Source of the DNA: Corallococcus macrosporus DSM 14697 | GTDB lineage: Bacteria; Myxococcota; Myxococcia; Myxococcales; Myxococcaceae | Length of the DNA stretch: 64,000 nt | Assembly (NCBI RefSeq): GCF_002305895.1 | Contig: NZ_CP022203.1 | Coordinates: 2,706,501-2,770,500, forward strand | Direction of reading: 5' to 3' | In this document: positions 1-64,000 of the stretch, in pieces | Numbering within the stretch: the first letter of the stretch is position 1 | Layout of the letters: every line of letters starts with the position of its first letter | Translations under genes and position numbers: made by a program | The notes under the pieces: generated by a model | What the model was told of the DNA's origin: nothing | Databases searched by the model: none | Seen by the model: the letters and a program-made list of their open reading frames with translations, nothing else

Positions 1-123
1 GCGCGCACCGCGTCATGGGCCCGCGAAGGCGCCCGCCACCCGGGCGGCCCTGGCGCGTGCGGTACGCGACAGAAGCCGGCCCGGAAGTGTTGGCGGCCCA
101 TCGCCAGCGGGCCCCGCCGCGCT
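1..123. other. Left edge, no gene supported
   Basis: I see no convincing gene in the first 123 bases. The open frame that starts near base 15 is arginine- and proline-rich, of the kind produced by reading GC-rich DNA in the wrong frame, and runs into the 3' end of the minus-strand peptidase gene. A short GGCCC/GGGCC inverted repeat near 90-115 could be a weak terminator for that gene. Confidence 0.4.
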
Positions 124-1698
124 TCAGGCGCCGGGCGGAGCCGCCGTGCAGAGGCGCCCGTCCTCGAGCCCCGCGATGCGCTCGCGCAGCAGGCGCTCCA
201 GCTCCGGCGCGCCTTCTTCCTGGATGAACTCCAGGGCCCGGTGCTCCACCTGCCGCGCTTCCTCGCAGGCGCCGCTGCCGGCCAGGGCCAGGGCCAGCGT
301 GTCGAGGGCGTTGGGGCTCCACGGCGCGAGCGTCACCGCCCAGCGCGCCAGGGGGAGGGCCTCGGCGTTCCGGCCCTGGGTGACGAACATCCAGGCCAGC
401 TCGCGCGCCGCATTGGCGTTGCGCGGGTCGAGCCGCAAGGCCTCGCGGTAGGCGGCCTCGCGCTCCCGCGCCGCGGTGAGCTCGTGCCGCAGCGCCTTGC
501 CCAGCAGCAGCCAGGCCTCGCTCTCGTGGGGATGGGCCGCCACCGCGCTCCGGCCAATGGCCACGTGTTCGGCTTCAGGCGCGCTGCGCAGCTTCGCGGC
601 CAACGCCAGCAGCCCCGTGGGGTTCAAGCGCAGCGCCTCGTCGAGCTCGGTCTTCGCCACCTTCTTGCGGTTGGTGATGAAGGGCTCGCGGTGGGCCAGG
701 TGCGCCCCCAGCGCGGCGAGCCTGGCGCGGACGGCGTGGGACTGGGCGTCGTCGAGGACCTCCTCGATGAAGGCCATTCCGCTGGGAGGCACGGGGACGG
801 TCCGCTCCATGAAACGTCGGCCGCGCAGGTAGGTGTAGAGCAATCCGTCGAGCGAGGGAGAGGTCAGCTCGGGGAGGGCCCGCGTGAGCGCCTGGTCAGG
901 GGCGACGCCCTGGTTGAGCAGCGCCAGGTACTCCGCGAAGGGTTGGGGCCGCTCGTTCAGCAGCCAGTGCACCAGCAGCCAGCTCCCCGCGTAGTTCGCG
1001 CCGACCTCCTTGTCCTTCTCACGAGCCTCCAGGGTGCGGTCCCAGTGGAGCACCCGCTGCATCGTCCAGCCTTGCGACAGGCCCCGCTGGACGGCGTTGA
1101 GCCAGGAATGCATGAGCGCGATGGCGTGCCGGTGCGGTGCGCCGACCACGGCGCTCCGTCCGTCGTCGGAGAGACGCAGGGTCTCCAGGTACTCGGCGAG
1201 CCCCTCGGACAGCCAGCGCGGCTGACGGGTGAGGGGGTAGGCGCTCAGGTAATGGGCCAGCTCATGGTTCAGCGGCGACGACGACGCCAGCTCAAAGCCG
1301 TTGAAGGGCTGCCGCCAGGTGTCGGGCCGGCCCGACAGGACGATGAGGGCCTCGTTGTCGGAGCGGAAGAAGAAGGCGCGCACCCGGCGCGGAAAGAGGC
1401 CCTCGAACTCGCGCGGGCTCTGGAGCACGTAGACGTCCAGCTTCGTCATCTGCTGGCCCAGGGCCTGCGGCCACATCGCGGTGAGGATGGCGGTCCGCGT
1501 CCGCTCCAGGCGCCGCATGGCCACGCGGGCGTCCTCGGCGGGGAGGTCGGTGTGCAGCGTGTAGTGGTCGCTGTCCAGGCGCACCCAGGGCCGGCCACCC
1601 TCGCCCGGGCAGGTGGTGAAGCGCGGGCCCACGACGCAAGCGAGCTGGGTGGTGGAGAGCAGGGCGAGCAATGCCCCCATCGCGAGGCCGTGGCGCAC
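124..1698 (-). CDS. Exported metallopeptidase-like protein with TPR repeats
   Basis: A 524-residue protein with a hydrophobic N-terminal export signal and a Cys at about residue 21 (context TQLAC); this is a poor lipobox, so lipoprotein status is uncertain. Residues 145-149 read HELAH, an HExxH zinc-protease signature, followed about 16 residues later by WLSEGLAEY, whose Glu could be the third zinc ligand of a gluzincin. This resembles the DUF1570/peptidase MA-like families. The C-terminal third (about residues 370-500) is helical with tetratricopeptide character. Likely a periplasmic or outer-membrane-facing hydrolase; its substrate is not known. It starts about 100 bases upstream of the stop of the next minus-strand gene, so it could be cotranscribed with the acetyltransferase. 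Confidence 0.8.
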   Translation of the reverse strand: MRHGLAMGALLALLSTTQLACVVGPRFTTCPGEGGRPWVRLDSDHYTLHTDLPAEDARVAMRRLERTRTAILTAMWPQALGQQMTKLDVYVLQSPREFEGLFPRRVRAFFFRSDNEALIVLSGRPDTWRQPFNGFELASSSPLNHELAHYLSAYPLTRQPRWLSEGLAEYLETLRLSDDGRSAVVGAPHRHAIALMHSWLNAVQRGLSQGWTMQRVLHWDRTLEAREKDKEVGANYAGSWLLVHWLLNERPQPFAEYLALLNQGVAPDQALTRALPELTSPSLDGLLYTYLRGRRFMERTVPVPPSGMAFIEEVLDDAQSHAVRARLAALGAHLAHREPFITNRKKVAKTELDEALRLNPTGLLALAAKLRSAPEAEHVAIGRSAVAAHPHESEAWLLLGKALRHELTAAREREAAYREALRLDPRNANAARELAWMFVTQGRNAEALPLARWAVTLAPWSPNALDTLALALAGSGACEEARQVEHRALEFIQEEGAPELERLLRERIAGLEDGRLCTAAPPGA

Positions 1699-1798
1699 GT
1701 CGGTTGTCTCCTCGGGGAAGGGTGCGGTTCCTGGCGCACGGCCAGTCTAACGCCGGCCCCTCCACGACATAGCGTCGCATGCGCCCCTCCGCGGGGCG

Positions 1799-2290
1799 TC
1801 AGCGCGGCCCGCGCGCCGGCCGCACCATGTCGATGTGGGGAATGCCATCCTCGTCGTAGACGTCGCCCCGCGCCTGGAAGCCGAAGCCTTCGTAGAAGCG
1901 CTGGAGGTAGTGCTGCGCGCCGATGTGGATGGGGGCCTCCGGGTAGAGGCTGTCGAGCCGGGCGATGCCTTGGGCCACCAGCTCGCGCCCCAGCCCCTGC
2001 GCGCGCGCCCGCGGCGAGGTCACCACGCGGCCCAGGCTGCTCGCCTGGGGGTACTTCAAGCCGGGAGGCAGCACCCTCAGGTACGCGGCGAGCAGCCGGG
2101 CTCCTCGCGGCTCCGTGTAGAGCAGCAGGTGCTCCGCGCCCCGGTCGTATCCGTCCACGTCCTGGTAGATGGAGCGCTGCTCCACCACGAAGACCTCTTG
2201 TCGCAAGGCGAGCACGTCGTACAGCTCGTCCAGCGACAGCGCCTGGAATGACTTCCACTGCCAGCTTCGCATGAGGTGGGCGTCTAGCAT
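1799..2290 (-). CDS. ElaA-like GNAT acetyltransferase
   Basis: A 163-residue GNAT-fold protein very similar in layout to E. coli ElaA (about 150 aa). Features of that family seen here include LRQEVFVVEQ near the N terminus, the acetyl-CoA loop context GRVVTSPRARAQGLGREL, and the C-terminal YLQRFYEGFGF. The family transfers an acetyl group from acetyl-CoA to an amine; the substrate is unknown. I place the start at the ATG at 2290, because a further upstream in-frame ATG at 2332 would add only low-complexity residues; an ATG at 2272 (MRSWQWKSF) is also possible. Divergent from the AbrB-family membrane protein with under 80 bases between them. Confidence 0.85.
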   Translation of the reverse strand: MLDAHLMRSWQWKSFQALSLDELYDVLALRQEVFVVEQRSIYQDVDGYDRGAEHLLLYTEPRGARLLAAYLRVLPPGLKYPQASSLGRVVTSPRARAQGLGRELVAQGIARLDSLYPEAPIHIGAQHYLQRFYEGFGFQARGDVYDEDGIPHIDMVRPARGPR

Positions 2291-2365
2291 GGGTAAGCGG
2301 CCGGGGCCTTCCTCGGCGGACGCGTGGCGCATTCACCCTGCTTCATTGGTACTTTCGGCGCCGTG

Positions 2366-3418
2366 ATGCGCAGCCGTACTCGCCGCGTGGTGGCCGTGAG
2401 CCTGGCTTCGCTGCTCGCCGCGGGGCTCGCGGAGCTCGCCCACCTGCCTGCCGGAGCGCTGCTGGGCTCGATGCTGGTGTCCATTGCCGCTTCGCTGACG
2501 CTGTCCGTGCATGCCCCGCTCCCGCGCGGGGGGCTGCTGGTGGCGCAGTCGGTGCTGGGCGGCGCGCTGTGTTCGTCCTTCACGCCGGAGGCCTGGAGCG
2601 CGCTCGCGGACAACTGGGCCGTGTCGCTGGCCGCGGTGGTGGGGGTGGTGGCCGTGGCGCAGGGCGTGGCGCTGGTGTGCGCGAGGCTGGGGCACCTGGA
2701 CCCGCGCACCGCCACCCTGGGGCTGATGCCAGGCGGCGCGTCCGCCATGGTGGCGCTGAGCGACGAGCTGGGCGCGGACGCTCGGCTGGTGACGCTCTTC
2801 CAGTATGTGCGCCTGTGCATCGTGATTCTCGTGGCCGTGGCGGTGGGACGTTGGGCGGGGGACACGCCGGAGGTGGCCGTGGCTCGCGCGGCGGACCTGC
2901 CTGGCTCGCCGTCGCCGCTGTGGGCGTGGCTGACGACGGCGGCGGTGTCCGCCGTGGGCGGTGTCCTGGGGCACTACCTGAAGCTGCCGGCCGGGGCCTT
3001 CCTGGGGCCCGTGTTGCTGGGCATCCCGCTCACGGCCATGGGCCTGCCCGTGGGGGCGTGGCCTCCGGGTGTCCTCGCGCTGGGGTTGTGGGCGCTGGGC
3101 GTGCGCGTGGGCAGCCAGTTCGATGCGTCGGCGGCGCGGGAGCTGAAGCGGGTCGCCCACGTCGCGCTCGCGGCGTCGGTGGCGATGGTGTTGGGGTGCC
3201 TGCTGCTGGCCTGGGGCTGGTCCGCCGCCGCGGGCGTGGACCTCATCACCACCTACTTCGCGACCTCGCCCGGTGGCGCCGACTCCGTCCTGGCCATCGC
3301 GTTGGGCACGCGTGCCACCCTGTCCGTCGTCCTGGCGGTCCAGGTGGGGCGGGTGTTGTTGATCTTCCTGGTCGCGCCGACGCTCCTTCGCAGGCTGTCG
3401 CCGTCCCGGGACGCTTGA
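2366..3418 (+). CDS. AbrB-family membrane protein (putative transporter)
   Basis: About 350 residues, almost entirely hydrophobic, with two homologous halves of transmembrane helices. Repeated motifs LPAGALLGSML and LPAGAFLGPVLLG plus LMPGGASAMVAL and TSPGGADSVLA mark the AbrB/PF05145 family, named after an ammonia-monooxygenase-linked gene and not related to the DNA-binding AbrB. Probably an inner-membrane transporter or regulator of unknown substrate. Start chosen at 2366 (MRSRTRR) because the positively charged N terminus then leads straight into the first membrane helix; an in-frame ATG at 2324 would add 14 residues. Confidence 0.8.
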   Translation: MRSRTRRVVAVSLASLLAAGLAELAHLPAGALLGSMLVSIAASLTLSVHAPLPRGGLLVAQSVLGGALCSSFTPEAWSALADNWAVSLAAVVGVVAVAQGVALVCARLGHLDPRTATLGLMPGGASAMVALSDELGADARLVTLFQYVRLCIVILVAVAVGRWAGDTPEVAVARAADLPGSPSPLWAWLTTAAVSAVGGVLGHYLKLPAGAFLGPVLLGIPLTAMGLPVGAWPPGVLALGLWALGVRVGSQFDASAARELKRVAHVALAASVAMVLGCLLLAWGWSAAAGVDLITTYFATSPGGADSVLAIALGTRATLSVVLAVQVGRVLLIFLVAPTLLRRLSPSRDA

Positions 3419-3545
3419 GCACGCCGCTGGCCGGGGAGCAGGCGGCCAGACGTGAGCGCACGGAGGCAGGTGTGCGCCCGCGAGGTCCCTGTCGAAGGCG
3501 GACGTCCGGCGCGGCCAGGGACGCGCGGTTAGTATGTAGGCCGCG

Positions 3546-4409
3546 ATGACTGCCCCGCCTGACGCCCTGCCTGCCGCGAGCCTCACCCCGAGCGTGGAGG
3601 CGCTGGTCTCATTGCTCAAGCGCCGCAGCACGGTGGTGCTCACCGGAGCGGGGTGCAGCACGGAGTCAGGCATCCCCGACTACCGGGGGCCCGGGACTCG
3701 GGCGCGGGCGCGCAACCCCATCCAGCACCGCGAGTTCCTCACGCGGCCCGAGGTCCGGGCGCGCTACTGGGCGCGCAGCCTGATGGGCTGGCCGCGATTC
3801 TCCTCGGCCCGGCCCAACGCGGCGCACGCGGCGCTGGCGACGCTGGAGCAGGCGGGCCATGTCCGGGGCCTCATCACCCAGAACGTGGACCGGCTGCACC
3901 ATGCCGCGGGCAGCTCGCGGGTGATTGAGCTGCACGGCGCGCTGGCGCGGGTCCGCTGCCTGGCGTGCGGCGCGCAGGAGTCGCGCGAGGCGTTGCAGGC
4001 GCGCCTGCTGGCGCTCAACCCGGGCTTCTCCCACGAGGTGCTGGCGTTGCGGCCGGACGGCGACGCGGACCTGACCTCCGAGCAGCTCTCCTCCTTTCAG
4101 GTCCCCGCGTGCCTGGCGTGTGGTGGCACGCTCAAGCCGGACGTCGTCTTCTTCGGAGACAACGTGCCGGTGCCCACCGTGGAGTCGGCGTTCGCCCTGC
4201 TGGAGGAGGGCGACGCGCTGCTGGTGGTGGGCTCCTCGCTGGCCATCTTCTCCGGCTATCGCTTCCTGGTGCGCGCGTCGGAGCGCCGCATGCCCATCGC
4301 CATCCTCAACCTGGGGGAGTGCCGGGGCGTGGAGCTGGCGGACGTACACCTGGAGGCCCGGGCGGGGGATGCGCTCCCCCGGCTCGCGGCGGCGCTGGCC
4401 CTGCGCTGA
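3546..4409 (+). CDS. Sir2-family NAD-dependent protein deacylase
   Basis: A 287-residue sirtuin. Motifs in order: GAGCSTESGIPDYRG (NAD pocket, about residue 34), TQNVDRLH, the catalytic His in ELHG (residue 130), two Cys pairs for structural zinc (CLACG, then CLACGG), VVGSSL and NLG. The GAGxSTESGIPDYR form is typical of class II (SIRT4-like) sirtuins, which remove acyl groups from lysines using NAD+. Cytoplasmic, no signal peptide. It stands alone: the upstream AbrB-family gene ends 127 bases earlier and the next gene is convergent. Confidence 0.93.
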   Translation: MTAPPDALPAASLTPSVEALVSLLKRRSTVVLTGAGCSTESGIPDYRGPGTRARARNPIQHREFLTRPEVRARYWARSLMGWPRFSSARPNAAHAALATLEQAGHVRGLITQNVDRLHHAAGSSRVIELHGALARVRCLACGAQESREALQARLLALNPGFSHEVLALRPDGDADLTSEQLSSFQVPACLACGGTLKPDVVFFGDNVPVPTVESAFALLEEGDALLVVGSSLAIFSGYRFLVRASERRMPIAILNLGECRGVELADVHLEARAGDALPRLAAALALR

Positions 4410-4428
4410 CGGGAGGCGGGGCGGCCCG

Positions 4429-5295
4429 TCACTTCACGTCGTAGACCTTGCGGACCGGTGTCCCGCCGCGCTCGATGTCGAGCTCGAGGTGCGGCGAGCC
4501 CCGCAGGAGCGCGAAGGCCTCCAGGGCTCTTTCAGGCGTTTCGAGCGAGACGCCATTGATGCGCCGGAGCACGTCACCGGACTGGAGGCCGAGCTGCTCG
4601 TAGAGCGAGCCCTTCCTGACGGAGAAGACCTTGAAGCCCTGGGGCTTGCCGTCGCGGAAGGCCGGCACCACGCGGGCCTGGGTGAGCAGCCCGTCCATGT
4701 TGGCGAGCGCGTCCTCGATGGTGTTTCGGGACACTTCGTAGGCGTGCTCGCCCACCGCGCGGATGCCGGTATTCGTGGGGACCGCGTTCGCCAGGACGGG
4801 CGCGGGGGGAACGCCTCCCTCGTTGTCGGCGTGGATGAACTCCTCGCGGCCGTTGATGGAGAAGGTGATGCGCTCCCGCTCGATGGTGACGATGCGCGCG
4901 CCCAGCAGTTCGTCGCCGGTCATCACGCTCCGGATGCGTTTCGACTCCAGGTCCTCGACCGAGGCGAGCGACCACTTCGAGTCGTTCGCCACCAACGTGC
5001 CGAGCAGCTTCACGCGCAGGGAGGTGTTCAGCGAGGCCGCGCTGGAGCCCGGGGCTTCTTGCTTCGGTGCGTCGAGCGACAGTCCCGTGAGCTTCGCCAG
5101 TCGCGTGTCACTCAAGCCCGCAGGGGACCGCGCCTCCGGCCCCCGCCGTGCGGTGGGGGCGTCCTTCGAGTCTCCCGGGGACGGGGTGATTGCGGACTCC
5201 ACGAGCAGGTGGGTCGTGCTCGCGAGCACCAGCATCGCGAGCGCGATGAACGTCGTGGTGACGAGCCAGAAATACTTCCGGAGAAAAGGAGCCAT
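4429..5295 (-). CDS. gspC: GspC-like type II secretion inner-membrane protein
   Basis: 288 residues: a short cytoplasmic N terminus, one membrane helix (about 7-30), a proline/serine-rich linker, a homology-region beta domain (VKLLGTLVANDSKWSLASV) and a C-terminal PDZ domain with LGLQSGDVLRRINGVSL. This is the layout of GspC, which links the outer-membrane secretin GspD to the inner-membrane platform of the type II secretion system. I chose the ATG at 5295 (MAPFLRKYFW) because residues further upstream look non-coding. No other gsp gene lies in the window, so it is an orphan here; myxobacteria often scatter these genes. Confidence 0.82.
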   Translation of the reverse strand: MAPFLRKYFWLVTTTFIALAMLVLASTTHLLVESAITPSPGDSKDAPTARRGPEARSPAGLSDTRLAKLTGLSLDAPKQEAPGSSAASLNTSLRVKLLGTLVANDSKWSLASVEDLESKRIRSVMTGDELLGARIVTIERERITFSINGREEFIHADNEGGVPPAPVLANAVPTNTGIRAVGEHAYEVSRNTIEDALANMDGLLTQARVVPAFRDGKPQGFKVFSVRKGSLYEQLGLQSGDVLRRINGVSLETPERALEAFALLRGSPHLELDIERGGTPVRKVYDVK

Positions 5296-5674
5296 GGCCG
5301 CGTGCCTCTTCGTGCAGGAGTGACACGCGGCCCTTGAGCAAGCCTGGGGCCAGGGCGTTCCTGGGCACGCCGTCACTCTGCGTGTCAGCTCCACCGTGGC
5401 GGCGCCCTGGCCATTCCTGTCACGGAGGCGCGATGGTCCCGTGACAGGCTGTCAGGGTGTTTTTGACAGACGTGTCACGCGTTGCGCATCGCGTCATGGT
5501 GAGTTTGGTATTTGTGGAAATGAACAGGAATGGCGGATGCTGGCGTCCCGTCAGAATTGACAATTCCGATACCGGCGTTTGTCTGGGCTTGGGGCAACTT
5601 CAATTCGCAGCGGCCGAAAATCGTCCATATCCCCCCGCCCCAATGTCTCAACTGGGTGACGAAAGGTTTTGGCC
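5296..5674. other. Long intergenic region with many TGTCA/TGACA half-sites
   Basis: A 379-base gap between divergent genes, less GC-rich than its surroundings toward the right end. It contains eight copies of TGTCA or its complement TGACA (5321, 5383, 5418, 5442, 5450, 5464, 5473, 5558), several arranged as inverted repeats: CTGTCACGG (5417-5425) faces CCGTGACAG (5439-5447), and TGACA-GACG-TGTCA spans 5464-5477. A -35-like TTGACA lies at 5557-5562. I infer an operator region controlling the hydrolase gene, gspC or both; no gene is visible in it. Confidence 0.55.
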
Positions 5675-7330
5675 TTGAAGACCTACTCCGTTCGCAGTGG
5701 CGACACGCTGAGCGCGCTGGCCCGCAAGTTCAATACGTCCGTGTCCGCGCTGGCGAAGGCCAACGACATCGCCGACCCGAGCAAGATTCGCGCGGGTCAG
5801 ACGCTGAGCATCCCGGACACGTTCGAGAGCGCGCCCCCGCGTGGTGGCGGCAGCACGAGGTCCGGCACGGCCAACGCTCCGGCGGGCGGCGACGACTTCA
5901 CCCCGGCGTCGACGACGACGCGCGCCGCCAACGGTCAGGTCCGCGACGACGACGGCCGGCAGTTCCCCACGTCCCGCGACGGCACGCCGATGTACAAGCA
6001 GGGCGACCCGCAGTGGGGCTCGCGGCGCCTGGGCACCGGCTCCAGCCTGTCCGCGGCGGGCTGCGCCATGACGGCCACTGCCATGGCGGTGAGCAAGATC
6101 ACCGGGCAGACCATCAACCCCGGGGAGATGGACACGTACCTGGACCGCAACAACGGCTACTCGGGCAACGCGCTCGTGTGGGGCACCGCGGCCGGCATGG
6201 GCGGGCTGGGCGCCGCGAAGCAGGCGTGGAGCCTGGACACCATCAACAGGCAGATTGACGCGGGCCGGCCGGTGGTCGTGGGCGTGGACTACAAGGCGGG
6301 CAGCGGCGGCGGCAGGAACGGCACCGACCACTGGATCACCATCACCGGCCGTGGCACGCAGAACGGCAAGCCCGTCTACTACGCGAATGACCCGGCCACG
6401 GGGAGGGAGATCACCCTCAACACCCAGGGCAGCCGTCTGTCGGGCGGCCCCCAGGGCTACAAGACGACGGGCGAGCTGGTGACCTTCTCGGGTGGCAACC
6501 CGCGCCCGGGCAACACGAACGGCGGAGGGGGCACGGGCGGCGTGGGCTCCCAGCCGCCGCCGTCCACGGGCGGCTCGGTGAAGGGCATGAAGCTGCCCGG
6601 TGGCGACCTGGAGAAGGGCGCGCGCGGCCCCGCCGTGGAGCAGCTCCAGAAGGCGCTGGTGAAGGGCGGCTACATGACCCAGGCGGAGATGAACACGGGC
6701 CCGGGCGTGTTCGGTCCTCGCACGGAGTCGGCGCTCAAGGAGTTCCAGGCCGCCAACAACGTGAACAACACGGGTTACTACGGTCCGCTGACGCGCGCGG
6801 CGTTCGAGAAGCTGGGCGCCAACGTGAGCAGCGGCGGTGGCACGCAGGGCACGGGTGGCACGCAGGGCACGGGTGGCACGCAGGGCACGGGCGGCGCGCA
6901 GGGTCCCGCGAAGGGCAACAACGACCTGAGCGGCTTCTCGTCGAACAAGTACGACAACCTCATCAACGAGATGTCGCGGAAGTACGACGTGCCCGCGCGC
7001 CTCATCAAGGCGGTCATCCAGCAGGAGTCCGCCTTCAACCCGAACGCGCGCTCGGGCGCGGGCGCGGTGGGCCTGATGCAGCTCATGCCGGGCACGGCGA
7101 GTGATTTGGGCGTCACCAACCGCGCGGACCCGCGCCAGAGCATCGAGGGCGGCACCAAGTACCTGTCGCAGCAGCTCAAGCGCTTCAACGGGGACGTGCG
7201 GCTGGCGCTCGCGGCCTACAACGCGGGCCCGGGCAACGTGAGCAAGTACGGCGGCGTGCCTCCGTTCAAGGAGACGCAGGACTACGTGCGGAAGATCACC
7301 GGCTGGTACAACGGCGCCGGCCCGGCGTAG
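5675..7330 (+). CDS. Multidomain cell-wall hydrolase: LysM, C39-like peptidase, PG-binding, lytic transglycosylase
   Basis: 551 residues from a TTG start. Domains in order: LysM (residues 2-46), C39-like papain-fold peptidase with candidate nucleophile Cys130 (AAGCAMTA) and His219 (DHWITITG), a peptidoglycan-binding-1 domain (about 308-380), a Gly/Thr repeat linker, and a C-terminal SLT lytic transglycosylase with catalytic Glu451 in QQESAFNP and LMQLMPGTA, AYNAGPGN. It should bind and cut peptidoglycan, both glycan strands and probably a peptide bond. No signal peptide precedes the LysM domain, which is odd for such an enzyme. Start: GAAAGG (5661-5666) lies eight bases before the TTG at 5675; another in-frame TTG at 5669 is too close to it. 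Export could use a dedicated system or lysis. Confidence 0.88.
   Translation: MKTYSVRSGDTLSALARKFNTSVSALAKANDIADPSKIRAGQTLSIPDTFESAPPRGGGSTRSGTANAPAGGDDFTPASTTTRAANGQVRDDDGRQFPTSRDGTPMYKQGDPQWGSRRLGTGSSLSAAGCAMTATAMAVSKITGQTINPGEMDTYLDRNNGYSGNALVWGTAAGMGGLGAAKQAWSLDTINRQIDAGRPVVVGVDYKAGSGGGRNGTDHWITITGRGTQNGKPVYYANDPATGREITLNTQGSRLSGGPQGYKTTGELVTFSGGNPRPGNTNGGGGTGGVGSQPPPSTGGSVKGMKLPGGDLEKGARGPAVEQLQKALVKGGYMTQAEMNTGPGVFGPRTESALKEFQAANNVNNTGYYGPLTRAAFEKLGANVSSGGGTQGTGGTQGTGGTQGTGGAQGPAKGNNDLSGFSSNKYDNLINEMSRKYDVPARLIKAVIQQESAFNPNARSGAGAVGLMQLMPGTASDLGVTNRADPRQSIEGGTKYLSQQLKRFNGDVRLALAAYNAGPGNVSKYGGVPPFKETQDYVRKITGWYNGAGPA
6836..6907 (+). repeat. 18-base tandem repeat in the hydrolase linker
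   Basis: Three perfect copies of GGTGGCACGCAGGGCACG (6836-6853, 6854-6871, 6872-6889) followed by a fourth, diverged copy to 6907. In frame they encode the linker repeat GGTQGT between the peptidoglycan-binding and transglycosylase domains. Copy number is likely to vary between strains by slippage. Confidence 0.95.
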
Positions 7331-7353
7331 TCCGCTGGAAGGTGCCGCACGCA

Positions 7354-7384
7354 CGGCCCGGTTCCCCGCGTGGGGACCGGGCCG
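7354..7384. terminator. Convergent GC-rich hairpin terminator
   Basis: CGGCCCGG...CCGGGCCG stem with CCCC/GGGG extension, one bulged base and a GCGT loop, sitting between the stops of the hydrolase (+) and the lipoprotein (-). There is no clear T tract on either side, so it may act as a Rho-assisted or bidirectional terminator. Confidence 0.6.
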
Positions 7385-7390
7385 TTGTCG

Positions 7391-8500
7391 TCAGGGCGTG
7401 CGGGGCACAGGCCAGAGGGCGGGCGCGTAGACGTCTGGGATGGACACCACGCGCTGCTGCGTCTTCGGGTCCCAGACGGTGGCCGCCGCGAAGCCACCGT
7501 ACGAGGTGACCAGCAGGAGCCCCTGGTCGAGCTGGAAGCCCAGGTACGCGTCCGGCGGCGTGAGGTCCTTCAAGGACACCCGCTGGTCTCCCCGGGCCCA
7601 GAGCAGGGGCTGGCTGAGCACGAGCTGCGGGCCTTCCCGCCGCGCCCGGAAGTAGAGCGTGCCGCCGGGGCCCGGCAGCTCCATCCACCAGCCTGCTCCC
7701 GCCGCGCCCGGCTCCTGGGCGTCCAGCTCCTTCGCCAGGGCTGGCGCGGCCTTGGCGCCAGGCAACCGGGTGGGCGGTGAGGCCACCCACGTGGGGGTGA
7801 GGGTCGCCTCCGCGTCGAGCAGGCCGTGCTCGGAGGGCGTGTCCTCCTCGAAGCGGGTCGCCTTGGCCTCGATGCGCTTCCAGTCCCCGTCCACCAGCCG
7901 GTACGCCATGGCCAGTCCCGGCACGCCCTGGCCCTTCGGAACGGGGAAACTCTCGCCCTGGAAGGTGATGGGGCCCTTGGCTTCGGAGGCCAGGAGGACG
8001 ATGGCCACCGGCCGGCCCTGGGCATCGAAGGCGACGCGCGACACATAGGGCTCGTTGGGGTTTCCGGCGCTGGTGCCTCCGGGCAGGGACTTCAAGTCGA
8101 GCGGCTGCCCGGACTTCGCGTCGACCTCCACCCGCCAGGCCTGGGGGACTTCCCCTTCGCCCGAGGGCCAAGTGAAGACGAGCCCCTGCCCGCCATCCGG
8201 GCTCCACGACACGGTGGAGCGGTCGCACCAGGCCTTGAAGCGGAAGACGCGGGTGGCCGTGCCCTTCAGGGGCTGCCGCATCCATTCGCAGTGTTCGCCG
8301 TCCTCGGTGGGCTTGAGGTAGCTGAGCTCCGGCTGCGCCTCGGCGGGCGGGGCGGGCTTGGGTGGAGGTGCTGGCGCGGCCTCCGCGCGGGGCGCCGTCG
8401 CCGGGGCGGGAGGCGCGGCCGGCTTCTCCTCCTTGCGGGACTGACAGCCCAGGAGGGCCACGGCGGCGAGCAGGGCGGAAGGGGTGCGGAACCGGTGCAT
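7391..8500 (-). CDS. Putative lipoprotein, function unknown
   Basis: 369 residues. The N terminus has an export signal ending in a good lipobox, LLGC at residues 16-19, followed by a long Ala/Pro-rich linker (about 25-60), typical of outer-membrane lipoproteins in this group. The rest (from about residue 65) is predicted beta-rich with no motif I recognise. It is a monocistronic gene, convergent with the cell-wall hydrolase and divergent from a methyltransferase. I cannot assign a function. Confidence 0.75.
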   Translation of the reverse strand: MHRFRTPSALLAAVALLGCQSRKEEKPAAPPAPATAPRAEAAPAPPPKPAPPAEAQPELSYLKPTEDGEHCEWMRQPLKGTATRVFRFKAWCDRSTVSWSPDGGQGLVFTWPSGEGEVPQAWRVEVDAKSGQPLDLKSLPGGTSAGNPNEPYVSRVAFDAQGRPVAIVLLASEAKGPITFQGESFPVPKGQGVPGLAMAYRLVDGDWKRIEAKATRFEEDTPSEHGLLDAEATLTPTWVASPPTRLPGAKAAPALAKELDAQEPGAAGAGWWMELPGPGGTLYFRARREGPQLVLSQPLLWARGDQRVSLKDLTPPDAYLGFQLDQGLLLVTSYGGFAAATVWDPKTQQRVVSIPDVYAPALWPVPRTP

Positions 8501-8598
8501 GAAAACCTCGGCGGTAGCGGACCTTCGATTCGGGGGCGATTGTGCACGGCCAGGAAGCCACGGAACAGGCCAGATGCCGCGATAGGCTCCGCGTCGTC

Positions 8599-9561
8599 AT
8601 GTCGAGCCCTCCCGAGTCCGCTGAACGCCGCCGCTTCCAGGCCGAGCCCCTGATCCACGTCCATCGGCACCTGTCGGCGTCGCTCGGCTCGGCGGAGGCG
8701 GTCACCATCGAGGTGCCGGACCCGGACCTGGGCCGAGGCTGCTACCCCGGTGAGCGGGTGGGGCCCTCCGGCGCGTTGCTCCATCGTCCACTGCGAAGCT
8801 GGTGCGACCTGGCGGAGGGGCTTGGGTGCCGGCTGCTCACGCCTCGCGCGGTGGACGCGACGCACATCGCGCTGACCTTCGAGCGGCTGGGGCCCGAGGC
8901 GCCCTGGCACGCGGGAGGCCAGGCGGGCGAAGAGGCGCCGCCGCGGGAGCGCTATGGCACGGCCTCCGCGTTCTCGCGCCTGCGCAAGCTGGAGGACGCG
9001 GGCTTCCTGTTGCCCTGGCTCGAAGCGCTGGGGCGCATCCGGTTGCCGGAGGCAGCCCGCGTGCTGGACCTGGGCGTCAACCAGGGGGATGAGCTGGCCG
9101 CGTTCTCGTGGCTGGAGTCCGCTCCGGACGTGCACTTCGTGGGCGTGGACCACAGCGCCAGCGCCATTGAAGCAGCGCGTGCGCGATTTCCGGATGAACG
9201 GCACGCCTTCGTCGTTGCCGACCTCAACGCGCTGCCGGAGGGGCTGGGGCGATTCCACCTCGTGGTGTCCGTGGGCACGTTGCAGAGCCCCGGCGTGGAC
9301 GACCACGCGCTCTTGCGCAAGCTGGTGCAGGAGCACCTGGAGCCGTGCTCGGCGCTGCTGCTCGGCTTCCCCAACTCCCGCTTCCGGGATGGCGAGGTCG
9401 TCTATGGCGCGCGGGTGCGGAACCTGCGCGAGCCCGACCTGTCGTTGCTGGTGAAGGACCTGTCCTTCTACCGCCGCTACCTGCACCAGCACGGGTTTCG
9501 CACCTTCCTGGGCGGCAAGTACGACCTGCTCCTCACGGCGGTGCGGGACGCGGGCGGCTGA
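8599..9561 (+). CDS. SAM-dependent methyltransferase
   Basis: 320 residues. The C-terminal half carries a class I Rossmann methyltransferase core: VLDLGVNQGDELAAF (SAM motif I), VGVDHSASAIEAARARF (motif II with acidic Asp) and FHLVVSVGTLQSPG (motif IV region). The N-terminal 140 residues are not recognised and may bind the substrate. Start at ATG 8599 (MSSPPES); a GTG at 8542 would add 19 residues. Substrate unknown. Convergent with cysI: the two stop codons are about 40 bases apart. Confidence 0.8.
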   Translation: MSSPPESAERRRFQAEPLIHVHRHLSASLGSAEAVTIEVPDPDLGRGCYPGERVGPSGALLHRPLRSWCDLAEGLGCRLLTPRAVDATHIALTFERLGPEAPWHAGGQAGEEAPPRERYGTASAFSRLRKLEDAGFLLPWLEALGRIRLPEAARVLDLGVNQGDELAAFSWLESAPDVHFVGVDHSASAIEAARARFPDERHAFVVADLNALPEGLGRFHLVVSVGTLQSPGVDDHALLRKLVQEHLEPCSALLLGFPNSRFRDGEVVYGARVRNLREPDLSLLVKDLSFYRRYLHQHGFRTFLGGKYDLLLTAVRDAGG

Positions 9562-9607
9562 GCATGGCGCTCGCCGCCTGCGCCCCGGCCGCGGCGCGCC
9601 GGCTCAG
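9558..9607. terminator. Hairpin spanning convergent stop codons
   Basis: CTGAGC at 9558-9563 pairs with GCTCAG at 9602-9607, with an inner GGCG/CGCC. The stem includes both the stop of the methyltransferase and the stop of cysI. A possible shared terminator; no T tract. Confidence 0.35.
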
Positions 9608-11292
9608 GAGGGCCGAGGCTGGGGGGACGCGCCGGGGACGTGGCCAGCGCGCACCACGAAGTCGCCGAAGCCCTCGCCGGGCTGGCGCTCGCGGGCGTAG
9701 CCCTCGAACAGCGGCTCCAGCGCGGCGAGGATGGCGTCCTCGTCGATGTTCTCCCGGTACAGGCGGTTGAGGCGCTGGCCTCGCGCATCGCCGCCCAGGT
9801 GCAGGTTGTAGCGGCCCGGCGCCTTGCCCACGAGCCCCACCTCCGCCAGGTAGGGACGCGCGCAGCCGTTGGGGCACCCGGTGATGCGCAGCAACAGGTT
9901 GGCGTCCTGGAGTCCATGCGCCCGCAGCCGGTCCTCCAGCCGCCCGACGAAGGAGGGCAGGTAGCGCTCCGCCTCCGCCATGGCGAGCCCGCACGTCGGC
10001 AGCGCCACGCAGGCCAGCGCGTTGCGGCGCACGGGGCTGGCGCCGCGGAAGCTGTCCAGGGCGTGCGCCGTCACCAGCGCGTCGATGGCTCCGCGGGCCT
10101 GGGGCGTCACGCCCGCGATGACGAGGTTCTGGTTCGCCGTGAGGCGGAAGTCCCCGGTGTGGATGCGGGCAATCTCCCGCAAGCCCGTCAGGTGCGTGGC
10201 GCCGGGCCGGTCCGCCACGCGCCCGCTGTCCAGGTGCAGCGTCAGGTGCCAGCGGCCGTCATGGCCCTCCGTCCACCCGAAGCGGTCCCCGTTGTGCTCG
10301 AAGGCGAAGGGGCGCGCGGGCTGGAGCGCGAAGCCGAGCCGCTTCTCCAGCTCCGCGGTGAACCAGGGCACGCCGCGCTCCTCCAGGACGTACTTCAGCC
10401 GCGCGTGCTTGCGGTTGGCGCGGTCCCCGAAGTCGCGGTGAAGCTTCACCACCGCTTCCGCGACGGCGAGCGTCTGCTCCGGCGGGATGAAGCCGACGAC
10501 GTCCGCCAGCCGGGGGTAGGTGGCCGCGTCGCCGTGCGTGGCGCCCATGCCGCCGCCCGCCGAGACGTTGAAGCCCACCAGCGCGCCGTCCTCGATGATG
10601 GCGATGAAGCCCAGGTCCTGCGCGAAGACGTCCACGTCGTTGAGGGGCGGCACCGCCACGGCGACCTTGAACTTCCGGGGCAGGTAGGTGGGGCCGTAGA
10701 TGGGCTCCTCCTCACCGCCGGCCACCTTCTCCTTGCCCAGCCAGATTTCGTGGTAGGCGCGCGTCCTGGGCAGCAGGTGCTCGGAGATGCGCGCCGCCCA
10801 CTGGTACACCGTCTCGTGGACGCGCGAGTCCACGGGGTTGGGGTTGCACAGCACGTTGCGGTTGACGTCACCGCAGGCGGCCAGCGTGTCCATCATCGCG
10901 TCGTTGATGCGGGCGATGGTGGACCGGAGGTCATCCTTGATGATGCCGTGGAGCTGGAACGCCTGCCGCGTGGTGATGCGCAGCGTGTGGTTGGCGTGCT
11001 CGCGTGCAAGCGCGTCCATGGCCAGCCACTGCGCGGGCGTGCAGACGCCACCGGGCAGGCGGGTGCGGAGCATGAAGCTGTAGTCGGGCTCCAGCTTCTG
11101 CTGGCGCCGCTCCTCGCGCAGGTCCCGGTCGTCCTGCTGGTAGCTGCCGTGGAACTTTATGAGGCTGGTGTCCGGCGTGGCGAGCGCCCCCGTCACCGGG
11201 TCCTCCAGGCTCTCCTCCAGGCTGCCTCGGAGCAGGCGGCTCTGCGTCTTGATGTGCTCCACTTCGGAGAGCGGCTTGGGCTGGTGGCTCAT
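9604..11292 (-). CDS. cysI: Sulfite reductase hemoprotein (CysI)
   Basis: 562 residues, close to the E. coli enzyme (570). It reduces sulfite to sulfide with six electrons at a coupled siroheme and [4Fe-4S] centre. Cluster ligands are visible: Cys428 and Cys434 (ACVALPTC), Cys473 and Cys477 (TGCPNGC). Sulfite-binding Arg/Lys-rich segments around TRQAFQLHG are also present. Start at ATG 11292 ([11 protein letters not shown]), matching the family N terminus; the frame continues upstream only into cysJ sequence read out of frame. Last gene of the sulfur operon, 25 bases after cysJ. Confidence 0.96.
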
Positions 11293-11317
11293 GTCGTTGC
11301 TCGCAATCTCAAATGGG

Positions 11318-13147
11318 TCAGTAGACGTCGCGCAGGTAGCGCCGCTGCTCGCGCAGGGCTTCGAGCCAGGCGTGCGCGTCCTCGCGGCGCTTGCCGCCGT
11401 GCGTGGAGACGATGTCCACCAGGGCTTCGTGGACGTCCGGGGCCATGCGCTGGGCGTCGCCGCAGACGTAGAGGTGGGCCCCGCCTTCGAGCCACGCGTA
11501 GACGTCACGTCCCGCCTCGCGCAGCCGGTGCTGCACGTAGACCTTCTGCGCACGGTCCCGAGAGAAGGCGAGCGACAGCCGGTGCAGCGTCTGCTGCTTC
11601 AGCGCCTCCTGCCACTCCGTCTGGTAGAGGAACTGGGTGCGGAAGTGTTGCTCGCCGAAGAAGAGCCAGTTGCGGCCCTTCGCCCCCGTCTCCGCGCGCT
11701 CCTGGACGAAGGCCCGGAAGGGCGCCACGCCGGTGCCAGGGCCAATCATCAGCACGTCCCTGTCCCCGTCCTCCGGCAACCGGAAGCGCTCGTTCGGCTC
11801 GACGAAGACGCGGACCGGGTCGGTGCCCGCCGTGCGCGTGGCCAGGTGGTGGGACGCCGCGCCGAAGTGCCGCAGGTCGAAGGCCGTGTAGTCCACCACC
11901 GCCACCGTGAGGTGGGCCTCCTCCCCCACGCGCTTGGGGCTGGAGGCAATCGAATACAGCCGGGGCGTCAGCTTGCGCAGCGTCTTCACCAGCTCGGTGG
12001 CGTCCCACGTGGCCTTGTGCGCGCGGAGCACGTCGATGACCTGGTGGCCCGCCAGCAGCGCGCGGAAGGCGTCGGCGCGGCCCGGTTCGAGCACCTCTCG
12101 CAGCGCCGCGCTGCCCGACAACGCGGCGTGCCGCTCCAGGAAGGGGCGGTTGAGCTTCGTGATTTCCAGCGCGTCACCCAGCCAGCGGGCCAGCGGCAGC
12201 GTGCGGCCATCGCGGGTGATGGGCGCGTCGCCGTCGAGCCGCAGCTCGGACAGGAACAGCGCCACCAGCTCCGGGGGATTGTGAGGCCACACCCCCAGCG
12301 CGTCGCCCGGGGCGTACTCCAGCCCGGAGCCCGCGAGCGACAGCTCCACGTGCCGCACGTCCTTGAGCGCTCCGCGCGCGGTGATGCGCTGGTTGAGCAG
12401 CACCTCCGCGGTGTACGGCGCCTCCTTGCTGAACGCCGATGCCTTCGCGGCGGGCTCCCGCATGGGCACGACGGTGGCCGCCACGGGGGCTTGAGGCGCC
12501 AGGGCCTCGCGCGCCAGGGTGAAGGCCTGGTCCAGCCAGCCCTTGGCCACGGGTTCGAAGTCCACGTCGCAGTCGGCCCGCTCCAGCAGCCGGCTGGCGC
12601 CCAGCTCCGCGAGGCGGACGTCGAGCGCCCGGCCCACCTCACAGAAGCGCGGGTAGCTGGAGTCGCCCAGCCCGAGGACGGCGTAGCGCAGCCCCTCCAC
12701 GCGGGGGGCGCGCTTGCCCAGGATGAACTCGCAGAAGCCTCGCGAGTCATCCGGCGGGTCGCCGTCCCCCTGGGTGCTGATGACGATGCAGAGCAGCTTC
12801 TCCTTGGCCAGCTCCCGCACGGGATAGTCGCTGGCCCGGAACAGCCGCGCGGTGAGCCCGGCGGACGCCACCTGGTGCTTGAGCCGCTCCGCCAGCAGGC
12901 GGCTGTTCCCCGTCTGCGTCCCGTAGATGATGGTGAAGGGCGCGGCGGGCGCGGCCACGGGCACGGGCGTCACGGGGACGGCGGAGGCCTGCGGCGCGCG
13001 GGCGGCCAGCCCCGCCGTGTAGCCGCTCAGCCAGTGCAGGGCGGACGTGTCCAGTCCCCCGACGAGCTTCAGCAGCAGGGCGCCCTGGTCCTCCCCCAGC
13101 AGCGCGTTGATGAACGGGGGAGTGGCGGTGACAGGGGATGCGCTCAT
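11318..13147 (-). CDS. cysJ: Sulfite reductase flavoprotein (CysJ)
   Basis: 609 residues. Domains in order: a short N-terminal segment, flavodoxin-like FMN domain starting at [15 protein letters not shown] (about residue 70) with GDGDPPDD and GLGDSSY, then the FAD domain ([16 protein letters not shown]) and the NADPH domain ([34 protein letters not shown], ending in the terminal Tyr of the family). It carries electrons from NADPH through FAD and FMN to CysI. Its start overlaps the cysN stop (ATGA, 13144-13147), implying translational coupling. Confidence 0.96.
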
Positions 13148-14853
13148 CGTGCGGCCTCGCGAAGGGAGACGACTCGGGCGAGCTGGGCCTCCAGGTCCTC
13201 GCTGGCGTCCAGCTCCAGCCACGCGGCGCCAGCATCCCGGGCCTCCGCGCGCAAGGCCCGGCGAGTCTGGGGCGTGTCGGTGTGGACCAGCGCCACCAGG
13301 CCCGCGGCGGCGAGCGCGAGCGCCACCTCCATGTCGCCGTGGGTGGTGGAGACGTGCCAGCCCAGGTCGAACAGCCGGCGCTCCAACTGGAAGGCGCGGG
13401 TGCTGGCGTCCGCGCTGGCGGGCAGCAGGACGATGGCGCCGGGCTGTCCCAGCTTCGCGCGCCGCTCGGGCTGCGTGACGAGCGAGGCGTCCACCTTGCC
13501 CGGCGCCGAATCCTCCGCGGGGCCCAGGACCATGCCCGCGCCCACGGTGTCATGGGTGAGCGCGTCAATGACGATGAACGCGCCCGTGCGGCGGTTGTCG
13601 CGGTACGGGTCCGTCAGCAGGGGGCGCCGGCAGACCAGGCGCACCCGGCCGATGTCATTGAGCGACAGCGACTCCGCGGGCTGTTCGGACAGGTCCGCCA
13701 GCTCCTTGCGCCACAGCACCCGTTCGATGTGGGCGGGCGCGGTGCGCGTGGCCTGCTTCACCAGGTAGCGGCGGGCGCAGTCCAGCGGCTGCTCACCGAA
13801 CCACACGAGCATCGCGTCGAGCTGATGGAGCGCCAGCGGCGGCTGGTCCACGTGGGCCAGCACGTCGCCCCGGCTGGCGTCCACCTCGTCCGCCAGCCGG
13901 AGCGTCACGGAAGCAGGGGACGCGGCCACCTCCAGCGGCCCGTCGAACGTGTCGATGCCCGCCACGCGCGTGCGGCGCCCGGAGGGGTGGACCTGGATTT
14001 CATCCCCCACGCGGAGGGTGCCGGAGGCAATCTGTCCCGCCAGCCCCCGGTAGTCCTGGTGGGGCCGCAGCACGTACTGGACGGGGAAGCGGAAGGGCGC
14101 GTCGTCCTGCCGGCGCTGGTGGGGCAGGGACTCCAACCACGCGAGCAGCGTGCCGCCCTCGTGCCAGGGCGTGCGGGCGCTGGGCCGGGTGATGTTGTCT
14201 CCGCGGCTGGCGCTGACGGGGAAGAGCCGCACGCCCTCGAAGCCGAGCGCGCGGGCGAAGTCCACCAGCTCGGCGCCGATGCGCTCGAACGCGTCCCGGT
14301 CGAAGCCCGTGAGGTCCATCTTGTTCACCGCCACGGCCAGGTAGGGGATGCCCAGCAGCGAGGCGATGTACGCGTGACGGCGCGTCTGCGGCAGCACGCC
14401 CAGGCGCGCGTCCACCAGGATGACCGCCGCGTCCGCCGTGGAGGCGCCGGTGGCCATGTTGCGCGTGTACTGGATGTGACCCGGCGTGTCCGCGACGATG
14501 ACCTTGCGCCGCGCCGTGCTCAGGTAGCGGTAGGCGACGTCGATGGTGATGCCCTGCTCGCGCTCGGCGCGCAGGCCGTCCGTGAAGAGGGAGAAGTCCA
14601 GCGCCTCCTCGTCCGCGCCGGCCGCGGCCTTCAGGCCCTGGGCCAGCGCCTCCGGGGACGCGGAGACGGCGGCGGCCCGCTTCGCGCTGGCCTTGCGCAC
14701 CGCTTGAATCTGGTCCTCGAAGAGGCCGTCGCACTCGTAGAGGAGCCTGCCGATGAGGGTGGACTTGCCGTCGTCCACGGAGCCGACCACGACGAGCCGG
14801 AGCAGCTCGCGGGCGGAGTGCTGGTCGAGCAGTTGCTGCAGTCCGGTGTCCAT
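13144..14853 (-). CDS. cysN: Sulfate adenylyltransferase GTPase subunit with degenerate APS-kinase domain
   Basis: 569 residues. The first 460 are CysN: P-loop GSVDDGKST (24-32), ADTPGH, NKMD, then EF-Tu-like barrel domains. GTP hydrolysis by this subunit drives APS formation by CysD. From about residue 469 a further 100 residues align in outline with APS kinase (CysC): GAIVLLP, LFDLGWHVSTTHGD, GLVALVHTDTP. However, where CysC has the P-loop GSGKST this protein has SADAST, and the GDNVR motif is GDMEV, so the kinase appears dead. That fits the APS-reductase type of CysH in the same operon, which makes PAPS unnecessary. Shares one base with the cysD stop (TGATG). Confidence 0.93.
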   Translation of the reverse strand: MDTGLQQLLDQHSARELLRLVVVGSVDDGKSTLIGRLLYECDGLFEDQIQAVRKASAKRAAAVSASPEALAQGLKAAAGADEEALDFSLFTDGLRAEREQGITIDVAYRYLSTARRKVIVADTPGHIQYTRNMATGASTADAAVILVDARLGVLPQTRRHAYIASLLGIPYLAVAVNKMDLTGFDRDAFERIGAELVDFARALGFEGVRLFPVSASRGDNITRPSARTPWHEGGTLLAWLESLPHQRRQDDAPFRFPVQYVLRPHQDYRGLAGQIASGTLRVGDEIQVHPSGRRTRVAGIDTFDGPLEVAASPASVTLRLADEVDASRGDVLAHVDQPPLALHQLDAMLVWFGEQPLDCARRYLVKQATRTAPAHIERVLWRKELADLSEQPAESLSLNDIGRVRLVCRRPLLTDPYRDNRRTGAFIVIDALTHDTVGAGMVLGPAEDSAPGKVDASLVTQPERRAKLGQPGAIVLLPASADASTRAFQLERRLFDLGWHVSTTHGDMEVALALAAAGLVALVHTDTPQTRRALRAEARDAGAAWLELDASEDLEAQLARVVSLREAAR

Positions 14854-15770
14854 CAGAAGTAGCCCTCGCGCTTCTTGAGCTCCATGGAGCCCTCTTCGTC
14901 GTGGTCGATGAGCCGGCCCTGCCGTTCGGACTGGCGGGCGCTCACCATCTCGTGGATGACGGTCTCCACCGTGGTGGCGGAGGATTCGATGGCGCCGCTG
15001 AGCGGGTAGCAGCCCAGCGTGCGGAAGCGCACGCGCCGGAGCACGGGCTTCTCCCCGGGGCGCAGCCGCATGCGCTCGTCGTCCACCATGAGCAGCGTGC
15101 CGCCCCGGTCAATCACCGGGCGCTCGGCCGCGAAGTAGAGCGGCACCACGGGGATGCGCTCGCGCAGCACGTAGTGCCACACGTCCAGCTCCGTCCAGTT
15201 GGACAGCGGGAAGACGCGCATGCTCTCGCCCGCGTCGACGCGGCCGTTGAAGAGGTTCCACAGCTCGGGGCGCTGCCGGCGCGGATCCCACTGGCCGTGC
15301 CTGTCCCGGAAGGAGAACACCCGCTCCTTGGCGCGGGACTTCTCCTCGTCACGCCGCGCGCCGCCGAACGCCGCGTCGAAGCCATGCTTCGCCAGCGCCT
15401 CCAACAGCGACTGCGTCTTCATCGCGTGGGTGTACTTCTGGCTGCCGTGGTCGAAGGGGTTGATGCCCTCGGCCAGCGCGCGCTGGTTCTGGTGGACGAT
15501 GAGGCGCAGCCCGTGGCGGGCCACGAAGGCGTCCCGGAACGCGTACATGTCCCGGAACTTCCAGGTGGTGTCCACGTGGAGCAGCGGGAAGGGGAGCGGC
15601 GCGGGATGGAACGCCTTGCGCGCCAGGTGCAGCAGGACCTGCGAGTCCTTGCCGATGCTGTAGAGCATCACCGGGTTGGCGAACTCGGCCACCGTCTCGC
15701 GGAGGATGTGGATGCTCTCCGCCTCCAGCTCCGACAGGTGCGACGCGCGCGCGAACGAGTGCTCACTCAT
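14853..15770 (-). CDS. cysD: Sulfate adenylyltransferase small subunit (CysD)
   Basis: 305 residues, the same size as E. coli CysD (302). It joins sulfate and ATP to give APS and pyrophosphate. The PP-loop ATP pyrophosphatase motif is seen at [18 protein letters not shown] (near residue 40), followed by [16 protein letters not shown] and the [19 protein letters not shown] segment, all family hallmarks. Start overlaps the end of cobA by eight bases (15763-15770). Works as a heterodimer with CysN. Confidence 0.96.
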
Positions 15771-16563
15771 GACCGCCCTCCGCCACGCGCGCTGGCGCGT
15801 GTCCGTGTTCCGGGGTGCCCTGCGCCACCAGCGACGGCAGGCGCGAGCGCAGGGAGACGACTTCGCCCACGATGAGCAGCGACGGTGAGCCCAGCCCGTC
15901 GCGCGCCACCGCCTGGGCGATGCGGCCCAGCGGGGCCTCCACCACCCGTTGATGTTCCCAGGTGCCCGCCTCCACCACCGCGGCCGGGGTGGACGCGGCG
16001 CGCCCCGCGCCCATCAGCGCGCGCGCCGTCTCCTCCAGCCGGCTCCCCGCCATGTAGAGGACCAGCGTCTGGGCCTTCGCGAGGAAGTCCCAGTCCGGCG
16101 CGCTGCCGCCGCGGTAGGCGGTGGCGAAGGTCACCGCGCCGGACACGCCCCGGTGCGTGACGGGGATGGCCGCCGCGGCGGGCACGGCCGTCCCGGCGGT
16201 GAGGCCGGGCACGACTTCATAGGGGATGCCCGCCTCTTCCAGCGCGAGCGCCTCCTCGCCGCCGCGGCCGAAGACGAAGGCGTCCCCGCCCTTGAGCCGC
16301 ACCACGCGGCGCCCCAGCAGCGCCTGGGCGATGAGGAGGACGTGAATCTCCTCCTGGCTCACCGAGTCGCCGCCCCCCTCCTTGCCCACGTAGATGAGCC
16401 GCGCGTGGGGGCGCGCATGCTCCAGCACGCCGGGGTGGACCAGCCGGTCATGAACGACGGTGTCCGCCTCGCGGAGCACGCGCGCGGCGCGCAAGGTCAA
16501 CAGCTCCGGGTCGCCCGGGCCCGCGCCGACCAGGAACACGCGGCCTCTCGTCTGCTCTCTCAT
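15763..16563 (-). CDS. cobA: Uroporphyrinogen-III C-methyltransferase
   Basis: 266 residues of the tetrapyrrole methylase fold. It starts with [18 protein letters not shown], the SAM-binding signature of the family, followed by [18 protein letters not shown] and [20 protein letters not shown]. It methylates uroporphyrinogen III twice to give precorrin-2, the first step toward siroheme for CysI. Together with the next gene upstream it supplies the functions that E. coli combines in CysG. Four-base ATGA overlap with the upstream gene. Confidence 0.95.
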
Positions 16564-17225
16564 GGTGTCTCTCCAGGAACCTTCAAGGCCCGCAGGTCCG
16601 CGCGCAGCCGTGCCCAGGCCGCCTTGCGCTCGCCCTGCTCCAGCAGCACGCCGATGTCGCCCACCGCCACCTGCTTCAGGAGTTGCTGGCGCTCGGTGCC
16701 CCGGGGCAGGTGCTCGCGCAGCCAGCCGCTGAGCCGGGCCCGCCAGACGTGGTGGCGCGTCACCTGGGCGGTGAGCGTCTTGCGCAGGTGGCTCGCCAGG
16801 GCGGGCGCCTGACCCGCGCTGGACACCGCGACGGTGATGGGGCCCCGCCTGCCGATGGAGGGCAGGGTGAAGTCACACAGCTCGGGCTCGTCCGCGGTGT
16901 TGACCCACACGCCCAGGGCGCGGGCCTCCGCCGCCACCTGCCGGCTCACGGCCGCGTCATCGGTGGCCGCGAGCACCAGGTGCTGGCCGCGCGCGTCGCC
17001 GGCCTCGTAGGGGCGGGGCAGCCACTCCAGGTGCCCGCCCTCGGCGAGCGTCCGGAGGGTGTCGGTGGCGCGTGGCGCGATGACGCGCAGCCTCGCGCCG
17101 GCGTCGAGCACCGCCAGCGCGCGGCCCTCCGCGATGGCGCCGCCGCCCACCAGCAGGACGGAGCGCCCTTCCAGTCGAAGGCACACGGGATAGTCCATGG
17201 GATGTGAAGGCATGGCGGCGCTCAT
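16560..17225 (-). CDS. Precorrin-2 dehydrogenase / sirohydrochlorin ferrochelatase
   Basis: 221 residues similar to the N-terminal part of CysG and to Met8. An NAD-binding motif VLLVGGGAIAEGRA sits near residue 25, followed by NTADEPELCDFTLPS and RGPITVAVSSAGQAPALASHLR, which carry the family's active-site region. It oxidises precorrin-2 to sirohydrochlorin and can insert iron to give siroheme. Start chosen at ATG 17225 because it overlaps the cysH stop as ATGA; an upstream in-frame start at 17273 would run deep into cysH. Confidence 0.92.
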   Translation of the reverse strand: MSAAMPSHPMDYPVCLRLEGRSVLLVGGGAIAEGRALAVLDAGARLRVIAPRATDTLRTLAEGGHLEWLPRPYEAGDARGQHLVLAATDDAAVSRQVAAEARALGVWVNTADEPELCDFTLPSIGRRGPITVAVSSAGQAPALASHLRKTLTAQVTRHHVWRARLSGWLREHLPRGTERQQLLKQVAVGDIGVLLEQGERKAAWARLRADLRALKVPGETP

Positions 17226-17944
17226 CGGACCGGGTGGAGGCCGCACTCGCGGTTCTCCGCGGACTCCCACCACCAGCGGCCCGCGCGTTCGTCCTCGTAG
17301 GGCTTCACCGCGCGCGTGCAGGGCGCGCAGCCGATGGACGGGTACCCGCGGTCATGGAGCGCGTTGTAGGGCACGCCGTTCGCCCGGACGTAGGCCCAGA
17401 TGTCCTTGCTGCTCCACGTGGCCAGCGGGTTGAGCTTGAGCAGCCCGTGCGCGCCGTCCACCTCCACCGTCGCCACGTCGGTGCGGGTGACGGACTGCTC
17501 GCGGCGCAGTCCCGTCACCCACGCCTCGCGGCCGGCCAGCGCGCGTGCCAGCGGCTCCACCTTGCGGATGGCGCAGCACTCCTTGCGCGCCTCCAGGCTC
17601 TGGCGGAAGGAGAAGTAGCCCTTCGTGGACTCCAGCGCCTCCACGCGCTCGCGCTCCGGGAAGTACGTCTCCACGGTGACGCCGTAGCGCTTGCGCACCA
17701 CGTCCATGAGCTCGTACGTCTCTGGTGGCAGGCGGCCGGTGTCGAGCGTGAAGAGGCGCAGGCTGGGCGCGTGCTGGCGCGCCAGGTCGATGAGGACCAG
17801 GTCCTCCACGCCGAAGCTGGAGGCAATGGCGGCGCGCGCGCCGAAGCGGCGTTCGGCCCAGGTGAGGATGTCCTGGGCGGGGGCGGACTTCACCTCGGCG
17901 GCTTCGGCCAGCAGGGTGGATACGTGGGGCAGCGGGGGCGGCAT
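17222..17944 (-). CDS. cysH: APS reductase (iron-sulfur CysH)
   Basis: 240 residues. A PP-loop-like N-terminal half (SSFGVEDLVLIDLA, LFTLDTGRLPPETY) and two Cys pairs, Cys123-Cys124 (ECCAIRK) and Cys206/Cys209 (GCAPC), which in this family bind a [4Fe-4S] cluster and mark use of APS rather than PAPS. The C-terminal ECGLH carries the catalytic Cys. It reduces APS to sulfite. First structural gene of the operon; GGAG lies a few bases before its ATG, immediately after the T tract of an intrinsic terminator (17957-17993), so expression depends on read-through. Confidence 0.95.
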   Translation of the reverse strand: MPPPLPHVSTLLAEAAEVKSAPAQDILTWAERRFGARAAIASSFGVEDLVLIDLARQHAPSLRLFTLDTGRLPPETYELMDVVRKRYGVTVETYFPERERVEALESTKGYFSFRQSLEARKECCAIRKVEPLARALAGREAWVTGLRREQSVTRTDVATVEVDGAHGLLKLNPLATWSSKDIWAYVRANGVPYNALHDRGYPSIGCAPCTRAVKPYEDERAGRWWWESAENRECGLHPVR

Positions 17945-17956
17945 GGGGACTCCGGC

Positions 17957-17993
17957 AAAAAAGAAACGGCCCGCCTCTTTCGAGGGCGGGCCG
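17957..17993 (-). terminator. Intrinsic terminator (attenuator 2) ahead of cysH
   Basis: On the minus strand, a perfect 9-bp stem CGGCCCGCC/GGCGGGCCG with a short extension and GAAA-type loop is followed by TTTCTTTTTT. It lies between the stop of the 50-aa Cys-rich frame (18023) and the cysH start (17944). Its 5' arm contains CCCGCCCTC (minus strand, bases 17990-17982), the exact complement of GAGGGCGGG in the Cys-rich frame (18055-18047). Pairing of these two would prevent the terminator from forming. This is the expected geometry of a transcription attenuator. Confidence 0.9.
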
Positions 17994-18022
17994 CACGAGC
18001 AAGAAGGTTCGAGAAGGACGCG

Positions 18023-18175
18023 CTACTCGCCTCTCGATGCTCGGCACCCGCCCTCCGGCGGACACGCGGGACACGCACAGCACGGACAGCCGTTGGCACC
18101 CGCGGCACAGGCGGCGGCACACCCGGCGGCGAGCACGGGAGCGCGGAGGGCATGGGTGTCAAAGGCGAAGGACAT
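18023..18175 (-). CDS. Cysteine-rich leader peptide 2 (50 aa)
   Basis: Fifty codons, ATG at 18175 to TAG at 18023. Cys at positions 19, 23, 30, 32, 33, 35, 38 and 44, with the cluster CPCCACPAC at 30-38. Six of the eight Cys codons are TGT although the genome strongly prefers C in third position. Codons 41-43 (GAG GGC GGG) form the segment complementary to the downstream terminator; it can also fold back on CCGCC in codons 39-40. I infer a regulatory leader peptide: ribosomes stalling at Cys codons when Cys-tRNA is short would free the anti-terminator and let cysH be transcribed. A small metal-binding protein is the alternative. No clear Shine-Dalgarno precedes it. Confidence 0.8.
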   Translation of the reverse strand: MSFAFDTHALRAPVLAAGCAAACAAGANGCPCCACPACPPEGGCRASRGE

Positions 18176-18202
18176 GGGCACGCGGTGCGGGGCTGGGAGC
18201 GG

Positions 18203-18243
18203 GAACGAAAACGGCCCGGTTCCTGGGTCAGGAGACCGGGCCG
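18203..18243 (-). terminator. Intrinsic terminator (attenuator 1)
   Basis: Minus strand: CGGCCCGGT, one bulged base, TCCTG, a 3-base loop, CAGGA, ACCGGGCCG, then TTTTCGTT. The stem is 14 bp with one bulge. It separates the 30-aa and 50-aa Cys-rich frames. The loop and 3' arm (minus strand ACCCAGGAACCGG, bases 18228-18216) are complementary, except for a small internal loop, to CCGGACCTGGGT at codons 26-29 of the upstream leader frame (18307-18296). Confidence 0.85.
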
Positions 18244-18289
18244 GGAGGAGCGCGGGGCGGAAGGCTTGGAGAGGCTTCCGGTGTGCGCG

Positions 18290-18382
18290 TCAACAACCCA
18301 GGTCCGGCTGACGACAGCAGGCACACGACGGACAGCAGCGGCTGAAGCACGGCGCGGCGGTCGGTGTGAGTGGGTGCGTCAT
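18290..18382 (-). CDS. Cysteine-rich leader peptide 1 (30 aa)
   Basis: Thirty codons, ATG at 18382 to TGA at 18290. Cys at 12, 16, 17, 20, 22, 23 and 30; the core reads CFSRCCPSCACC. Four of seven Cys codons are TGT. Codons 26-29 contain the segment able to pair with the following terminator. It resembles the second leader in having CC and CxC clusters, so the two may be duplicates. The best upstream promoter match predicts a transcript beginning about five bases before the ATG, and no Shine-Dalgarno is present, suggesting leaderless translation. Inferred role: sensing of Cys-tRNA charging for the sulfate-assimilation operon. Confidence 0.82.
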   Translation of the reverse strand: MTHPLTPTAAPCFSRCCPSCACCRQPDLGC

Positions 18383-18393
18383 CGAGGAGCCCA

Positions 18394-18423
18394 ACGCTAA
18401 CGCCTGCCGCGGGCGGGCGTCAA
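18394..18423 (-). promoter_or_regulatory. Candidate promoter of the sulfur operon
   Basis: Minus strand TTGACG (18423-18418), an 18-base spacer, then TAGCGT (18399-18394). The -35 matches five of six consensus positions, the -10 three of six. Predicted start near 18387, just before the ATG of leader peptide 1. No other good match lies between here and cysH. Confidence 0.5.
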
Positions 18424-18610
18424 CCGGCCCTCACGGAAGAGGCGCGGACAAGGGCTCGTTCCAGAGGGGGCGGTCGCTCGTCCGCCTGGTCTCAAGGCGT
18501 GTGGGCCGACCTTGGAAGGGGGCGGGGAGCCGGGCCCTCGTTGCCCCTGAGGTGATGGGCACCACCTTTGCGGCAAGCCGGATTCACCCGTCACCCATTG
18601 GAGGCCATTG

Positions 18611-19048
18611 ATGGCGAGCACCAACAAGGACGTCGAGACGCTCAACTCCTTCCTGCGCGGCGAAATCTCCGCCGTGGAGACCTATCGTCAGGCGATCGGG
18701 CACGTGTCGGACGGACTGGCCCGTGACGCGCTGGAGTACTGCCAGCACGACCACGAGCACCGGGTCGAGGAGCTCCGCGACCTCATCCAGAAGATGGGCG
18801 GTGAGCCCGCCAAGGGCTCCGGCATGTGGGGCACCTTCGCCAAGCTGGTGCAAGGCGGCGCGGACGTCCTGGGCGAGAAGGCCGCCATCCAGGCGCTGGA
18901 GGAGGGCGAGGACCATGGCCTGGCCGACTACCAGCGGGACGCGGACCAGGTGCATGGCGAGGCCCGCCGCTTCGTGCGGATGGAGCTGCTCCCCGCCCAG
19001 AAGCGGACGCATGAGCGGCTCAGCCGCCTCAAGCGCACCCTGCACTGA
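18611..19048 (+). CDS. Ferritin-like DUF2383/PA2169-type protein
   Basis: 145 residues, all helical, predicted four-helix bundle. Typical features: LNSFLRGEISAVETYRQAI near the N terminus and DHEHRVEELRDLI, with Glu/His positions that could bind metal; the family belongs to the ferritin-like superfamily, is often stress-associated and has no firm function. Start at ATG 18611 rather than the TTG three bases earlier, with GGAGG at 18600-18604 in good position. Single gene followed by a strong terminator. Confidence 0.85.
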   Translation: MASTNKDVETLNSFLRGEISAVETYRQAIGHVSDGLARDALEYCQHDHEHRVEELRDLIQKMGGEPAKGSGMWGTFAKLVQGGADVLGEKAAIQALEEGEDHGLADYQRDADQVHGEARRFVRMELLPAQKRTHERLSRLKRTLH

Positions 19049-19068
19049 GGGCGCGGGCAGAAGGCCCG

Positions 19069-19108
19069 CCGGCCGGGTGGCGCATCGCGGCCACCCGGCC
19101 GGTTTTTT
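19069..19108 (+). terminator. Intrinsic terminator
   Basis: CCGGCCGGGTGG (19069-19080) pairs with CCACCCGGCCGG (19091-19102), followed by six T. Strong factor-independent terminator for the ferritin-like gene. Confidence 0.92.
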
Positions 19109-19256
19109 CTCAGGCCGTGCGACACCGGCGGCGGCGCTGGTAACCCGCTCCGTTACAGGTCGCGCATCCCCTGAATCCCCTCCATGCGGGCGCTGGAGCT
19201 TGTGGGCACGCCGTGCGATACCTGGGGTTGGCCCATCGCGTTTGGGGAGGCGGAGC

Positions 19257-20030
19257 ATGTCGCCGGACCGCGGTTCATCGGAACGTGATTCACGTCCGGA
19301 GGAAGTCTCCGGCGAGGAACCCCGGACCGTCCCCGCGACCACCGCCTCGTTGATGGATGCCAGCCACGCGGGGACGCTGAGCGCGGGCTGCGAGGCCCTG
19401 TTCCGCTCCACGGAGACGACGCTCCAGTGGGCCTGGCGGGTGCTGAAGTCCGCGAAGGCGGGCCCTGGCGCGGGGCCGCTGGCCACGTCGGCCCGGCAGT
19501 GCGCGCTCGAGTTCCTGGACCGCGTCCCGCCCCACGTGCGCCGGGGCGTGGCGGAGCTGCTCGGGTACAGCAGCCTGTGGCAGGCGGTGTGTACGCGGCT
19601 GGGGCGCCCGGTGGCGCGCTCCAACGAGGAGCTGCTGCACGAGCTGGGCGAGGACCTCCAGGTCCTGCTCCACGGCGCCCAGGCGCGGCTGGGCACCGCC
19701 GCCGCGCTGGAGCAGGGGCTCCTGGTCCACCTGGGCCGGCTGCGGGACTCGCGCCGGGCGGAGCCGGGGGCGCCCCTGGAGCTGCGCGCGGCGCTGGACG
19801 CCTTCACCCATTCGCTCGCCGAGCTGATGACCGCGGCCAGCGCCTACCGCCGCGCGTGGGAGGCCGCGGAGACGGAGCTGTCGGAGTCCGCGGCCTGGCT
19901 GGGCGCCGGAGACCCGGGCTTCTGCGCGTGGATGGCGGACCACCTGTCGGAGACGGTCTTCGCGTGGCGCAATGCCCAGGCCTCCGTCCGCATGCTGCGC
20001 GAGCTGGGCGAGCTGTCCCACCCGCCCTGA
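19257..20030 (+). CDS. Hypothetical helical protein
   Basis: 257 residues, no signal peptide or membrane segment, mostly alpha-helical, acidic and alanine/leucine-rich from about residue 30 on. I recognise no family. Start at ATG 19257 with GGGGAGG six bases upstream. Codon use matches the neighbours, so it is probably a real gene. An inverted repeat GTAAC-N7-GTTAC at 19140-19156 in its upstream region could be an operator. Convergent with the Cys-rich protein on the minus strand, 21 bases away. Confidence 0.65.
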   Translation: MSPDRGSSERDSRPEEVSGEEPRTVPATTASLMDASHAGTLSAGCEALFRSTETTLQWAWRVLKSAKAGPGAGPLATSARQCALEFLDRVPPHVRRGVAELLGYSSLWQAVCTRLGRPVARSNEELLHELGEDLQVLLHGAQARLGTAAALEQGLLVHLGRLRDSRRAEPGAPLELRAALDAFTHSLAELMTAASAYRRAWEAAETELSESAAWLGAGDPGFCAWMADHLSETVFAWRNAQASVRMLRELGELSHPP

Positions 20031-20051
20031 GCCTGGCGCCGCCCGGGCGCG

Positions 20052-21146
20052 TCACGCCTCCACGAGGATGCGGTGCCGGTACAGCTCCAGCAGGACGTCC
20101 TCGGACAGGTCCGCCTGCTTGTGCTCGCGCAGGTGCTGGCGCACGGCGGCCACGGGCTCGCGTCCGGTGAACTCCACGAGCAGGCCGTAGGCCTCGCCGG
20201 GCAGGGCCACGGCGTCGTATTCGCTATAGGCGCCCAGCGCCACGCTGCCGTCCTGCATCCACTGCACGGTGGCATCGGGGTTGAGCTTGAGGGTGCGCGG
20301 CAGCCTGGGCGACACGGCGGTGTCGTGGAGCTTCTCCAGCGTCTTCAGCTCGATGGTGCCGTCCAGGCCCAGCAGCTTCTCCAGCCCATCCGGGGGCAGT
20401 GACTTCACCAGCCGGTAGCATTCCCGGTAGTAGTCGAGCTCCAGGCCTTCGTAGCCCTTCCACAGCGCCGCGTAGGCCTTGGCGGGCGGGGCGGTGTCGT
20501 CCAGGTCCTCCACGGTGAGCGGGCCCGGCTGCGTCTCCGCGCGGTCCTTGCCGGAGAGCACGTATTCGGGGAGGAGCTGGAGCGCCGTCCAGCGGGAGAG
20601 CTGGATTTCGGCCAGCGTCAGGTACGTCTTGAGGGACATCCAGAACTTGCGGCCGTCCGCGCCCGCCACGTACTTGCAGAAGAAGGTGGAGCAGACGGCC
20701 TCGCGGTAGGGCCAGATGGTGCAGCCGCCGCTGTCCATGGAGAAGTAGCCGCAGCGCAGGGACGCGGCCCGGCCGAAGAACTGGTGGCCGTTCTTGTAGA
20801 GGAAGTGGAACTTGGCGGGCGGCTTCACCCACTGCGGTGTGACGCCCACGCGGCTGGCGACCTTCTCCTCCATGCGGCGCCGGCCCTCGGCCAATTCGGG
20901 GCGGTCATCCGACAGCAGCGCGCCCACCAGGTAGTTGGGCAGGCGAGGTGAATAGGTGCAGCACTTGGTGTCCGGCCGGAACATCCGGTCCACGCCGTCC
21001 ACCGAGGCGACCGTGCCCTGCGCGGTGTCCTGACACATGGCGCAGTTCGCGCACGTGGCCTTGCGCTCCTCGGGGACGTCCTGCCGGAAGAAGCCGGGGA
21101 GGAGGTCGCGGTAGAGCAGGGGCAGGCTGTCGAGCAGGCGTGGCAT
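20052..21146 (-). CDS. Cysteine-rich protein, YkgJ-like
   Basis: 364 residues with no export signal. The N-terminal part has CANCAMC (about 32-38), a CC pair near 62 and two later Cys, one in LRCGYFSMDSGGCTIWPYREAVCSTFFC-like context (about 130-157, split here for brevity: RCGYF, GGCTIWPY, CSTFFC). Such spaced Cys sets resemble the YkgJ/UPF0153 zinc- or iron-chelating proteins. The remainder is unrecognised. Likely a metal- or Fe-S-binding protein of unknown role. The next minus-strand gene upstream encodes another Cys-rich protein, exported, and the two could be linked. Confidence 0.7.
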   Translation of the reverse strand: MPRLLDSLPLLYRDLLPGFFRQDVPEERKATCANCAMCQDTAQGTVASVDGVDRMFRPDTKCCTYSPRLPNYLVGALLSDDRPELAEGRRRMEEKVASRVGVTPQWVKPPAKFHFLYKNGHQFFGRAASLRCGYFSMDSGGCTIWPYREAVCSTFFCKYVAGADGRKFWMSLKTYLTLAEIQLSRWTALQLLPEYVLSGKDRAETQPGPLTVEDLDDTAPPAKAYAALWKGYEGLELDYYRECYRLVKSLPPDGLEKLLGLDGTIELKTLEKLHDTAVSPRLPRTLKLNPDATVQWMQDGSVALGAYSEYDAVALPGEAYGLLVEFTGREPVAAVRQHLREHKQADLSEDVLLELYRHRILVEA

Positions 21147-21172
21147 GGCGGCTCCGGGAAGGTGTCCTCCGA

Positions 21173-21196
21173 CGCGCCGGATGACTCCCCGGCGCG
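21173..21196 (-). terminator. Candidate hairpin between two Cys-rich genes
   Basis: Perfect 8-bp stem CGCGCCGG/CCGGCGCG with an 8-base loop, downstream of the exported Cys-rich gene on the minus strand. No T tract on that strand, so termination there is uncertain; it may also stabilise the mRNA end. Confidence 0.4.
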
Positions 21197-21242
21197 GGCT
21201 TTCTTCCCGGAGCCTGATGAGCGGAACGACGCGTCGAGCGGC

Positions 21243-21605
21243 CTAGAAGTAGCAGACGGAGTCGAGACCGCAGTAGCCCTGAACATCACCACACTGGCAG
21301 TGGTAGTCCTCCGCACAGAACATCGCGTGGCAGAAGGGGCCGCCCGGGCCGCCGGTGCCACCACCCGTGCGATAGGTGTACTCGCACACGTTGTTCGTGC
21401 AGGTGGCCGTCTGCGCGCTGGGACACGCGTCCGCGCACTGCCAGTCCTCGTCACAGAAGGACTGGAAGCAGATGGCCATTGATGCGCTCTCAGTGCTCTC
21501 GCAAAGCAACTCGGGCCCGGAGTCGATGGGGTCGGCGGCCGCGACGGTCGCGAACGTCAGCAGCAGGGCGGCACTCCAGGCGAGGGGACGGCGGGTGACG
21601 GACAT
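21243..21605 (-). CDS. Small exported cysteine-rich protein
   Basis: 120 residues. A clear Sec signal peptide (MSVTRRPLAWSAALLL..., cut likely after about residue 24 in VAAADP) is followed by a domain with about 14 Cys, including FCDEDWQC, CADACPS, CTNNVCEY, FCAEDYHCQCG. The pattern suggests a disulfide-rich knot. There is a glycine linker TGGGTGGPGG. No homologue recognised. Probably periplasmic, surface or secreted. Start at ATG 21605; the longer upstream frame lacks coding character. Confidence 0.75.
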   Translation of the reverse strand: MSVTRRPLAWSAALLLTFATVAAADPIDSGPELLCESTESASMAICFQSFCDEDWQCADACPSAQTATCTNNVCEYTYRTGGGTGGPGGPFCHAMFCAEDYHCQCGDVQGYCGLDSVCYF

Positions 21606-21929
21606 GATGGCTCCTGACGCCGACAACCCGGGCGGTCGTGCACGGGAATGTCGGGCTGTCAAAGAATACCAGGGGGCGTCAGGGATGAACGGTCGTCTGC
21701 TTTGGCCCGGGTTTTCAATGGCAGACATTTGCCCGGGCTCAGGATTCGTGACGCGCGAAGATTCCGTCCCGGCTGCCGGGTTTGCCGCATTGCTTCCTGG
21801 CGGTGCGGGTGGAACACGTAATCGTGAGTCGTGTTTCACCCGCGCAGGCAGGGCAAAAAGCGTGGCTGCAGGTGAAATCGCGCGATGACCTGACGGTCCA
21901 AGTGGCGTGTCCGGTAGGCTACGGCTCCG
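21606..21929. other. Divergent intergenic region
   Basis: 324 bases between the exported Cys-rich gene (-) and the acyltransferase-like gene (+), with lower GC than the surroundings, as expected for a promoter region. It contains two GCCCGGG blocks about 26 bases apart. I see no convincing gene; the small plus-strand frame that reaches into the next gene has poor codon bias and no ribosome binding site. Confidence 0.45.
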
Positions 21930-23489
21930 ATGTCGTGGGTCATCCCCCCGTTGACCGCTCGGAGGCGTTCCTTGGACGGTTCCGGTCCCCTCCCACTGCC
22001 GCTTGAGACCCAGGACGTTGGCGTCAGCGGACGCGTGCATTCGGCGCTGACACACCAGTTCCCGCACCTGCATCCGGTGGCGCGTCAGGCCATCAGCGGG
22101 CTCGTGCGTTGCTGTGATGGATGGCGGCGGTTGTTCCCCGCGCGGCGGCCGACGCACGTGGTGCCCGCGCTGACGACGTGGGAGCAGTTCCTTTCCACGG
22201 AGCCCCGCTCGCGCCGCGCCATGGTGACGGTGCAGCCGCTGGGCGTGGACCTGGAAGGGGGCTTCTGGGCGGCGGTGCTCCTGGCGAACGTGGCGCGCTG
22301 GTACCGCGGCAGCCTGGGCGTGCGCCGGCAGAACCAGCCCCTGGACGTCTGGGTGGCGCGGTTGGGCCGCGAAGGCACCGACGCGCGCCAGCGCGCCCCG
22401 GACCCGGAGGTCCTCACCGCCGCCGTCACGTGTGAGGACGGCGGGTTCCAGGTGGTGCGCCTGTCGCTGGAGGACGCGGCGCTGACGCCCGGCGCGGTGG
22501 CGGCGCTGCTGGCGCGCGCGCCGGTGCGCTCGCTGGCGGAGTCACGCCGGGAGGGCGTGTTCCCCCAGGTGGTGGTGGACCGCGCCGCACGAGGCGCCAG
22601 CGCGTGGGCGTCCCATCTGCTGACGTCGAGCGCCTGGCTGGGGGCGCGCGTGGACGCGGCGACGGGCGCGCTGGAGCTGAGCATCGACCACCTGGTGATG
22701 GATGGCACGGCGATGGCCGAGCTGTCGCTGGCCGCCTCGGTGGGGCTGCCTCGGCGGGCGGACCCCGCGGAGCTGGGCGACTGGCTCACGGGGCCGGACG
22801 AGCCGTCGCCGGTGCTGCGGGTGGAGTTGCCGGAGGGGCTCGACTTCCGCAACCTCACCTGCGCGATGCTCCAGGCGGTGCGGCGAGCCGGCGAGGGCGT
22901 GTTCCCCGTCGACAACCCCACGCTGCTGGTGCCGGTGCTGCCTTCGTCGCCGCACACCGTGGCGCGCAAGTGGCGGCGCATCGGCATCGCGGTGATTCCC
23001 TCGCGGACACGCCTGGGCCCGATGACGCCCACGCACGTCGCGCACCTGCTGGAGCAGACACGGCGGGGCGGAGGCGTGCTGGAGGACATCTTCGCCACGC
23101 TGTACGCACCGGCGCTGCCGTGGTGGATGCCGTCGCTCACCACGCACGGCTTCGCCTTCACCCCGTTGCTGCGGCAGGTGCCCGCGGCCCTGGGAGGTAA
23201 TGCCCTGCTGTCCAAAATCACCCTGGAGGTCGACGATGATGACGCGCTGGCGCGGCATCCCGCGCTCTTCTTCAACACGATGCGGCCGCTGTGCGCCGTG
23301 GGGGGCGGTGTGGCCCTCTGCGTGACGGAGGTCCTCCACGCGACGCCGTCGGGCGCGCGCAAGCGCTTCTTCGCGGCCCTGGCGGGCAGTGGCGCCCTGG
23401 GCACACGCGCGCGGCTGCTGGCCTTCCGGGACGTGCTCGTCGCGGAGGCCCTCCGCAGGTCCCGGCCGGCACGTCCGATGCTTCCTTGA
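21930..23489 (+). CDS. Acyltransferase-like protein with HxxxDG motif
   Basis: 519 residues. His254 and Asp258 in DHLVMDGTAMAEL match the HxxxDG active-site motif of the CoA-dependent acyltransferase superfamily (chloramphenicol acetyltransferase, NRPS condensation domains, PapA, wax ester synthases). Size and two-lobed layout fit that fold, but I cannot identify the DFGWG-like second motif with certainty, so this is a remote assignment. No signal peptide. Start ATG 21930; a later TTG at 21972 is possible. The next gene begins 33 bases downstream on the same strand, suggesting an operon with a ferritin-like hydrolase. Confidence 0.55.
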   Translation: MSWVIPPLTARRRSLDGSGPLPLPLETQDVGVSGRVHSALTHQFPHLHPVARQAISGLVRCCDGWRRLFPARRPTHVVPALTTWEQFLSTEPRSRRAMVTVQPLGVDLEGGFWAAVLLANVARWYRGSLGVRRQNQPLDVWVARLGREGTDARQRAPDPEVLTAAVTCEDGGFQVVRLSLEDAALTPGAVAALLARAPVRSLAESRREGVFPQVVVDRAARGASAWASHLLTSSAWLGARVDAATGALELSIDHLVMDGTAMAELSLAASVGLPRRADPAELGDWLTGPDEPSPVLRVELPEGLDFRNLTCAMLQAVRRAGEGVFPVDNPTLLVPVLPSSPHTVARKWRRIGIAVIPSRTRLGPMTPTHVAHLLEQTRRGGGVLEDIFATLYAPALPWWMPSLTTHGFAFTPLLRQVPAALGGNALLSKITLEVDDDDALARHPALFFNTMRPLCAVGGGVALCVTEVLHATPSGARKRFFAALAGSGALGTRARLLAFRDVLVAEALRRSRPARPMLP

Positions 23490-23521
23490 ACCCTCTTGGT
23501 CTTCCGTCACGCGAGCTCTCC

Positions 23522-24376
23522 ATGGTCTCCCCCCACGACCCCGGACGCATCCGGCCGCGACCGCACCTCAAGTTCCCCTTCGACGCGAGCTTCCCGCGCA
23601 TCTGGCACCGCAACGGCCCTGGCACCACGCACCTGTGGAACGGGCTCAACCTGCTCTTCCCCCAGGGCGAGCGGTTCTTCGTGCGCAGCGTCAACCACTA
23701 CCTGCCGCGGTTGGCGGACGCGCCAGCGCTGCGCGCCCAGGTGAAGGCCTTCTTCGCGCAGGAGGGCAAGCACGCGCACGAGCACCAGGACTACATCGAG
23801 CTGCTGGAGTCCCAGGGCTACGACCTCCACCGCTTCATGCAGCGCTACAACGCCTTCTTGTGGGGCCTCGTCGACGGGCGGCTGCCCCCGTCGCTGCGGC
23901 TGTCCATCACCGCCGCGTTGGAGCACTACACGGCGCTGATGGGGGAGCACACGCTGACGCTGGGGGTGTTCGCGGACGGCCACCCGGCGATGCGCGGCCT
24001 CATCGAATGGCACGCCGCGGAGGAGATTGAGCACAAGGCGGTGGCCTTCGACGTGCTGCGCCTGGTGGCGCCGGGCTATGGGCTGCGCGTGCTGGGCATG
24101 GTGCTGGGCGTGGCGTCGCTGTTCGCGCTGTGGTTCGCCGCCACGGTGATGTTGCTGCGCCAGGAGCGCGGCCTGGGGTGGACGGGGCTCCTCCGCGAGC
24201 TGTGGCGGGCCCACCGGAAGGACCCGGTACTGTTCCGTGTGCTGGGCCGGGGCATGTGGCAGTACCTGCGCCCGTCCTTCCACCCGTTGGACAACGACAA
24301 CCTGGCGCTGGCGAGGGCGCACCTGGCGACGTTGGAGGCTTCGGCCTCGGACCTCCCGAAGCGCGAGGCGGCGTAG
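23522..24376 (+). CDS. Metal-dependent hydrolase, PF10118 family
   Basis: 284 residues. Helical protein with FFAQEGKHAHEHQDY and IEWHAAEEIEHKAVAFDV, the Glu/His pattern of the PF10118 'predicted metal-dependent hydrolase' family, related to di-iron ferritin-like proteins. A hydrophobic stretch near 190-215 (VLGVASLFALWFAATVMLL) suggests membrane association. Exact reaction not established. Start at ATG 23522. Likely cotranscribed with the acyltransferase-like gene upstream. Confidence 0.8.
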   Translation: MVSPHDPGRIRPRPHLKFPFDASFPRIWHRNGPGTTHLWNGLNLLFPQGERFFVRSVNHYLPRLADAPALRAQVKAFFAQEGKHAHEHQDYIELLESQGYDLHRFMQRYNAFLWGLVDGRLPPSLRLSITAALEHYTALMGEHTLTLGVFADGHPAMRGLIEWHAAEEIEHKAVAFDVLRLVAPGYGLRVLGMVLGVASLFALWFAATVMLLRQERGLGWTGLLRELWRAHRKDPVLFRVLGRGMWQYLRPSFHPLDNDNLALARAHLATLEASASDLPKREAA

Positions 24377-24467
24377 GGGCGTGGCAGGACGCCTGGTGGG
24401 GGAGCATTCCGCGTGGCCAGCGCCCCCTGGCGGAACGTGCTGGCCACAGCGAGGGTTCCTGGCTCCC

Positions 24468-25787
24468 GTGACACGCCGCCCACCGTCCTGGCGATTCCTG
24501 CTCGCCGTGCTGCTGTGCGGGGCCTTCCCGTTCCAGGCGAGGGCCTTCAGGGTGCAGGACCACCGCGCGCTCACGCAGGCCGCGCTCGACGCGGCGGTGG
24601 CGTCCGGGGCAGGGGCGGGGCTCGCGGAGCACCGGGGCCAGGTGGTGCATGGCGCCACCGCGGAGGACTGGAACCTCCACGTGAAGTGGACGGGCTGGCA
24701 CCACTTCTACCGCCCGGAGGGGGCGCTCTCCTCCGTCCTGCGGCGAGGCTCGGAGGACCGGGTCCGGGCGCTGTGGGACGACGCCCTGGAGGCCGCGCGC
24801 AACGGCGACCTGCCGCGAGCCTGGGACCGTGCCGGACACCTGGCCCACCACCTCCAGGACATGGCGTCTCCGCCGCACGTCGTCCCGGTGAACCATGGAC
24901 TCAGCGACGGCTTCGAGCGCTACGGCGTCGGCGCCTCGCTGAAGCGCCTGCCACGCCGCGAGGTGTCACCGATGTCCGGGACGGACGCGCAGCGGGCGCT
25001 CGCGCGGGAGACGCTGGAGGCGGTGCGGACCGGGACGCTGGCGACGCAGGACGGCGGCGCGCTGCCCTGGAGCGCCTTCTGGTCCGAGCCAGACTCGGCG
25101 TCGCCCGGTGCCTTCGGCGTCTATGGCCCGGTGGGCAACGCCTTCGGCCGCGGCGAGGTGCGCTGGAAGGGGACGCGACAGCGCATTCCTCCCGCGGGGC
25201 CGGCGGCCTTCATGGATGACCGCGTGGCTTCGGCGGTGGCGTACTCCGGCGCGTTCCTGGCGTGGGCGGCGCAGCGCTTCGAGGAGGTGTCGGCGCCGGA
25301 CGCGGCGTTCGTCGCGCTGCGTGCCTTCCAGCCCTCACCCGAGCTGTCACTGGAGGCGCTGGGCGGCATCTTCTCCGATGCGCGAGGCACGGCGCCTGTC
25401 GTGGGCCTGCGGGGCTCGCTGCCGCTGCCCCATGGCCTGGGGCTGTCGGTGGACTGGACGCGAGGCCTGGAGGGCGGCGCGGCGCCCAGGGCCAGGCCGG
25501 TGGGCGGTTGGGCCTTCTCTGTGTTGTCCCCGCCGCTCATCGCCTGGCGGCCAGGGTATGCCTGGGGCGTGGACGTGCGCGCATTGGCCGGCGTGGGGCT
25601 GCGCACCTGGGAGGGTGGGGATACTCGCCTGGGCGTGCCCGTGGGGCTGCGCGCGCACGTGCCGCTGGGCGCGAACCTCGTCGCCAGCACGGAGGTGCTC
25701 TACCAGGGCCTGCGCCCCCCTGGCGTGACGTGGGCGCATGGCTTCACCTGGAGCCTGGGGTTCGGCGTGGCCTGGGGGGACCGTTAG
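24468..25787 (+). CDS. Exported phospholipase C/nuclease-like protein with C-terminal beta region
   Basis: 439 residues from a GTG start. Signal peptide with cleavage after ARA (about residue 26), so the mature protein begins FRVQDHRAL. The N-terminal domain has the His/Asp pattern of zinc-dependent phospholipase C and S1/P1 nuclease folds: HGATAEDWNLH, GWHHFY, GHLAHHLQDMASPPHVVPVNH. From about residue 300 the sequence is glycine-rich with alternating hydrophobic strands and could form a small outer-membrane barrel. Possibly surface-anchored lipase. The GTG at 24468 is the only start that gives a proper signal peptide. Confidence 0.7.
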   Translation: MTRRPPSWRFLLAVLLCGAFPFQARAFRVQDHRALTQAALDAAVASGAGAGLAEHRGQVVHGATAEDWNLHVKWTGWHHFYRPEGALSSVLRRGSEDRVRALWDDALEAARNGDLPRAWDRAGHLAHHLQDMASPPHVVPVNHGLSDGFERYGVGASLKRLPRREVSPMSGTDAQRALARETLEAVRTGTLATQDGGALPWSAFWSEPDSASPGAFGVYGPVGNAFGRGEVRWKGTRQRIPPAGPAAFMDDRVASAVAYSGAFLAWAAQRFEEVSAPDAAFVALRAFQPSPELSLEALGGIFSDARGTAPVVGLRGSLPLPHGLGLSVDWTRGLEGGAAPRARPVGGWAFSVLSPPLIAWRPGYAWGVDVRALAGVGLRTWEGGDTRLGVPVGLRAHVPLGANLVASTEVLYQGLRPPGVTWAHGFTWSLGFGVAWGDR

Positions 25788-25968
25788 CGCGCACGCGGTG
25801 CTTCCCGTTTTGTCCCGAGCCCTGCGCAGGCTCTGACGTGCGGGGGATACCTACCGTGGCACCTGTCCGCATGTCCGGCAGGCGTCCCGGCGTGAACTCT
25901 TCACGCGCCGGGCCGACGCACGGTGATAAGGACGGCCCCGCTGTTACCCAGAGCCACGACTTCGACCC

Positions 25969-28900
25969 ATGTCCAGCATGCATACCCTGCGTGGGGCCCC
26001 GGCCCTCTCTGACTTCAGGCTCGCCAAACTCCTGGCCCAGTGCCGTGAGCGCGTGCCCTCCGTTTCGTCCCTCTACGCGGAGTACGTGCACCTCATCGAT
26101 GCTCCGGCGCCCCTCACCGAGGCGGACCTGGCCACGCTGGGCCGCCTGCTCGACTACGGGCCCCGCGTGGCCACGGGCGCGCACACCGGCGGCCTGCTGC
26201 TGGTGGTGCCGCGGCCGGGCACCATCTCGCCCTGGTCCTCGAAGGCCACGGACATCGCGCACAACTGCGGCCTGGGCGAGCGCGTGCGGCGCATGGAGCG
26301 CGGCACGGCCTTCTTCATCGCGGGCCCCGACGGGCGCGCGCTGCAGGACGCGGAGCTGGAGCGCCTGAAGCCGGTGCTGCATGACCGGATGACGCAGGCG
26401 GTGGTGGGGCGGCTGGAGGACGCGGCCATCCTGTTCGCGGGACACACGCCCCGGCCCTTCACGACGGTGGACGTGCTGGGCGGCGGCCGCGCGGCGCTGG
26501 TGACCGCCAACCGCGAGCTGGGCCTGGCCCTGGCCGATGACGAGATGGACTACCTGGTGGCGCGCTTCACCGAGCTGAAGCGCAACCCCACTGACGTCGA
26601 GCTGATGATGTTCGCGCAGGCCAACAGCGAGCACTGCCGGCACAAGATCTTCAACGCGAGCTGGACCATCGACGGCAAGCCGCAGGAGCGCTCGCTCTTT
26701 CAGGCCATCAAGAACACCTACGTCCAGCACAAGGAAGGCGTGCTCGGCGCGTACAAGGACAACGCGGCCGTCATCGAAGGCTTCGAGGTGGACCGCTTCT
26801 TCCCGTCCCCCGAGTCCGGTGAGTGGGGCTCCGTGCGCGAGCCGGCCCACATCATGATCAAGGTGGAGACGCACAACCACCCGACGGCCATCTCCCCGTA
26901 CCCGGGCGCGGCCACCGGCGCGGGCGGCGAGATTCGCGACGAAGGGGCCACCGGCCGTGGCGCCCGGCCCAAGGCGGGCCTCACCGGCTTCAGCGTGAGC
27001 CACCTGCGCATCCCGGGCTTCGAGCAGCCCTGGGAGCAGCCCTACGGCAAGCCGGACCGCATCGTCTCCGCGCTGGACATCATGGTGGACGGGCCGCTGG
27101 GCGGCGCGGCCTTCAACAACGAGTTCGGCCGGCCGAACCTCACGGGCTACTTCCGCAGCTACGAGGTGCAGGTCCCCACGCCCGGCGGCGTGGAGGTGCG
27201 CGGCTACCACAAGCCCATCATGATTGCCGGCGGCCTGGGCAACATCCGCGCGCCGCACGTGCAGAAGGGGCGCCTGCAGCCGGGGGACAAGCTCATCGTC
27301 CTGGGCGGACCCGCGATGCTCATCGGCCTGGGCGGTGGCGCGGCGTCCTCCATGGCGCAGGGCGCGAGCGCGGCGGACCTCGACTTCGCCTCCGTACAGC
27401 GGGACAACGCGGAGATGGAGCGCCGCTGCCAGGAGGTCATCGACGGCTGCTGGGCGCAGGGCGACAAGAACCCCATCCGCTCCATCCACGACGTGGGCGC
27501 CGGTGGCCTGTCCAACGCGGTGCCGGAGCTGGCCCACGACAATGATTTGGGCGGCCGGCTGGAGCTGCGCGCGGTGCCCAACGCCGAGCCGGGCATGTCG
27601 CCGGTGGAGATCTGGTGCAACGAGGCGCAGGAGCGCTACGTGCTGGGCGTGGCGCCGGAGGACCTGGCCCGCTTCGCCGCCCTGTGTGAGCGCGAGCGCG
27701 CGCCCTTCGCCGTGCTGGGCGACGCCACCGCCGAGCAGACCCTGAAGCTGGGGGACACGCAGTTCGGCAACGCGCCCATCGACCTGCCCATGGACGTGCT
27801 GTTCGGCAAGCCGCCGCGCATGCACCGTGACGTGATGTCGCGCCCGCTGTCGTTCGCGCCGCTGACGCTGGACGGCTCGCTGGAGGTGCTGGCGGAGCGC
27901 GTCCTGAGCCACCCCACGGTGGCGGGCAAGAGCTTCCTCATCACCATTGGTGACCGCACCGTGTCCGGGCTCAGCAGCCGGGACCAGATGGTGGGCCCCT
28001 GGCAGGTGCCGGTGGCGGACTGCGCGGTGACGCTGTCCACCGTGACGAGCACCACGGGTGAGGCCATGGCCATGGGCGAGCGCACGCCGCTGGCCCTCAT
28101 CGACGCGGCGGCCTCGGCGCGCATGGCGGTGGGCGAGGCGCTTACGAACATCGCCGCGGCCCGTATCGGCAAGCTGTCCGACGTGAAGCTGTCCGCCAAC
28201 TGGATGGCCGCCGCGGGCAGCCCGGGCGAGGACGCCAGCCTCTACGCCGCCGTCCACGCGGTGGGCATGGAGCTGTGCCCCGCGCTGGGCCTCACCATCC
28301 CCGTGGGCAAGGACTCCATGTCCATGCGCACCGTCTGGGAGGAGCAGGGCACGCGCAAGGCCGTCACGGCGCCGGTGTCGCTCATCATCTCCGCGTTCGC
28401 GCCGGTGCTGGACGTGCGCAAGTCCCTCACGCCGCAGCTCGTGGACGTGGCGGACGACACGCGGCTGCTCTTCATCGACCTGGCGCGCGGGAAGCAGCGG
28501 CTGGGCGGCTCCGTGGTGGCGCACGTCCACGGGCAGGTGGGGCCGGAGAGCCCGGACGTGGAGGACCCGGCGCTGCTGCGCGGCTTCTTCGCGGCGGTGC
28601 AGGCGCTCAGCGAGGCTGGCGTGCTGCTGGCGTACCACGACCGCTCCGACGGCGGCCTGTGGGCCACGCTGTGCGAGATGGCCTTCGCGGGCCGCTGCGG
28701 CCTGGACGTGGACCTGGCCCCGCTGGGCGGTGACGTGGCGGCGGCCCTCTTCAACGAGGAGCTGGGCGCGGTGGTGCAGGTGCGCGCCTCGGACGTGGCG
28801 CGCGTGCGCGAGGTGTTGGCGCAGCAGGGCCTGTCTCGCGACGTCCACGAGCTGGGCCGCCCGCAGCCTTCGCTCCAGGTTCGCGTGCGCCGTGGTGGCG

Positions 28901-29877
28901 ACACGCTGCTGGCGAAGGACACGCTGGCCTTGCGCCGCACCTGGTCTCGCGTCAGCCATGAGATGCAGAAGCTGCGCGACAACCCCACCTGCGCCGACCA
29001 GGAGGCCGCGGCGCGGTGTGACGCGGAGGACCCGGGGCTGTCGCCCAAGCTGACCTTCGACCCGGCGCAGGACGTGGCCGCGCCCTTCATCGCCAAGGGG
29101 GCCCGTCCGCGCGTGGCCGTGCTGCGCGAGCAGGGCGTCAACAGCCAGCAGGAGATGGCGGCGGCCTTCACGCGGGCGGGCTTCGCCGCGGTGGATGTCC
29201 ACATGAGTGACATCCTGTCGGGGCGGGTGTCGCTCGAAGGCTTCAAGGGCGTGATGGCGTGCGGCGGCTTCTCCTACGGTGACGTTCTGGGCGCGGGTGG
29301 CGGGTGGGCGAAGTCCATCCTCTTCAACCCGCGCGCGCGGGACGCCTTCGCTGCCTTCTTCGCGCGGCCCGACAGCTTCGGCCTGGGCGTGTGCAACGGC
29401 TGCCAGATGATGTCGCAGCTCAAGGACATCATCCCGGGCGCGGAGCACTTCCCCCGCTTCGTGCGCAACGCCTCCGAGCAATACGAGGCGCGCCTGTCGC
29501 TGGTGGAGGTGTCGAAGACGCCGTCGCTCTTCTACCAGGGCATGGAAGGCAGCCGGATGCTCATCGTCACCTCGCACGGCGAGGGCCGCGCGGAGTTCCC
29601 CAGCGCGGAGGACGCCGCCCGCGTCAACGGGCTGGGCCTGGTGACGACGCGCTGGGTGGACAACCACGGGCGGGTGGCGGAGACGTACCCGGCGAACCCC
29701 AATGGCTCTCCGCACGGGATCGCGGGCCTGACGACGCGGGATGGCCGCTTCACCATCACCATGCCGCATCCGGAGCGGGTGCACCGCTCCGTGCAGCACT
29801 CGTGGCGGCCTCGCGAGTGGGGCGATGACGGCCCCTGGATGCGCATGTTTCGCAACGCCCGCGTCTGGCTGGGCTGA
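25969..29877 (+). CDS. purL: Phosphoribosylformylglycinamidine synthase (long PurL)
   Basis: 1302 residues, the single-chain type found in proteobacteria and eukaryotes. It converts FGAR, glutamine and ATP to FGAM in purine synthesis. Seen: N-terminal PurS-like domain, [37 protein letters not shown] (ATP/substrate loops), and a C-terminal class I glutaminase with the nucleophile Cys in LGVCNGCQM and the His/Glu pair in PHPERVHR. Start at ATG 25969; a second ATG at 25978 is possible. No ribosome binding site stands out. Single gene. Confidence 0.97.
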
Positions 29878-29894
29878 GCTGCTGGCCTCGGTGG

Positions 29895-29931
29895 GCAGGG
29901 TGGTCTCCTGATTGAGAGGAGGCCTCCCTGC
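29895..29931 (+). terminator. Imperfect hairpin after purL
   Basis: GCAGGG/CCCTGC outer stem, GG/CC and CTCCT/AGGAG inner stems, with a T-T mismatch and a 7-base loop; begins 18 bases after the purL stop. No T tract follows. Confidence 0.5.
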
Positions 29932-30077
29932 TCATGGCTGCAGCGCTGCGCGGCGTAGGATGCCCTGCGCTTCCACGACAGAGGCCGCGCGCCCCTGCGC
30001 AGAGTCTTCCTTCCTGGCGTGGACGTAACGCACCTTCTCGCACGCAGCGTCATCGACGCCCTTCCTCTCGATGGGGG

Positions 30078-30428
30078 CTACTCCGGGTCAAGCGCCCAGG
30101 TGCCGTCCTTCCAGCGGCGTAGTGTCATGATCGCTCCGATGGCGGAAACCCCTCCCTCGTTCGCTGCCGCTTCCAGGACCGCCTTCGCTTCCGCCGTCCG
30201 GTAGCGGAGCAGAAACGCAGCCGCCATGGCTCGAACGTCCGTACGTGGATGCTTCAGCAGCACGGCGAGGGCGTCCCGCCCCGTATCCCCCTGTGCGCGG
30301 AGTGCCTGAAGCGCGGCGGTGTACTGCTTGGCATGCTTGTTTCCCGTCCTGGAATCTCCTCGGTGAATGGCATCAGTCTGGGCCGCGACATTCCGAGCAA
30401 ACTGCTCGACCAGTTCTTCCAACGTCAT
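30078..30428 (-). CDS. SitI-like immunity protein (DUF2019)
   Basis: 116 residues, helical, of the DUF2019 type with HEAT-like repeat character (DALAVLLKHPRTDVRAMAAAFLLRYRT split: DALAVLLKHP, VRAMAAAFLLRY). In myxobacteria DUF2019 proteins are encoded next to polymorphic toxins and act as cognate immunity proteins in the cytoplasm. Its ATG (30428) shares a base with the toxin stop (TGATG), so the two are translationally coupled. Base composition is visibly lower in GC than the rest of the window, matching the toxin C-terminal region. The immunity role is inferred from family and position. Confidence 0.75.
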   Translation of the reverse strand: MTLEELVEQFARNVAAQTDAIHRGDSRTGNKHAKQYTAALQALRAQGDTGRDALAVLLKHPRTDVRAMAAAFLLRYRTAEAKAVLEAAANEGGVSAIGAIMTLRRWKDGTWALDPE

Positions 30429-31780
30429 CACCAGACCCTCTTCTTCACGTTCGCAATGGCCAAGAGCCCGAACTCACGTTGAGCCTCGTAGGGCTGCGTG
30501 CTCAACCACTGCCGCACAGTCTGCGTGAACGAGTGAGTAATGTCGTAGCGGATCGACGAGTAGAGGGAACTGACGTTGGTATGCAGGGATTTGTCCAGCG
30601 GGATGACGTTCTCGGTGTTGTGGAGAGCCTGAGGGCCGAAGCGCTTCACGTTGCCCGGGGTCTGCTCGACGATGTGGTGCCATTGCTTCCCTGGGCCCGC
30701 TGGGCCCATGGCCTTCTTGAAGCCACTGAACGAGCCCCAAGCCTTGTAGCCCGTGGGACGGGCCTTGGCGGAGGAGCCTCCGCCCGCGCTGCTGGCCGCC
30801 ATGGCCACCGCGCCGGGTGCGAGGGCGATGGTGACGCTCTCGGCGCTCACGGTCACCGAGCCCACGTCCGCGACCGCCGCGAGCCTGATGCCCACCTGCG
30901 CTTCGGCCTGAACCGCCGCCTGCGCGGCGCCGGGGAGCCTTGGCACCTTCGCCCCCAGCCCCGCCGCCGTGTTCCCAATGGCGGCCGTGGCCAACATGGC
31001 GAACGCGCGCGCCGCGTTGCGGCCCATGACCTTGCCGTAGCGCTCCCCCGCCTCGCGCAGTTCGTCAAACGTGGTGGCCCGCTCCGCCTCCTCCACCAGC
31101 CGCTTGAAGCCCACGATGAGGCTCCAGAACGTATCGACACCCACGTAGGCAATGAGTGAGGCGGTCATCACGGCGGCCACGCCCTTAGAGAAGGGCTCGG
31201 GCACCGCGAGCAAGATGCAGTACGTGGTCCACGTCCAAAGAACAGCCGCCATCATGGCCTGGGGGTCGGCCATGTCCTTGAAGGCGTCCATCATCTCGGC
31301 CAGCACGACGCCCTGGGCCAGGGCCATGGCCAGGGCGTAACGGCCATCTCCGGTGACAGTGGGGCTCTCCACCAGGAGGCGCAGGCAGTCGCCGGGCGTG
31401 TTCGTGCGCTCGCACCAGCGCAGGTAGGCACGCGTCAACTCCACCTCTGTCGCGGGGTGTTCGCCCACCAGGTGTTGGCCCGGTCCCAGTGGGATGACGC
31501 GGTGGCTGCGTGGCTCGTAGAAGTACGCGCCGCTGCGCGAATCCACCTCGAACAACCGCCGGGCCGTTTCCTGGGGACGGGGGGATGGCCGCATGCTCCG
31601 GGCCAGCGCATCGACGGCGTCAACGAAGGCGTCTTCGTCCAGCTCCACCGGCGCGGCGCCGCTGCGTGGAGTGAGGACGATGGGCTCGCCGGCGCCCGTG
31701 TGCAGGCGCACGGACTTCGTGGTGCCAGTGCATCCGGCCAGCATCACGAGCAACAGGGGAATCGACCATCGCGGCAGCAT
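30428..31780 (-). CDS. SitA5-type lipoprotein toxin
   Basis: 450 residues. Signal peptide with lipobox LAGC (MLPRWSIPLLLVMLAGC). The long conserved N-terminal part with ELTRAYLRWCERTNTPGDCLRLL and a hydrophobic region (VLWTWTTYCILLAVPEP) matches the SitA5 family as I recall it. SitA proteins pass between cells by TraAB-dependent outer-membrane exchange and kill non-kin. The last 85 residues, starting WHHIVEQ (His368, His369) with HNTENVIPLD and SLHTNVSSLY, look like an HNH/endonuclease-VII-type nuclease toxin. AGGAGGG precedes the ATG at 31780. GC content drops over the toxin domain, suggesting exchange of toxin-immunity cassettes. Confidence 0.85.
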   Translation of the reverse strand: MLPRWSIPLLLVMLAGCTGTTKSVRLHTGAGEPIVLTPRSGAAPVELDEDAFVDAVDALARSMRPSPRPQETARRLFEVDSRSGAYFYEPRSHRVIPLGPGQHLVGEHPATEVELTRAYLRWCERTNTPGDCLRLLVESPTVTGDGRYALAMALAQGVVLAEMMDAFKDMADPQAMMAAVLWTWTTYCILLAVPEPFSKGVAAVMTASLIAYVGVDTFWSLIVGFKRLVEEAERATTFDELREAGERYGKVMGRNAARAFAMLATAAIGNTAAGLGAKVPRLPGAAQAAVQAEAQVGIRLAAVADVGSVTVSAESVTIALAPGAVAMAASSAGGGSSAKARPTGYKAWGSFSGFKKAMGPAGPGKQWHHIVEQTPGNVKRFGPQALHNTENVIPLDKSLHTNVSSLYSSIRYDITHSFTQTVRQWLSTQPYEAQREFGLLAIANVKKRVW

Positions 31781-31954
31781 GCGGAGCCCTCCTGGCGCTG
31801 GCGCCCTTTGCTTGGGCGCGCATTGGTGGCGCAAGGTCGGGCAATACCAGAAAAGCCCACGAAGCCGGGCCAGGCTCTATTCCGCCGCGGGGACACCGGG
31901 CGGGGAGCAGGGCCGGGAGTACCTCCGGCCCGCTCACCCGTGCCGTGCTTGAAG

Positions 31955-32377
31955 CTACGCCTTCACCAGCTCCACGGGCTGGCCTTCGGGGACGTGCTTC
32001 ATGGACACCGAGTTCATGCAGTATCGCAGGCCGGTGGGCGGCGGGCCGTCGGGGAAGACGTGGCCCAGGTGCCCGTCGCAGCGCGCGCAGCGGACCTCGG
32101 TGCGAATCATCCCGTGTGAGACGTCCTGAATCTCCGACACCGCGTCGGCCGCCACCGGCTGGGTGAAGGACGGCCAGCCCGTGCCGGACTCGAACTTCGT
32201 GCCCGCCTTGAACAGCGGATTGCCGCAGCCCGCGCACACGTAGGTGCCCGGCGTCTTCGTGCCCAGGAAGCACCCGGAGCCCGGACGCTCGGTGCCGTGG
32301 CGGCGGAGGACCTCATACTCCTGGGGGCTCAGGCGCTTGCGCCACTCGTCGTCGCTGAGGATGAGCTTGTCGACCAT
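31955..32377 (-). CDS. msrB: Peptide-methionine (R)-S-oxide reductase MsrB
   Basis: 140 residues. Repairs methionine-R-sulfoxide in proteins. Two zinc-binding CxxC pairs (CAGC, CARC), [26 protein letters not shown] with the catalytic Cys, all as in the family. Start at ATG 32377 preceded by AGGAAGG. The catalytic Cys is followed by MNS in place of the more common INS/VNS. Divergent from the CBS-domain gene across 215 bases in which I see no further gene. Confidence 0.95.
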
Positions 32378-32592
32378 GCCTTCCTGCTCCTTGTCCGGGC
32401 CCGGACCGGGGCCCACGCGCACATCAGATGCGCATCCTGCCCCAGCGTCGCGCCTGGTGGGCAGCAAGGTGTGAAGGGCCCTGGCTGGTGCCTCGCTCCG
32501 GTGCCAGGCGCAATCCGGGAGGCGGCGGCGGTGCGCCTGGGTTTCCACGGTAGTGGGAGGGGCGTCATGCCAAGGCAAGGAAGGAGCGTGCA

Positions 32593-33009
32593 ATGCGGAT
32601 TGGCGAGCTGATGACCAAGAACCTGGAGACCATCGAGGCGGGGGAGCCCATCCGGGCCGCCGCGTTGAGGATGCGCACGTGCAACATCGGCTCCCTGCCG
32701 GTGCTGGAGAAGGGACAGCTCGTGGGCATGCTGACGGACCGGGACATCGCGGTCCGGTCCGCCGCGCTGGGACAGGACCCGAACACCACGCCCGTGCGCG
32801 AGGTGATGACGGCCACGGTCATCACCTGCGACGTGGACGCGACGCTCGAGGTGGCGGAGCAGACGATGGAGGAGAAGATGGTGCGCCGCCTCGTCGTGGT
32901 GGACGGTGAGCGGCGGCCCGTGGGGCTCTTGAGCCTGGATGACCTGGCCACGGTGCCGGAGGAGGTCCTCCACGCGGGCGAGGTGCTGGAGCGGCTCCAG
33001 CAGGTCTGA
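32593..33009 (+). CDS. Two-CBS-domain protein
   Basis: 138 residues consisting of a tandem CBS pair: first repeat [20 protein letters not shown] to [12 protein letters not shown], second [25 protein letters not shown] to [11 protein letters not shown]. Such stand-alone pairs bind adenosyl ligands (AMP, ATP, SAM) and regulate partners. Partner unknown. Start ATG 32593 with AAGGAGCG just upstream. Convergent with thrS, separated by a strong hairpin. Confidence 0.9.
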
Positions 33010-33017
33010 TGTCCAAG

Positions 33018-33052
33018 GGGGCGCGAGCGGCGAAGTCCACCGCTCGCGCCCC
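33018..33052. terminator. Bidirectional hairpin between CBS gene and thrS
   Basis: Perfect 12-bp inverted repeat GGGGCGCGAGCG (33018-33029) / CGCTCGCGCCCC (33041-33052), 11-base loop, between convergent stops. No T tract. Confidence 0.6.
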
Positions 33053-33063
33053 GCGTGTCAGGC

Positions 33064-34269
33064 TCAGCAGGCGTCCGGGGCCGGCCGGCACGCCGCGACG
33101 AGCTCCGCCACCGCGGCGCCCCACGAGAGGTCCCGCTGCGCGCCGTCCCGCTGCCGCAGGCGGACGTTGCCCGCGGCCATCTCCCGCGCCCCCGCCACCA
33201 CCAGCCACGGGACACCGGCCGCGTGCGCGTCCACGACCTTGCGTGACAGGGACTCGCCCCGGCGGTCCACGCTGGCGCGGCAGCCCGCCTCCCGGAGCTG
33301 CGCGGCGAAGCGCTCGGCGTAATCTCCGGCCGCTTCACCCACGGCGGCCACCACCACCTGCCGCGGGGCCAGCCAGGCCGGCAGCGCGCCCCCGTGGTGC
33401 TCCAGCAGGACGCCGATGAAGCGCTCCAGGCTGCCCAGCAGCGCGCGGTGAAGCATCACCGGACGGACGCGGGCCCCGGAGGCGTCGACGTAGTGGAGGT
33501 CGAAGCGCTCCGGCAGCACGAGGTCCAGTTGGATGGTGCCGCACTGCCACGCGCGCCCCAGCCGGTCCTTCAGCACGAACTCCAGCTTGGGCCCGTAGAA
33601 GGCGCCTTCGCCCGGCTGCATGTGGCAGTGGAGCCCCGCTTCCCGCGCGGCGGCGAGCAGCCAGGACTCGGCCTTGTCCCAGAGCTCGTCGCGCCCCGCG
33701 CGCGACGCGGGCCGGCCGGAGAAGGCCACCTGGACGTCGTCGAAGCCGAAGCCCGCGTAGAAGTCCTTCAGTGAGCGGGCGAAGCCGACCACCTCCGGCA
33801 CCACCTGCGCTTCGGCGCAGAAGATGTGGCCGTCATCCTGGGTGAACTGCCGCAGGCGGAACAGGCCGTGGAGCGCGCCGCCGGGCTCCGCGCGGTGCAC
33901 CAGCCCGAACTCGCCCAGGCGCAGCGGCAGGTCGCGGTAGCTGGGCGCCATGCGCTGCACCAGCTCGATGTGGCCAGGGCAGCTCACCGGCTTCATGCCC
34001 AGGTGCCGCGCGCCGTCCTCCACCAGGAACATGTGCTGCCGGAAGTTGTCCCAGTGGCCGCTGCGCTCCCACAGTGGCTGCGCGTAGAGCTGCGGGGTGC
34101 GGACCTCCTGGTAGCCCTCGCGCCGCATGCGCTGGCGGACGTGCTCCTCCAGCAGCCGGTACAGCAGCAGTCCGCGCGGGTGCCAGAACACCATCCCGGG
34201 TGCCTCCTCCTGCAGGTGGAAGAGGTCCAGGCGTTGGCCCAGCGCGCGGTGGTCGTGTTCGTCGAGCAT
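33064..34269 (-). CDS. thrS: Threonyl-tRNA synthetase lacking TGS and editing domains
   Basis: 401 residues against about 640 for the usual enzyme. It starts directly at the class II catalytic core: motif 2 region FRLRQFTQDDGHIF, zinc ligands Cys in SCPGH, His in DDGHIF and His in VMLHRALLGS (motif 3), followed by the anticodon-binding domain. The N-terminal TGS and Ser-tRNA(Thr) editing domains are missing. Editing-less paralogues are known in cyanobacteria (induced by zinc shortage) and in some antibiotic producers. Catalytic residues look intact. GGAG precedes ATG 34269. The gene sits behind a threonine-codon leader and hairpin, so it is probably induced when Thr-tRNA is uncharged. A full-length copy is expected elsewhere in the genome. 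Confidence 0.92.
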   Translation of the reverse strand: MLDEHDHRALGQRLDLFHLQEEAPGMVFWHPRGLLLYRLLEEHVRQRMRREGYQEVRTPQLYAQPLWERSGHWDNFRQHMFLVEDGARHLGMKPVSCPGHIELVQRMAPSYRDLPLRLGEFGLVHRAEPGGALHGLFRLRQFTQDDGHIFCAEAQVVPEVVGFARSLKDFYAGFGFDDVQVAFSGRPASRAGRDELWDKAESWLLAAAREAGLHCHMQPGEGAFYGPKLEFVLKDRLGRAWQCGTIQLDLVLPERFDLHYVDASGARVRPVMLHRALLGSLERFIGVLLEHHGGALPAWLAPRQVVVAAVGEAAGDYAERFAAQLREAGCRASVDRRGESLSRKVVDAHAAGVPWLVVAGAREMAAGNVRLRQRDGAQRDLSWGAAVAELVAACRPAPDAC

Positions 34270-34315
34270 GGCTTCGTCTCCGATTCGGAAGGGTGAAACG
34301 CCATCCGGTCGGAGC

Positions 34316-34379
34316 GCTGAGCGAGCGCACGGTTGCCCCGGCCGGAGAAGGCGGGGCAGGGAACCGTGCGTTCGTCAGC
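34316..34379 (-). promoter_or_regulatory. Attenuator hairpin ahead of thrS
   Basis: Minus strand: outer GCTGA/TCAGC, main GCACGGT/ACCGTGC (bases 34369-34363 and 34333-34327), and inner TGCCCC/GGGGCA stems. The 5' arm, CGCACGGTTCC (34370-34360), can instead pair over 11 contiguous positions (one G-U) with GGAGCCGTGCG (34403-34393) in the leader frame, just after its Thr codons. The two structures exclude each other, as in amino-acid attenuators. There is no T run after the hairpin, so whether it terminates transcription, or acts another way, is open. Confidence 0.7.
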
Positions 34380-34460
34380 TCACCACGTGACGCGCACGGC
34401 TCCACGCCCGCCGAAGCGAGTCGTGGTGCCGGTGGTCGTGGTGGTGATGACGAAGCTCAC
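34380..34460 (-). CDS. Threonine leader peptide (26 aa)
   Basis: GTG at 34460 to TGA at 34380. After four residues it reads ITTTTTGTTT: eight Thr codons within nine positions (6-14), plus a ninth Thr at 25. This is the composition of attenuator leader peptides such as E. coli ThrL. A TTG three codons upstream (34469) is an alternative start. The predicted transcription start falls within a base or two of the GTG, suggesting a leaderless message. Inferred role: ribosome stalling at Thr codons when Thr-tRNA is uncharged, allowing thrS expression. Confidence 0.85.
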   Translation of the reverse strand: MSFVITTTTTGTTTRFGGRGAVRVTW

Positions 34461-34467
34461 GGCGAAC

Positions 34468-34496
34468 AAGATGCGAGGGGCGCCGGGAATTGTCAA
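34468..34496 (-). promoter_or_regulatory. Candidate thrS leader promoter
   Basis: Minus strand perfect -35 TTGACA (34496-34491), 17-base spacer, -10 CATCTT (34473-34468, three of six). Predicted start near 34461. Located 25 bases after the stop of the OPT transporter. Confidence 0.6.
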
Positions 34497-34520
34497 CCAA
34501 GGCCCCCCCGCCCTGGCGGG

Positions 34521-36386
34521 CTACGCCAACAGCGACGCGAGCCCGATGAGGCCGGCGATGAGGAAGAACAGCGACTCACCGGCGATGAGGCCGCCGCCCA
34601 TGAGGGACATGGTGCTCATGTCCTCGGGCAGGGCTTCGCCTTCGCCCGGGCTGCCGCTCACCGCCGGCTGCCCGCGCTTGGAGAAGGTGTTCCACAGCGA
34701 CGTCACGATGCCGCCCGCGCCGAACCACAGCGACACCGGGAAGGCCACGAAGCCGCCGAACGACGAGGCGTAGGGGCTGGGCAGCAGGATGGCATCCACC
34801 GTCCAGCCGACGGCGAAGCCGGTGCGGGAGCGCTTCACGTACGCCTGGTAGCGCGCGCTGTTCCGCACCACCTTGCGCAGCAGCTCGTAGACGAAGCCGA
34901 TGACCAGGCCGATGAGCAGGGCATTCACCACGGCCTGCGACAGCGAGCCGAGGTCGCGGATGGCGCCCACCAGCTTGTACGTCATGGCGGAGCCCCACTG
35001 GCCCACCTCGGCGTTGGGGTTGTCGAGCTGGTTGATGGTGAGCGCCGGGTAGGCCGTCATGAACACGCGCGCCAGGCCCACGCACAAGAGCGCGCCCATG
35101 GTGACGCCCAGCACCTGATAGCGGAACTGGGTGACGCGGTTGGTGCCCAGGCGCCAGCCGGTGGAGCGGTCCTGCTGCATGTCACAGCCCACCGAGGTGG
35201 AGATGAGCAGGATGGTGGCGGCCATCATGCCCACCAGCGGGATGCGCAGCCCCACCATGGACATCAGCAGCACGGAGATGACGAACGCGCTGGAGATGGG
35301 GTTCTGGTCGGTGATGCCGAAGGAGATGCCGTTGATGAGCACGAACAGCAGGGACAGTAGCATGCCGAAGAGGAGCCAGCCCATGGGCTGGTCCAACACC
35401 TGCGTGCCCACCAGCAACGTCGCGGCGCCCCAGACGGCCACCCAGGCCAGCAGGCGGGGGACGTTGACCTTCTTCCAGGACTCCTCGGCCGCTTCGTCCT
35501 TCACCGCGGCCCGCTCGCGGATGCGCTTCGCCGCCTGGACCGCAAGCAGCGACAGGTCCACCACCGCCGCGCCGCAAATCATCCCCAGGCCGATGACGAA
35601 GCCGATTTTGCGGAACGGGTCGTTCGGGCCGAGCCAGCCGATTTCCCGGAACGTGGGCATCAACGCCACGCCGATGACGGCCATCACGATGGCGGGCACG
35701 GTGATGCGGCTGCCGACAATCATGCCCGCGCCCAGCGTGGCCGCGCTGGTGCCGATGGAGGCGACGAAGGCCACCTTCTCCGTCGCCCACGCCGCCAGGG
35801 CGCCCAGCAGGGTGCCGCCGCCCAGCTTGGAGATGGACACCTTGAGCAGGCGCTTGTCCGTGAGCGCGCGCAGGATGTTGGCCACCGCCAGGCCGGACGG
35901 GTAGTCCAACTGGAGCTTGTCCACGAGCAGCGGCGTGTAGAGCATGCCCACGCCCACCGCGAACATGCCCACGCAGCCGACGAAGAGCATCAGCTTCCAG
36001 GCGGCGGGCATCTCCATGCCCAGCCACACCATGGACTGGATGAGCACGGACATGGCGCACAGCGAGGCCACCGACGCGGCCATCGTCTGCATGTAGTTGG
36101 CGCCGTGCTTGCCCTCCGCGCCGTAGCCGTAGGTGACGGCGCTGCCGAGGATGCCGGCCAGCACCTGACCGCCGACGAAGAAGCCCACGCTGAAGTTCAT
36201 GTACGAGGCGGCGATGCCGCCCAGGGGCCCCAGGACGAACAGGGCCACCGCGCTCAACAGCAGGTGGTACTTCCACGTCCCCACGGGGGGCAGCCAGCGG
36301 AAGCGAAGCTGGGTGGCGTCGGCGACGGCGCCACCCGAGGACGGGGCAGGGGGCTCCGGAGGGAGCGAGGGGGCTGGCAATGACAT
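34521..36386 (-). CDS. OPT-family oligopeptide transporter
   Basis: 621 residues with about 15-16 membrane helices. Seen: GTWKYHLLLSAVALFVLGPLG, a conserved SYMNFSVGFFVGGQVLAG region, ITDQNPISSAF and ISTSVGCDMQQDRSTGWRLG-type signature (as CDMQQDRSTGWRLG), all characteristic of bacterial OPT transporters, which import small peptides or metal-chelate complexes with protons. Start at ATG 36386 (MSLPAPS); longer in-frame extensions lack coding character. Divergent from the MBL-fold gene. Lies just upstream of the thrS leader promoter, so read-through into it is possible. Confidence 0.92.
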   Translation of the reverse strand: MSLPAPSLPPEPPAPSSGGAVADATQLRFRWLPPVGTWKYHLLLSAVALFVLGPLGGIAASYMNFSVGFFVGGQVLAGILGSAVTYGYGAEGKHGANYMQTMAASVASLCAMSVLIQSMVWLGMEMPAAWKLMLFVGCVGMFAVGVGMLYTPLLVDKLQLDYPSGLAVANILRALTDKRLLKVSISKLGGGTLLGALAAWATEKVAFVASIGTSAATLGAGMIVGSRITVPAIVMAVIGVALMPTFREIGWLGPNDPFRKIGFVIGLGMICGAAVVDLSLLAVQAAKRIRERAAVKDEAAEESWKKVNVPRLLAWVAVWGAATLLVGTQVLDQPMGWLLFGMLLSLLFVLINGISFGITDQNPISSAFVISVLLMSMVGLRIPLVGMMAATILLISTSVGCDMQQDRSTGWRLGTNRVTQFRYQVLGVTMGALLCVGLARVFMTAYPALTINQLDNPNAEVGQWGSAMTYKLVGAIRDLGSLSQAVVNALLIGLVIGFVYELLRKVVRNSARYQAYVKRSRTGFAVGWTVDAILLPSPYASSFGGFVAFPVSLWFGAGGIVTSLWNTFSKRGQPAVSGSPGEGEALPEDMSTMSLMGGGLIAGESLFFLIAGLIGLASLLA

Positions 36387-36502
36387 TCGGAGGCGAAGGG
36401 TACTGGCCTTCCACGCGTCTGTCACAACCTGAGCCGCCGGGTGTGGGGGACGGTCCGCCCGCTCGGCCGCACGTCGGAGAAACGCCGCACCCCGCGTGAC
36501 GC

Positions 36503-38056
36503 ATGGCAACATCCGCCGCCATGCGATTCACCCTGCACCGGGGCGTCAGCCTGGCCGTGCTCGCCTCGGCCCGGACGGAGGCCGACCACCACGAGGACCT
36601 GGGCTGCAGCATCCAGGGGCCCACCGCGCGTCCCGTCCGCCGCGCCTTCCTCCCGTTGAAGCGGCAGGTCGCCGTGCTGGGGCGCGAAGGCGCGCTGCAC
36701 GACGCGGAGGCCCTGGTGCGCTGGCTGGAGGACACCCCCCGCTACGCCGCGCTGTGCGTGGGCAAGCAGCGGCGCATGGGACGGCGCGTGCTGCGCCCCG
36801 ACGTGCTGTTCCCGGACGCCACGCGCCACCGGCCCCGCGTGCTGCACCTCCGCCAGGACGCGCTGGGCCTGGACGTGCCCGTGCGCGCGGCTGACTGGCC
36901 CGCCGTGGCGGACTTCTTCGCGGCGCTCGCGCGAGGCGTCACGCGCGCGGAGCTGCGGGCCTTCGCGGCGCTGCCCGTGCTGGCGGAGCTGGTGGCGGAC
37001 CTGGGACAGGCGGGCTGGCTGGTGCGCCATGAGGCGCCCGTGGACGTGCCCGGACCCGGCGCGCTCTTCGTGGGACACAACACGGTGCTGGTGGCGGGCC
37101 GTGAGGGGCGCGTGCTGGTGGACCCGTACTTCCGGCCCGAGGGGGCGGTGGACGCGCCGGGCTATCCGCCGATGCAGCCTCGCGACGTGGGCCGCGTGGA
37201 CGCGGTGGTCATCACCCACTCGCATGGGGACCACTTCCACCTGGGCTCGCTCCTCCAGTTGCCGCGCGACACGCGCATCTTCGTGCCGGCGGTGGCGAAG
37301 GAGAGCCTCTTCTCCACCGACTGCGCCCTGCGGCTGGCGCAGCTCGGCTTCACGCGGGTGGAGCCGCTGCGCTGGGGCGAGTCCCGGCAGGTGGGGGACG
37401 TCACCGTGCGCGCGCTGCCGTTCCACGGCGAGCAGCCCACGGACGGCGAAGGGCCGTACCCGGACCTCTTCAACGAGGGCAACACGTGGCTGGTGCGGGC
37501 GCCGGGCTTCTCCGCGGCCTTCTTCGCGGACTCGGGGCACGACGTGCGCGGCGACATGGCGGCGGTGTGCCGGCGGGTGCGCCGCGAGGCCCCGGTGGAC
37601 GTGCTCTTCTGCGGCGTCCGGGGCTTCCGGCTGGCGCCCATCTTCTTCGGCTTCACCACGCTGGAGGCGTTCCTCGTCAACGTCCCCCGCGCGATGCTGA
37701 GGGCGCCGCAGCGGCTGATGGCCGGGCCGGAGGAGGCGCTGCGCTATGGCGCCCTGCTGGGGGCTCGCTACGTGGTGCCCTGCGCGGATGGTGGCGCGCC
37801 CTGGTACTGGCGCGAGGGCATGGGGCCTCGCTACGAGGGCTATCCCGGTGAGCCCGTGACGGGCGCCAGCCACCTGGATGAGAACCCGGACGCGGACCCC
37901 TATCCGGAGCGGCTCGCCGAGGTCCGGCGGACGATGAAGGACGGCCCCAGGCCCCTGGTGCTGCGGCCCGGAGAGTCCCTGCGCTGGAGGGGCGCGCGGG
38001 CGCCCGAGGTGGTGCGCCACCCGGGCTTCATGTGGCCATTTGACACCGCGGCGTGA
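36503..38056 (+). CDS. MBL-fold metallohydrolase
   Basis: 517 residues. A metallo-beta-lactamase domain begins near residue 195 with VFVGHNTVL, and the zinc motif HSHGDH lies near residue 237 (VVITHSHGDHFHLG), followed by FFADSGHD, which supplies a further metal ligand. This arrangement is close to NAPE-PLD/UlaG-like hydrolases. The first 190 residues form an unrecognised extra domain. Substrate unknown; cytoplasmic. Start may be ATG 36503 or ATG 36521 (MRFTLHRG); neither has a clear ribosome binding site. Confidence 0.83.
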   Translation: MATSAAMRFTLHRGVSLAVLASARTEADHHEDLGCSIQGPTARPVRRAFLPLKRQVAVLGREGALHDAEALVRWLEDTPRYAALCVGKQRRMGRRVLRPDVLFPDATRHRPRVLHLRQDALGLDVPVRAADWPAVADFFAALARGVTRAELRAFAALPVLAELVADLGQAGWLVRHEAPVDVPGPGALFVGHNTVLVAGREGRVLVDPYFRPEGAVDAPGYPPMQPRDVGRVDAVVITHSHGDHFHLGSLLQLPRDTRIFVPAVAKESLFSTDCALRLAQLGFTRVEPLRWGESRQVGDVTVRALPFHGEQPTDGEGPYPDLFNEGNTWLVRAPGFSAAFFADSGHDVRGDMAAVCRRVRREAPVDVLFCGVRGFRLAPIFFGFTTLEAFLVNVPRAMLRAPQRLMAGPEEALRYGALLGARYVVPCADGGAPWYWREGMGPRYEGYPGEPVTGASHLDENPDADPYPERLAEVRRTMKDGPRPLVLRPGESLRWRGARAPEVVRHPGFMWPFDTAA

Positions 38057-38075
38057 CGTGCGCCGCGCGGGGGCT

Positions 38076-39068
38076 TCAGCGTGCGGCGGCGGCGAGCCGG
38101 GCCCTGCCGCGGACGAAGTGCACCCCGTACACCCCGGCGACGACGAGGAGGCAGAGGGTACCGACCACGAGGTAGCGGTGAATCAGCTCGTCCTCACCCC
38201 ACCGGTGGGACCCCACCAGCTTGCTGGCGTCGCTGAGGCCCACGCCCTCCATCCTGCCGAAGGGAATGGCCGCGGCGTCCTTCTTGGACGCCCACCAGGT
38301 GAGGACACCATCCACGAGTGACAGCGCCCCCAGGACGAGGAAGCCCCAGCGCAGGGCCTGCTTGTGGAGGTAGCTGCCCGCGGGGGCATAGAAGGTCAGC
38401 ATCATCACCGCGCCCAGCACCATCATCCCGCCGTCCCCGCCGAAGGTGACGAGCATGTCCACCGTCTGGGAGGGCAGCATCAGCGTGCCCACGGCCTGGA
38501 GGGACAGCAGCGTCGCGGCGCAGGCCACCCACAGCCACAGGCGGTGCTTCCACGCCCACCAGGCCCACGCGCCCAGCGCCGCCGCGAGCAGCACCGCGAG
38601 GAAGTACGAGCGGCCGAAGATGGCCGTCTTCCACAGCGTGGGGAACGCGGCGCGGCCGCACAGCCAGGCGGTCATCGCATGGCCCAGCTCATGGAACGGC
38701 ATGGTGATGAGCCGGGCCGCGAAGGCGCTGAAGTTCCCCTTGTGCACGATGAAGGAGACCAGCAGGGCCACGGGGACGGCCCAGGTGCGCAGGCGGTGCT
38801 CGAACGCGGCTTCTTCCGCGTCGACGTCCCAGGCGAGCGTCTCCGGGGGCAGCACGTCCGGACGCAGGTCGGGCGCCACCAGCCACGCGGGGTCGACGTG
38901 CAGCGGGGGCTCCTCGGGGAGCACCGGCGCCGGCTGGGCCGCCTCCTCGCGCTGGCGCGCCGCCCGGGCGTCCGCCTTGGCGTAGATGATGCCGCAGCGG
39001 GGGCACTCCGGCCCGGCGGCGCGGGGGGACTGGCAACGGGGGCAGGGCAGGGCGGAAGGGGCTTCCAC
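38076..39068 (-). CDS. Membrane protein with zinc ribbon and HELGH motif (M50-like)
   Basis: 330 residues. The N terminus is a zinc ribbon (CPRCQ...CPRCG), then a linker, then about seven membrane helices. Within the second membrane region FHELGHAMTAWL gives an HExxH motif in a hydrophobic context, as in site-2-type membrane proteases (M50). I see no obvious downstream NPDG-like motif, so protease activity is tentative. Inner membrane, ribbon in the cytoplasm. Single gene, divergent from a methyltransferase-like gene. Confidence 0.72.
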   Translation of the reverse strand: MEAPSALPCPRCQSPRAAGPECPRCGIIYAKADARAARQREEAAQPAPVLPEEPPLHVDPAWLVAPDLRPDVLPPETLAWDVDAEEAAFEHRLRTWAVPVALLVSFIVHKGNFSAFAARLITMPFHELGHAMTAWLCGRAAFPTLWKTAIFGRSYFLAVLLAAALGAWAWWAWKHRLWLWVACAATLLSLQAVGTLMLPSQTVDMLVTFGGDGGMMVLGAVMMLTFYAPAGSYLHKQALRWGFLVLGALSLVDGVLTWWASKKDAAAIPFGRMEGVGLSDASKLVGSHRWGEDELIHRYLVVGTLCLLVVAGVYGVHFVRGRARLAAAAR

Positions 39069-39168
39069 GGGATGCCCACTCTAGGAGCCCGCCGCGCCCG
39101 GCGAAAATCCGGGGCGTCCGGAACAGGGTGGGCTTGACGCCCACGCCAGACTCACCCAAGAGCGCACC

Positions 39169-39987
39169 ATGCCACCGCTGGACACGAAGACGCGGGGAAG
39201 GACGTCGCGCGGACGCCTGCGCGCGCTGGACGCATACCTGTGCCGCTTCGAGCGCCCGCTCCTCGAACGCCGCGACGGCGCCTGGGCCCAGGCCGTCTTC
39301 GTGGACGTGGGCTTCGGCGAGCACCCATGGACGACGCTGGAGAGCGCCCAGGCCTTTCGCGCGCTCAACCCGGAGCTCGGCGTGGTGGGCGTGGAGCTGG
39401 ACGCGGAGCGCGCGCGGGCAGCCCAGGCGGACGCGGAGGCCCGCACCCACTTCCGGGAGGGCGGCTTCGAGCTGCCCCTGCGTCCCGACGAGCCCGCCCG
39501 GCTGGTGCGCGCCATGAACCTGCTCCGCCAGGGCCCGCCCGAGCGCGTCCCCGAGGTCCACCGCACCCTGGCCCGCTACCTGCTACCGTCTGGCCTGCTG
39601 GTGGAGGGCAGCGCGGACGCGACGGGCGCGGTGCTGTCCGCGCACCTGCTGCGCCGACGTGTGGGAGCGGGCGACGACCCGCCGCTGCGCGAAGCGCTCC
39701 TGTTCCACACCGACTTCAGCCACGGCTTCGCGCCCGCGCTCTTCCGGGACTGGCTGCCCCGGGACTTGCGCCGCCGGGTGCGCCCGGGTGAACCCATCCA
39801 TGACTTCTTCTCCGCGTGGAGCGCCGCCTGGCAGCAGGCGCGCGGCGCGGGCCATACGCACCCACCCGACGCATTTCGCGAGGCCGCGCTGGCCCTCTCC
39901 ACGCGCATGGAGGGAGTGGAGACCGACCCGTGGCTCGTGTCCCAGGGGTACGTTGTTTGGAGGCCCAAGGAGGGTGTCTGTTTTTGA
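39169..39987 (+). CDS. Methyltransferase-like protein
   Basis: 272 residues. VFVDVGFGEHPWTTLES and LGVVGVELDAERARAA resemble SAM motifs I and II of a class I methyltransferase; the later LLPSGLLVEGSADATG fits post-motif strands. The catalytic region is not diagnostic. No signal peptide. Ends 131 bases before the ATP-grasp gene on the same strand. Confidence 0.68.
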   Translation: MPPLDTKTRGRTSRGRLRALDAYLCRFERPLLERRDGAWAQAVFVDVGFGEHPWTTLESAQAFRALNPELGVVGVELDAERARAAQADAEARTHFREGGFELPLRPDEPARLVRAMNLLRQGPPERVPEVHRTLARYLLPSGLLVEGSADATGAVLSAHLLRRRVGAGDDPPLREALLFHTDFSHGFAPALFRDWLPRDLRRRVRPGEPIHDFFSAWSAAWQQARGAGHTHPPDAFREAALALSTRMEGVETDPWLVSQGYVVWRPKEGVCF

Positions 39988-40118
39988 CGACAGCCGGCGG
40001 CGTTTTTCTCAGCGACGAAGAGGGGCATGCGAGGGGAGCCAAGTGGGGTGGCGTGCGGTTATCCTGCGCGTGACCAGGCTTTCTTTGAACGGCACCGCGG
40101 CAGGAGAACGACACCGTC

Positions 40119-41417
40119 ATGTTGGAGCAGGCACCCCGGGTTCGAATGGAGGGCCGTCCGTCCGTGCTGCTCTTCTCGGCGGGCTTCTACGGCACGCTGG
40201 CTGCCGCGCGCTGCTTCGGGCGCAACGGCATCGACGTCACGGTGGCGGACCCCGGCAAGCTGGGGCCCGCGAGCTGGTCCCGCTTCGTGGGCCGGCGCGT
40301 GCAGTGTCCGCCGGAGTCCCAGGCCGAGGACTTCGTCGAGTGGCTGCTGGACTTCGGCCGCCGCGAGCCGATGCGGCACGTGCTCTACCCGACGAGCGAC
40401 GAGCTGGCGTGGCTGGTGTCCGTCCACGGCGAGGCGCTGTCGAAGTCCTTCCACCTGTATGACCCGGGCATCGACGCCGTCTACGGCCTGCTCAACAAGC
40501 GCAAGCTGTTCGAGGCCGGCCAGGCGGTGGGCCTGAAGCTGCCGCGCACCTGGTTCCCGGAGTCCGAGGCCGCCCTGGACGCCGTGTCGCGCGAGGCGCG
40601 CTTCCCCGTCCTCATCAAGCCCACCACGCAGATTCTCTACTCCACCCACCGCAAGGGGCAGCCGGTGCAGGCGCCCGCGCAGCTCGCGGAGGAGTACCGC
40701 GCCTTCTCGCGGGACGGGTACGCGCCCATGCTGGTGCGCTTCGACCCCGCGGTGTCGCGCCCCATGGTGCAGGAGTTCCACCCGGAGGCGGCGGAGGGCA
40801 TCTACAGCCTCTCCGGCTTCGTGGACGAGACGGGCGAGCTGTTCGAGGTGCGCGGCGCCATGAAGGTGCTCCAGCGTCCGCGGCGGCTGGGCGTGGGCGT
40901 GTGCTTCGAGTCCGCGCCGGTGCGCGAGGACCTGGCCGCGGGGCTCCAGCGCCTGTGCAAGCGCCTGGGCTATCACGGCGTCTTCGAGGTGGAGTTCATC
41001 CAGACGAAGGACGACTTCCTCCTCATCGACTTCAACCCCCGCTTCTACGGGCAGATGGGCTTCGACGTCGCGCGGGGGCTGCCGCTGCCGCTGCTGGCCT
41101 ACCACGCCGCGCTGGGAGACGGGGACGCCCTGCGCCGCGAGCTGAAGGCCGCGCGCGACTGGCGCGGCAACGGCGAGGTGTTCTGCAACCGCATCGCGCT
41201 GGAGATGCTGCTCAACCTCCAGCGGCTCTCCGGCGCGCTGCCGGGGGACGAGGCCCGCCAGTGGCGGCAGTGGCTGGCGTCACACCGGGGCGCGGCGGTG
41301 GACCCGCTCATCGACTCGGATGACCTGATGCCCACCGCGGTGGAGGTGGCGCAGATTCTCTACGGCTCCGCGCGCCACCCCCGGGCCTTCATCCGGATGA
41401 TGGTGCTCAACCGGTGA
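40119..41417 (+). CDS. ATP-grasp carboxylate ligase-like protein
   Basis: 432 residues. An N-terminal Rossmann-like domain (SVLLFSAGFYGTLAAARCFG) is followed by an ATP-grasp fold: FPVLIKPTTQI (ATP lysine), MVQEFHPEAAEGIYS, and the metal-binding FLLIDFNPRFYGQMGFD with Asp/Asn. Closest in outline to the CarB-like ligases that join a carboxylate to an amine. Substrate unknown. GCAGGAG lies 15 bases upstream of ATG 40119. Its 3' end overlaps the convergent decarboxylase by 11 bases. Confidence 0.82.
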   Translation: MLEQAPRVRMEGRPSVLLFSAGFYGTLAAARCFGRNGIDVTVADPGKLGPASWSRFVGRRVQCPPESQAEDFVEWLLDFGRREPMRHVLYPTSDELAWLVSVHGEALSKSFHLYDPGIDAVYGLLNKRKLFEAGQAVGLKLPRTWFPESEAALDAVSREARFPVLIKPTTQILYSTHRKGQPVQAPAQLAEEYRAFSRDGYAPMLVRFDPAVSRPMVQEFHPEAAEGIYSLSGFVDETGELFEVRGAMKVLQRPRRLGVGVCFESAPVREDLAAGLQRLCKRLGYHGVFEVEFIQTKDDFLLIDFNPRFYGQMGFDVARGLPLPLLAYHAALGDGDALRRELKAARDWRGNGEVFCNRIALEMLLNLQRLSGALPGDEARQWRQWLASHRGAAVDPLIDSDDLMPTAVEVAQILYGSARHPRAFIRMMVLNR

Positions 41418-42849
41418 GCGCGGCGCGGCTGTCCGGCGCGTCGAAGGTCACCAGGTCCTCGAAGGTCTCCGCGCGCCGCAGCAGCCGCTCCTTGCCGTCC
41501 TCCAGCGCGATGATGGCCGGCTGGGGATACGAGAAGGACGTGGCGAAGGGCACGAAGTAGGCGCCCGCGTCCATGATGGCCAGCGTGTCCCCCACGCGCA
41601 GGTCCGGCAGCCGCCTGGCGTGGTACAGCGTGTCGCCCGGCGTGCAGATGGGGCCCACCACCGTGTAGACCTTGTCGGCCGGGGCGTCCGGCCGATTCAC
41701 GTGGAAGAGCTGGTGGTACTCGTTGCGCACGCATTCGGCGTGGTTGATGCCGGCGTCCAGCACCGCCCACGTCCTGTCCTCCCCCGCCTTGAGCGCGTGC
41801 ACGCGCCCCAGCAGGAGCTGCGTGTCGCCCGTCATGGCGCGGCCCGGCTCCAGGAAGATGCGGGGCCGCTGGCGTCCGCGCCGCGCGTAGTGCGTCTCCA
41901 CCATCTCCACCGCCAGCGCCACGTAGCGCTCAATGGACAGCGACGCCGCCGGGTCGGGCGCGGGCACGTCGCGGAAGAAGGTGAGGTTGAGGCGCCAGTC
42001 ACGCTCGGCGATGTGCTCGACGGTGGGCGTGTTGAGGCTGCCGCCCAAATCCAGCACCTCCAAATCCAACCCCAGCTCCTGGTGCAGCGTGTCGGTGAAG
42101 TCGAGCACCGCCTCCACGAAGGCGGTGAGGTCGCCCTCGGTGCGGATGGTTTCTCCGCGGTGCGCGTGCAGGCCCACCACGTCCAGGTGCCGCGAGGCGC
42201 GCGCCTGCTGGTAGGCCCGCAGCGCGGCGCCCCCGGCGATGGGCGTGCCGAACTGCCCCGTCCAGCCGCTGCCCGTCGTCACCCGCACCGCGACGCGCGG
42301 GCGGCGCTCCAGCTCGGCCGCCAGCCGGGCGAAGACGGCGAGCTCCTCCGCGTGGTTGGCGGCCAGGAGCTGGATGCCGCGGGTGATGGCCTCGCGCACC
42401 GAGGCCTCCGACTTCACCGGGCCGTTGTAGACGATGCGCTCCGGCGGCACGCCCAGCTTCAGCGCCAGCCACATCTCGTAGGCGGAGATGACCTCCGCGC
42501 CCACGCCCAGGCCGTGCAGGAAGGACAGCACGCCCGGCACCGGGTTCGTCTTGTACGAGTAATAGACTTCGCAGCCGCCCGCGCGCCCCGGCGGCACCGC
42601 GAGGAAGCGCTCCGCGTTGCGGCGCAGCGCCGCCAGGTGCACCACGTGCAGCGGCGAGCCCCAGCGCTCCACCAGCTCCGCCAGCGGGACGCCCTCCAGG
42701 CTCAGGCCCTGGCCGGGCACCTCCTGGAGGCCCCAGTGCGAGGCGGGGATGTGGTTGCGCGCGGGCGCCATGGCCCGCTGGAGCACCGGGCGCAGCGTCT
42801 GCTTCACCTGGCGCTTGGCCGTCCCCAGCAGCCGGCTCTTGAGGCTCAT
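41407..42849 (-). CDS. Type III PLP-dependent decarboxylase (DAP/ornithine decarboxylase family)
   Basis: 480 residues. Alanine-racemase-fold barrel followed by beta domain: YYSYKTNPVPGVL holds the PLP lysine, VVGLHAHRGET and EVLDLGGSLNTPT contact the cofactor, FLEPGRAMTG the phosphate, and PICTPGDTLYHARRLP carries the active-site Cys region of the other monomer. The family decarboxylates meso-diaminopimelate, lysine, ornithine or arginine, or carboxylated derivatives; substrate not predictable here. An N-terminal basic extension (about 45 residues) is unusual. ATGA overlap with the upstream glycosyltransferase gene, so both are probably made together. Confidence 0.88.
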   Translation of the reverse strand: MSLKSRLLGTAKRQVKQTLRPVLQRAMAPARNHIPASHWGLQEVPGQGLSLEGVPLAELVERWGSPLHVVHLAALRRNAERFLAVPPGRAGGCEVYYSYKTNPVPGVLSFLHGLGVGAEVISAYEMWLALKLGVPPERIVYNGPVKSEASVREAITRGIQLLAANHAEELAVFARLAAELERRPRVAVRVTTGSGWTGQFGTPIAGGAALRAYQQARASRHLDVVGLHAHRGETIRTEGDLTAFVEAVLDFTDTLHQELGLDLEVLDLGGSLNTPTVEHIAERDWRLNLTFFRDVPAPDPAASLSIERYVALAVEMVETHYARRGRQRPRIFLEPGRAMTGDTQLLLGRVHALKAGEDRTWAVLDAGINHAECVRNEYHQLFHVNRPDAPADKVYTVVGPICTPGDTLYHARRLPDLRVGDTLAIMDAGAYFVPFATSFSYPQPAIIALEDGKERLLRRAETFEDLVTFDAPDSRAALTG

Positions 42850-43697
42850 GACGCGCGGCCCTGGTTGGGCAGGCGCAGCGGCAGGCGGCGGGCCACCTCG
42901 AAGGGCAGCACCCGCATGGCGGCCTGCATCAGGCGGTACTCCAGCGCGCCGTTCGTCTTGCGGTACTTGCCGTGAATCATCTCGTTGGACTGCACCACCA
43001 GCGTGCCGTCCTTGCCCAGGTTGTGCATCAGCGACGGGCGGCCGGTGCGGTAGTGCAGGATGGGCCGGTTGACGTAGACGTGGCCGAACGCGCGGATGCC
43101 GCGCAGGTAGAAGTCCACGTCCTCGTAGACGGGGATGCTGGCGTCGAAGCCGCCCAGCGGGGCGAAGTGCTCGCGGCGCACCATGCACGCGGAGTTCACA
43201 TACAGCGTGCCGCGGAAGAGGATGTGGGCCACCGTCCACGCGCTGTTGGGGGTGCTGGCGCCCACCTGGGCCGCCCACTCGAAGTAGGCGCTCTTGTCCT
43301 TGAGCCAGTCCGCGTCGTCGCCGAAGGGCACCACCCAGCCCACCGCCACGCCCGCGTCCGGCCGCGCGTCCAGCGCGCTCACCATGGCGTGCAGCGCGCC
43401 CTCGGCGAGCATGTCGTCGTCATCCAGGAAGTGCAGGTAGCGGCCCCGCGCCAGCGTGGCGCCGTGGTTGCGCACCACGGCCGGGCGGCCCTTCGACGGC
43501 GGGTCATTCACCAGGTAGCGGACCCGCTCGTCCTTCAGCCCCTCCACCGCCTCGCGCGCCGTGCCCTCGGGGGTGTCGTCCAGGACGAGGACCTCGACGC
43601 TCACCCCTTGCTGGCGGAGGACCGACTGGATGGCCTCCACCACTTCCTTCTCCCGCTTGTGGGTGGGCATCACCACCGAGACGTCAATGACGGACAT
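42846..43697 (-). CDS. Family 2 glycosyltransferase
   Basis: 283 residues. Typical GT2 start VSVVMPTHKREKEVVEAIQSVLRQ, nucleotide-binding LVLDDTPEGT, and the metal-binding HFLDDDDML. EDVDFYLRG near 190 is the acceptor-side acidic motif. No membrane helices. Transfers a sugar from a nucleotide donor, likely for a surface glycan. Start at ATG 43697 (MSVIDVS). Coupled to the PLP decarboxylase downstream. Confidence 0.88.
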   Translation of the reverse strand: MSVIDVSVVMPTHKREKEVVEAIQSVLRQQGVSVEVLVLDDTPEGTAREAVEGLKDERVRYLVNDPPSKGRPAVVRNHGATLARGRYLHFLDDDDMLAEGALHAMVSALDARPDAGVAVGWVVPFGDDADWLKDKSAYFEWAAQVGASTPNSAWTVAHILFRGTLYVNSACMVRREHFAPLGGFDASIPVYEDVDFYLRGIRAFGHVYVNRPILHYRTGRPSLMHNLGKDGTLVVQSNEMIHGKYRKTNGALEYRLMQAAMRVLPFEVARRLPLRLPNQGRAS

Positions 43698-43762
43698 AGC
43701 GGACTTATACGCGTTGGCGGCCACGCCTGAGAAGCCGCACGCCCGCGCGCCACCGCGTCACT

Positions 43763-44017
43763 TCAGTAGCTGGCGAACTCCAGGTCGAAATCCACTCCCT
43801 CCGCCTCGTCCGGGTCGAGCTCGACCTGTGCACGGACAGCCGCGAGTAGGACAGGAATGTCCGGATTCAGCCGATTCCCGCTCGGACGCGAGGGCGTGGG
43901 GGGGCTCACCGCCACCCAGTCATGGCTGCCAGTGGCCGCACGGACCTGCCTGTCCGCACGACCGAAATTCCAGTGCGAGAGGCGGTACAGCGAAGGCTGC
44001 GTGCGGTTGCGGGTCAT
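43763..44017 (-). CDS. Small protein of unknown function (84 aa)
   Basis: 84 residues starting MTRNRTQPSLYRLSHWNFGR and ending in an acidic tail (DPDEAEGVDFDLEFASY). The strongest evidence that it is real is an AGGAG ribosome binding site eight bases before ATG 44017. Basic N-terminal half, acidic C-terminal tail; no signal peptide, no Cys. It could be a regulatory or precursor peptide, but nothing proves that. Lies between the glycosyltransferase operon and bpt, about 65 bases upstream of the former. Confidence 0.6.
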   Translation of the reverse strand: MTRNRTQPSLYRLSHWNFGRADRQVRAATGSHDWVAVSPPTPSRPSGNRLNPDIPVLLAAVRAQVELDPDEAEGVDFDLEFASY

Positions 44018-44217
44018 GGTCGTTCTCCTGCCTCGCGTCCGCGAGGCCGCCCGTTGGTTTTGCAGACGTCATGCCAGCCCGTCGGCCGTGCAGGCGCACG
44101 TGCCGCGGACGACGTGTCTCCCTCGGAGAAGGGGGGTGTTCGCCTGGAAGTGGAGGCGACAGGGCACCGGGTCAGACTTGACGCCGGGCGCTGGCCGCGA
44201 CAGGAACAGGAGCACGC

Positions 44218-44967
44218 ATGGCGTTCCTCCTGGCACACGAAGTCGAGCCGCCCCGGCCCTGCAGCTATCTGCCGGAGCGGCAGGCCTCGCTCGAAAACCT
44301 GGTGCTGGAGGACGTCACCCCGGAGGAGTACGAGCACCTGCTCGTCCGGGGCTGGCGCCGCTTCGGGCTGGTGTACTTTCGGCCGGCCTGCGCGGCGTGC
44401 AATGCGTGTGTGTCATTGCGCCTCCCCGTGGAGGGCTTCCGGCCCAACCGCAGCCAGCGCCGGGCGCGCGCCGCGTGCGAGCACCTGCGCGTGGAGGTGG
44501 GCCCGCCCCGCGTGGATGACGAGCGGCTCGGCCTGTACCGCCAGTGGCACGCGGAGCGGGAGGCGGTGCGTGAGTGGGCGCCGTCGCCCATCACCGCGCG
44601 CGAGTACTCGCTCCAGTTCGCCTATCCGCACCCGTCCGCGCGCGAGGTGGCGTGGTACGACGACGGCGCGGAGGGCGGCCCCCGGCTGGTGGGCGTGGGC
44701 ATCTGTGACGAGACGCCGCGCGCGTGGAGCGCCGTGTATTTCTTCTACGACCCGGCCTATGCGCACCTGTCCCTGGGCACCGCCAACGTGCTGTACCAGG
44801 TGGAGCTGGCGAAGGCGCGCGGCATCCCCCACGTCTACCTGGGCTACCGCGTGCTGGCGTGCGCGTCGCTGCGCTACAAGGGCGCCTTCCGTCCGCACGA
44901 GCTGCTGGAGGAGCGGCCCGCGCTGGACGCGGCGCCTCACTGGGTGGCGCCCCCCGAGGAGGCCTGA
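44218..44967 (+). CDS. bpt: Aspartate/glutamate leucyltransferase (Bpt)
   Basis: 249 residues. N-terminal Cys-containing part RPCSYLPERQASLE and FRPACAACNACVSLRLPVEGF, then YFFYDPAYAHLSLGTANVLYQV and VYLGYRV, all family hallmarks of bacterial Bpt/eukaryotic ATE1. It adds leucine (or arginine) from tRNA to N-terminal Asp/Glu of proteins, marking them for ClpAP degradation by the N-end rule. Its 3' end overlaps the convergent hydrolase by 31 bases. Start ATG 44218, with AGGAGC upstream. Confidence 0.95.
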   Translation: MAFLLAHEVEPPRPCSYLPERQASLENLVLEDVTPEEYEHLLVRGWRRFGLVYFRPACAACNACVSLRLPVEGFRPNRSQRRARAACEHLRVEVGPPRVDDERLGLYRQWHAEREAVREWAPSPITAREYSLQFAYPHPSAREVAWYDDGAEGGPRLVGVGICDETPRAWSAVYFFYDPAYAHLSLGTANVLYQVELAKARGIPHVYLGYRVLACASLRYKGAFRPHELLEERPALDAAPHWVAPPEEA

Positions 44968-45863
44968 GGCGCGACGCCGAGCGCCGCGCCGAAGTGCCGC
45001 AGCAGCCGGCGCGCGTACTCCTCCGGCGCCACGCGGGCGTACTGGCCATGGCCCGCGCCCTGGACGACCCAGAGCGACTTGGGCTCGCACGCGGCCTGGA
45101 ACAGGCTGGCCTGCAGTTTCGCGGGCGCGTCCGGGTCCACGTCGCCGTTGACCAGCAGCAGCGGCCGGCCCCCCAGCCGGCACATGCCGTCAATGGGGCG
45201 CACCGCGTCCACGTCGACGCCCGCGCGGCGCAGCGTCCACAGCACGGGCTCCGCGCTGAGCGCGCCCCAGCGGCCATAGCCCGCGTACACGTCCTCCTCC
45301 AGCGCGGGGTAGGCCCCCGCCGCGGCCACCGCCTTCACGCGCGCGTCACGGCTGGCCACCAGCAGGGACGTGGTGCCGCCCATGGAGAAGCCGAAGAGGC
45401 CCAGGCGCAGCGGGTCCACGTCCGGGCGCCGCGCGACGAAGTCCAGCGCCGCCGTCACGTCGTGCCGCTCGCGGTCGCCCCACGTCACCGCGTCGCCGCC
45501 GCTCTCGCCGTGCGCGCGCAGGTCGAACAGCAGCACGCCGTAGCCCGCGCCCGCGAGCGTCCGCGCCTCGAACAGGAGCTGCGCGCGGTTGTCCGCGAAG
45601 CCGTGCACCAGCACCACCGCGGCCCGGTTGCGCGAAGGCAGGTACCAGCCCTTGAGCGTCACGCCGTCGGCCGTGGTGAAGGCCACGTCCTCCAGCGCCG
45701 ACAACGCCGGCTCCGCCGCGGGGCGCGTCACCGGAATGGGCCGTGGATGCAGCAGCCCCTGGCCGATTCGCTGACCGCTCACCCCGAAATAACCCGCGGC
45801 GGCGAGCACCCCGCAGAGTGGCACCAGCGCGATGAAGCAGCCGATGTGAGTGCGTGTTTTCAA
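44937..45863 (-). CDS. Alpha/beta hydrolase, membrane-anchored
   Basis: 308 residues with an N-terminal hydrophobic helix (IGCFIALVPLCGVLAAAGYF) that could be a signal anchor. The alpha/beta hydrolase core shows VVLVHGFADNRAQ (oxyanion region), the nucleophile elbow GFSMGG, Asp in NGDVDPDAP, and GAGHGQY with the catalytic His. Similar to the BAAT/acyl-CoA thioester or dienelactone-type hydrolases. Substrate unknown. Overlaps bpt at the 3' end. Confidence 0.85.
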   Translation of the reverse strand: MKTRTHIGCFIALVPLCGVLAAAGYFGVSGQRIGQGLLHPRPIPVTRPAAEPALSALEDVAFTTADGVTLKGWYLPSRNRAAVVLVHGFADNRAQLLFEARTLAGAGYGVLLFDLRAHGESGGDAVTWGDRERHDVTAALDFVARRPDVDPLRLGLFGFSMGGTTSLLVASRDARVKAVAAAGAYPALEEDVYAGYGRWGALSAEPVLWTLRRAGVDVDAVRPIDGMCRLGGRPLLLVNGDVDPDAPAKLQASLFQAACEPKSLWVVQGAGHGQYARVAPEEYARRLLRHFGAALGVAPQASSGGATQ

Positions 45864-46001
45864 GGATATCTCAGACTGGCCTGGATTAAACCGAACCCTA
45901 GCCGAGCCCGGGAGTGGCGGAGCGGGTGCAAGTTGGTTACACCGGGGTGGGTCAGGCCGGAGTCGGGGGGAACCCTGTCACTCCGTGAGCCCTGAGCCGA
46001 G

Positions 46002-47186
46002 GTGTCTCGAAGCGCGAGAGTGCGGGTGATGCTCGTAACGACACAGGGGGAGCCGCCTCCAGCCCCGGTCCGGAAGCGCGTGCTCTTCACGCTCGTCTTC
46101 CTGGGCTCGGGCGGCATCGAGCGGTCGGTGTGCAACGTGCTGACGGGGCTGGACCCCGGCCGGTTCGACACGAAGGTGTTCTTCCACCACCGGCCCCACC
46201 CGAAGAGCCAGAGCGACCGGATTCCGCAGCGCACCGAGGTGGTGTGGGGCACGGACGCCTTCGAGTACCGGCGGGGCATGCTGCCGCGCTTCTTCTGGCG
46301 GCTGGTGCGCGAGGCGCGCGACGTGGATGTCATCGTCGCGGGGCAGGAGGGCCGGGCGGCGCTGCTGGCGTGCCTCGCGGGGCGGCTGCTGGGCAAGCCC
46401 GTGGTGGGGATGATCCACTTCGACTGGGGGGCCTTCCACCTGGAGCAGCCCAAGCGCCAGCTCTGGGGGCTGCGGTGGCTCTACCCGCGCATGAGCCGCA
46501 TCGTCGCGTGCGGCCACGACTCCGCGAAGGCCTTCCAGGACCTGGTGCCGGTGCGGCCCGAGCAGCTCCACGTCATCCCCAACTTCGTGGACGGGGAGCG
46601 GGTGCGCGCCGCCGGTGAGCACCCGCTGCCGGCGTGGGCGGAGCCCATCTTCCAGAAGCCCGTGGTCATCGCCGTGGGCCGGCTGGAGCACCAGAAGGCG
46701 TTCGACGTGCTCATCCGGAGCCACGCGCTGATGCGCCAGGCCGGGGTGGCGCAGCACCTGCTCATCCTGGGGGAAGGCTCGCTGGAGGCGGAGCTGAAGG
46801 CGCTGGTGAAGTCCCTGGGCGTGGAGGACTCCGTCTTCCTGCCGGGCTTCGCGCCCAACCCGCACGCGCTGATGCGGCGGGCGGCGGCCTTCGCCCTGTC
46901 CTCGCGCTTCGAGGGCCTGCCCATGGTGCTGCTGGAGGCGCTCGCGCTGGGCTGCCCCGTGGTCAGCACCGACTGCCCCTCCGGCCCCGCCGAGGTGCTG
47001 GAGCACGGCAAGCACGGCGTGCTGGTGCCCATGGAGCAGCCCCAGGCGCTGGCGGACGCCCTGGCGGGAATCGTCCAGGACGACGTGCACCGGGCGGACC
47101 TGTCCGACCGGGCCCGGCGCCGCGCGGAGGAGCTGTCCGCGGCGCGCGCCCTGAAGGCCTGGGAGCGCCTGCTCGCGTCCCTCTGA
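46002..47186 (+). CDS. GT4-type glycosyltransferase
   Basis: 394 residues from the GTG at 46002, or 385 from ATG 46029 (MLVTTQG). Two Rossmann-like lobes: FLGSGGIERSVCNVLTGL in the acceptor domain, then VIAVGRLEHQKAFDVLIRSHALM, PGFAPNPHALMRRAAAFALSSRFEGLPMVLLEALA (given here as SSRFEGLPMVLLEALALG), the EX7E donor-binding motif. Retaining glycosyltransferase for a surface polysaccharide. Monocistronic, followed by a hairpin. Confidence 0.9.
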   Translation: MSRSARVRVMLVTTQGEPPPAPVRKRVLFTLVFLGSGGIERSVCNVLTGLDPGRFDTKVFFHHRPHPKSQSDRIPQRTEVVWGTDAFEYRRGMLPRFFWRLVREARDVDVIVAGQEGRAALLACLAGRLLGKPVVGMIHFDWGAFHLEQPKRQLWGLRWLYPRMSRIVACGHDSAKAFQDLVPVRPEQLHVIPNFVDGERVRAAGEHPLPAWAEPIFQKPVVIAVGRLEHQKAFDVLIRSHALMRQAGVAQHLLILGEGSLEAELKALVKSLGVEDSVFLPGFAPNPHALMRRAAAFALSSRFEGLPMVLLEALALGCPVVSTDCPSGPAEVLEHGKHGVLVPMEQPQALADALAGIVQDDVHRADLSDRARRRAEELSAARALKAWERLLASL

Positions 47187-47188
47187 CA

Positions 47189-47217
47189 GAGGGAGAGGGG
47201 CCTGGCTCCCCGCCCTC
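47189..47217 (+). terminator. Hairpin after the glycosyltransferase
   Basis: GAGGG/CCCTC and GGGG/CCCC stems separated by small bulges, 7-base loop, starting three bases after the stop. No T tract. Confidence 0.4.
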
Positions 47218-47363
47218 ATACCGGGGATGAAATGGGCCCCCGCCGGGGGTTCCCCAGCACGGCCTCGGGGCGCGAACTTTCGTTCCGGAGGCCCGGCCGG
47301 GCGGCACCTGAGGTAGGAATCCCTTGCCGGCCCCCGGCTGCTTCACGAGGATTCACCCCCATC

Positions 47364-49052
<1,689 letters not shown>

Positions 49053-49067
49053 TCCCTGGCGTGCCTC

Positions 49068-49099
49068 CCGGGTGCCGCCTTCGTGCTGGCGGCACCCGG
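49068..49099. terminator. Bidirectional hairpin between glnS and serine hydrolase
   Basis: Perfect 12-bp inverted repeat CCGGGTGCCGCC / GGCGGCACCCGG with 8-base loop, between convergent stops. Confidence 0.65.
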
Positions 49100-49107
49100 C
49101 TTGAAGC

Positions 49108-50568
49108 CTACCGCTTCGCGGCGGGCTCCTCGAGCTGCTCGAGCATCTTCACCGCGTGCTCGTTCTTGGGGTCCAGCTCCAGGGCCTTGCGGTAGCTGGT
49201 GAGGGCCCGCGCCTTGTCGCCGTGCGCCGCGTAGGCCTCGCCGAGGCTGTCGTGGCAGTTGGCCGCTTCGGGGAACATCTCCACGTTCAGCTTGAACACT
49301 TCAATGGCGTCCGCCGCGCGGCCGGAGCGCAGCAGGTGGTAGCCCACCGTGTTCAGGTGCCGCTCGCTGAAGTCGTACTCGGCTTGCTTCGTCTTCTTCA
49401 GCGTGCGGTAGGTGGCGATGGCCTGGGCGACGGAGCCCTTGCCCAGCGACTCCATCATGACGTTGCCAATGGGCATCCGGGCCGGGCGGGGCGTGAGGCC
49501 ATGGAGGATGCTCAGCACGCCGCCGGCAATCTCCTGGAGGCCGCCGTGGGTCATGTTGTCCAGGAGGATGACGGCCTCCTTGCGCTCGGGCACCCGCACC
49601 AGGATGGACGAGAAGCCGTTGATGCCGCCGGTGTGGAAGATGCCCGGGAGCTTCGTCTTTCCGTCGTGCAACGTCATGTCCGACATGACCCAGCCGAAGC
49701 CGTAGTGCGCCAGGCCGGGGGTGAGCATCTTCTGCTTGAGCGCCGCGGGCAGCAGCGTGTCACCGTGGAAGGCCCGCTCCCAACGGTAGAGGTCCTCCAC
49801 CGTGGAGTACAGCGAGCCGGCGGCGTAGGGGAGGTTCATGTCGAGCCAGGCCGCGTTGACGATGCCCCCCGGCGCCTGGGCGTAGCCGCTGGCGCGCTTG
49901 GGGAGGACGGTGGCGCTCACGTCGTAGCCGGTGTCCTTCATCCCCAGCGGGCCCAGGATGCGCGCCTGCACGGCCTCCGCGTACGTCTGTCCCGTGAGCT
50001 TCTCGATGATGGCGCCGAGCAGGAAGTAGCCCGAGTTGTTGTACGCGTACTTCGTCCCGGGCTCGAACTCCAGGTCGTCGCTGCACGCCTTCTTCACGAA
50101 CGCCGCGACGCTCTCGAAGCCGTCCGCGTCCTTCATGATGGCGGGCTTCGAGGTGTAGCTGGGGATGCCGGAGGTGTGGTTCAGCAGGTGGGTGAGGGTG
50201 ACGCGGTCGCCGGTGTCCTTCCGGTAGTCCGGCAGGTGCTTCGTGATGGGGTCGTCCAGTTGGAGCTTCCCCTCGGCGGCGAGCTGCAGGATGACGGTGG
50301 CGGTGAAGGACTTGGTGATGGAGCCGATGCGGAACTTCGTGTCCGGCGCGTTGGGCACCTTCCACTCGAGGTTCGCCGCGCCGTAGCCCTTCTTCAGCAG
50401 GATGCCGCGCTCGTTGGCCACGAGCACCGTGCCGTTGAACAGGCCCTTCTGGTGGAACCCGCTGATGTACCGGTCCACCTCCTGCTTCACGTTCGCCGCC
50501 TCCGCCAGCGGCGCCACCAACACCCATGCCATCACGACGCCCGTGAGGCGCCAGCGCAGCCCGTTCAT
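49108..50568 (-). CDS. Exported beta-lactamase-fold serine hydrolase with TPR tail
   Basis: 486 residues. Signal peptide ending near APLAEA. Class C beta-lactamase/DD-peptidase motifs: SITK (SxxK, IGSITKSFTATV), YNN in KYAYNNSGY (YxN), and HTGG (KTG box variant). The C-terminal 110 residues form TPR repeats (DSLGEAYAAHGDKARALTSYRKALELDP, shortened: AYAAHGDKARALTSYRKAL). Likely a periplasmic esterase or peptidase, not a true beta-lactamase. GGGAGGAACG precedes ATG 50568. Confidence 0.87.
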   Translation of the reverse strand: MNGLRWRLTGVVMAWVLVAPLAEAANVKQEVDRYISGFHQKGLFNGTVLVANERGILLKKGYGAANLEWKVPNAPDTKFRIGSITKSFTATVILQLAAEGKLQLDDPITKHLPDYRKDTGDRVTLTHLLNHTSGIPSYTSKPAIMKDADGFESVAAFVKKACSDDLEFEPGTKYAYNNSGYFLLGAIIEKLTGQTYAEAVQARILGPLGMKDTGYDVSATVLPKRASGYAQAPGGIVNAAWLDMNLPYAAGSLYSTVEDLYRWERAFHGDTLLPAALKQKMLTPGLAHYGFGWVMSDMTLHDGKTKLPGIFHTGGINGFSSILVRVPERKEAVILLDNMTHGGLQEIAGGVLSILHGLTPRPARMPIGNVMMESLGKGSVAQAIATYRTLKKTKQAEYDFSERHLNTVGYHLLRSGRAADAIEVFKLNVEMFPEAANCHDSLGEAYAAHGDKARALTSYRKALELDPKNEHAVKMLEQLEEPAAKR

Positions 50569-50654
50569 TCGTTCCTCCCCGTCATCCCGTGCGGTACGTC
50601 GAGGTGCGCGGACGATTGCACCCGATTCCACGAAGGGGGTCCAATACGGGGGGC

Positions 50655-51143
50655 TCAGTCCTTCACGGGGGGCGCCTCGCGCGTCATCTCCACCATGGTG
50701 GGGCGCCAGCCCAGCTTCGCGAACAGCCGCTGCGCATCCTGGTTCTTCGCGGCGGTGTGGAGGACGACGCGCGGCACGCCCAGGGCCGTCAGGCGCTTCA
50801 TCATCTCCTCCGCGAGCAGCGCGCCCACGCCCGCGCCGCGGGCCTTCTCCTCCACCCAGAGGTCATGGAAGCCGCCGCTGCGGTCCAGCAGGGCATTCCA
50901 GTCCACGGCCTCGACGCGGCCGTAGGCGTAGCCCACCACCTCGCCGTCCAGCTCGGCGACGAGGACGACGGCGTCGGCCTTCTTCGCCTCGCGTCCCAGC
51001 CACCAGCGGTAGCCCGACTCCACGTCGTCAGGGAGCATGAAACGCGCGGCGTCGAAGGCGTGGTGCCGCCGGGCCAGCGCGGCCCCCATGCGCCCCAGGG
51101 CGGGTTCATCCGAGGGCCTGGCGGGACGGAGGGTGACGGGCAT
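50655..51143 (-). CDS. GNAT acetyltransferase
   Basis: 162 residues with the GNAT acetyl-CoA loop (LWVEEKARGAGVGALL, R/QxxGxG/A motif) and VVLHTAAKNQDAQRLFAKLGW. Substrate unknown. ATG 51143 preceded by a GGAG-like sequence. Single gene. Confidence 0.85.
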   Translation of the reverse strand: MPVTLRPARPSDEPALGRMGAALARRHHAFDAARFMLPDDVESGYRWWLGREAKKADAVVLVAELDGEVVGYAYGRVEAVDWNALLDRSGGFHDLWVEEKARGAGVGALLAEEMMKRLTALGVPRVVLHTAAKNQDAQRLFAKLGWRPTMVEMTREAPPVKD

Positions 51144-51345
51144 GGCGGCTCCAGAGCGAGAGAGGGGCCCTTCCTATAACGGGCTTGCTCACCGAGCGAT
51201 GGCCTCGTCGGAATGCGCGGCTTGGCGGCGTGGCCACGAGACAACACTGTTGGAGAGGAAGGGCGTCCGGGAACCGTTGGTGGACGGGAGGCACGCCAAC
51301 GGGGAGGGCGCCTCGTTGCCTCCTTGCACTGGACGCGACCCTCCC

Positions 51346-53829
51346 ATGGACCACCTGGAAGACAGCACCTGGATGTCCATGCCGCTCGCCAGGGAGGGCG
51401 GGCCGCGGTTCGAAGGGCGCATGCGTTCGGACGAAGAGGGCGGCAGTCCGCTCGGCATCCTGGAGGCGGTGTTCCTCAGCATGGGGGACGGCGTAGCGGT
51501 GGTGGACCGTCACGGCCGCTTCGTCCTCCTCAACCCCATGGCCCAGCAGATTTTCGGCGCCCTGCCACCGGCCGACCTGCCGCTGTCCCAGTGGTCGAGG
51601 TACTTCGGAATCTACCTTCCCGACACCGTCACGCCCCACCCCGTCGAGCGGCTGCCGCTCAGCCTCGCCCTGCTGCGCGGCGAGGCCGTGGACCAGGCGG
51701 AGGTCTTCGTGCGCAACCAGCGCCACCCCAACGGGCTGTGGCTGCTGGTGGGCGCCCGCGTGCTCACGGACGCGGAGGGTGAGATGTATGGCGCCGTGTC
51801 CGTGTTCCGGGACATCACCGCCATCAAGCAGACGGAGGCGGCGCTCCGCGCGGAGGAGGAGAAGTTCCGCAGCCTCTACAAGAACACGCCCGCGATGATG
51901 CACTCCATCGACGCGGAGGGCCGGCTCGTCAGCGTCAGCGAGTACTGGCTGCGCACGCTGGGGTATTCACGCGAGGAGGTCCTGGGCCGCCGCTCCGTGG
52001 ACTTCTTCACGCCGGAGTCCCGCCGCTACGCGAGCGAACACGTCCTGCCGGAGTTCTTCCAGACGGGCGCGTGCAAGGACGTGCCGTATCAAATCGTGAA
52101 GAAGGACGGGCAGGTGCTCGACGTGCTGCTCTCCGCCATCTCGGAGCAGGACGCGTCGGGCCGGATGGTCCGCTCGCTCGCGGTGCTGACCGACGTGACG
52201 GAGCGCAAGCGGGCGGAGGACGCGCTCGCGGAGAGCGAGAAGCGGCTGCGCGCCATCCTGGACAACGCCAACGCCGTCTTCTTCATCCTCGACCGGCAGG
52301 AGCGCTACATCTTCGTGAACCGCGAATGGGAGCGGATCTTCCACCACTCGCTCCAGGAGGTCGCCGGCAAGTCCACGGCGGACCTCTTCTCCGGTGCGCT
52401 GGCGGAGCGCTTCCGCGAGACGAGCCGGGCTGTCTTCGAGTCGGGGGAGCTCATCCAGCGCGAGGAGCGCATCCCCCTGGACGACGGCGTCCACACCCAC
52501 CTCACGCAGAAGTTCCCGCTCATCGACGCGTCGGGCACGACGTACGCGCTGTGCGGCATCTCCACCGACGTCACCGACCTCAAGCAGATGGAGCTGGGGC
52601 AACGCTTCCTGGCGGAGGCCAGCCAGGCCCTGGTGACGTCGCTCGACTCGGAGACCACCCTCCAGCGCGTGGCGGAGCTGGCGGTGCCCACGCTGGGCGA
52701 GCTGTGCGTCGTCTCCGTGCTGGACCGGGAGTCGGTGCTCCGGCCCGTGGCGGTGGCCGCGAGCGCTTCGGAGGGCTGCCACCGGGTGCGCGAGTTCCTC
52801 CAGGAACATCCCCCCGTGCGCGGCGCGCGGCAGGGGCCCTATGTCGTGCTGGAGACGGGGCAGGTGGCGTCGTCTCCGCGCGCCTCGGGGCTGTTGGACC
52901 CGGAGGGCTTGAAGGACGCAAAGTGGAGCGCGGTGCGGGCGCTGGAGGCCCGGGCCTCGCTCAACGTCCCCCTGCGGGCGCGGGGCCCCATCCTGGGGGT
53001 GCTGTCCGTCGTCTCCGCGCAGCCGGGGCTCAACTATGGCCCGCAGGAGCGTTCCCTGGCCGTGGAGCTGGGGCTGCGCGCGGCCTTCGCCATCGAGAAC
53101 GCGGAACTCTACCGCGAGGCCCAGGAGTCCATCCGCGCCCGCGACGAGTTCCTGTCGATTGCCTCCCACGAGCTCAAGACGCCCGTCACCTCCATGAAGC
53201 TGCGCGTGCAGCAGCTTGGGCGCACCCTGGCGCGGCAGGACTCGGGCCAGGTCCCGGCGGAGAAGGTGACCGCCATGCTGGACGTCTTCGGCGACCAGCT
53301 CCGGCGGCTGTCGCACCTGGTGGACCATCTGCTGGACGTGTCGCGCGTCAACGAGAGCCGGGTGGACCTGCGGCGCGAGGAGATGGACCTGGCGGCGGTG
53401 GCCCGCGATGTCTCTGGGCACCTGCGCGGGCAGATGGGCCGGGCGCGGTGCGCGTTCGAGCTGGTGGCGCCCACGCCCGTCATCGGCCGGTGGGACCGGC
53501 TCCGGATGGAGCAGGTGATGATCAACCTGCTCACCAACGCCATGAAGTACGGCGCGGGCGGACCCATCCGCATGGAGGTGTCGCGCGTCGGGGCCGGGGC
53601 CCGCCTCCGCATCCAGGACCACGGCGTGGGGATTCCCTTGGAGGCGCAGTCGCGCATCTTCGAGCGCTTCGAGCGCGCGGCGTCCCGCAACTACGGAGGC
53701 CTGGGGCTCGGGCTCTTCATCTCCCGGCGGCTGGTGGAGGCGCACGGGGGGACCATCCGCGTGGAGAGCCAGCCGGGCCACGGCGCCACCTTCATCGTCG
53801 AACTGCCCCTCGAGCCCCCTCCGCCGTGA
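51346..53829 (+). CDS. PAS-PAS-PAS-GAF hybrid sensor histidine kinase
   Basis: 827 residues, soluble (no membrane helices). Three PAS-type sensing regions (about 35-165, 175-290, 300-420), each ending in a DxT/DIT motif (DITAIKQ, DVTERKR, DVTDLKQ), then a GAF domain (about 430-590), HisKA with phospho-acceptor His608 in ASHELKTPVTS, and HATPase_c (NLLTNAMKYG, DHGVGI, GLGLGLF). No receiver domain. Cytoplasmic sensor kinase whose response regulator is not in the window. Start ATG 51346. Confidence 0.9.
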   Translation: MDHLEDSTWMSMPLAREGGPRFEGRMRSDEEGGSPLGILEAVFLSMGDGVAVVDRHGRFVLLNPMAQQIFGALPPADLPLSQWSRYFGIYLPDTVTPHPVERLPLSLALLRGEAVDQAEVFVRNQRHPNGLWLLVGARVLTDAEGEMYGAVSVFRDITAIKQTEAALRAEEEKFRSLYKNTPAMMHSIDAEGRLVSVSEYWLRTLGYSREEVLGRRSVDFFTPESRRYASEHVLPEFFQTGACKDVPYQIVKKDGQVLDVLLSAISEQDASGRMVRSLAVLTDVTERKRAEDALAESEKRLRAILDNANAVFFILDRQERYIFVNREWERIFHHSLQEVAGKSTADLFSGALAERFRETSRAVFESGELIQREERIPLDDGVHTHLTQKFPLIDASGTTYALCGISTDVTDLKQMELGQRFLAEASQALVTSLDSETTLQRVAELAVPTLGELCVVSVLDRESVLRPVAVAASASEGCHRVREFLQEHPPVRGARQGPYVVLETGQVASSPRASGLLDPEGLKDAKWSAVRALEARASLNVPLRARGPILGVLSVVSAQPGLNYGPQERSLAVELGLRAAFAIENAELYREAQESIRARDEFLSIASHELKTPVTSMKLRVQQLGRTLARQDSGQVPAEKVTAMLDVFGDQLRRLSHLVDHLLDVSRVNESRVDLRREEMDLAAVARDVSGHLRGQMGRARCAFELVAPTPVIGRWDRLRMEQVMINLLTNAMKYGAGGPIRMEVSRVGAGARLRIQDHGVGIPLEAQSRIFERFERAASRNYGGLGLGLFISRRLVEAHGGTIRVESQPGHGATFIVELPLEPPPP

Positions 53830-53865
53830 CTGGAGGACGTCGGAGGGGCAGACTGTCGCCCCGCC

Positions 53866-54699
53866 ATGCACACGCTCGACGCCGAACTCGACACCGCCCG
53901 CCGCATCGCCCGCCAGGCGGGCGCCATCCTCCTGGAGGTCTACGCCACCCGCTTCGCCGTCCAGGACAAGGCCGGCGGCCTGGGGCCCGTCACCGAGGCG
54001 GACGAGCGCGCCAACGCCTTCATCGTGGGGGCCCTGCGTGACGCCTTCCCGTCGGACGGCGTGGTGGCCGAGGAGTCGGACAACTCCGCCGGCGCCGGCC
54101 GCTTCGAGCGCTGCTGGTTCGTGGACCCCATGGACGGCACCCAGGAGTTCGTCAACCGCAACGGCGAGTTCGCCATCCACATCGGGCTGGCCATCGCGGG
54201 GAAGGCCACGCTGGGCGTGGTGTACCGCCCGGTGGGGGACACGCTGTACTCGGGCGTGGTGGGGCAGGGCGGCTTCGTGGAGGACGCTCGGGGCCGCCGG
54301 GCGCTGCGGGTGTCGGACACGGCGGAGCCGTCCGCGCTGCGGCTGGTGGTGTCCCGCTCCCACCGCTCGCGCCTGACGGACGCGGTGGCGCTGCGGCTGG
54401 GCATCACCCGCGAGCAGCAGTGCGGCTCGGTGGGCCTCAAGTGCGGCCTGCTGGCCGAGGCCGCCTGCGACCTCTACCTGCACGTCAGCGACAAGAGCTA
54501 CCGCTGGGACAACTGCGCGCCCGAAGCGGTGCTGCGCGCGGCGGGCGGCGTGCTGACGGACCTGGGCGGGGCGCCGTATTCCTATGCTGGCGCGGAGCTC
54601 CAGAACCGGCGCGGCCTGCTGGCCTGCAACGCCGCGGCCTTCGAGCGCGTGGCGTCCGTGGTGGCCGGGTTCGCCCGCGAGGCCGGCCTCCTCCGCTGA
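53866..54699 (+). CDS. cysQ: 3'(2'),5'-bisphosphate nucleotidase / inositol-phosphatase family
   Basis: 277 residues. Metal-binding motifs of the FIG superfamily: GPVTEADERAN, EESDN, the DPMDGTQEF signature and the late YRWDNCAPEAVLRAAGG. Size and motifs are closest to CysQ, which hydrolyses pAp/PAPS, although inositol monophosphatase is possible. It lies far from the sulfur operon; with an APS reductase and an inactive kinase domain there, pAp from other sources (carrier-protein phosphopantetheinylation) could be the substrate. Starts 37 bases after the kinase, possibly cotranscribed. Confidence 0.8.
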   Translation: MHTLDAELDTARRIARQAGAILLEVYATRFAVQDKAGGLGPVTEADERANAFIVGALRDAFPSDGVVAEESDNSAGAGRFERCWFVDPMDGTQEFVNRNGEFAIHIGLAIAGKATLGVVYRPVGDTLYSGVVGQGGFVEDARGRRALRVSDTAEPSALRLVVSRSHRSRLTDAVALRLGITREQQCGSVGLKCGLLAEAACDLYLHVSDKSYRWDNCAPEAVLRAAGGVLTDLGGAPYSYAGAELQNRRGLLACNAAAFERVASVVAGFAREAGLLR

Positions 54700-54723
54700 G
54701 GTCTCGCGGCGCGGGGCGCGCGC

Positions 54724-55311
54724 TCAGGAGGCGGTGGTCTCGCAGCGCTGGATGATGGTGCGCAGCTGCGTCTGGACGCCGGAGAGCATGTTGCGCAGCC
54801 GCGCGTGGCGGAGCGAGCCGGCGAGCGCGTTGGACAGCCCCTGGAGCACGGAGACCTCCATCGGCGGCCACTGGCGCTCCGTGCGGCAGTCGTCGAAGCC
54901 CACGAAGCCCCACCATTCGCCGCCCACGGTGATGGGGCAGACCAGCAGCGAACGGATGTCCTGGCTCTCCAGCAGCTCCCGGGCGGGGGACGGGAAGTCC
55001 CGCGGGGGCCCCTGCACGGCCTTGCCCGACGACAGGGGCGGCACCCAGGAGGGGAGGACCTCGGCGTAGGAGACGTTCTGGAGCTCGGGGTTGTCGAGCT
55101 GCGCGGAGGCCGCGGCCGCGGTCCATTCGTAGCGCTGGTGGCACAGCAGCTCGCCCGTGGGGCCGGTGGCGTTCTCGAAGATGTAGACGCGGTCGACGTC
55201 GAGCGCGGCGCCCACCTGGCCCAGCGCCTCCGATACGGTCTTGGGCTCGAAGCCGCGCTCCAACAACATCTTCGAGACGTTCATGACTGCGGTGAAAGCC
55301 TTCGAGGCCAT
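54724..55311 (-). CDS. GAF-domain protein
   Basis: 195 residues. A single GAF domain (about 10-165) with DRVYIFENATG, LLVCPITVGGEWWGFVGFDDC, typical of bacterial sensor GAFs, plus a short helical tail. No output domain, so it probably acts with a partner kinase. Convergent with cysQ, 24 bases apart. Start ATG 55311 with GGAGC upstream. Confidence 0.83.
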   Translation of the reverse strand: MASKAFTAVMNVSKMLLERGFEPKTVSEALGQVGAALDVDRVYIFENATGPTGELLCHQRYEWTAAAASAQLDNPELQNVSYAEVLPSWVPPLSSGKAVQGPPRDFPSPARELLESQDIRSLLVCPITVGGEWWGFVGFDDCRTERQWPPMEVSVLQGLSNALAGSLRHARLRNMLSGVQTQLRTIIQRCETTAS

Positions 55312-55442
55312 GGGGGCTGCTCCAGGTGGGGGCGCCTGTTGCGTTGCAGGTCCGGGGGAACCTGGACGGCAGCGTTGCATGCGGGCGCACCCATGGGTCA
55401 AGACGCGGCGCGAGTGACGCCGTGAATCCACACCGGGAGTCT

Positions 55443-56000
55443 TCAGCCCTGCTCCACGGCGCGTCGCAGTTCGCCGAAGAGCCGGCCCAGCGCGTCGAGC
55501 TGGTAGTGCGCGTTGAGCCCGCTGGGATTGGGCAGCACCCACAAGCGGGTGTCGCCCAGGCGCTCTGCTTGCGAGCCCAGCGCGGCCTTGGGGCGGCCGA
55601 AGGCGATGCGGTAGGCGCTCACGCCCAGCACCGCGAGGTAGCGAGGCTGGTAGCGCGCGACCTTGGCTTCGAGCGCCCTGGCGCCCTGGGCCAGCTCGGC
55701 GGGGGCGAGCAGGTCGGCGGTCGCGGTGGCGCGGTCCACCACGTTGGTGATGCCGTAGCCCAGCGCGAGCAGGGCCTCCTGCTCCGTGGGTTGGAAGGTG
55801 TGCGGGGTGATGCCGGCGGCGTGCAGCGTGGGCCAGAAGCGGTTGCCGGGGCGCGCGAAGTGGTAGCCCACCACCGCGGAGTAGAGGCTGGGGTTGATGC
55901 CGCAGAAGAGGACGCGGAGTCCGGGCGCGATGACGTCCGGCATGGTGCGGCCGGTGGCTGCGTCCAGCTCATCTCGTGAGGGGCGACGGAGCGGTGTCAT
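55443..56000 (-). CDS. mug: Mismatch-specific uracil-DNA glycosylase (Mug)
   Basis: 185 residues. LRVLFCGINPSLYSAVVGYHFARPGNRFWPTL contains the catalytic Asn of the MUG/TDG family (GINPSLYS), and PNPSGLNAHY the second motif. Removes uracil or ethenocytosine from mismatches. Start ATG 56000 (MTPLRRPS). Monocistronic. Confidence 0.92.
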   Translation of the reverse strand: MTPLRRPSRDELDAATGRTMPDVIAPGLRVLFCGINPSLYSAVVGYHFARPGNRFWPTLHAAGITPHTFQPTEQEALLALGYGITNVVDRATATADLLAPAELAQGARALEAKVARYQPRYLAVLGVSAYRIAFGRPKAALGSQAERLGDTRLWVLPNPSGLNAHYQLDALGRLFGELRRAVEQG

Positions 56001-56164
56001 GGGGGCGCATCTTCGCGAGCCTACCTGGGAAGGCAACCCCCCAGCCCCCCATGCGGCGGGTGGGGTGTTGCCCGTGGGACGGAGTGGCGCGTGGCGCGGG
56101 TGGCTGGCGAAGCCGCGCGGGGTGGGGCAGGCTCGGCGCTTTCGCGCCCAGGAGGCCCTTGGAG

Positions 56165-57111
56165 ATGCCCCACATCGTCACGCTGACGCTCAACCCCGCC
56201 ATCGACGTGGCCACGTCCGTGCCGGAGGTGACTCCGGAGCACAAGCTGCGCTGCGGCCCCGTGCGCAGGGACCCCGGTGGGGGCGGCATCAACGTGGCGC
56301 GCGTGGTGCGGGAGCTGGGCGGCGACTCCATCGCCGTCTACACGCGGGGCGGCGCCACGGGGAGCCTGCTGGAAGAGCTCCTGGAGGAGAAGGGCCTGTT
56401 GCGCCGCTCCGTCGCGTTGCAGGGCGCCACGCGGGAGAGCTTCACGGTGGCGGAGGGAGCGGGGGCGCGCGAGTACCGCTTCATCCTGCCGGGGCCCACG
56501 TTGTCCGAGCCCGAGTGGCAGCGCTGTCTCGACGCGCTGGAGGACGTGGCCGTGGGGGCGGCCTTCATCGTCGCCAGCGGCAGCCTGGCGCCCGGCGTGC
56601 CGGAGGACTTCTATGCCCGCGTGGCCCGGCTGGCGAAGCGCCTGGGCGTGCGCGTGGTGGTGGACACCAGCGGGGCTCCGCTGCGTGCGGCGTTGGAGGA
56701 GGGCGTGTTCATGGCCAAGCCCAACCGCCGCGAGCTGCGTGACTTGAGCGGCGTGTCGACGGAGGACTTCGCCACCCAGGCGGCCGCGGCGCGTGAGCTG
56801 GTGGCGCGGGGCCGCGCCGAGGTGCTGGCGGTGTCCATGGGCGCGGAGGGCGCCCTGGTGACGACGTCCACCGCCCAGTTCCGGGCGGCGCCGCCGCCGG
56901 TGGAGACGCGCAGCTCGGTGGGGGCGGGGGACAGCTTTGTCGCGGGGATGACGCTCGCGCTCACCCGGGGCCAGCCCCCGAGGACGCGCTGCGCTGGGGC
57001 ATCGCCAGCGGCACGGCCGCGCTGCTCACCCAGGGCACGGACCTGTGTCTCCGGGCGGACGTGGAGCGGCTCCTCCCCCTGGTGAAGGCGGAGCCCGTCC
57101 CTCGTCCGTAG
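56165..57111 (+). pseudogene. PfkB-family sugar kinase (1-phosphofructokinase-like) with a frameshift
   Basis: The frame from ATG 56165 encodes a PfkB kinase: LTLNPAIDVATSV, DPGGGGINVARVV, KPNRRELR and the ATP/anion-hole motif GAGDSFVAGM near the end. After CAG at 56972-56974 a run of five C (56975-56979) is one base short; reading on in the other frame restores the expected C terminus (EDALRWGIASGTAALL and so on) to a TAG at 57109-57111. In the original frame the tail turns Arg/Pro-rich and stops at 57085. So either a sequencing error or a real frameshift removing about 45 C-terminal residues. The enzyme would phosphorylate fructose-1-phosphate or tagatose-6-phosphate type sugars. Confidence 0.8.
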
Positions 57112-57163
57112 GGGCGCCCGCGGACCCGGGCGGCGAGGACGCCACGGTGTTAATTCGACGGGC

Positions 57164-57475
57164 ATGGCTTTCCAAGACCGCTCGAACGCACTGCAGGCGC
57201 TAGAGGCCGAGTTCCATCAGGAGCGCGCCTCCTCGCTTCGGACACTGGAGATGAAGCTGGAGGAGACGCTCCGGGAGCTGTCCGAGGTGGAGCGTCAGTT
57301 GAGGTCCCCCCACCGGATGGGGGACCGGCACGCGCGGATTGCCCGTCACCAGGCCCTGCGCAAGGAGGCCGAGCACCAGCGCTGGTGCTTCATGGTGCAA
57401 CGGGAGGCGTGTGGCTTCGTCAACCACGACGACCTCGACCGGTACTACCCACTCCCCCCGTCCTGGAGGGAGTGA
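57164..57475 (+). CDS. Small coiled-coil protein of unknown function
   Basis: 103 residues, heptad-like and Glu/Leu/Arg-rich in residues 5-70 (ALEAEFHQERASSLRTLEM, LEETLRELSEVERQL), ending with a Pro/Tyr-rich tail. Predicted coiled coil. No domain recognised. ATG 57164. It could be cotranscribed with the upstream kinase, 53 bases away. Convergent with the DUF423 gene. Confidence 0.68.
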   Translation: MAFQDRSNALQALEAEFHQERASSLRTLEMKLEETLRELSEVERQLRSPHRMGDRHARIARHQALRKEAEHQRWCFMVQREACGFVNHDDLDRYYPLPPSWRE

Positions 57476-57483
57476 GCGGGGGC

Positions 57484-57858
57484 TCAGCTCGTGGCGCGCC
57501 AGGCGGCCACCGCGAGCAGGAGCCAGCCGGCGAGGAAGCCCAGCCCGCCAATCGGGGTGATGGCGCCCAGCACACGCACGCCGGACAGGGCCAGCGCGTA
57601 GAGGCTGCCGGAGAACAGGAAGATGCCCACCAGCATCGCCCAGCCCGCGCCGTTGAGCAGGGGCGAGGGGCGCAGGTACCCCAGCAGGCCCACGGCCACG
57701 AGCCCCAGCGCGTGGTACATGTGGTACCGCGCTCCGGTCTCGAAGATGACCTGAAGGTCCTGGGGCAGCCGGCTCTTCAGCGCGTGCGCGCCAAAGGCCC
57801 CCGCGGACACGGAGAGGAAAGCGTTCACGGCCCCCAGGACGATCCACCACCGCATCAT
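57484..57858 (-). CDS. DUF423 membrane protein
   Basis: 124 residues, four membrane helices. N-terminal GAVNAFLSVSAGAFGAHALKSRL and the later FLFSGSLYALAL, ITPIGGLGFLAGWLLL are the DUF423 (YwdK/YgdD) signatures. Inner membrane, function unknown. Starts ATG at 57858 or 57855. Confidence 0.92.
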   Translation of the reverse strand: MMRWWIVLGAVNAFLSVSAGAFGAHALKSRLPQDLQVIFETGARYHMYHALGLVAVGLLGYLRPSPLLNGAGWAMLVGIFLFSGSLYALALSGVRVLGAITPIGGLGFLAGWLLLAVAAWRATS

Positions 57859-57953
57859 CGTGCGCCTTTCATCGGACGTCGGACTGATGCACGCTACACC
57901 GCCGCAGGCGGAGCGTCCTGGCCGACCTCAACTCCTGGGGCGCTCACAACAGA

Positions 57954-58601
57954 ATGACCTCATCCAAATTCATTCCTTCCACGAAGCCGCTTCCCTTCGA
58001 GCTGCACCCGTCCTCCATCCAGGGCATGGGTGCCTTCGCCATCCGCCGCATCCGCAAGGGGACGCGCATCATCGAGTACCTCGGTGAGCGCATCACGCAG
58101 GCGGAGGCGGACGTCCGCTACGACGACGAGGCGATGGAGCGGCACCACACCTTCCTGTTCAACCTCGACAAGAGGACGGTGCTGGACGCCGGGACGATTC
58201 ACAACGAGGCGCGCTACATCAACCACTCGTGCGCGCCCAACTGCGAGGCCCTCATCGACAAGGGCCACATCTACATCTACGCCATCACCTCGATCGAGCC
58301 CGGTGAGGAGCTGGTCTACGACTACGGCTACGAGCGCACCGAGGACATGGGGCCCGAAGCCGAGGCCCTCTACGTGTGCCGCTGCGGCGCGCCCAACTGC
58401 CGGGGCACCATCCTGGCCCCGGAGAAGAAGGCGCCCTCCCGGAAGAAGGCCGCGTCGAAGTCCAAGGCCGCGTCGAAGTCCAAGTCCCGCGGCAAGAAGG
58501 ACGCGGGGGTGAAGAAGGCGGCCGGGAAGAAGGCCTCCTCCGCGGGCACCCGCAGGTCGACGAAGCGGGCGAAGTCGCCTGGCCGCAAGCGCGCGAGCTG
58601 A
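57954..58601 (+). CDS. SET-domain lysine methyltransferase with histone H1-like tail
   Basis: 215 residues. A complete SET domain (about 14-130): RYINHSCAPNCEA with Asn90-His91-Ser92, GEELVYDY (119-124), and a post-SET Cys cluster VCRCGAPNCRG (Cys142, 144, 149) that with Cys93 could bind zinc. SET enzymes methylate lysines with SAM. The last 60 residues (from about 157) are Lys/Ala/Ser-rich, with the repeat KKAASKSKAASKSK, like histone H1 tails and like basic myxobacterial nucleoid proteins. A self-targeting or DNA-bound methyltransferase is likely. Single gene, start ATG 57954. Confidence 0.88.
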   Translation: MTSSKFIPSTKPLPFELHPSSIQGMGAFAIRRIRKGTRIIEYLGERITQAEADVRYDDEAMERHHTFLFNLDKRTVLDAGTIHNEARYINHSCAPNCEALIDKGHIYIYAITSIEPGEELVYDYGYERTEDMGPEAEALYVCRCGAPNCRGTILAPEKKAPSRKKAASKSKAASKSKSRGKKDAGVKKAAGKKASSAGTRRSTKRAKSPGRKRAS

Positions 58602-58791
58602 CGGGGGCGCAGCCGCCCGGGCGGGAGGGCCTGGCCTCGCATGAAGGCCGTGGCCCCCCCCCGGCTGGCGTGATTGTCAGTGGCCAACAGGTCCCTCCCA
58701 ATCCAGCGGCGCGACAAGCATTGGGGCCCTGTCAGGGATTCAGTGAGGCGGAGCCTCCGGGGCAGGCGCGTCCCGGCGTAGACTCCGGGGC

Positions 58792-59718
58792 GTGAACGAC
58801 GTCCTCCACTTCCTGCTCACCGCGCCCGCCGAGCCCCCCGTCCTCGACTCCGTCGACACCTGGTGGCGGCGGCACGTGGCGTTGTCCTCTCGGTTCTCCG
58901 CGCCAGCGGACCTGGCGCTGGCCGGGGGTTTCCTCGCTGACCGCCTGGGATTCGCCTTCGCGTCCGGCTACCACGCCGCGCACCGGTGCTTGTTCCCGTC
59001 GCTGCCCGCCGACAGGCCCATCGCCCTGTGCGCCACGGAGCCGGGCGGCGCGCATCCCGGCGCCATCGAGACGAAGCTGACGGACACCGGCGCGGGCCCG
59101 CGGCTGTCGGGCACCAAGACGTTCGTCACCCTGGGCACGCGCGCGGAGCTGCTGCTGGTGGTGGCGTCCGAAGGCCAGGACGCCGAGGGCCGCAACCGCC
59201 TGCGCATGGTGGCGGTGGACGCGCAGCGGCCCGGTGTGCGGCTGAGCGCGCTCCCGGAGCTGCCCTTCATCCCGGAGGTGCCGCACGCGGAGCTGTCGCT
59301 GGAGGACGTGGCGGTGGCGCCGGAGGACGTGCTGCCCGGGGACGGCTATGCGCGCTACCTCAAGCCCTTCCGCACCGTGGAGGACTGCCACGTCCAGCTC
59401 GCGATGCTGGGCTGGCTGCTCCAGGTGGGGTGGCGCTTCGGCTGGCCGGACGAGGTGCGCGAGGAGCTGCTCGCCCTGGCGGTGATGATGCGGGGGCTGG
59501 CCCAGGCGGACCCGGCGGAGGCGGCCACGCACGTGGCGCTGGGCGGTGGGCTGGCGCTGACGAAGCGCGCGGTGCTGGAGCGGTGCGAGCCGCTCTGGGC
59601 GTCCACGGATGCGCTCACCCAGGAGCGTTGGGCCCGCGACCGCGTGCTGCTGGGCGTCGCCGGCAAGGTTCGCGCGAAGCGCCTGGTGGCCGCCCGGCAG
59701 CGCCTCCAGGGCGCCTGA
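58792..59718 (+). CDS. Short acyl-CoA dehydrogenase-like protein
   Basis: 308 residues from a GTG, against about 380 for the family. The middle beta domain is clear: IALCATEPGGAHPGAIETKL, LSGTKTFVTLGTRA, as in FAD contacts of acyl-CoA dehydrogenases. The N-terminal helical domain is shortened and the C-terminal bundle is brief, and I cannot see the catalytic Glu, so activity is uncertain. Followed by a strong hairpin. Confidence 0.7.
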   Translation: MNDVLHFLLTAPAEPPVLDSVDTWWRRHVALSSRFSAPADLALAGGFLADRLGFAFASGYHAAHRCLFPSLPADRPIALCATEPGGAHPGAIETKLTDTGAGPRLSGTKTFVTLGTRAELLLVVASEGQDAEGRNRLRMVAVDAQRPGVRLSALPELPFIPEVPHAELSLEDVAVAPEDVLPGDGYARYLKPFRTVEDCHVQLAMLGWLLQVGWRFGWPDEVREELLALAVMMRGLAQADPAEAATHVALGGGLALTKRAVLERCEPLWASTDALTQERWARDRVLLGVAGKVRAKRLVAARQRLQGA

Positions 59719-59726
59719 AAGACGAA

Positions 59727-59758
59727 GGGCCGGGACTCCGTGAAGGAGTACCCGGCCC
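59727..59758. terminator. Hairpin between convergent genes
   Basis: GGGCCGGG-ACTCC / GGAGT-CCCGGCCC stem with one bulged A and GTGAA loop, between the dehydrogenase-like gene and the minus-strand unknown. No T tract. Confidence 0.6.
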
Positions 59759-59786
59759 CGGTGCTACCACCGCGCGGCGACGGCGC

Positions 59787-60518
59787 TCAGTAGCGGCCGC
59801 CGCCCACGGCGGAGACGATGGCGGACAGGACGCGGTTCTCCACGCCCCACACGGCCTTGTTCAGGCCCTTGATGCCCGCGCCGCGCAGGTAGTCCGTGAA
59901 GTCGTGCAGCGCGGTGGAGCGCTGCATGCCCTCGCCCTTGGCCGCGTAGAGCAGCGGCGTGTTGGGCGCGCCCGTCAGGCCCAGGTCCGGCACGGCCTCG
60001 GACAGCTTCCGCGGGTCGATGCCCGTCGCGGCGGACATCATCGCCACGGTGAACTTGTGCACCGGCAGGTCGCGCACGTTCGGGACCTTCTTGTAGACCT
60101 TCGCCTTCGTCTTCTCGTCGCTGGCGAGCGCCTCCAGCGGCACGTTCGCCATGGCGATGAGCTGCTCGTTCGTCACGTGCTTGCTGTCCAGGATGGCCCG
60201 GCTGAACAGGCTGGCCGCGGTGTCACCCTTGATGGTGATGTTGTTCGCGTCCGGGTTCGACTGGAGCCGGGACACGATGGACCGCACCGCCTTGCCCACC
60301 TCGGTGTCCGGACCGCCACGCCACGCGCCGGGAATCGGCTGGGCCGCCGCGGCCGGACGGGCCCGGGGCGCGCCCTCGAAGGAGTTCACCTGGGTGTGGC
60401 CAACGGCCGTGGCGCGGGCCACGTTGGCCGGCTGCTGGGCGGCGGCCTCGGGCTGGGCCCGCGTGGGCGCGGCGGAAGGATTCGAGATGGCGCGGGGGCG
60501 GCTGTCGATGCGGGACAT
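59787..60518 (-). CDS. Hypothetical protein, Ala/Pro-rich N terminus
   Basis: 243 residues. The first 70 are low-complexity Ala/Pro/Gln; the remainder is mixed and helical with HKFTVAMMSAATGIDPRKL and TALHDFTDYLRGAG. No signal peptide or membrane segment, no family recognised. Divergent from the 2OG-oxygenase-like gene. Confidence 0.7.
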   Translation of the reverse strand: MSRIDSRPRAISNPSAAPTRAQPEAAAQQPANVARATAVGHTQVNSFEGAPRARPAAAAQPIPGAWRGGPDTEVGKAVRSIVSRLQSNPDANNITIKGDTAASLFSRAILDSKHVTNEQLIAMANVPLEALASDEKTKAKVYKKVPNVRDLPVHKFTVAMMSAATGIDPRKLSEAVPDLGLTGAPNTPLLYAAKGEGMQRSTALHDFTDYLRGAGIKGLNKAVWGVENRVLSAIVSAVGGGRY

Positions 60519-60605
60519 GGCCAGGGGGCTCCAGGGAAAATCAGCTTGTCGGTGATTATCGCAAGTTGGCTGTAAAGGTTGCGTGGGACGCTATGTTCCA
60601 ACGCG

Positions 60606-61448
60606 ATGAAGGCCTTTCCCAAAGAGTTCGCTGACTGGCTGACCCCCCGGGGCCGCCGAATCCTCGACGGCAGGGAGCGTGACGTGGTGGGCGCGCTGCT
60701 CGACCCGGCGCGTCCCTTCGTGTCACTGCAAGGCGTCATCGACCCCCGCCGGGCCGCGGCATGCCGCGATGCGTTGGACGCGGCGATGCTCGACACGATG
60801 GTGCCCATGGAGGACCCGATTCCGGCGGACTCCATCTCCGGGCAGACGCTGAACTACATGGAGCTGCTGCCCAAGACGGTGCGGGTGCGCACGGCGCTGC
60901 TGGAGAGCCGCCGCTCCCGCTCGTGGCGCGCGGCGGAGTCCGTGGGGCTCACGGACATGCTGCGCTCGGACACCTTCGCCCAGTTCGCCGCCGCGGTGAC
61001 GGGGCGGGCGCTGCGGCGCAAGTGGGGCATCCAGGCGCTGTGCTACGGGCCGGGGGACTACTCCGGGCCGCACAATGACCATCACCCGGAGGAGCCCGAG
61101 GCCCGGGACGGCTACGTGGACATGCACGTCAGCCTCACGCTGCCGGGGGTGGACCACCAGTACCTCGTCTATGCCCGGGACGGGCACTTCACGGAGCTGA
61201 CCCCCGTCAGCACCGTGGGCGGCATCACCGTGTACCGGCTGCCCTTCTGGCACTACACGACGCCGCTGCTGGCCAGGAAGGGGAAGGAGGCGGCGTCCCG
61301 CAGGTGGGTGCTGTTGGGCACCTTCCTGGACGCGGCCCCGGGGGCCCGGCCCGCCACCACCATCCTGCCCGCGCGGGCGCCGGCGAAACGCCTGGCTGCC
61401 CGCCAGGCGGTGACTTTCGGGCGTGGCGTCGGGGCCGGACGGCGTTAG
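60606..61448 (+). CDS. 2OG-Fe(II) oxygenase-like protein
   Basis: 280 residues. A cupin-like core with YGPGDYSGPHNDHHPEE: His156 and Asp158 form an HxD, and His216 (PFWHYTTPL) plus Arg in RRWVLLGTFLD could be the distal His and 2-oxoglutarate Arg. This matches the facial triad of 2OG-Fe(II) dioxygenases such as prolyl hydroxylases, but the assignment is by motif only. Start ATG 60606. Same strand as the aminopeptidase 14 bases downstream, probably an operon. Confidence 0.65.
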   Translation: MKAFPKEFADWLTPRGRRILDGRERDVVGALLDPARPFVSLQGVIDPRRAAACRDALDAAMLDTMVPMEDPIPADSISGQTLNYMELLPKTVRVRTALLESRRSRSWRAAESVGLTDMLRSDTFAQFAAAVTGRALRRKWGIQALCYGPGDYSGPHNDHHPEEPEARDGYVDMHVSLTLPGVDHQYLVYARDGHFTELTPVSTVGGITVYRLPFWHYTTPLLARKGKEAASRRWVLLGTFLDAAPGARPATTILPARAPAKRLAARQAVTFGRGVGAGRR

Positions 61449-61461
61449 CTTGGGGCGCCCT

Positions 61462-62772
61462 ATGAGCCCCACAGACACCGACGCCCTGGCTGGAGACCTC
61501 CTCGAGTACATCGACGCCTCGCCCACGCCGTACCACGCGGTGCGCGAGTCGGCCCGCCGCCTGACGCAGGCGGGCTACCGCCAGCTCGACGAGCGCGAGC
61601 CCTGGACGCTGGAGCCGGGCGCGCGCGTGTTCATCACCCGCGGCGACACGAGCATCGCGGCCTTCCACCTGGGCACCCAGCCGGTGGACCGCGCGGGGTT
61701 CCGGCTGGTGGGCTCGCACACGGATTCGCCCAACCTGCGGGTGAAGCCGAACGCGGCGGTGACGAAGAACGGCTACCAGCAGCTCGGTGTGGAAATCTAT
61801 GGCGGGGTGCTGCTGCACACCTGGACGGACCGCGACTTGTCGCTCGCCGGCCGCGTCATGGTGATGGTGGAGGGCCGCCCCCAGCGGCACCTGGTGGACT
61901 TCCGCCGGCCGCTGCTGCGCGTGCCCAACCTGGCCATCCACCTCAACCGCGGGGTGAACACGGAAGGGGTCAAGCTGAACGCGCAGGAGCACATGGTGCC
62001 GGTGCTGGGCCTGGAGCGCGCGGGCGCCGCGGAGCTGCACGGGCTGCTGCTGGAGGAGCTGGCCAAGGGCGGCGTGAAGGCGCAGGCGGGGGACATCCTC
62101 GGCTACGACTTGTGCCTCTATGACTTGCAGCCGTCCATCCGCTCGGGCGCGCACGGCGAGTTCCTCCACGCGCCGCGCCTGGACAACCTGGCGAGCTGCC
62201 ACGCCAGCCTGTCCGCGCTGCTCTCCAGCAGCGCCCCGCGCGAGGCCACCAGCGGCGTCATCCTGTTCGACCACGAGGAGGTGGGCAGCCGCAGCGCGCA
62301 GGGCGCCGCGTCCCCCTTCCTGCGCACGTTGCTGGAGCGCCTGACGCTGGCGCACTCCGACGGCAAGCCGGACGCGTTCCACCGCGCCATCGCGCACTCG
62401 TTCCTGGTGAGCGCGGACATGGCCCACGCCATCCACCCCAACTACGCGTCCATGCACGAGCCCAAGCACCAGCCGCACATGGGCGCGGGCCCGGTCATCA
62501 AGTCGAACGTGAACCAGTCCTACGCCACGGATGGCGAGTCGTGGGCCTTCTTCACGGCGCTGTGCCGCGAGGCGGGCGTGACGCCGCAGCACTTCGTCAC
62601 CCGCACGGACCTGGGCTGCGGCAGCACCATTGGCCCCATCTCCGCCGGGCAGCTCGGCATCCGCACGGTGGACGTGGGCAACCCCATGCTGTCCATGCAC
62701 TCCATCCGGGAGATGGCCTGCGCCACCGATGTGGCGCAGATGGTGGCGGTGCTGAGCCGTCTGTTCGCGTAG
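61462..62772 (+). CDS. M18-family aminopeptidase
   Basis: 436 residues. SHTDSPNLRVKP, LDNLASCHA, the Glu pair in FDHEEVGSRSAQGAAS, and ADMAHAIHPNY are the zinc-binding and catalytic motifs of M18 (aspartyl aminopeptidase/ApeB). Cuts acidic or hydrophobic N-terminal residues from peptides in the cytoplasm. Start ATG 61462 (MSPTDTD). Confidence 0.94.
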   Translation: MSPTDTDALAGDLLEYIDASPTPYHAVRESARRLTQAGYRQLDEREPWTLEPGARVFITRGDTSIAAFHLGTQPVDRAGFRLVGSHTDSPNLRVKPNAAVTKNGYQQLGVEIYGGVLLHTWTDRDLSLAGRVMVMVEGRPQRHLVDFRRPLLRVPNLAIHLNRGVNTEGVKLNAQEHMVPVLGLERAGAAELHGLLLEELAKGGVKAQAGDILGYDLCLYDLQPSIRSGAHGEFLHAPRLDNLASCHASLSALLSSSAPREATSGVILFDHEEVGSRSAQGAASPFLRTLLERLTLAHSDGKPDAFHRAIAHSFLVSADMAHAIHPNYASMHEPKHQPHMGAGPVIKSNVNQSYATDGESWAFFTALCREAGVTPQHFVTRTDLGCGSTIGPISAGQLGIRTVDVGNPMLSMHSIREMACATDVAQMVAVLSRLFA

Positions 62773-62816
62773 GCCCGCTGGAGCACCCGAGGCCGGCTCG
62801 ACGCGGGGCCGGACAG

Positions 62817-62844
62817 AGGGGGCGGTTGTTCTACGACGCCCCCT
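62817..62844. terminator. Hairpin at convergent gene ends
   Basis: AGGGGGCG (62817-62824) pairs with CGCCCCCT (62837-62844) over a T-rich loop; it includes the stop of the minus-strand gene. Confidence 0.45.
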
Positions 62845-63706
62845 CGGAGCCGAGGTCGCGGACCGCGTGCGCCCTCAGGATTCTCGCGAAGCGCTCACGC
62901 TGCCTTGCCTGGGAGCGGCGCAGGGCGTCCTGCGAGGCAATCCAAAACGAATTGAGCCACCTCGAATCCTCGCGCACCACCTCGACGAGCGCTTCGAGGA
63001 AATGCCGGACACGCTCCGGCTCCCGTCGTGCGGAGGGTGGCACGGCGTTCCACTCCTGTTCCTCCACGTGGGCGAGCGCTCCGTCTTCATAGATGAGCAC
63101 CCGGAAGGTGATTGAGAGCGCGTGGTCCGGTCGCTCCGCGGTGTTCACCCACTGGAGCTGCGCGGAGTCTGACTTGAGTTCTGGCAGGCCGTTGAGGCAG
63201 TCCATCAGCGCCTGGGCTGAGAGCTCGTCGCCAGGAAGGTGCGGTTCAGCGACGCGCTCTTCAGGCAAGAGGTCCAGCGCCGGCAGGTCGGGCGCGCCCG
63301 TGGGCGAAAAGACGACCGAACCGATGCGTTTGCCGTCGTCCCCGACGCAGGTCGAGAATGCGTCGAGCCGACGCGCCTCCAGGTCGAAGACGTAGACGTA
63401 GTTCACGGCCCCTGTCTCGTCCGGTGCGACCCGTGGACCTGGCTCCTCCTCCGTCTGGCGCTTGCCCGCGGGCGCATCGTGCTCCGGCCTGCAGGAGGAC
63501 CAGCCCCAGGGCGCCTCATCGATGAGCTGGCGCACCACGGCCCGCAGGTCACCCTTCGCGTGCTGCACGCGCGCCATGAGGTGTTGCCCGAGGCCCGTCG
63601 GGTAGCTGTCCCAGTAGTGATGGACCCCACGCCAGGGCCGTGCGGAGACGTGTTCGGGGACTCCCGCGCCGGACGTGTACACGGCGATTGCGCCTGTAGT
63701 CGACAT
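62831..63706 (-). CDS. Hypothetical protein
   Basis: 291 residues, acidic, no signal peptide or membrane segment. The N terminus has a GVHHYWDSYPTGLG-type segment I do not recognise. The C-terminal 60 residues are Arg/Glu-rich and helical. Base composition is less GC-rich than its neighbours, a hint of transfer. No function can be assigned. Confidence 0.7.
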   Translation of the reverse strand: MSTTGAIAVYTSGAGVPEHVSARPWRGVHHYWDSYPTGLGQHLMARVQHAKGDLRAVVRQLIDEAPWGWSSCRPEHDAPAGKRQTEEEPGPRVAPDETGAVNYVYVFDLEARRLDAFSTCVGDDGKRIGSVVFSPTGAPDLPALDLLPEERVAEPHLPGDELSAQALMDCLNGLPELKSDSAQLQWVNTAERPDHALSITFRVLIYEDGALAHVEEQEWNAVPPSARREPERVRHFLEALVEVVREDSRWLNSFWIASQDALRRSQARQRERFARILRAHAVRDLGSEGAS

Positions 63707-63777
63707 AGGGCGGGGAGTGTATGGGCCCGCTCCTCGAGGGCGAGACCGATTTCTGAGCGGCCCCGTGTTCCGGGTCG

Positions 63778-64000
63778 TCAGGACACCGCGAGCGTGAGCC
63801 GGCGCTCACGGGCTTCGGTCAGCGTGTGCGCGTCCATCAGCACCGCCGTCTTCTCCGGCCCGGACAGTGGCTCCAGGGTGTCCCCGCCCAGCAGCTTGCG
63901 CCGCGCGGAGGCCAGCGCCATGGGCACGGCGGCCGGAGCGGGCTGGGACTCCAGCAGCGCCAGGTGCAGCGCGTGCGCCTTGGCATCCGAGATGACGTGG
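63778..64000 (-). CDS. C-terminal part of a glucosyltransferase-like gene (cut by window edge)
   Basis: The minus strand is open from the window edge to a TGA at 63778-63780, giving 73 residues (SDAKAHALHLALLESQP, RRKLLGGDTLEPLSGPEKTAVLMDA). The pattern AHALHLALL and LSGPEKTAVL resembles the C terminus of OpgH/MdoH glucans biosynthesis glucosyltransferases. Too short for certainty. Confidence 0.45.
   Translation of the reverse strand, partial: HVISDAKAHALHLALLESQPAPAAVPMALASARRKLLGGDTLEPLSGPEKTAVLMDAHTLTEARERRLTLAVS

Follow-up and report, generated by a model that had tools for sequence, protein, structure and literature searches.

What do two short cysteine-rich reading frames, each followed by a terminator-like hairpin, do in front of a sulfate-assimilation operon in Corallococcus macrosporus DSM 14697? 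The initial annotation of the 64,000-nucleotide stretch analysed here (hereafter the window) had answered that they are two cysteine attenuators in series. Conservation among relatives, the content of the operon, and the alternative folds of the leader RNA all support that answer, and it is very probable that two serial, ribosome-mediated transcription attenuators that sense charged tRNA-Cys gate the cysHG-cobA-DNJI operon.

The operon and its leader region

The leader region lies between cysH, on the minus strand, and a divergent gene encoding a DUF2383 protein (18608-19048, plus strand), a position that marks it as the leader and promoter of an operon on the minus strand. Seven genes make up this operon in the order cysH-cysG-cobA-cysD-cysN-cysJ-cysI, all on the minus strand. 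The first, cysH (17222-17944; PF01507, NF002537, and TIGR02055), encodes a phosphoadenylyl-sulfate/adenylyl-sulfate reductase and is followed by genes for an N-terminal-type CysG siroheme synthase (precorrin-2 dehydrogenase; 16560-17273; TIGR01470), a CobA or C-terminal-type CysG uroporphyrinogen-III C-methyltransferase (15763-16563; TIGR01469), and the small (cysD, 14853-15770; TIGR02039) and large (cysN, 13144-14853; TIGR02034) subunits of sulfate adenylyltransferase. The last two genes encode the sulfite reductase flavoprotein (cysJ, open frame 11318-13222; TIGR01931, matching from residue 43) and hemoprotein (cysI, open frame 9604-11553, with its true start probably near 11298; TIGR02041 and NF010029). 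These family matches bear out the sulfate-assimilation operon that had been placed downstream of the leaders and confirm its predicted role in assimilatory sulfate reduction and siroheme synthesis, the product being sulfide for cysteine.

Read along the minus strand, the region presents a promoter-like element, leader ORF 1, a first terminator-like hairpin (T1), leader ORF 2, a second terminator (T2), and then the cysH operon. The promoter-like element (18395-18423) consists of a -35 box, TTGACG (18423-18418), a 17-nt spacer, and a -10 box, TTAGCG (18400-18395). Leader ORF 1 (18290-18382) encodes a peptide of 30 residues, MTHPLTPTAAPCFSRCCPSCACCRQPDLGC, with seven Cys (four TGT and three TGC codons), and leader ORF 2 (18023-18175) encodes one of 50 residues, MSFAFDTHALRAPVLAAGCAAACAAGANGCPCCACPACPPEGGCRASRGE, with eight Cys (six TGT and two TGC codons). 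The promoter-like element, the 30-residue frame with seven Cys, the 50-residue frame with eight Cys, and the two hairpins with their T tracts are thus all present where the initial annotation had described them, the T run of the first hairpin being short.

The promoter pattern TTGACG-17-NTASCN is found at the same site in almost every species of the genus. In species with a readable -10 box, the distance from that box to the start of leader 1 is usually 8-12 nt (12 nt to the ATG in the window); leader 1 is therefore probably leaderless or nearly so. A consensus scan for promoters and terminators called neither the promoter nor T1 or T2, owing to its narrow rules for hexamers and loops; these three elements are backed instead by their conservation in relatives. 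Leader 2 has no Shine-Dalgarno sequence in the window or in the relatives compared. Its start comes after a pyrimidine-rich stretch in all of these sequences.

Cysteine codons of the leaders

When all start/stop combinations of 20-60 amino acids are counted, with each start counted separately, the two strands of the window hold 658 plus 574 short frames. Only eight of these contain at least seven Cys, and five of the eight are accounted for by the two leaders. The choice of codon is also unusual. Among the tandem species, TGT makes up 135 of 185 Cys codons in leader 1 and 130 of 211 in leader 2, as compared to 10 of 137 in cysH (i.e., 62-73% UGU in the leaders versus 7% in cysH). The excess corresponds to p values of about 1e-35 for leader 1 and 1e-26 for leader 2, values that overstate independence because the rows are related sequences. 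Rare UGU codons would be expected to raise the sensitivity of the ribosome to a shortage of Cys-tRNA, by analogy with leu leaders, where rare Leu codons are a comparable use of locally rare codons.

Comparison of the leaders of relatives indicates that the Cys codons of the cluster are kept while adjacent codons vary; the length of the leader and its N-terminal sequence vary freely, and the positions of the cluster Cys drift. In the aligned leaders of the attenuator 2 type, the wobble position of a CGA Arg codon is conserved, which points to selection acting on the RNA. A search against family models returned no protein family match for the leader frames.

A few frames are peculiar in their Cys content. 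Leader 2 of Archangium sp. SZUA-606 carries 12 Cys in a row (L024:1692-1822, minus strand), encoded mostly by TGC repeats, and this suggests growth of the sensor by repeat slippage. At another locus, L016, a promoter of this type is followed, about 180 nt upstream of cysH, by a frame resembling a leader (MLLLSPTTAAVSHRCGDRGSSPLRSEA); it contains one Cys and is possibly a leader stripped of its cysteines. Elsewhere in the window itself, an ORF at 21243-22157 (minus strand) has a Cys-rich C-terminal part (CHAMFCAEDYHCQCGDVQGYCGLDSVCYF) and possibly encodes a secreted Cys-rich protein.

Conservation and origin of the tandem

Of 100 relatives, 62 yielded a cysH gene, and 50 upstream regions of this gene were read. 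Both Cys leaders, T1, and T2 occur in the same order and with similar spacing in all 27 genomes of the genus, a set that includes Pyxidicoccus fallax, and the same tandem is present in three genomes of two further genera, including Archangium sp. SZUA-606 (L024, the same as L082; QKJM01000206.1). Frames homologous to leader 1 and leader 2 are therefore carried by 30 of the 50 upstream regions, always before cysH. Conservation among relatives had been named in the initial annotation as a check on its claim, and both frames, the hairpins, and the promoter proved to be kept genus-wide and in two more genera.

Other relatives carry less. Single leaders of the attenuator 2 type were identified at L017 and L018, from the same family, and at L045 and L047, from another family. 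At L013, L014, L016, L216, L217, L221, and L222, which represent several related genera, cysH has no Cys-rich leader, and some of these loci retain a terminator-like hairpin. It should be noted that a conserved inverted repeat, CGCCATATTGGCG, stands directly before the TTGACGG promoter box at L017, L018, L216, L217, and L221 (and partly at L013). The genera that have this repeat upstream of cysH have one Cys leader or none, and the repeat is possibly a candidate site for a transcription factor that takes over control.

Mapping of the tandem on a cysH tree required two changes as compared to a mean of 9.0 for shuffled labels, a result that is compatible with either a single origin followed by loss or two gains. 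R1, a covariance model derived from attenuator 2, scores 127.9 bits at T2/attenuator 2 of the window and matches both copies of L024 (105.9 and 89.1 bits); its match to attenuator 1 of the window is weak (16.5 bits, E 0.012). Further, the single leader of L017 and L018 shares the N-terminal look MT..STxTA with leader 1 of the tandem and ends like leader 2 (AGAELSRSK). This combination of a leader-1-like N-terminus with a leader-2-like end would fit an origin of the tandem by duplication of one ancestral unit.

Predicted terminators and alternative folds

A predicted intrinsic terminator is present between each leader ORF and what follows it, that of the first unit with a weak T run. T1 (18207-18242, minus strand; GGCCCGGT...ACCGGGCC, GTTTTC) has a stem at 18242-18213, followed by GTTTTCG as a short T run. 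Four of its nine stem pairs show compensatory changes among relatives, and its T run is poor in several of them, degenerating to TGTTCC or TCTCTC. T2 (17957-17992, minus strand; GGCCCGCCCTC-GAAA-GAGGCGGGCC) has a stem at 17992-17968 and a strong T tract, GTTTCTTTTTT, that extends to 17957; it is conserved in the alignment of relatives.

Antiterminator hairpins, like the UGU bias, the probable near-leaderless start of leader 1, the single-copy relatives, and the cysK and cysI-cysH loci with the same element, go beyond what the initial annotation had described. Support for an alternative fold differs between the units: it is clear for attenuator 2 and weaker for attenuator 1. The predicted antiterminator 2 (17984-18053, minus strand) is one long hairpin that runs from the last codons of leader 2, stop included, through the 5' arm of T2, such that the stop lies near the loop and the 3' arm of the hairpin is the 5' arm of T2. 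In the window, its predicted stability is -40.9 kcal/mol (z -2.65 versus dinucleotide shuffles), and every element of the attenuator 2 type is more stable than its shuffle mean (mean z -3.2, range -1.5 to -5.0). In a structure-fitted alignment, 84% of cells pair, versus 32-58% when the alignment is slid, and 12 cells are doubly changed in a compensatory manner versus 5.5 +/- 2.0 in shuffles, the alignment itself having been fitted to the hairpin. This covariation lends modest support to the fold, since the pairs at its base also serve in the terminator and are thereby kept from changing. In distant relatives the fold is kept with other sequence (GUGGCGG/CCGCCAC at L045 and L047). The predicted antiterminator 1 (18235-18308, minus strand) follows the same plan, pairing the end of leader 1, stop codon included, with the 5' arm of T1 (CCUGGG... 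with a GCCCGG arm). It is weaker than antiterminator 2, with a mean z of -1.5 over 26 relatives, and among the relatives folded it is absent from two genomes (L036 and L037).

The position of the ribosome was modeled with a footprint that reaches 12 nt downstream from where the A-site codon begins. With the A site in the Cys cluster, the terminator arm pairs with the leader at a mean probability of about 0.7-0.9, and with the A site at the stop codon this probability is 0.00. Shuffled GC-rich leaders also pair with the arm (0.60 versus 0.76 for real leaders), and pairing probability was dropped as unspecific support for the switch in favor of hairpin stability. Counted on the sequence, the last Cys codon of the leader 2 cluster lies about 12 nt before the base of the hairpin in most species. 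A ribosome stalled at that codon would thus stand against the hairpin and leave it closed, and one that had advanced to the stop codon, which lies in or near the apical loop, would open antiterminator 2. Equilibrium folds of the full leaders favor the terminators in most species, and the switch must therefore be kinetic.

The same RNA element at other sulfur loci

Model R1, run against 195 genomes of the phylum, recovered the element at sulfur loci other than cysH operons of the kind described above. Matches of 63-73 bits precede an extra copy of cysK in seven large-genome species of the genus (L204-L210; e.g., positions 869-1009 of L204, plus strand), and each of these extra copies has a poly-Cys leader, such as MSLPLPTTGAQCCCCCRVACACCCLAGPEHWESA, along with the same antiterminator/terminator RNA. 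A match of 46 bits precedes a cysI-cysH operon in a different family (L211, about 2483-2618, minus strand), where the leader is MRTVSATSFDHTAACCCCACCCCRPAGRAPGDFA and the attenuator is a single Cys attenuator. The recurrence of a poly-Cys leader together with the same predicted fold at separate sulfur loci is the strongest circumstantial evidence that cysteine is the signal. No Cys leader was found at the closest cysK of the C. macrosporus genome itself, nor at the ordinary cysK of the other relatives examined.

Weaker matches were of a different nature. Two in the C. macrosporus genome (20.7 and 19.5 bits) were, on inspection, not Cys attenuators before sulfur genes, and a third scored 15.9 bits. 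Those matches under about 45 bits that were read, L212-L215 and L218-L220 among them, proved to be ordinary terminators that follow unrelated genes. Matches of a model R2 on the opposite strand (E 0.1-0.35) result from the nearly palindromic hairpin and were excluded, and a DNA pattern for the antiterminator/terminator core, applied to the whole collection, returned mostly unrelated GC-rich sequence among the matches listed.

Proposed mechanism and alternatives

Each unit is proposed to consist of a short leader frame with a cluster of Cys codons, mostly the locally rare UGU, whose last ~10 codons, including the stop, would form the 5' half of an antiterminator; the 3' half would be the 5' arm of the terminator that follows. 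At low Cys-tRNA, a ribosome would stall on the cluster just upstream and leave the antiterminator closed, such that no terminator forms and RNA polymerase continues. With ample Cys-tRNA, the ribosome would reach the stop and open the hairpin, and the freed arm would form the terminator and end transcription. In two such units in series, the fractions of read-through would multiply, with a lower leak and a steeper response as the expected result.

The weakest link in this proposal is a separate function of the first unit. Only the second attenuator may switch, with leader 1 and T1 persisting as a decaying or constitutive partial terminator from the duplication, a history that would fit the short and degenerating T run of T1, the weakness of antiterminator 1, and the sufficiency of single attenuator 2-type elements in other genera. 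However, leader 1 is retained with its Cys cluster and UGU bias in 30 genomes, compensatory changes uphold the T1 stem, and the leader 1 frame shows no sign of decay; a locus with one working attenuator is accordingly regarded as unlikely, though with a real chance of being correct. It is less probable still that the position of the ribosome on the leader sets the translation of cysH, as in translational attenuation of the mycobacterial poly-Cys style. That mechanism is known for poly-Cys leaders, according to the papers that cite the work (Canestrari et al., 2020, cited in PMC13236596 and PMC9094748), and leader 1 seems nearly leaderless too, but a GC-rich hairpin with a T run follows each leader at a conserved position, the Shine-Dalgarno sequence of cysH (GGAG, 17953-17950, minus strand) lies outside T2, and the end of leader 1 is more than 340 nt from cysH.

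The frames could also encode functional small Cys-rich peptides, metal- or redox-active, whose place before cysH would reflect joint expression with it. Their composition and a CxxC-like spacing would suit such a role, which is nevertheless judged very improbable given that length and N-terminus vary freely, that the Cys positions drift, up to the 12-Cys run in L024, that conservation toward the C-terminus falls on the codons pairing with the terminator arm, and that no protein family is matched. A last alternative is that the frames arose by chance in GC-rich DNA and happen to precede ordinary terminators. Long open frames abound in this DNA, and a GC-rich leader will pair with any GC-rich arm. 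Yet conservation in all 27 congeneric genomes excludes chance, and this explanation is left with almost no probability given that 30 genomes in total retain the frames, that frames this rich in Cys are rare in the window, and that the leaders favor UGU. The two serial attenuators are thus preferred. A more extended reading, held with moderate confidence, is that of a duplicated attenuator: two serial gates for the same tRNA, the first with a leaderless leader, that belong to a myxobacterial RNA family which has also reached cysK and a further sulfite-reductase operon, and that form a natural same-signal cascade multiplying attenuation.

Comparison with known attenuators

In the open-access literature searched, no account of a cysteine attenuator from myxobacteria turned up. 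If the proposal is correct, this would, as far as that literature goes, be the first such attenuator with intrinsic terminators described in myxobacteria, and it would place two ribosome-mediated attenuators for one signal in series. It would also make a question of design testable, namely whether duplication of an attenuator lowers leak and sharpens the response, with single-copy relatives and genera without a leader serving as natural controls.

The proposed units share with attenuators of the trp, leu, his, and ilv type a leader in which the regulated amino acid is abundant, an antiterminator and a terminator that exclude each other, and a biosynthetic operon downstream; the locally rare codons for the regulated residue in leu-type attenuators are a further likeness. 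They differ in that the amino acid is cysteine, in that two complete units stand in series, in that the antiterminator is predicted to be one long hairpin that holds the leader stop, and in that the first leader is probably leaderless or nearly so. In Firmicutes, Cys-specific T-box leaders take the charging of tRNA-Cys as input and give transcription termination as output. Input and output would be the same here, whereas sensing would need translation. Between 17200 and 18700 of the window, no T-box or other Rfam family came near its gathering score.

Poly-Cys leaders have been predicted in actinobacteria, where no terminators were found (Seliverstov et al., 2005; PMC1262725), and leaderless poly-Cys sORFs of mycobacteria are reported, in papers that cite the original study, as translational attenuators (Canestrari et al., 2020, cited in PMC13236596 and PMC9094748). 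The mycobacterial sORFs share with the myxobacterial leaders a run of Cys codons in a short leader before sulfur genes. Their leaderless start may have a counterpart in leader 1, given its usual distance of 8-12 nt from the predicted -10 box in relatives; leader 2 is internal. In the myxobacterial region, in contrast, a hairpin with a T run, a predicted intrinsic terminator, follows each leader, and the leaders are arranged in tandem. The resemblance of the probably near-leaderless, Cys-rich leader 1 to the mycobacterial leaders suggests that comparable solutions evolved repeatedly. For tandem attenuation, the comparison is the mgtCBR operon of Salmonella, which has been called a singular example and whose two attenuators respond to different signals, ATP for mgtM and proline for mgtP (PMC3641672). 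There, as in C. macrosporus, a single leader mRNA contains a pair of short leader ORFs, and an attenuation-like structure goes with each. At the cysH locus, in contrast, leaders 1 and 2 abound in one and the same amino acid, and the two units look like duplicates of one another.

Follow-up and report, generated by a model that had tools for sequence, protein, structure and literature searches.

A putative threonine attenuator upstream of an editing-less threonyl-tRNA synthetase in the Myxococcaceae

The leader RNA of thrS2, a gene for a short threonyl-tRNA synthetase (ThrRS) in Corallococcus macrosporus, appears to form a ribosome-mediated attenuator that would sense charged tRNA-Thr and control a back-up enzyme devoid of an editing domain. 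We put the probability of this reading at roughly 0.7; in the Myxococcaceae, such an attenuator most likely acts at the level of translation. All coordinates refer to the window, a stretch of 64,000 nucleotides from strain DSM 14697 (contig NZ_CP022203.1, positions 2,706,501 to 2,770,500). Within it, thrS2, its leader, and the leader RNA segments described below all lie on the minus strand.

The thrS2 gene (33064..34269) encodes a 401-aa ThrRS without TGS and editing domains. Upstream stands a leader peptide ORF (34380..34460), with a GTG at 34460, 26 codons (MSFVITTTTTGTTTRFGGRGAVRVTW), and a TGA at 34382-34380; 110 nt separate it from the thrS2 ATG. Nine of its codons specify Thr, eight of them within codons 6-14. 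The initial annotation had reported a Thr-rich frame of 26 aa before an editing-less ThrRS, and that frame is indeed present on the minus strand. The leader thus carries a cluster of codons for the very amino acid that the product of the downstream gene is predicted to charge (TIGR00418, above cutoff). The leader region folds to −116.3 kcal/mol, versus −84.2 kcal/mol in dinucleotide shuffles (z −6.6).

Six RNA segments, A to F, provide the alternative pairings. Segment B (34389..34412), at the end of the leader ORF, can pair with A or C; segment C (34350..34379), with B or D; segment D (34316..34346), the 3' arm of a long hairpin, with C or E; and segment E (GCUCCGACCGGA, 34304..34315), with D or F. 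Segment F (UCGGAG, 34278..34283) includes the Shine-Dalgarno (SD) sequence of thrS2, GGAG at 34281-34278. The A:B protector hairpin (CCACGaCUCGC-UUCG-GCGGGCGUGG, 34402..34426) lies over the last Thr codons. Two registers result: OFF, with A:B, C:D, and E:F, the last covering the SD; and ON, with B:C and D:E. The helices are mutually exclusive and have arms in common, and one of them overlaps the cognate codons.

This arrangement suggests the following model. Transcription would begin at or beside the GTG of the Thr-rich leader. With ample Thr-tRNA, the ribosome would run to the leader stop, C:D and E:F would form, and the covered SD would permit little synthesis of ThrRS2. When threonine starvation or inhibition of the housekeeping ThrRS makes Thr-tRNA short, the ribosome would stall on the Thr codons and hold A off B; B would then take C, leaving D free to take E, and the SD would open and allow synthesis of ThrRS2. 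On a leader free of ribosomes, A:B presumably would form first and set the OFF register. We infer the stalling, the folding order, the response to Thr-tRNA, and the activity of ThrRS2.

A search of 96 genomes of the family yielded 66 short-ThrRS genes, and a Thr leader precedes every one of them. The leader peptides have 23-28 residues, of which 6-10 are Thr; overall, Thr accounts for 30% of the residues and is concentrated in codons 6-15. The start codon is GTG in 56 leaders and ATG in 10. Both the leader frame and the alternative stems are kept in all 66 Myxococcaceae genes and in relatives from other phyla, the conservation by which the initial annotation had proposed to judge its claim. 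Control of the editing-less ThrRS by a peptide leader, as proposed there, accordingly is still the best-supported reading of these sequences. That annotation did not include the probable leaderless start, the A:B hairpin, the pairing of E with either D or the SD segment, the presence of another, full-length thrS in the genome, or the occurrence in other phyla.

The promoter assigned to the leader (34468..34496) consists of TTGACA (34496-34491), a 17-bp spacer, and CATCTT (34473-34468), which places the GTG 7 nt downstream of the −10 element. In every one of the 66 genes of the family, TTGAC stands 35-39 nt ahead of the leader's start codon (36 nt in 59), and the start lies 6-10 nt behind a −10-like hexamer, again in all (7 nt in 59). 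Identity among 17 diverged representatives, compared with the −35 element as anchor, is 0.29-0.38 upstream of the −35 element, 0.38 in the spacer, and 0.66 in the −10 element. Scanning for sigma-70 promoters under a strict −10 requirement gave none; the promoter is called from these comparative footprints. An SD-like 4-mer precedes thrS2 in 66/66 cases and the leader start in none (0/66). This lack, together with the −10-to-start spacing, suggests that the leader mRNA probably is leaderless, beginning at or beside the leader start codon.

The two parts of the leader ORF appear to be conserved for different ends. The same frame is kept in 98% of aligned cells of the Thr run, versus 66% in segment B. 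There, 44 leaders read the GGCGGG motif in one frame and 22 in another, and its retention in two reading frames implies a constraint at the level of RNA. Selection thus would preserve Thr codons at the front of the leader and RNA pairing at its rear. Such a division fits an attenuator and not a functional peptide. The view that the small ORF encodes a functional peptide, its position before thrS2 being incidental, could appeal to the presence of the ORF in all relatives; nevertheless it is extremely improbable, because different clades read the carboxyl-terminal part in different frames of a preserved RNA, and because conservation runs on through the non-coding segments C to F.

A CBS-domain-like gene (window 32593-33009) converges on thrS2 and is found again downstream of it in many Myxococcus relatives; on the upstream side of the leader, the neighbouring gene differs. 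Three thrS2 copies contain a single in-frame stop (G005:C31:58-1254, G006:C1:6435915-6437117, and G308:C1:1221872-1222804), and are either decaying genes or sequencing errors; the leader is intact before the first two (L041 and L044).

Sequence comparison establishes the leader, its promoter spacing, the alternative pairings, their conservation, and the single clade of the enzyme. The pairings were evaluated in alignment A1, comprising 64 distinct Myxococcaceae sequences. In the OFF register, 89.2% of cells are paired, versus 32-50% with one arm slid; in the ON register, 93.1%, versus 36-54%. Double-changed cells number 47 versus 16.6 in shuffles for OFF and 10 versus 3.3 for ON, although kinship alone can push related sequences above such shuffles. 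OFF pairs changed on both sides (6, versus 5.8 in shuffles) are not in excess. Covariation therefore appears partial, limited because many stem positions are invariant: the inner C:D stem is paired in 100% of cells over the 64 sequences, and the GGCGGG:CCCGCC part of B:C in 99%. The E:F pairing holds in 90.6% of cells, with a UA to AU exchange at one pair in 17 sequences, and A:B in 86.5%. The A:B hairpin is predicted in 22 of 22 sequences folded, and its loop in Myxococcus is mostly UUCG or UACG.

The B:C duplex reaches −43.9 kcal/mol in the window and −28 to −45 in 66/66 relatives. The D:E duplex spans −16 to −25 kcal/mol in all 66 Myxococcaceae, and at 48 loci from other groups it spans −12.7 to −26; E:F, at −11 to −18 kcal/mol, likewise can form in 66/66 Myxococcaceae. 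The initial annotation already had the long hairpin behind the leader, C:D at 34379-34316, and noted that the 5' arm of this hairpin can instead pair with leader sequence following the Thr codons; this B:C pairing turns out larger than the 11 positions given there. The hairpin-core pattern matched at two other places in the genome, no more than the reversed control would lead one to expect, and a second copy of the core was rejected.

An alignment-independent swap test, whose permutations ignore the tree, compared each sequence's own arms with arms from other clades. Own arms paired better for B:C (P 0.005), C:D (P 0.002), and E:F (P <0.0002). For D:E, P was 0.27 within the Myxococcaceae and <0.0002 over 35 sequences of all clades. 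The control pairings D:F and B:E gave no effect. Together, pairing, partial covariation, and swap tests lend support to both registers.

No U tract follows C:D in the window, and the observation in the initial annotation that the hairpin lacks a T run is correct. The 9 nt behind the hairpin contain a mean of 1.2 Us over the 66 Myxococcaceae leaders, 6.0 in the Bradyrhizobium group, and 5.6 in the Burkholderiaceae. The E:F energy follows the opposite trend: −19.4 kcal/mol in Myxococcaceae, −14.3 in Burkholderiaceae, and −9.8 in the Bradyrhizobium group. Thus, the hairpin plus U tract of an intrinsic terminator, missing from the window and from the Myxococcaceae, is found in the majority of relatives from Bradyrhizobium and Burkholderia sensu stricto, whereas a conserved E:F pairing over the SD is found in 66/66 Myxococcaceae. 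The lack of a U tract after C:D, together with the strong SD hairpin, makes a translational output most likely in the Myxococcaceae. The earlier suggestion that termination may proceed in another way is answered in part: for myxobacteria, the conserved E:F pairing points to translation.

The calculated cost of opening the SD is consistent with this output. In the Myxococcaceae, the median cost is 4.8 kcal/mol with D free versus 9.7 with D held by C, and it is cheaper with D free in 65/66; native D beats shuffled D for SD opening in 59/66. The corresponding costs are 1.4 versus 8.3 kcal/mol in the Burkholderiaceae and 2.6 versus 4.2 in the Bradyrhizobium group. Opening cost was used because an equilibrium simulation of stalling gave the right direction with a small effect: a stall at the Thr codons, compared with one at the stop, raised SD accessibility in 60/66, with modest medians of about 0.01 to 0.12. 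For the window sequence, however, E:F persists in the minimum-energy fold computed with D left free. Freeing of the SD thus would be partial at equilibrium, and the ON state would need folding kinetics or partial opening.

Classical transcription attenuation offers a different account of the same RNA: C:D would terminate in the Myxococcaceae too, as an unusual U-poor terminator or through Rho, and E:F would be secondary. The related Bradyrhizobium and Burkholderia leaders do end in a hairpin and U tract, and the C:D hairpin is long with an invariant core. This account is unlikely, if still to be taken seriously, given the U-poor sequence behind C:D and the strong, covarying E:F pairing, which pure termination would not require. 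Another account is autoregulation: E. coli ThrRS binds its own thrS operator, and blocks the ribosome via its N-terminal part. (This self-regulation is mentioned in PMC2965389.) Binding of the synthetase to its own leader in this style is nonetheless very improbable here, as it leaves the conserved run and frame of the Thr codons unexplained, and ThrRS2 lacks the N-terminal part. The initial annotation saw no T-box consensus, and agrees in this with an Rfam search of window and leader, which found neither a T-box nor another family; there was no match at gathering score in the window, and the leader gave hits at chance level only (E 1.7 and 3.6). T-box elements control thrS genes in Firmicutes, but a T-box or another riboswitch can here be given almost no credence. 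Ribosome-mediated attenuation, with a most likely translational output in the Myxococcaceae, is the best explanation of the leader.

ThrRS2 contains Pfam domains PF00587 and PF03129 only, a class II catalytic core followed by an anticodon domain. It scores above the TIGR00418 cutoff, aligned to model positions 170-549 of 565, and matches over its length the truncated E. coli ThrRS core 1evk. The genome, one contig of 8.97 Mb, has a second ThrRS, full-length, in a 662-aa open frame; the short enzyme is therefore an extra copy, hence the name ThrRS2. Examination of the housekeeping thrS for a Thr leader revealed none. Immediately ahead of that gene are a tRNA gene and a G+C-rich hairpin followed by five T (L002, ~405-765); the hairpin may terminate the tRNA transcript or control thrS separately.

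The residues needed for catalysis appear intact. ThrRS2 keeps the Zn ligands and, among others, Tyr462, Gly463, Arg363, and Gln381 (E. coli numbering); the Zn ligands Cys, His, and His, along with motif residues, are kept in 12-13 of 13 short ThrRSs aligned. With the catalytic and Zn residues in place, ThrRS2 should charge tRNA-Thr. Because it has no editing domain, some Ser-tRNA-Thr should also escape from it, except where the full-length enzyme removes this product. Its role is most likely that of a back-up enzyme under Thr-tRNA shortage. A bolder proposal, that the editing-less enzyme is switched on at Thr scarcity to permit substitution of Ser for Thr on purpose, appears distinctly unlikely.

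Short ThrRSs with a Thr leader extend well beyond the Myxococcaceae. They occur at five loci in other Myxococcota (L068, L069, L070, L075, and L103), as well as in Bradyrhizobium, an Azospirillaceae MAG, and Burkholderia and its relatives. The short enzyme was found in 20/146 sampled Bradyrhizobium and 17/249 sampled Burkholderiaceae genomes, with the leader present upstream of these genes. Leader and hairpin precede every short thrS examined in myxobacteria, Bradyrhizobium, and Burkholderia relatives, counting a few leaders with 2-4 Thr codons that fell below the script threshold and were identified by eye. In a tree of 70 ThrRS cores, which was quickly made, unrooted, and has some long branches, all short enzymes form one group (support 100) apart from the full-length enzymes; the group splits into a myxobacterial side (99) and a proteobacterial side (96).

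The simplest reading of these comparisons assigns different outputs to different clades: termination in Bradyrhizobium, where the hairpin probably works as an intrinsic terminator; both modes in Burkholderia sensu stricto; and SD sequestration in myxobacteria. The comparison is unrooted and does not order these outputs in time. The D:E pairing is conserved in the Bradyrhizobium loci L154-L172 despite their U tract. It looks unneeded there, since the U tract should suffice for termination, and this counts against the model. The chances seem evenly balanced that an old Thr attenuator moves with the editing-less ThrRS clade across phyla, with differing outputs, its myxobacterial form being a six-segment, leaderless, translational attenuator.

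Leader-peptide attenuators are well known from the trp, his, and thr operons. They share with the thrS2 leader a run of cognate codons within a short ORF and, as proposed for thrS2, alternating hairpins among which ribosome position selects; the thrS2 leader differs in its probable leaderless start, the single aminoacyl-tRNA synthetase gene downstream, the lack of a U tract in the Myxococcaceae, and the SD hairpin as likely output. SD sequestration as a means of translational attenuation is familiar from ermC, where alternating helices likewise end in an SD-sequestering hairpin. However, ermC uses a drug-dependent stall and four segments, whereas thrS2 would use starvation for the cognate codon, six segments, and a start without an SD. 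Streptomyces coelicolor TrpRS1 is controlled by ribosome-mediated attenuation. A passage of PMC9437257 cites it as an inducible, indolmycin-resistant second TrpRS. Both systems place an auxiliary synthetase behind a cognate leader peptide, for induction (in ThrRS2, by inference) when charging fails; that of TrpRS1 concerns Trp, is transcriptional, and confers a known drug resistance.

Other second ThrRSs offer further parallels. Anabaena ThrRS T2, with a degenerate editing domain, is induced by zinc shortage via Zur (PMC4787780); like ThrRS2, it is an editing-impaired second enzyme under stress induction, presumed for ThrRS2, which has no editing domain at all and a Thr leader in place of Zur. 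ObaO, an obafluorin-resistant second ThrRS, also stands beside a housekeeping enzyme, but has Ser at the Gly463 position (PMC11252418). All 13 short ThrRSs aligned keep the obafluorin-sensitive Gly there, and resistance of this type was rejected for ThrRS2.

Among leaders of synthetase genes, Streptomyces leuS has a leader-peptide attenuator (PMC1262725). Another case is thrL of Streptomyces lividans, described in one strain: a leaderless ORF before thrS with two Thr codons (MKRVRPFLETTPGFVPAR) and a hairpin without a U-rich stretch (PMC8079986). The myxobacterial leaders, similar in these respects, carry 6-10 Thr codons rather than two. The initial annotation held such control to be little described, which is broadly right, apart from this weaker Thr leader; a search of open-licence papers found no description of the thrS2 leader itself.

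The thrS2 leader provides a testable case of amino-acid-specific attenuation in myxobacteria, apparently one that starts without a ribosome-binding site. The presence of a terminator in some clades and an SD hairpin in others gives a handle on how attenuators change their output. Moreover, the model predicts that synthesis of the error-prone spare ThrRS coincides exactly with low Thr-tRNA, and the timing of ThrRS2 synthesis thus bears on inducible tolerance of ThrRS inhibitors and on translation fidelity in starvation.
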